Position numbers and translations under genes: made by a program
Notes under the pieces: model-generated
Told to the model about the DNA's origin: nothing
Seen by the model: the letters and a program-made list of their open reading frames with translations, nothing else
Databases searched by the model: none
In this document: positions 1-11,777 of the stretch, one piece after another
How the letters are laid out: each line of letters opens with the position of its first letter
Numbering within the stretch: the stretch's first letter is position 1
From: Bacillota bacterium
Lineage (GTDB): Bacteria > Bacillota > DTU025
Assembly (NCBI GenBank): GCA_012842765.1
Contig: DUWJ01000102.1
Span: 1 to 11,777, forward strand
Length of the DNA: 11,777 bases
Direction: 5' to 3'

Positions 1-34
1 CGTCTGGCATCAAAGCCTGGCAGGGGGCTCGGAT

Positions 35-109
35 ATGATTCCACTAACCATTATTATGTTGGTCGCTTCCGTAGCATATCTCGTAATCGCTCATAATAGA
101 CGCTCATGA
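35..109 (+). CDS. Possible 24-residue hydrophobic membrane peptide
   Basis: A short ATG-to-TGA frame follows an AGGGGG ribosome-binding-like sequence (22-27) at a 7-base spacing. The product has a Pro near its start, about 15 hydrophobic residues forming one likely membrane helix, and a polar, positively charged end (His-Asn-Arg-Arg-Ser). Small size, a single helix and a basic tail resemble type I toxin peptides and other small membrane peptides, but I recognise no family. The same frame stays open to the left window edge, so this could equally be the C-terminal membrane segment of a longer protein cut by the window. No antisense RNA gene is identified. Confidence 0.3.
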   Translation: MIPLTIIMLVASVAYLVIAHNRRS

Positions 110-186
110 AGCAGGTTCAGTATTAACAGTATTACTCTCTGCTTGCAGAAAGGTCAAGGAGATGTTTCTCCTGAAGTTACGTCCGA

Positions 187-192
187 TATAAT
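187..192 (+). promoter_or_regulatory. Candidate -10 box (TATAAT)
   Basis: A perfect TATAAT is present. The -35 region at 16-18 bases upstream (around 163-170) is a poor match (TTTCTC/GTTTCT), so an activator or a non-standard -35 would be needed. A small hairpin, AGGAGA (157-162) pairing with TCTCCT (167-172), overlaps the -35 region. If used, transcription would start near 199 and run through the structured leader and small ORF that follow. Confidence 0.3.
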
Positions 193-249
193 GCTGTAAA
201 AATGCCTTAGTCCTGTTGCATTGGATTGGGATGGGTATGAAAAGGTCAC

Positions 250-284
250 TGGTTCTCTAATAGAATTAGGGCATGAAAGAACCA
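250..284 (+). other. Nested inverted repeat in a possible leader RNA
   Basis: TGGTTCT (250-256) is a perfect inverted repeat of AGAACCA (278-284). Inside it CTAAT (257-261) pairs with ATTAG (265-269) across a three-base loop, stacking directly on the outer stem, with 270-277 left as a bulge. The structure ends 10 bases before a strong Shine-Dalgarno (294-299), where it could influence translation. No T-run follows, so it is not an intrinsic terminator. It matches no riboswitch I know. Confidence 0.3.
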
Positions 285-306
285 ATTATCTACGGAGGGA
301 GAGCCA

Positions 307-396
307 ATGGCTATGTATCAGATTAACATATCCGAAGGGTGTTTGCGCTTATGCAGTCATGAGGGGTCTTCCTTTAGCTCTGCTGCCATGTCCTAG
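307..396 (+). CDS. Small ORF, 29 residues, strong ribosome binding site
   Basis: The ATG at 307 sits 7 bases after GGAGGG (294-299), one of the best Shine-Dalgarno sequences in the window, and reads 29 codons to TAG. The peptide starts MAMYQINIS and is short, polar, Ser-rich and has two Cys; it shows no membrane helix. The start loosely resembles the N-terminus of IS256-type transposases (M-A-x-Y-Q-I), so it may be the head of a decayed gene, but the downstream sequence gives no supporting transposase motifs. Alternatives are a leader peptide or a chance ORF. The ribosome binding site is the only real evidence. Confidence 0.3.
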   Translation: MAMYQINISEGCLRLCSHEGSSFSSAAMS

Positions 397-690
397 CGGT
401 TCCCCAGTTTTCTGATGGATGGGGCTCTTCCCTAAACCCATCTGTGATCCGTGCTCAAGCCTGTGATGTCTACGGCGGAGTATCCCGGCCGCTTGCTATC
501 GCTATCTATAACGTATCCAGTTCTAACGAGACTAAGAGAGGCTAGGGACCGCTTCTTTTATGGATGCAAGACAAAGGGCTGGCTTATGCAGCCACATATT
601 GCAGTTTTTCGTCAGATGTCGAAGGGAAATTGGAAGTCAGAGTGAACCTTTTAATGTAACAATAGGATCATCTGTCGGCTAGCGGATCTT
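397..690. other. Gene-poor stretch before the helicase cluster
   Basis: No convincing gene is seen. A GTG-initiated frame (451-645, 64 codons) has no clear ribosome binding site and no recognisable motif. GATGGG (417-422) can pair with CCCATC (437-442), but no T-run follows, so no terminator is called. The stretch should contain the promoter of the HIRAN/helicase cluster. The best match I find is TTGGAA (630-635) with TAATGT (652-657) at 16 bases, which is too weak to call. Confidence 0.5.
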
Positions 691-706
691 TAGGAGGTGT
701 GACTAC

Positions 707-1390
707 ATGAGTATCCTTGGTACTCTCGTCGTTGGTTATGTTGCCTGGCGGATCTACAAGGAGCATACAGAGCAAAATTCCCACTCTTCAGCCCCGCATA
801 AATCTCCCAGCTCAGACCCACAAGGGCAGAAGGGGGGTACAGTCACTGCGAATATGTCCGAAGGTACAGCCACGGCGTCCTTTAGCTGCGGAGCAGATGT
901 TCGCATAGAGAAGGTAGTAGGCGTAACCTATGACAACAGGCAGAGCGTGATAGCGGGAATGCGCGCCGGAGAGCAAGTGTTCCTTAGAAGAGAGCCTTCG
1001 AACAGGTATGATGCTAACGCGATCAGGGTAGAGCGAGCGGATGGGCGGCAAATTGGCTACCTGTCACGAAGCGTTGCCGCGCAATTGGCTGGCGGTCTTG
1101 ATAGAGCAGGTGGAGAGGTTGAGGGCGTCGTCTACCGACTCACAGGAGGAACCTCCGATTTCCCCACTCGTGGCGTGCGGATTCGGTTTGCTGTTCCCGG
1201 CGCTTCGACGGATTCGCGTAGTCACGATGTTCGACCAAATAGAAACGTGTATGCACGCTCCCGGCGGAATGATTGGGAATATGAGTCGGATTTCTTTGAC
1301 GAGCCGGATTGTGATGACGACGATTGGTGTGGCTGTGCGGATTATGACGAAGGCTTGGAAGACATGATTGAATGGGCCCAGAATCACTGA
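707..1390 (+). CDS. HIRAN-domain protein with hydrophobic N-terminus and acidic tail
   Basis: Residues about 66-163 form a HIRAN domain, recognised from the core R-E-P-x-N-R-Y-D-A-N-A-I-R-V (95-108) followed by D-G-R-Q-I-G-Y-L (112-119). HIRAN domains occur in Rad5/HLTF remodellers, where the HLTF domain binds the 3' end of single-stranded DNA, and also in bacterial proteins. Residues 3-17 are hydrophobic and followed by basic residues, suggesting a short membrane anchor. A low-complexity Ser/Pro/Gly/Thr linker (about 21-62) follows. The C-terminal about 40 residues are rich in Asp/Glu, with three Cys and several Trp. The start is set by TAGGAGGTG (691-699) 7 bases before ATG. It is the first gene of the three-gene cluster, 60 bases before the giant fusion gene, which suggests a recruiting or sensing partner. 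The HIRAN call is firm; membrane attachment is uncertain. Confidence 0.9.
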   Translation: MSILGTLVVGYVAWRIYKEHTEQNSHSSAPHKSPSSDPQGQKGGTVTANMSEGTATASFSCGADVRIEKVVGVTYDNRQSVIAGMRAGEQVFLRREPSNRYDANAIRVERADGRQIGYLSRSVAAQLAGGLDRAGGEVEGVVYRLTGGTSDFPTRGVRIRFAVPGASTDSRSHDVRPNRNVYARSRRNDWEYESDFFDEPDCDDDDWCGCADYDEGLEDMIEWAQNH

Positions 1391-1450
1391 GATTAGCGGC
1401 TTGTTGCGGAGGCATGCTGCAATAATCGGCGAAAGGTTGAGCCAATAGGG
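1391..1450 (+). promoter_or_regulatory. Intergenic stem-loop with an SD-like loop; weak RBS for the fusion gene
   Basis: TTGTTGC (1401-1407) can pair with GCAATAA (1419-1425) using one G-U wobble; the 11-base loop displays GGAGG (1408-1412). No in-frame start codon for the fusion gene lies upstream of ATG 1451 after the TAG at 1394. The only purine-rich sequences near that ATG are AAAGG (1432-1436, about 14 bases away) and TAGGG (1446-1450, directly abutting), so the ribosome binding site is poor. Low or coupled translation of the giant protein is an inference. Confidence 0.3.
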
Positions 1451-4400
1451 ATGCGTAGCCTTTCGGTATACACCCTCAGAACCATACTTGCCCAACTGAA
1501 GAGTGGCAGGGGAAGCGCCTTCGAAACCCGGCTGCTATCCTTTGTGCACAAAGTTATTGCTCCCAACCCGGGGCAGTTCCAAGATGCTCTTCGAAGGATC
1601 GTGGCAGAGGACGGATGGTATGCATCCCAACGTATCCTTCAGGAGGCGCTCAGGACCCCGTTGGGACCATGGATTCCAGATGATGTCTTGCCTCAAATCG
1701 TTTTTCTTGACACGGAGATACACCCTCGCACAGGTAGAATACTGGAGTTCGCTGTTGCAGTCACTTCCGGTTTCCTGGACGAGCCAACCTATACTGTGCT
1801 GGAGCTCGACAAGGCCTCTGCCGGGCAACGCACGCCTGATGGGCGGGGATTGGCGCCGGCTTCTGTGACCAACATTCTCAAGCAGGCTGTGGGCCGACGA
1901 GGGGCATCATGTTGGTTGGTTGGACACAATATCGAGGCATTCGACCTGCCTGCCCTCAAGGATCAGGGGGTTGCCATTCCCGAGGTTAGCATCATCGACA
2001 CGCTGGAACTCTCGTTGGTCACCGAGCCTATGAGATCGCGGCATGCCCTTGATGGCCAGCACACTGCGGAGGCCGATGTAAAGGACAATATTGATCTTTT
2101 CAAGCAGCTCGACAAGTTTTGGTTGAGTGTAAGTGCAGACGAGCTGCGATGGCATATCCAGTGGAACTCCGCCGAAACAAGACTCGGCAGGTATTATCGG
2201 TGGGTTGCCGCAAGGAAAGGGGTGCCTCTAGGCCGCCTGCAGACTGTACTGCTCCCGGATCAGTTTACAATCGATGTGCCGTGGGACAGCCCGGGTGATT
2301 CACCCAACATCGAAGAGGGCTCGCATGAGAAGTCTGACATTGCCGGACAATTGTCAGAAGCAATGCTCCATCAAGTACCCGGAGCCATCGCCTGCCTGCC
2401 CAGATCAGTATCTGGACGTGACATTCCGGCTTTGATTGAATATGCCAAACAGAGCAACACCCTCATTGCTCTTCCGCGCCCCGCGATCGAGGACTACAGG
2501 CGTCTACAGCGCCGGAATATGACACTGAAGTGCGTGAACACTTGGCTGCATAATGACTCCGTAATCGACTGGAACCAGGCCTCTACATGGCTGATTGCAT
2601 CTCGCGAGCCAGGGCCTGCAGCTAGTTATATCGCACGATGGTACTTCGCCGGAGGCCGCATGAACGCGGAACTCCATCCTCTGGCAGCAGCGTGGGTTTC
2701 GCAAGCCTTACCCCGCGAATGTTTTATCAAGCCCGTTCCTAACGGAATTTCGGCTCCTTTGATCGACCATGCTGCGATACTTGCTAACCCTCCAAGACGT
2801 GGTCGAAGGGCTGTCATACTCGACGCCGAACAGCTTCCCGATTGCGTGCCTGAAGCTGCCGGCGAGAGAACCGAGATCGATTCGCCGGATAACGTGGTCT
2901 CGGCCTGTGCTTTGAGATTTGTTTCAGACAGAACCGTATGGAATCCGGCCACAGGCGACGGCAGAATCCGCATCGCAGTCACTCCCGAAGATTCACAAGA
3001 CCCAGTCTTCGAGGACTTCCTGGCGGTCTTGGGCAGATGCACACACCCTAATTCGCGAGAGGCGGTGGCGCTTCTTAACAGGATTGACAATGCAGATGAG
3101 GTCACCATCCTCGAAGTATTGGCAGATGCTGATGGGGCAAAGACCATATTGGTAATGAGGACTGTATCCCACGCCGATGCATGGCTTGCGGATCGGATTT
3201 CCGATCTTGGCAATTCGGATCCGCCGGCTGCAATATTCGCCGGTCCCGTGGCAGGCACCTTATTAGGCGACTGTCTGCAGAAGGTTGCGGGTTGTCCTGT
3301 TGTGCCATTCGCACATTCGGATGATGGATGCCACAGTCCCGGCATTGGAGTCTGCGAAGATGGCGCCAGTGGCACCCTGACAGGGCTTCCACGGGCTTTG
3401 CAGTCGGCGGCGAGGCGGATGGTGACACAGTTCGACATCGCTGGCCAAGGGTTAGATGCGTTTTGCGGGTGCTCGCCGGAGACTGCGGAAGTAATGGTGG
3501 CTGCGCTTAGAGCCGAGGGCTACCGGGCATCTTCATTTACCAGGTTTGGATCGCGCACGCGTACCGTGGAACGATTATCACCGGAAATCCCCGGGCTGTT
3601 CATTGCCGACTCCCGTCCTGAACCTTTGCCGGGCTATATCAGGCGTGCGATAATCCGGCGTTTGCCTTTCCCATCCCGAACTGATCCCGAAATCCTGGCT
3701 GCCTTGGCATCCGTCGATTCTGATGAAGACGTTTTCGCCAACGTGATACTCCCTAAGATGCTGAGGGATCTATTGCGCACAATTACAACATTGAGGGCCA
3801 TGGGTGTCGAACCCGTGCTTCTTGACAGGCGGGCGCTGACTCATACATCCTATAGAGCTCACATAGAAGCCTTAGTTGGTCCGATCGTATCGATCCCAGG
3901 GATCCCGCAGGAGAAAGAACCGCCCGGGATGGATGCGGTGAGGTCGGCCCTACAAGATGGCCTTCACAGGATCGGAGTGCATGGAGACTTCTCGTTGACC
4001 CGGGGCATTGATCCCACGCCGGTCTTGCGACGGTTCTATGGCAGCCAAGCGCAGTGGCTTCCGCACCAACGCGAGGTAGTGGACTCCCTCTTGGCCGGAG
4101 AGGACATCTTGGCGGTGATGCCCACAGGATCTGGCAAGTCGGCCTGTTTTCAGATACCCGCCTACATTTTCGGCGAATTCAACGATGACCTTACAGTCGT
4201 TATCTCTCCTCTGCTTGCCCTCATGCGCGATCAGATCAGAGGTCTGAGGCAGCGGGGCATATGGGGTGTGGATTGCCTCAACAGTGAGTTGGATCCAGAC
4301 ACCCGCTTAAGGGTGCTGAGGGATATCAGGTCGGGCTGGACTACGATTCTGTATATGGCGCCCGAGCAGCTCATGAACGACATTGTCTGTGATGCGCTTA

Positions 4401-7400
4401 TCGAGCGAGGCATAAGAATGCTGGTCGTAGACGAAGCGCATTGCATAAGCGAGTGGGGCCACGACTTTAGGCCAGAGTACAGGCGTATTCCACAATTTCT
4501 CGACTATCTATCGAGGGAGAGGGCTGAGCGTAGAGCCCAGGTGGCAGCATTTACGGCTACGGCGACTGTCGATACACAAAAGGAGATCTGCGAGATATTG
4601 GGAATCGATACTGAGCCCTTAATAACAGGCATACGCCGTTCGAACCTCCACCCCCGCATAATCTCCTTGAGCGATGATGAGGCTGCCGACATGAAGACGG
4701 AAACTATCGGCGAGTTTTTGGGGGACAGGCCGGGCGCGGACGGGGTGGTCTACGTTACAACACGTGCCGACTGCGAGTGCGTTGCAGGAAGGATCGGCGG
4801 CATGGCCGAGGCAGGCATTTCCCCGGAACGTGTGGATTACCTTCATGCAGGCGTAAGGGACAGGGGGGACCGCGAAAGGCGGTTCCTGGATGCAGATGGC
4901 CCAACGCAGGTGCTCGTAGCGACTACAGCGTTTGGCATGGGCGTGGACAAGCCGGATATCGAATGGATCATTCACTGGGATGCACCCGGATCGGTGGAGG
5001 CCTACTATCAGGAGATTGGACGCGCGGCGCGCGATCCGGGCATAAGCGCTGATTGCCTTGCTATGGCCACCAAATCAGATATCCACAGGAGGCGCCAAAT
5101 GGCGCGGTCAATAGATGATGGCCATGTGGAGGCCCTCGCGCGTCATCTGCGAACCTTGTATGCCGATGAGGACCGCGAGTTCCTGGTGAATCCTACTGCC
5201 ATGAAAGCCGAATGCGGACTAAAGGAAGGAGACGCGAAAGCAGCCCTGTTCGCCCTAGAGAGAGCTGGCATACTATCGATAGTTGCACGGGGGAATCGGC
5301 GTTCGAGCGTGTGCATGGATATCCCACGCGATCGAGCTGTGGCGCTTGAAGGCCTGTCACCTACTGAACACTATATACTTGAAGAATTGTTGCGAAACGG
5401 TGGCCGGGCTGTTCTCGATCCATTCGCGATTGCGCAGCGTCTTCCGATAGGGTGCAATTCGAGCCCGGAGGAAGTAGATAGAGCCATACGCGTCCTCATC
5501 TCCAGGAGCGTGCTGCGCTACAATTCCGACTTGGTCGCGAGACCTATGCCTGGTTCAACTGGGGAGGAGAGGGCAGATAGAATAGCCCTTTTGGACTCCG
5601 CCGAAATCATCCTTGCCCGGCATCTAGACGAGTTGCTAGCGGCAAACCACAACCGGACTGTCCGAATGACAGTATCGATGCAGCTTGATGCGTGCAGGGT
5701 GGCGGGCATCGATTTGGACTGGTTAGATCGAATCGTATTCGATTGGCGAATGCACGGAATAGTCCGTTCCCAACATAACCTTTTTGTGCTTTCTATCAGC
5801 CGTGAGCAGCAGGCAAAAGACTTGTCTTCCCGAGTGTCACGCAATCTGGAGAGGAGGAGGGCAGTACTAGACCATTGCGAGCAGGAGTGGGCTGGGGGTT
5901 CATCGACAGTTGAAGCAGACCTGATGCCACGTCAGCAGGTGAGAATGGCCTTAGGCTCTCTGGCGAGATTTGGGCTAGTGGAATGGGAGGACCTGAGCGA
6001 CCAGCGTGAAGCCTACAGAGTGCGATTTGTGGCCCCGGAGCGATATGATGCGTGCAGAATTGCCAACCTAAAACTCGGGCTGAGACAGACCGCCAACGAT
6101 GCCCGTATGAACTGCATGGAGCAGTTGTTTTCAGAGTCCCGCGAGCCGGAGAGTGTATGGACATTCCTGGAGGACTACTTCTCCAAACCCAGCCCCGGCC
6201 CGTACGAAGAGGCGGATGCCCGCATGATCCTGCGCGGACTCACTGAGCAGCAGCAGCGAGCGGTAACAGCCGACATCCGCGACCCCCTGTTGATCAACGC
6301 CGCGGCCGGCACCGGCAAAACACATGTATTGGCCAGGCGGATGCTGCTGATGCAGGCTGTGGACAAGGTAGATGGTGACAAAATCCTAGTGCTCAGTTTT
6401 AGCCGCGCCGGCGCTCGGGCCATAGGTGAACGAGCAGCTGAATTAGCGAGGGACATGAAGCTGAGACCTGTTCGAGCCATGACATTCCATTCGTTTTGCT
6501 ACCATATCCTCCGCATGCGAGGACTTGACTTATCACTTGTTGGGGTGAAACGAATCCCCAAAAAGTTGCAGACACACAATGTGTACCTGGACAACCTGTG
6601 GCTCAACCAAGTCCTTGTCGACGAATATGATTCGATTTTGGGGCAGTTGCCGCCTTCGGGCAGCCGAGCGGAGAGCGTGCCTGAGAAGATACGGGATTAT
6701 GCCGAGCTTTTCGATTCGATAAGATCGGGCCATCCAGACTTGGACTTCGTGGTAATCAAACCAGACGACCTGGATCGGCCCGGTGTGTCTAAGGAGCTTA
6801 GGCTCCGAGACGGGGAAGGTTCGATCCCCACTGAGGCGGTGAAGAGAGCCTTCACTCTGTACCTCGCACAGCTTCAGCGGCGCCAACTAATTGACTATGC
6901 TGGCATGGTCAGCGCCGCGCTGGAGGGTTTACGGTCTGATATTGCCCTGAGAACGCGGGTGCAAGCCGGGATATCCCATCTTTTGGTTGACGAGTATCAG
7001 GACACATCGAGGGCTCAAGAAGAAGTAATGCGCCTGGTGATAGGCCCAGCAACCGGGCTTACGGTTGTGGGAGACAGCGATCAGACAATATATTCGTTCA
7101 ACGGTTCCGATGTTCGCAATATCCTGCAATTCGAGGAGCGCAACAGACTCATATGGAGCCACAAGAAAACCAACATCGTGCCGCTTGAGGAGAACTTCAG
7201 GTCAGCCCCGCGAATCCTTGCGGTGGCTTCAAGAGTAATCGAGAGGAATAAGGATCGTTTGCCCAAACGGCTGGTGCCGGCCGCTGTAAAGCTTGCTAGC
7301 GAGAGGCAGGCCTACCGTGAACGTAACGCATTGGTGAGAGTTGCCGCAGTTTCCCCGGTCTGCGGGGCGGAGTCCGCCTTAGCGTGCGCTGCGCGCACCG

Positions 7401-8239
7401 TGGAGCAGTGGATATCCGAAGGGGTAGCCCCCGAGGAGATAGCGGTCTTGTCCAGGATAAACCCGGAATCCAATCCCCCCAAAGCTCTCCTCAACCAATT
7501 GCGTGAGTATTTTGCTACAGCTGGCGTACCGGTGGCCGATGTGCCCAGCGTCATAAGAAAGAACGACCCGATCCTGGGCAGGCTCAGGAAACTGGCCAAC
7601 AGTGATCCCCAGCTTAAGGTCGCCGACCTCCTCGATGGAATGCCGGCTACTGCCGAAAGATTCTTCAACGGCATCGACCCCAAGGAGGTACAGGCATTCC
7701 TGTATGACGGAGTGGAACGCGGGGTTTGCACAGTTGCCGAACTCTATGAAGAGATCGAAGCGCACCTCAGCGACAGAGCGGATAATGGGGGGTCCTCAGA
7801 GGCCGGCGTGACCCTCAAGACAATTCATCAAGCAAAAGGCGAGGAATACCGGCGGGTAGTAGTTATGTACTTGGCGCAAGGGCACTTTCCCCCGGCTCAG
7901 GCCACTGACATGGAGGAAGAGAGGCGGTTGTTGTACGTTGCCCTTACTAGAGCTGAGGAGGAAGTTACCGTCATAGGCGAGCCCGGCTCGCTGTTAATGA
8001 CAGAGTTGAAGGAAAGTCTGGGAACCGATGGGCTGGTGTTTAATTGGAGTGGGCGGCTCGACTCTCCCACACAGGGCGAGGCGGGTCTTTACGAAGGGTG
8101 TTTTGAAGAGGATGTGGCCTATTCGAACACCGAACCCATGGAGATCCTGCAAGACTCGGCATCGGATCGTTCGGATGCAATGACTGTGGCAGAGACTGGA
8201 CTCATGGAGATGTTCGAAGACTTCATCAAACCCGACTAA
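1451..8239 (+). CDS. Giant DEDDh exonuclease / degenerate DinG / RecQ / UvrD fusion helicase
   Basis: This single 2262-codon frame joins four nucleic-acid modules. An N-terminal helical segment (1-80) precedes a DnaQ-like DEDDh exonuclease (about 80-228). A DinG/XPD-like domain that has lost its ATPase residues follows (about 300-805), then a RecQ-type SF2 helicase (about 860-1270), a linker with likely winged-helix folds (about 1270-1590), and a UvrD/Rep SF1A helicase (about 1595-2190). An acidic tail ends the protein. Exonuclease, RecQ and UvrD catalytic residues all look intact. Exonuclease-DinG fusion is the layout of Bacillota DinG proteins; its fusion to RecQ and UvrD is far less usual. 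Expected activity is ATP-driven 3'-to-5' unwinding with 3'-end trimming in the cytoplasm. ATG 1451 is the most upstream in-frame start, with a weak ribosome binding site. No internal stop or frameshift is present. Between a HIRAN gene and a second UvrD-like gene, a repair or anti-foreign-DNA role is plausible but unproven. Confidence 0.95.
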   Translation: MRSLSVYTLRTILAQLKSGRGSAFETRLLSFVHKVIAPNPGQFQDALRRIVAEDGWYASQRILQEALRTPLGPWIPDDVLPQIVFLDTEIHPRTGRILEFAVAVTSGFLDEPTYTVLELDKASAGQRTPDGRGLAPASVTNILKQAVGRRGASCWLVGHNIEAFDLPALKDQGVAIPEVSIIDTLELSLVTEPMRSRHALDGQHTAEADVKDNIDLFKQLDKFWLSVSADELRWHIQWNSAETRLGRYYRWVAARKGVPLGRLQTVLLPDQFTIDVPWDSPGDSPNIEEGSHEKSDIAGQLSEAMLHQVPGAIACLPRSVSGRDIPALIEYAKQSNTLIALPRPAIEDYRRLQRRNMTLKCVNTWLHNDSVIDWNQASTWLIASREPGPAASYIARWYFAGGRMNAELHPLAAAWVSQALPRECFIKPVPNGISAPLIDHAAILANPPRRGRRAVILDAEQLPDCVPEAAGERTEIDSPDNVVSACALRFVSDRTVWNPATGDGRIRIAVTPEDSQDPVFEDFLAVLGRCTHPNSREAVALLNRIDNADEVTILEVLADADGAKTILVMRTVSHADAWLADRISDLGNSDPPAAIFAGPVAGTLLGDCLQKVAGCPVVPFAHSDDGCHSPGIGVCEDGASGTLTGLPRALQSAARRMVTQFDIAGQGLDAFCGCSPETAEVMVAALRAEGYRASSFTRFGSRTRTVERLSPEIPGLFIADSRPEPLPGYIRRAIIRRLPFPSRTDPEILAALASVDSDEDVFANVILPKMLRDLLRTITTLRAMGVEPVLLDRRALTHTSYRAHIEALVGPIVSIPGIPQEKEPPGMDAVRSALQDGLHRIGVHGDFSLTRGIDPTPVLRRFYGSQAQWLPHQREVVDSLLAGEDILAVMPTGSGKSACFQIPAYIFGEFNDDLTVVISPLLALMRDQIRGLRQRGIWGVDCLNSELDPDTRLRVLRDIRSGWTTILYMAPEQLMNDIVCDALIERGIRMLVVDEAHCISEWGHDFRPEYRRIPQFLDYLSRERAERRAQVAAFTATATVDTQKEICEILGIDTEPLITGIRRSNLHPRIISLSDDEAADMKTETIGEFLGDRPGADGVVYVTTRADCECVAGRIGGMAEAGISPERVDYLHAGVRDRGDRERRFLDADGPTQVLVATTAFGMGVDKPDIEWIIHWDAPGSVEAYYQEIGRAARDPGISADCLAMATKSDIHRRRQMARSIDDGHVEALARHLRTLYADEDREFLVNPTAMKAECGLKEGDAKAALFALERAGILSIVARGNRRSSVCMDIPRDRAVALEGLSPTEHYILEELLRNGGRAVLDPFAIAQRLPIGCNSSPEEVDRAIRVLISRSVLRYNSDLVARPMPGSTGEERADRIALLDSAEIILARHLDELLAANHNRTVRMTVSMQLDACRVAGIDLDWLDRIVFDWRMHGIVRSQHNLFVLSISREQQAKDLSSRVSRNLERRRAVLDHCEQEWAGGSSTVEADLMPRQQVRMALGSLARFGLVEWEDLSDQREAYRVRFVAPERYDACRIANLKLGLRQTANDARMNCMEQLFSESREPESVWTFLEDYFSKPSPGPYEEADARMILRGLTEQQQRAVTADIRDPLLINAAAGTGKTHVLARRMLLMQAVDKVDGDKILVLSFSRAGARAIGERAAELARDMKLRPVRAMTFHSFCYHILRMRGLDLSLVGVKRIPKKLQTHNVYLDNLWLNQVLVDEYDSILGQLPPSGSRAESVPEKIRDYAELFDSIRSGHPDLDFVVIKPDDLDRPGVSKELRLRDGEGSIPTEAVKRAFTLYLAQLQRRQLIDYAGMVSAALEGLRSDIALRTRVQAGISHLLVDEYQDTSRAQEEVMRLVIGPATGLTVVGDSDQTIYSFNGSDVRNILQFEERNRLIWSHKKTNIVPLEENFRSAPRILAVASRVIERNKDRLPKRLVPAAVKLASERQAYRERNALVRVAAVSPVCGAESALACAARTVEQWISEGVAPEEIAVLSRINPESNPPKALLNQLREYFATAGVPVADVPSVIRKNDPILGRLRKLANSDPQLKVADLLDGMPATAERFFNGIDPKEVQAFLYDGVERGVCTVAELYEEIEAHLSDRADNGGSSEAGVTLKTIHQAKGEEYRRVVVMYLAQGHFPPAQATDMEEERRLLYVALTRAEEEVTVIGEPGSLLMTELKESLGTDGLVFNWSGRLDSPTQGEAGLYEGCFEEDVAYSNTEPMEILQDSASDRSDAMTVAETGLMEMFEDFIKPD
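1688..2134 (+). other. Domain: DEDDh 3'-5' exonuclease (DnaQ-like)
   Basis: Within the fusion protein, Exo I is F-L-D-T-E (Asp87, Glu89), Exo II is H-N-I-E-A-F-D (Asp165), and Exo III is H-T-A-E-A-D (His204, Asp209). This gives the full D-E-D-H-D set and the HxAxxD signature of the DEDDh class. The domain is predicted active with two metal ions, removing nucleotides from DNA or RNA 3' ends. The same domain precedes the helicase in Bacillota DinG proteins. Confidence 0.9.
2348..3865 (+). other. Domain: catalytically dead DinG/XPD-like helicase
   Basis: The order and spacing of DinG are visible but the motor residues are not. Residues 315-324 occupy the approximate Walker A position and read P-R-S-V-S-G-R-D, with Arg323 and Asp324 in place of Lys-Ser/Thr. 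The DEAH segment, after a D-H-A-A-I-L-A-N stretch like DinG's N-H-A-L-L, reads V-I-L-D-A-E-Q-L-P-D (Asp458-Gln461). The DinG landmark L-P-F-P-S-x-x-D-P is kept (738 onward), as is L-L-D-R-R (790-794). The intervening 24-residue motif VI block (771-794) keeps its length but lacks the Gln, Gly-Arg and Arg of QxxGRxxR. A structural or DNA-binding role is inferred. Confidence 0.72.
4028..5260 (+). other. Domain: RecQ-type SF2 helicase without the zinc site
   Basis: Motif 0 has F-Y-G-S-Q-A-Q and Gln873. Walker A is M-P-T-G-S-G-K-S (Lys896). Motif Ia is S-P-L-L-A-L-M-R-D-Q. Walker B is D-E-A-H-C-I-S-E-W-G-H-D-F-R-P (994 onward), including the aromatic-rich loop specific to RecQ. Motif III is T-A-T-A-T. 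Motif V has T-A-F-G-M-G-V-D-K-P-D, and motif VI is Q-E-I-G-R-A-A-R-D-P (1187 onward). The four-cysteine zinc site that normally follows motif VI is absent: only two scattered Cys occur in the next 70 residues. Predicted to be an active 3'-to-5' DNA helicase. Confidence 0.92.
5261..6220 (+). other. Domain: inter-helicase linker, probable winged-helix modules
   Basis: About 320 residues join the two helicases. Repeated helix-turn-helix-like patterns with alternating Leu/Ile/Ala and basic residues are seen, for example around 1300-1365 and 1490-1530. This suggests winged-helix DNA-binding folds like the RQC domain that follows RecQ cores. No catalytic motif is seen. The assignment rests on pattern and position only. 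Confidence 0.4.
6233..8020 (+). other. Domain: UvrD/Rep-type SF1A helicase
   Basis: All core motifs are present: Q motif L-T-E-Q-Q-Q-R-A-V (Gln1601), Walker A A-A-A-G-T-G-K-T (Lys1623), motif Ia S-F-S-R-A-G-A, motif Ib T-F-H-S-F, Walker B L-V-D-E-Y-Q-D-T (Asp1847-Glu1848), motif III V-V-G-D-S-D-Q-T-I-Y-S-F (1872 onward), motif IV L-E-E-N-F-R-S, motif V T-I-H-Q-A-K-G-E-E-Y, and motif VI R-R-L-L-Y-V-A-L-T-R-A (Arg2167). About 600 residues make it a near full-size UvrD core, predicted active with 3'-to-5' movement. The remaining about 70 residues are Asp/Glu/Ser-rich. Confidence 0.94.
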
Positions 8240-8241
8240 TA

Positions 8242-8267
8242 ATCATCAGATTGCTGATGATGGGAGG
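8242..8267 (+). promoter_or_regulatory. Stem-loop abutting the Shine-Dalgarno of the third gene
   Basis: ATCATCAG (8242-8249) and CTGATGAT (8254-8261) form a perfect 8-base-pair stem with a four-base loop. GGGAGG (8262-8267) follows with no gap, 8 bases before GTG 8276. The stem begins three bases after the stop of the fusion gene. There is no T-run, so it is not an intrinsic terminator. It may expose or mask the ribosome binding site, or protect the mRNA end. The strong GGGAGG also fixes the GTG start of the downstream gene. Confidence 0.5.
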
Positions 8268-8275
8268 CATGACTT

Positions 8276-9700
8276 GTGGAGGCAGTCGAACTCACAGAGG
8301 ATCAGCGTCAGCTTGTTGAGTATAGGGTGGACAAGAATCTCTTGATCAGAGGTGAACCGGGAAGCGGCAAAACCACAGTACTTGCTGCCAGGGCGGCGCA
8401 CATGGACAGCGCCATGTTCTCCGGGTCGGTTCTCGTGATTGCCTATAATAGGGCGCTAGCAGGGTACATCCGTAGGCTGCTCGGCGAGTTTGGCGGTTCC
8501 GCGAAGATTGATGTAGATACCTTTCACGGTTGGGCGATGACGTTCGCCGATTGCCTTGGCTATGGACCTGCGCGAATCGTGCAACGGACCGAGCGTGATG
8601 CCAAACTAGAGGAGATTCTGCGGCAAATGGGTCCGAAGTGGGGGCAGAATCACCTTCTAGGAGAACCCACTCAATTCTGGTCGCAGGAGGTTGAGTGGAT
8701 CATGGGCCAGGGCATCAGCTCCCTGGATAAATATATGAACGCCGTAAGAACGGGCAGAGGCACGGCGGTGCAAGTTAGGGGCGAGGACAGACAACTTGTT
8801 TGGGACGTATTCACCGCCTACCGTGACTGGCTGGCACATGATAATGCATGTGACATACACGACTTCGGAGGAATGGTGCGGCGGGCAGTGCTGAAGGCAG
8901 ACCGCAAGTATCCAGCAGACCTGGCTTACGACCACATACTCATCGATGAGGTGCAGGACTTCGACTTATCCTGGCTGCTCGCCTTGGCGCCAATGGCACG
9001 CGTGAGTGTCACGCTTGCAGGAGATCTCGGGCAGAGGATATATCGTCGATCGTTTACGTGGAGGGCTGCTGGCATAGACATTTCTGCAGCCAGTTCCCGC
9101 CAGCTGCGAGGTTCTCACCGCACAACCCGCGAGATAATGCAGGTGGCCATGGTTATTTCAACAAACACGGATCTTAAGGGCGACGAAGACTTCGTAGCAC
9201 CTTCGCTTCCCGATCGGGTGGGACCGAGAGTTTCACGGATAAAGCGGAGTGGCGATAGAATAGCTGAGAAAGCCGTAGTTTCTCGAGTGACTGAGCTAGC
9301 ACGTCGCTATCGAGGCGATTCCATCTGCCTGGCAGTCCCGTTCAACGCAAGGCTCAGACGCCTCACCGATGAGCTTATATCAGCCGGAGTGAGAGCTGTC
9401 AATGCAAGTGGCGATGCTCTTGCACATTTGGCAGAGGGGACAGTTGCAGTAACTACCTATCATCAACTGAAAGGGCTCGAGTTCGACCACGTCATCCTTA
9501 CAGGCCTCGATGATCACACAATGCCCGGCTTTTACTTTAGGATTGAAGATTCTGAAAGCGAGAGTGAAAAAGAACAGTTTTTGCGCCGTCTCGTATACAT
9601 GGCTATGACTCGTGCAAGGAAATCCGTTACGCTGGTCGGTTCAACCCCATTCTGCCGGTTCTTCAATGATGTGCCACCAGATTACATCGAGGAGATATGA
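8276..9700 (+). CDS. Compact UvrD-like SF1 helicase
   Basis: This 474-residue protein carries a full SF1 motor: Q motif L-T-E-D-Q (Gln10), Walker A G-E-P-G-S-G-K-T-T (Lys32), motif Ib D-T-F-H-G-W, Walker B I-D-E-V-Q-D (Asp224-Glu225), motif III A-G-D-L-G-Q-R-I-Y (249 onward), motif IV L-R-G-S-H-R (277-282), motif V T-Y-H-Q-L-K-G-L-E-F-D (394 onward), and motif VI R-R-L-V-Y-M-A-M-T-R-A (Arg446). At about two thirds of UvrD/PcrA length, its 1B and 2B accessory domains must be much reduced. Motif IV has Ser-His-Arg where UvrD has Asn-Tyr-Arg. GTG 8276 is chosen because GGGAGG lies 8 bases upstream. It starts 36 bases after the giant fusion gene, so it is probably co-transcribed and a partner. 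Size and fold class recall GajB of the Gabija defence system, but no GajA-like gene is present. Predicted ATP-dependent 3'-to-5' translocase. Confidence 0.93.
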   Translation: MEAVELTEDQRQLVEYRVDKNLLIRGEPGSGKTTVLAARAAHMDSAMFSGSVLVIAYNRALAGYIRRLLGEFGGSAKIDVDTFHGWAMTFADCLGYGPARIVQRTERDAKLEEILRQMGPKWGQNHLLGEPTQFWSQEVEWIMGQGISSLDKYMNAVRTGRGTAVQVRGEDRQLVWDVFTAYRDWLAHDNACDIHDFGGMVRRAVLKADRKYPADLAYDHILIDEVQDFDLSWLLALAPMARVSVTLAGDLGQRIYRRSFTWRAAGIDISAASSRQLRGSHRTTREIMQVAMVISTNTDLKGDEDFVAPSLPDRVGPRVSRIKRSGDRIAEKAVVSRVTELARRYRGDSICLAVPFNARLRRLTDELISAGVRAVNASGDALAHLAEGTVAVTTYHQLKGLEFDHVILTGLDDHTMPGFYFRIEDSESESEKEQFLRRLVYMAMTRARKSVTLVGSTPFCRFFNDVPPDYIEEI

Positions 9701-10140
9701 CGACGGTGAGCCAACCTGGTGGCTACTGCGGGGCATGATGGCAATCCTTGTTTAAATGAACATACTCTTGCATACACAGATGGGATCCCGCTAGGTATCG
9801 ATGTCGCCTGCTATGGGTCGAACAAGGGAAATGCAACAGGGCTTGCAGCGATAATCACAGGTTGTGCAATACCATCCATCAGTCTCAGCCGGCCCGGAGC
9901 ATTGAAAGCGCAGATATGGGACTTGTGATCTGCTGACGCAAGCAAGTCTTAAACCTACTGAAAAGCGGTGTCAGGGATCACCCTTGCAAAACCATTTCCC
10001 TGTTGCCATCATCGTTGCGCCTGAAGACGAGCCAAACTGAGCGTAACTTCGGTTTCTTCCTCTCAGGCGTCTTCTCGAGTCTGTCTGCAGGCTTGGGGAA
10101 CGACCTAAGGGGCTGAGCAGGCAGAAGAGGCCTTGAGCGC
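9701..10140. other. Largely empty stretch after the helicase cluster
   Basis: No confident gene and no clear intrinsic terminator for the cluster are seen. A 69-codon frame from GTG 9719 to 9928 has a poor ribosome binding site and matches nothing I know; it may be chance or debris. Two complementary pairs, CGCCTGA (10018-10024) with TCAGGCG (10063-10069) and GAAGACG (10023-10029) with CGTCTTC (10068-10074), could form alternative or pseudoknot-like RNA structures. Confidence 0.4.
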
Positions 10141-10500
10141 GTGGCTAGGGCTGGATACCTAAAGTGGCTGATCGCGCTGGGGCGGTTTCTCAGGGATCAT
10201 GGTATCGTGTTGGAGTGGCGCTGTCGTGGAGGTGTTCCCAAAATGGGCGATTTGGATCCAGCCGTGCCTTGCCTGGTTGAGATCGCTGAGTATGGTTTGG
10301 AGACCGAAGACGTGCTTGTGACAGAGAGACATGATCCACGTGTTATCTACGAGAGGCGTATAGTAGCCGGAAGGGATAAGTGGGTTGGGGTGGCGGCAGG
10401 AAGCTCGATCACCTCGTCGGGCTTCCTGCTAGACGATCTAGTTGGCGGTCGTGTAAATCAAAGCCCTAGCGCCTGTATGAGCCATAATTTCATGTCGTAG
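10141..10500 (+). CDS. Hypothetical protein, 119 residues
   Basis: The frame opens after a TGA at 10114 and its first start is GTG 10141, about 10 bases after AGAAGAGG (10123-10130). The first about 80 residues look protein-like: an amphipathic N-terminal helix, then alternating hydrophobic and charged residues including E-D-V-L-V-T-E-R. The last about 15 residues lie antisense to the end of the convergent gene and look random. This suggests either a chance tail or a gene truncated at its 3' end. No family is recognised, there is no membrane segment, and no functional link to the helicase cluster is evident. Confidence 0.42.
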   Translation: MARAGYLKWLIALGRFLRDHGIVLEWRCRGGVPKMGDLDPAVPCLVEIAEYGLETEDVLVTERHDPRVIYERRIVAGRDKWVGVAAGSSITSSGFLLDDLVGGRVNQSPSACMSHNFMS

Positions 10501-11000
10501 GCGACCTGCAATTGTGTTTCAGCCATGTGCAGACCTTGCTCTATGAGGATTCCCCAGATCTGATGCTCACTGGATGGTGCGAGTCCGGCGTAGCCAATGG
10601 CCAATGTGGTGGAACTGATGGTGTACCCTGCTGTGCTCATCCGTTGGGCATACAAGAAAAGATGATTCCATGTATCCCACTGCTCCGACATGACGCCTTC
10701 CTTTTCGAGCACAGCGAGAGCCGTATCTTTCAAGACGTATAGCTCATCTAAGGCCGCTTGAATGCGGTCAAACAAGGGCTCTACACCCATCCACATCTGT
10801 ACACTTGGTTTCCCGGAATGGTCAAGATACACTCCAGTCATCTTGCTATGCACGTCGCTCAGCTCAAACCAGATATCGGAGCATCTGACGTACATCGCCC
10901 ACTCATCAGCCTCATCAAAGGCCGCCACTGGCGAGGTTGCGATTGCCATGATGAGCGTTAGCAAGACTGCTGTCTTCAAACGTTTCTTTACTTGCAACAC
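10458..11000 (-). CDS. Putative secreted helical protein, 180 residues
   Basis: The protein begins with a typical Sec signal peptide: basic K-K-R-L-K, a hydrophobic core (about 10-21), then S-P-V-A-A with likely signal peptidase I cleavage after Ala27. The mature part of about 153 residues is rich in Leu, Ala, Met and Trp, predicted mostly helical, with one Cys, and is probably extracytoplasmic. I recognise no family. GTG 11000 is preferred because AAGGAG (complement of 11008-11013) lies 7 bases upstream; the alternative GTG at 11006 is only one base from it. The gene runs opposite to the helicase cluster and its 3' end overlaps the convergent ORF at 10458-10500 by 43 bases, so at least one of those two 3' ends may not be coding. 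No link to the helicases is evident. Confidence 0.65.
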   Translation of the reverse strand: MLQVKKRLKTAVLLTLIMAIATSPVAAFDEADEWAMYVRCSDIWFELSDVHSKMTGVYLDHSGKPSVQMWMGVEPLFDRIQAALDELYVLKDTALAVLEKEGVMSEQWDTWNHLFLYAQRMSTAGYTISSTTLAIGYAGLAPSSEHQIWGILIEQGLHMAETQLQVAYDMKLWLIQALGL

Positions 11001-11006
11001 GTGCAC

Positions 11007-11777
11007 ACTCCTTCGGAGGTCTGTTTTGGAAATTCTCTGCCTCCTTATTAACTCTTTCGTATTAATGGCTAACGAGTCCTCTTTTTTCCTTTGTAGAGAC
11101 TCTAATCATATGATGAGGCGCCCTGAAAACCCTTGCAGCAACAATGAAATCCTATGTGCTCCAATGGGCATTGCAACGAGCGCTATTGCCATCCAGCGCC
11201 AACAGGGCGATGTCGCTACAAGATGGATTATGCGTCGAAAACCCAGTCATACCATGTGATTCCGTATATGTCTGAACACCGCAAATTTACAGTTTGCCGT
11301 TTCTCGAAATTGTGCTTGCCTGAAGCTGCTTCTGAAGCGCTTTTTCTTCCTTGCCCAGCAGTCTGTCGGGGCTTTTGGCAAATGAACGCAGTCTTTTAGC
11401 AAGGGTTGATGCTCCTGCCAATGTGGTCTTACTGCATTGTTGATCGCACCAATATCTTGGAGCCGGAAACCTGGCGACAGATGAAAGCAAGTCTGCGGGG
11501 ATGAGGAAACAACAACCTGTGATTGCACACACAGCGACAGGTAGCCTTCAGTCGTATCGATCCCCAACCACAGGATCTAGATCTAAATACACTGGGGATT
11601 TCAGGTTTCAAACGCAAGCCCTGCGAGATCGTCACCATGCAGAAGCGTTAACTGGCTCTTCAGAGGCGATAAAAGGGCAATATGAAGGACTTGACTCAAT
11701 CATTGCAGGCAGGGATACTGCCAAATTTGTGGAAGAACTCGTATGATGAGGGATTCTGTCAGAGGAACTACGTTCCA
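11007..11777. other. No convincing gene; possible decayed sequence
   Basis: Short frames occur on both strands but none has a good ribosome binding site, a recognisable domain or clean boundaries. The most protein-like is ATG 11501 to 11746 (+, 81 codons), whose second half ends in a helical, charged stretch E-A-I-K-G-Q-Y-E-G-L-D; its start abuts GCGGGG with no spacer, so it could be the tail of a decayed gene. The promoter of the secreted-protein gene should lie on the minus strand around 11020-11110, but no good -35/-10 pair is seen. Confidence 0.4.

Follow-up and report, generated by a model that had tools for sequence, protein, structure and literature searches.

A rare variant of the exonuclease-RecQ-UvrD architecture with a putative DinG-like pseudo-helicase built into it

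What does a single bacterial protein do with an exonuclease and three helicase folds? The question is raised by the large gene of the window, by which is meant the whole stretch of 11,777 nucleotides of Bacillota DNA analysed here. The gene (1451..8239, + strand) encodes a predicted protein of 2262 residues that reads, in order, as an exonuclease, a DinG-like putative pseudo-helicase, a RecQ helicase and a UvrD helicase. The analysis presents it as a rare variant of a widespread and apparently undescribed architecture consisting of exonuclease, RecQ and UvrD (here exo-RecQ-UvrD).

The initial annotation described one uninterrupted frame, and this is correct: the gene runs from an ATG at 1451 to a stop codon ending at 8239, with 2262 codons and zero internal stops. 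In 50 shuffles of the window the longest stop-free run was 308 codons. The source genome is a 2.19 Mb draft in 482 contigs, 87% complete, and such a draft might contain separate genes fused by an error of assembly or gene calling. This is very improbable here, because the independent genome G043, from another class of the same phylum, has a full-length homologue (query residues 12–2255) that is approximately 41–44% identical end to end (40.9% in a local alignment, 44% in a global one). The identity is spread across all the domains: 46.5% for the exonuclease, 36.1% and 39.1% for the two halves of the DinG-like region, 57.6% for RecQ, 27.4% for the RecQ-UvrD linker and 52.0% for UvrD. The homologue also keeps all the catalytic motifs of the exonuclease, RecQ and UvrD. 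An assembly join of separate genes, which the initial annotation had named among the findings that would overturn it, is thus contradicted.

The protein was found in 3 of 398 phylum genomes, two of these being the query's own rows. By class, it is present in one of the two genomes in the class of G043 (G043 itself) and in one of 17 in the class of genome G012 (G012 itself). In G012 there is an N-terminal piece at a contig end, with a stop inside, and a remnant at a second contig end that holds residues ~245–520, 714–745 and 1613–1657 of the large protein, together with the last 20 residues of the product of the small UvrD gene discussed below. We read these pieces (L020:5595-6824 and L019:5099-5830) as a decayed copy of the large gene and small UvrD gene pair, a mis-assembly being less probable. 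They have internal deletions, and exonuclease motif II ends in Glu. By eye, the contig of L020 also bears an rpoC-like gene.

The exonuclease domain covers residues ~80–232 (1688..2146, + strand), and is identified by its motifs, a profile match and a tree. The residues of the DEDDh pattern (D-x-E, D, H-x4-D) are D87, E89, D165, H204 and D209, all of them conserved in G043. The Pfam scan of the large protein listed no exonuclease; PHROG 192, annotated as 'DNA polymerase exonuclease subunit', matches residues 153–222 (7.5e-7). The RecQ helicase core is at residues 855–1225 (4013..5125, + strand; NCBIfam TIGR00614), with motifs K896 and DEAH at 994–997. The recQ_fam model scores 270.2 bits over residues 859–1233, against a cut-off of 219.8; at E 0.01 Pfam lists no RQC or HRDC domain behind the core. 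The linker between RecQ and UvrD, residues 1241–1590 (5171..6220, + strand), has a weak winged-helix signal, with a MarR_2 match at residues 1301–1332 that is below its cut-off. The UvrD/PcrA-type SF1 helicase at residues 1591–2190 (6221..8020, + strand) matches PF00580 (4.6e-47) and PF13361 (9.7e-19) and contains K1623 and DEYQD at 1847–1851. UvrD N- and C-terminal domains above their cut-offs, a Walker A, a DExQD and a motif VI mark it as SF1A, while it does not score as an equivalog of PcrA, UvrD or Rep (196.9 bits against 911.2 for pcrA). The motifs of the exonuclease, RecQ and UvrD are thus intact, with SF2 and SF1 motors in one chain, as was first proposed, and the positions given for Asp87, Lys896 and Lys1623 are correct.

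The DinG/XPD-like region lies between the exonuclease and RecQ, at residues ~258–815 (2222..3895, + strand). Pfam gave no match within residues 241–850 at E 10. A profile of two sequences (window and G043) was compared with DinG proteins of the phylum using hhalign. Residues 258–840 scored 68.4, whereas 100 column shuffles of these residues reached 25.2 at most; residues 501–840 alone scored 67.9 (95%). The best supported part is the second motor domain, residues ~590–805 (3218-3865, + strand). Residues 258–500, corresponding to the first motor domain, scored 16.6, which lends that domain no independent support, and we infer that it is present. The DinG/XPD fold originally assigned here is therefore supported for the second motor domain but not for the first on its own. 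Other segments of the protein scored 20.2 (linker), 28.6 (UvrD), 42.4 (exonuclease) and 53.7 (RecQ, over 51 columns around Walker A) with the same DinG profile. Structure prediction, which had been proposed as a check, points the same way in that Foldseek and VIA-align both give DinG/XPD as top matches, for a low-confidence model whose alignment included DinG rows; the pLDDT values of the two models were 45 and 54.

In an alignment with 19 DinG rows, the Walker A Lys, DEAH and QxxGRxxR are not kept in this region. The DEAH position reads LD-AEQ, motif VI is without its Q, G and R, and the NHxLL of DinG becomes DHAAIL; the LPF region is retained. Because these ATPase residues are lost, the region is probably a pseudo-helicase and not a third motor: to judge from the sequence, it is likely to be a DinG-derived fold with a dead ATPase. 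It is not the only DinG of its genome, since a separate protein of 909 residues (C376, L105:744-3470) matches both motor halves.

Without the DinG part, the architecture recurs on plasmids and on viral contigs. A tblastn search against plasmids gave 2807 records, and each of the 20 best listed matches runs across RecQ as well as UvrD; 21 of 128 plasmid records cover 80% or more of a Nostoc exo-RecQ-UvrD relative. Eleven plasmid proteins were picked by hand, nine of them with exonuclease motifs, from hosts in the Cyanobacteriota, Alpha- and Gammaproteobacteria, Bacteroidota, Campylobacterota and Deinococcota. A twelfth member is a frame of 1605 residues in G022, a genome of the same phylum. On viral contigs, 12 loci are near full length among the best 80 of 224, with L115 covering residues 2–965; 11 of the first 13 viral loci have the two Walker A motifs as well as motif II of the exonuclease. 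The proteins have around 1580–1780 residues and are often annotated as 'RecQ family ATP-dependent DNA helicase'.

Members such as those of Nostoc sp. C052 (WP_179069529.1), Thiothrix (WP_207249163.1) and Bacteroides finegoldii (WP_022275194.1) share with the window protein the domain order exonuclease, RecQ, UvrD and the motifs GHN-x3-[F/H]D and DTL, and likewise have a long RecQ-UvrD linker, of ~370–450 residues. They differ in the distance from exonuclease motif III to RecQ, which is 143–170 residues in the nine group members with an exonuclease and 605–648 in the window and G043 proteins, and in the stretch after UvrD motif VI, which is 134–178 residues in the group and only 76–93 in the window and G043. 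The C-termini of the 11 plasmid proteins resemble HIRAN (score 35.8, 81%; maximum 14.9 in 97 shuffles), and Pfam at E 10 found no HIRAN in two plasmid proteins scanned whole. In the window HIRAN is a separate gene, and it is because the C-terminal HIRAN-like domain is not there that we call the window protein a variant and not a plain member of the group. Seen by eye, the motif III His is kept in the window clade, whereas this general base is replaced by Asn in the nine plasmid relatives, in G022 and in all but one of the 11 viral ones. Nearly all of the relatives without the DinG region (L007, L008, L069-L075, L093 and L108-L120) thus carry Asn.

The initial annotation could recall no characterised protein with the full domain order. 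In the open-licence PMC literature we found no paper on a DEDDh-DinG-RecQ-UvrD protein, and recognised none as describing an exonuclease-RecQ-UvrD protein or an experiment on any member, although the latter order is widespread in the databases. Thus an exo-RecQ-UvrD-HIRAN architecture that recurs on plasmids and viral contigs has yet to be found described in that literature, and the window holds the version with a built-in putative pseudo-helicase. As far as its accessible portion goes, a 2025 review of DinG-like proteins (PMC11981726) distinguishes ten DinG subgroups with no RecQ or UvrD fusion; that portion has zero occurrences of 'recq' and three of 'uvrd', all naming UvrD as a separate helicase.

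The origin of the DinG-like region depends on the kinship of the exonuclease. Exonuclease-DinG fusions (ExoDinG) such as the DinG of S. aureus and B. subtilis likewise carry a DinG fold behind a 3'-5' exonuclease, and the initial annotation took the N-terminal half of the protein for such a Bacillota fusion to which RecQ and UvrD had been added. The DinG part would then have been inactivated later. The shared order favours this, and the exonuclease profile does match the ExoDinG exonuclease significantly (97%, score 69.1). Its match to the exo-RecQ-UvrD exonucleases is stronger (99%, E 2.4e-18, score 111.5). A tree of 30 exonucleases was made, with 13 rows from the window, G043, G012 and ten exo-RecQ-UvrD proteins, and 17 rows from 8 ExoDinG and 9 other exonucleases, PolC-like ones included. 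The first 13 rows fall on one side with support of 99/100, in a tree with long branches, and the ExoDinG rows intermix with the other exonucleases of the phylum. A clade of window plus ExoDinG exonucleases is 15.9 log units worse, with a p-AU of 0.158 that does not reject it. The spacing of motif II, from HN to [FH][DE], is three residues in 13/13 of the window clade and exo-RecQ-UvrD and two in 17/17 of the others. It thus looks from these comparisons as though the window exonuclease shares its descent with those of exo-RecQ-UvrD and is unlike that of ExoDinG, and an ExoDinG origin, which the higher score of the window RecQ core against ordinary RecQ would also fit, appears improbable. Because the exonuclease falls with the exo-RecQ-UvrD group, it is DinG that looks like the added part.

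The ExoDinG model matches 26 of 31 genomes, from which we take the phylum to be Bacillota-like, although the named controls of the search match too; several matches are to the exonuclease part, in frames of ~1400 residues that look like PolC. ExoDinG is without RecQ and UvrD, its exonuclease is on the other branch, and in S. aureus it has helicase activity, going by the accessible text of PMC12345164, whereas the window region has no ATPase motifs. A parallel for this region is the sDinG of the Nostocales, described in the accessible portion of PMC11981726 as having a DinG fold without ATP-binding residues, in a short three-domain protein which, unlike the window protein, has no nuclease.

The window protein is flanked by two further genes, also on the + strand. 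The upstream gene (707..1390, + strand) encodes a HIRAN-domain protein of 227 residues, with HIRAN at residues 70–146 (PF08797, E 2.2e-17). It ends 60 bases before the large gene, and a Shine-Dalgarno-like AGGAGGTG is recorded before its ATG. By eye, the protein has an apparent N-terminal hydrophobic helix and an acidic tail. The downstream gene (8276..9700, + strand), 36 bases after the large gene and with a GTG start, encodes a small UvrD-like SF1 helicase of 474 residues (PF00580 3.7e-14, PF13361 1.9e-13). A small UvrD gene is also downstream of the large gene in G043, in two frames; the split (L018:1393-2810) is near a Lys-rich stretch and could be a sequencing error or decay. No HIRAN gene was found in G043, which is 86% complete. 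HIRAN is present in 14 of 61 related genomes, G000 (the source genome) and G012 included, and the G012 relative of the HIRAN protein, 43% identical over 159 residues, is on another contig. The linkage of HIRAN takes three forms: a neighbouring gene, the HIRAN-like C-terminus of the plasmid family, and a RecJ-HIRAN-helicase fusion in the phylum. The last, identified by a Pfam scan in G036 (L094:471-4127, 1219 residues), resembles the window in joining nuclease, HIRAN and a RecQ-type helicase core, and differs in having a RecJ (DHH) nuclease and no UvrD. ORFs about as long, with HIRAN and RecQ matches, are found in L095 and L096, each by eye upstream of an apparent RelA/SpoT gene.

Helicases of the RecQ and UvrD families run 3'-5', and HIRAN domains bind 3' DNA ends. 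The accessible parts of the reports on S. aureus and B. subtilis DinG give an exonuclease of this type as 3'-5' (PMC12345164, PMC12525004), and the S. aureus ExoDinG structure was solved with ssDNA bound (PMC12345164). We hypothesise that the window protein is a rare exo-RecQ-UvrD variant that acts with the HIRAN protein and small UvrD helicase encoded beside it and trims 3'-ended strands while unwinding, a proposal that in our judgement has an even chance of being right. HIRAN would recognise 3' DNA ends or forks, RecQ would open the duplex and UvrD would drive translocation. If the polarities hold, a 3' end would trail behind motors that travel 3'-5' and could be fed to the exonuclease, so that the 3'-ended strand would be removed during opening. 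The dead DinG region might be a passive guide for the single strand between motors and nuclease. The machine for unwinding and resection that was first envisaged is thus retained as regards its parts, with exonuclease, SF2 and SF1 motors in one protein, while the shared polarity suggests 3'-strand trimming more than classical 3'-tail resection. Candidate settings would be reversal of D-loops or flaps, trimming of forks and destruction of foreign DNA.

More tentatively, and with the balance somewhat against it, a DinG helicase may have been incorporated into an exo-RecQ-UvrD machine and lost its ATPase there, its fold surviving as a clamp on the single strand. Through this clamp the 3' tail would pass from two live 3'-5' motors to the exonuclease, and the HIRAN protein would be a separate sensor of 3' ends. 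If true, one helicase would be serving as a structural element of another helicase-nuclease. The RecQ and UvrD trees do not group the window pair (window and G043) with the exo-RecQ-UvrD family, which counts against our best explanation. The family has its own side of a branch supported at 99/99 for RecQ and 81/93 for UvrD, with the window pair outside, and a single clade is not rejected in either case (p-AU 0.42 and 0.299). The RecQ and UvrD cores of the window protein also obtain better scores with ordinary RecQ and PcrA than with exo-RecQ-UvrD.

In human WRN a DEDD exonuclease is fused ahead of RecQ, both acting 3'-5'; the exonuclease is DEDDy, RQC and HRDC are present, and UvrD and DinG are not. 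The window protein shares with it the exonuclease before RecQ and would have a WRN-like net effect, removal of 3'-ended strands during unwinding; it adds UvrD and the DinG-like region. In layout, the exo-RecQ-UvrD-HIRAN architecture resembles a bacterial equivalent of WRN extended by an SF1 motor. AddAB and RecBCD are likewise multi-motor helicase-nucleases, but with a PD-(D/E)XK nuclease, different subunits and 3' tails left behind. The large protein scores 95.3 bits with AddA, against a cut-off of 707.65.

Two other functions deserve consideration besides trimming in this manner. The protein could be a defence nuclease-helicase that starts at the ends of phage or plasmid DNA to unwind and destroy it, as its rare, patchy presence (3/398 genomes) and decay in G012 would fit. 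A restriction, CRISPR or toxin gene is found in 6 of the 12 exo-RecQ-UvrD plasmid regions viewed (type I restriction, Cas6, HipA in two regions, BrnT and VapC), but the 12 were hand-picked, two are closely related, six have no such gene and there was no control set. PADLOC matches HIRAN to PDC-M03B (4.8e-8) and the RecQ core to DpdF (2.5e-101); these are shared domains only, and NCBIfam DpdF gives 181.2 bits against a cut-off of 550. Moreover, exo-RecQ-UvrD is itself carried on viral contigs and plasmids, which fits a tool of the element equally well, and we regard defence as possible though doubtful. That location is also an argument for a helper in the replication or maintenance of a mobile element, now remaining in the host chromosome. 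In Aliarcobacter, exo-RecQ-UvrD adjoins replication and partition genes, and the HIRAN and small UvrD proteins match phage families (phrog_27141, 1.1e-12, and phrog_1967, 3.3e-44). Against this, the five scanned proteins of the short contig include no recognisable replication-initiation, transfer or virion gene, and we consider such a role unlikely.

It is worth adding that the window contains two more ORFs, at 10458-11006 (-) and 10141-10500 (+), neither with a Pfam or PHROG match, the first of which has by eye a signal-peptide-like start. A relative of the small UvrD helicase (30.8% identity) is found in Geobacillus zalihae plasmid pJS1-2 (L068, NZ_CP129218.1, 440-7413), where it is downstream of a UvrD helicase that by eye looks AddA-like. 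Also upstream of it there is a protein of 909 residues with a C-terminal cysteine cluster and no Pfam match, which by eye looks AddB-like. The small UvrD helicase may be a more general companion of enzymes that process DNA ends.
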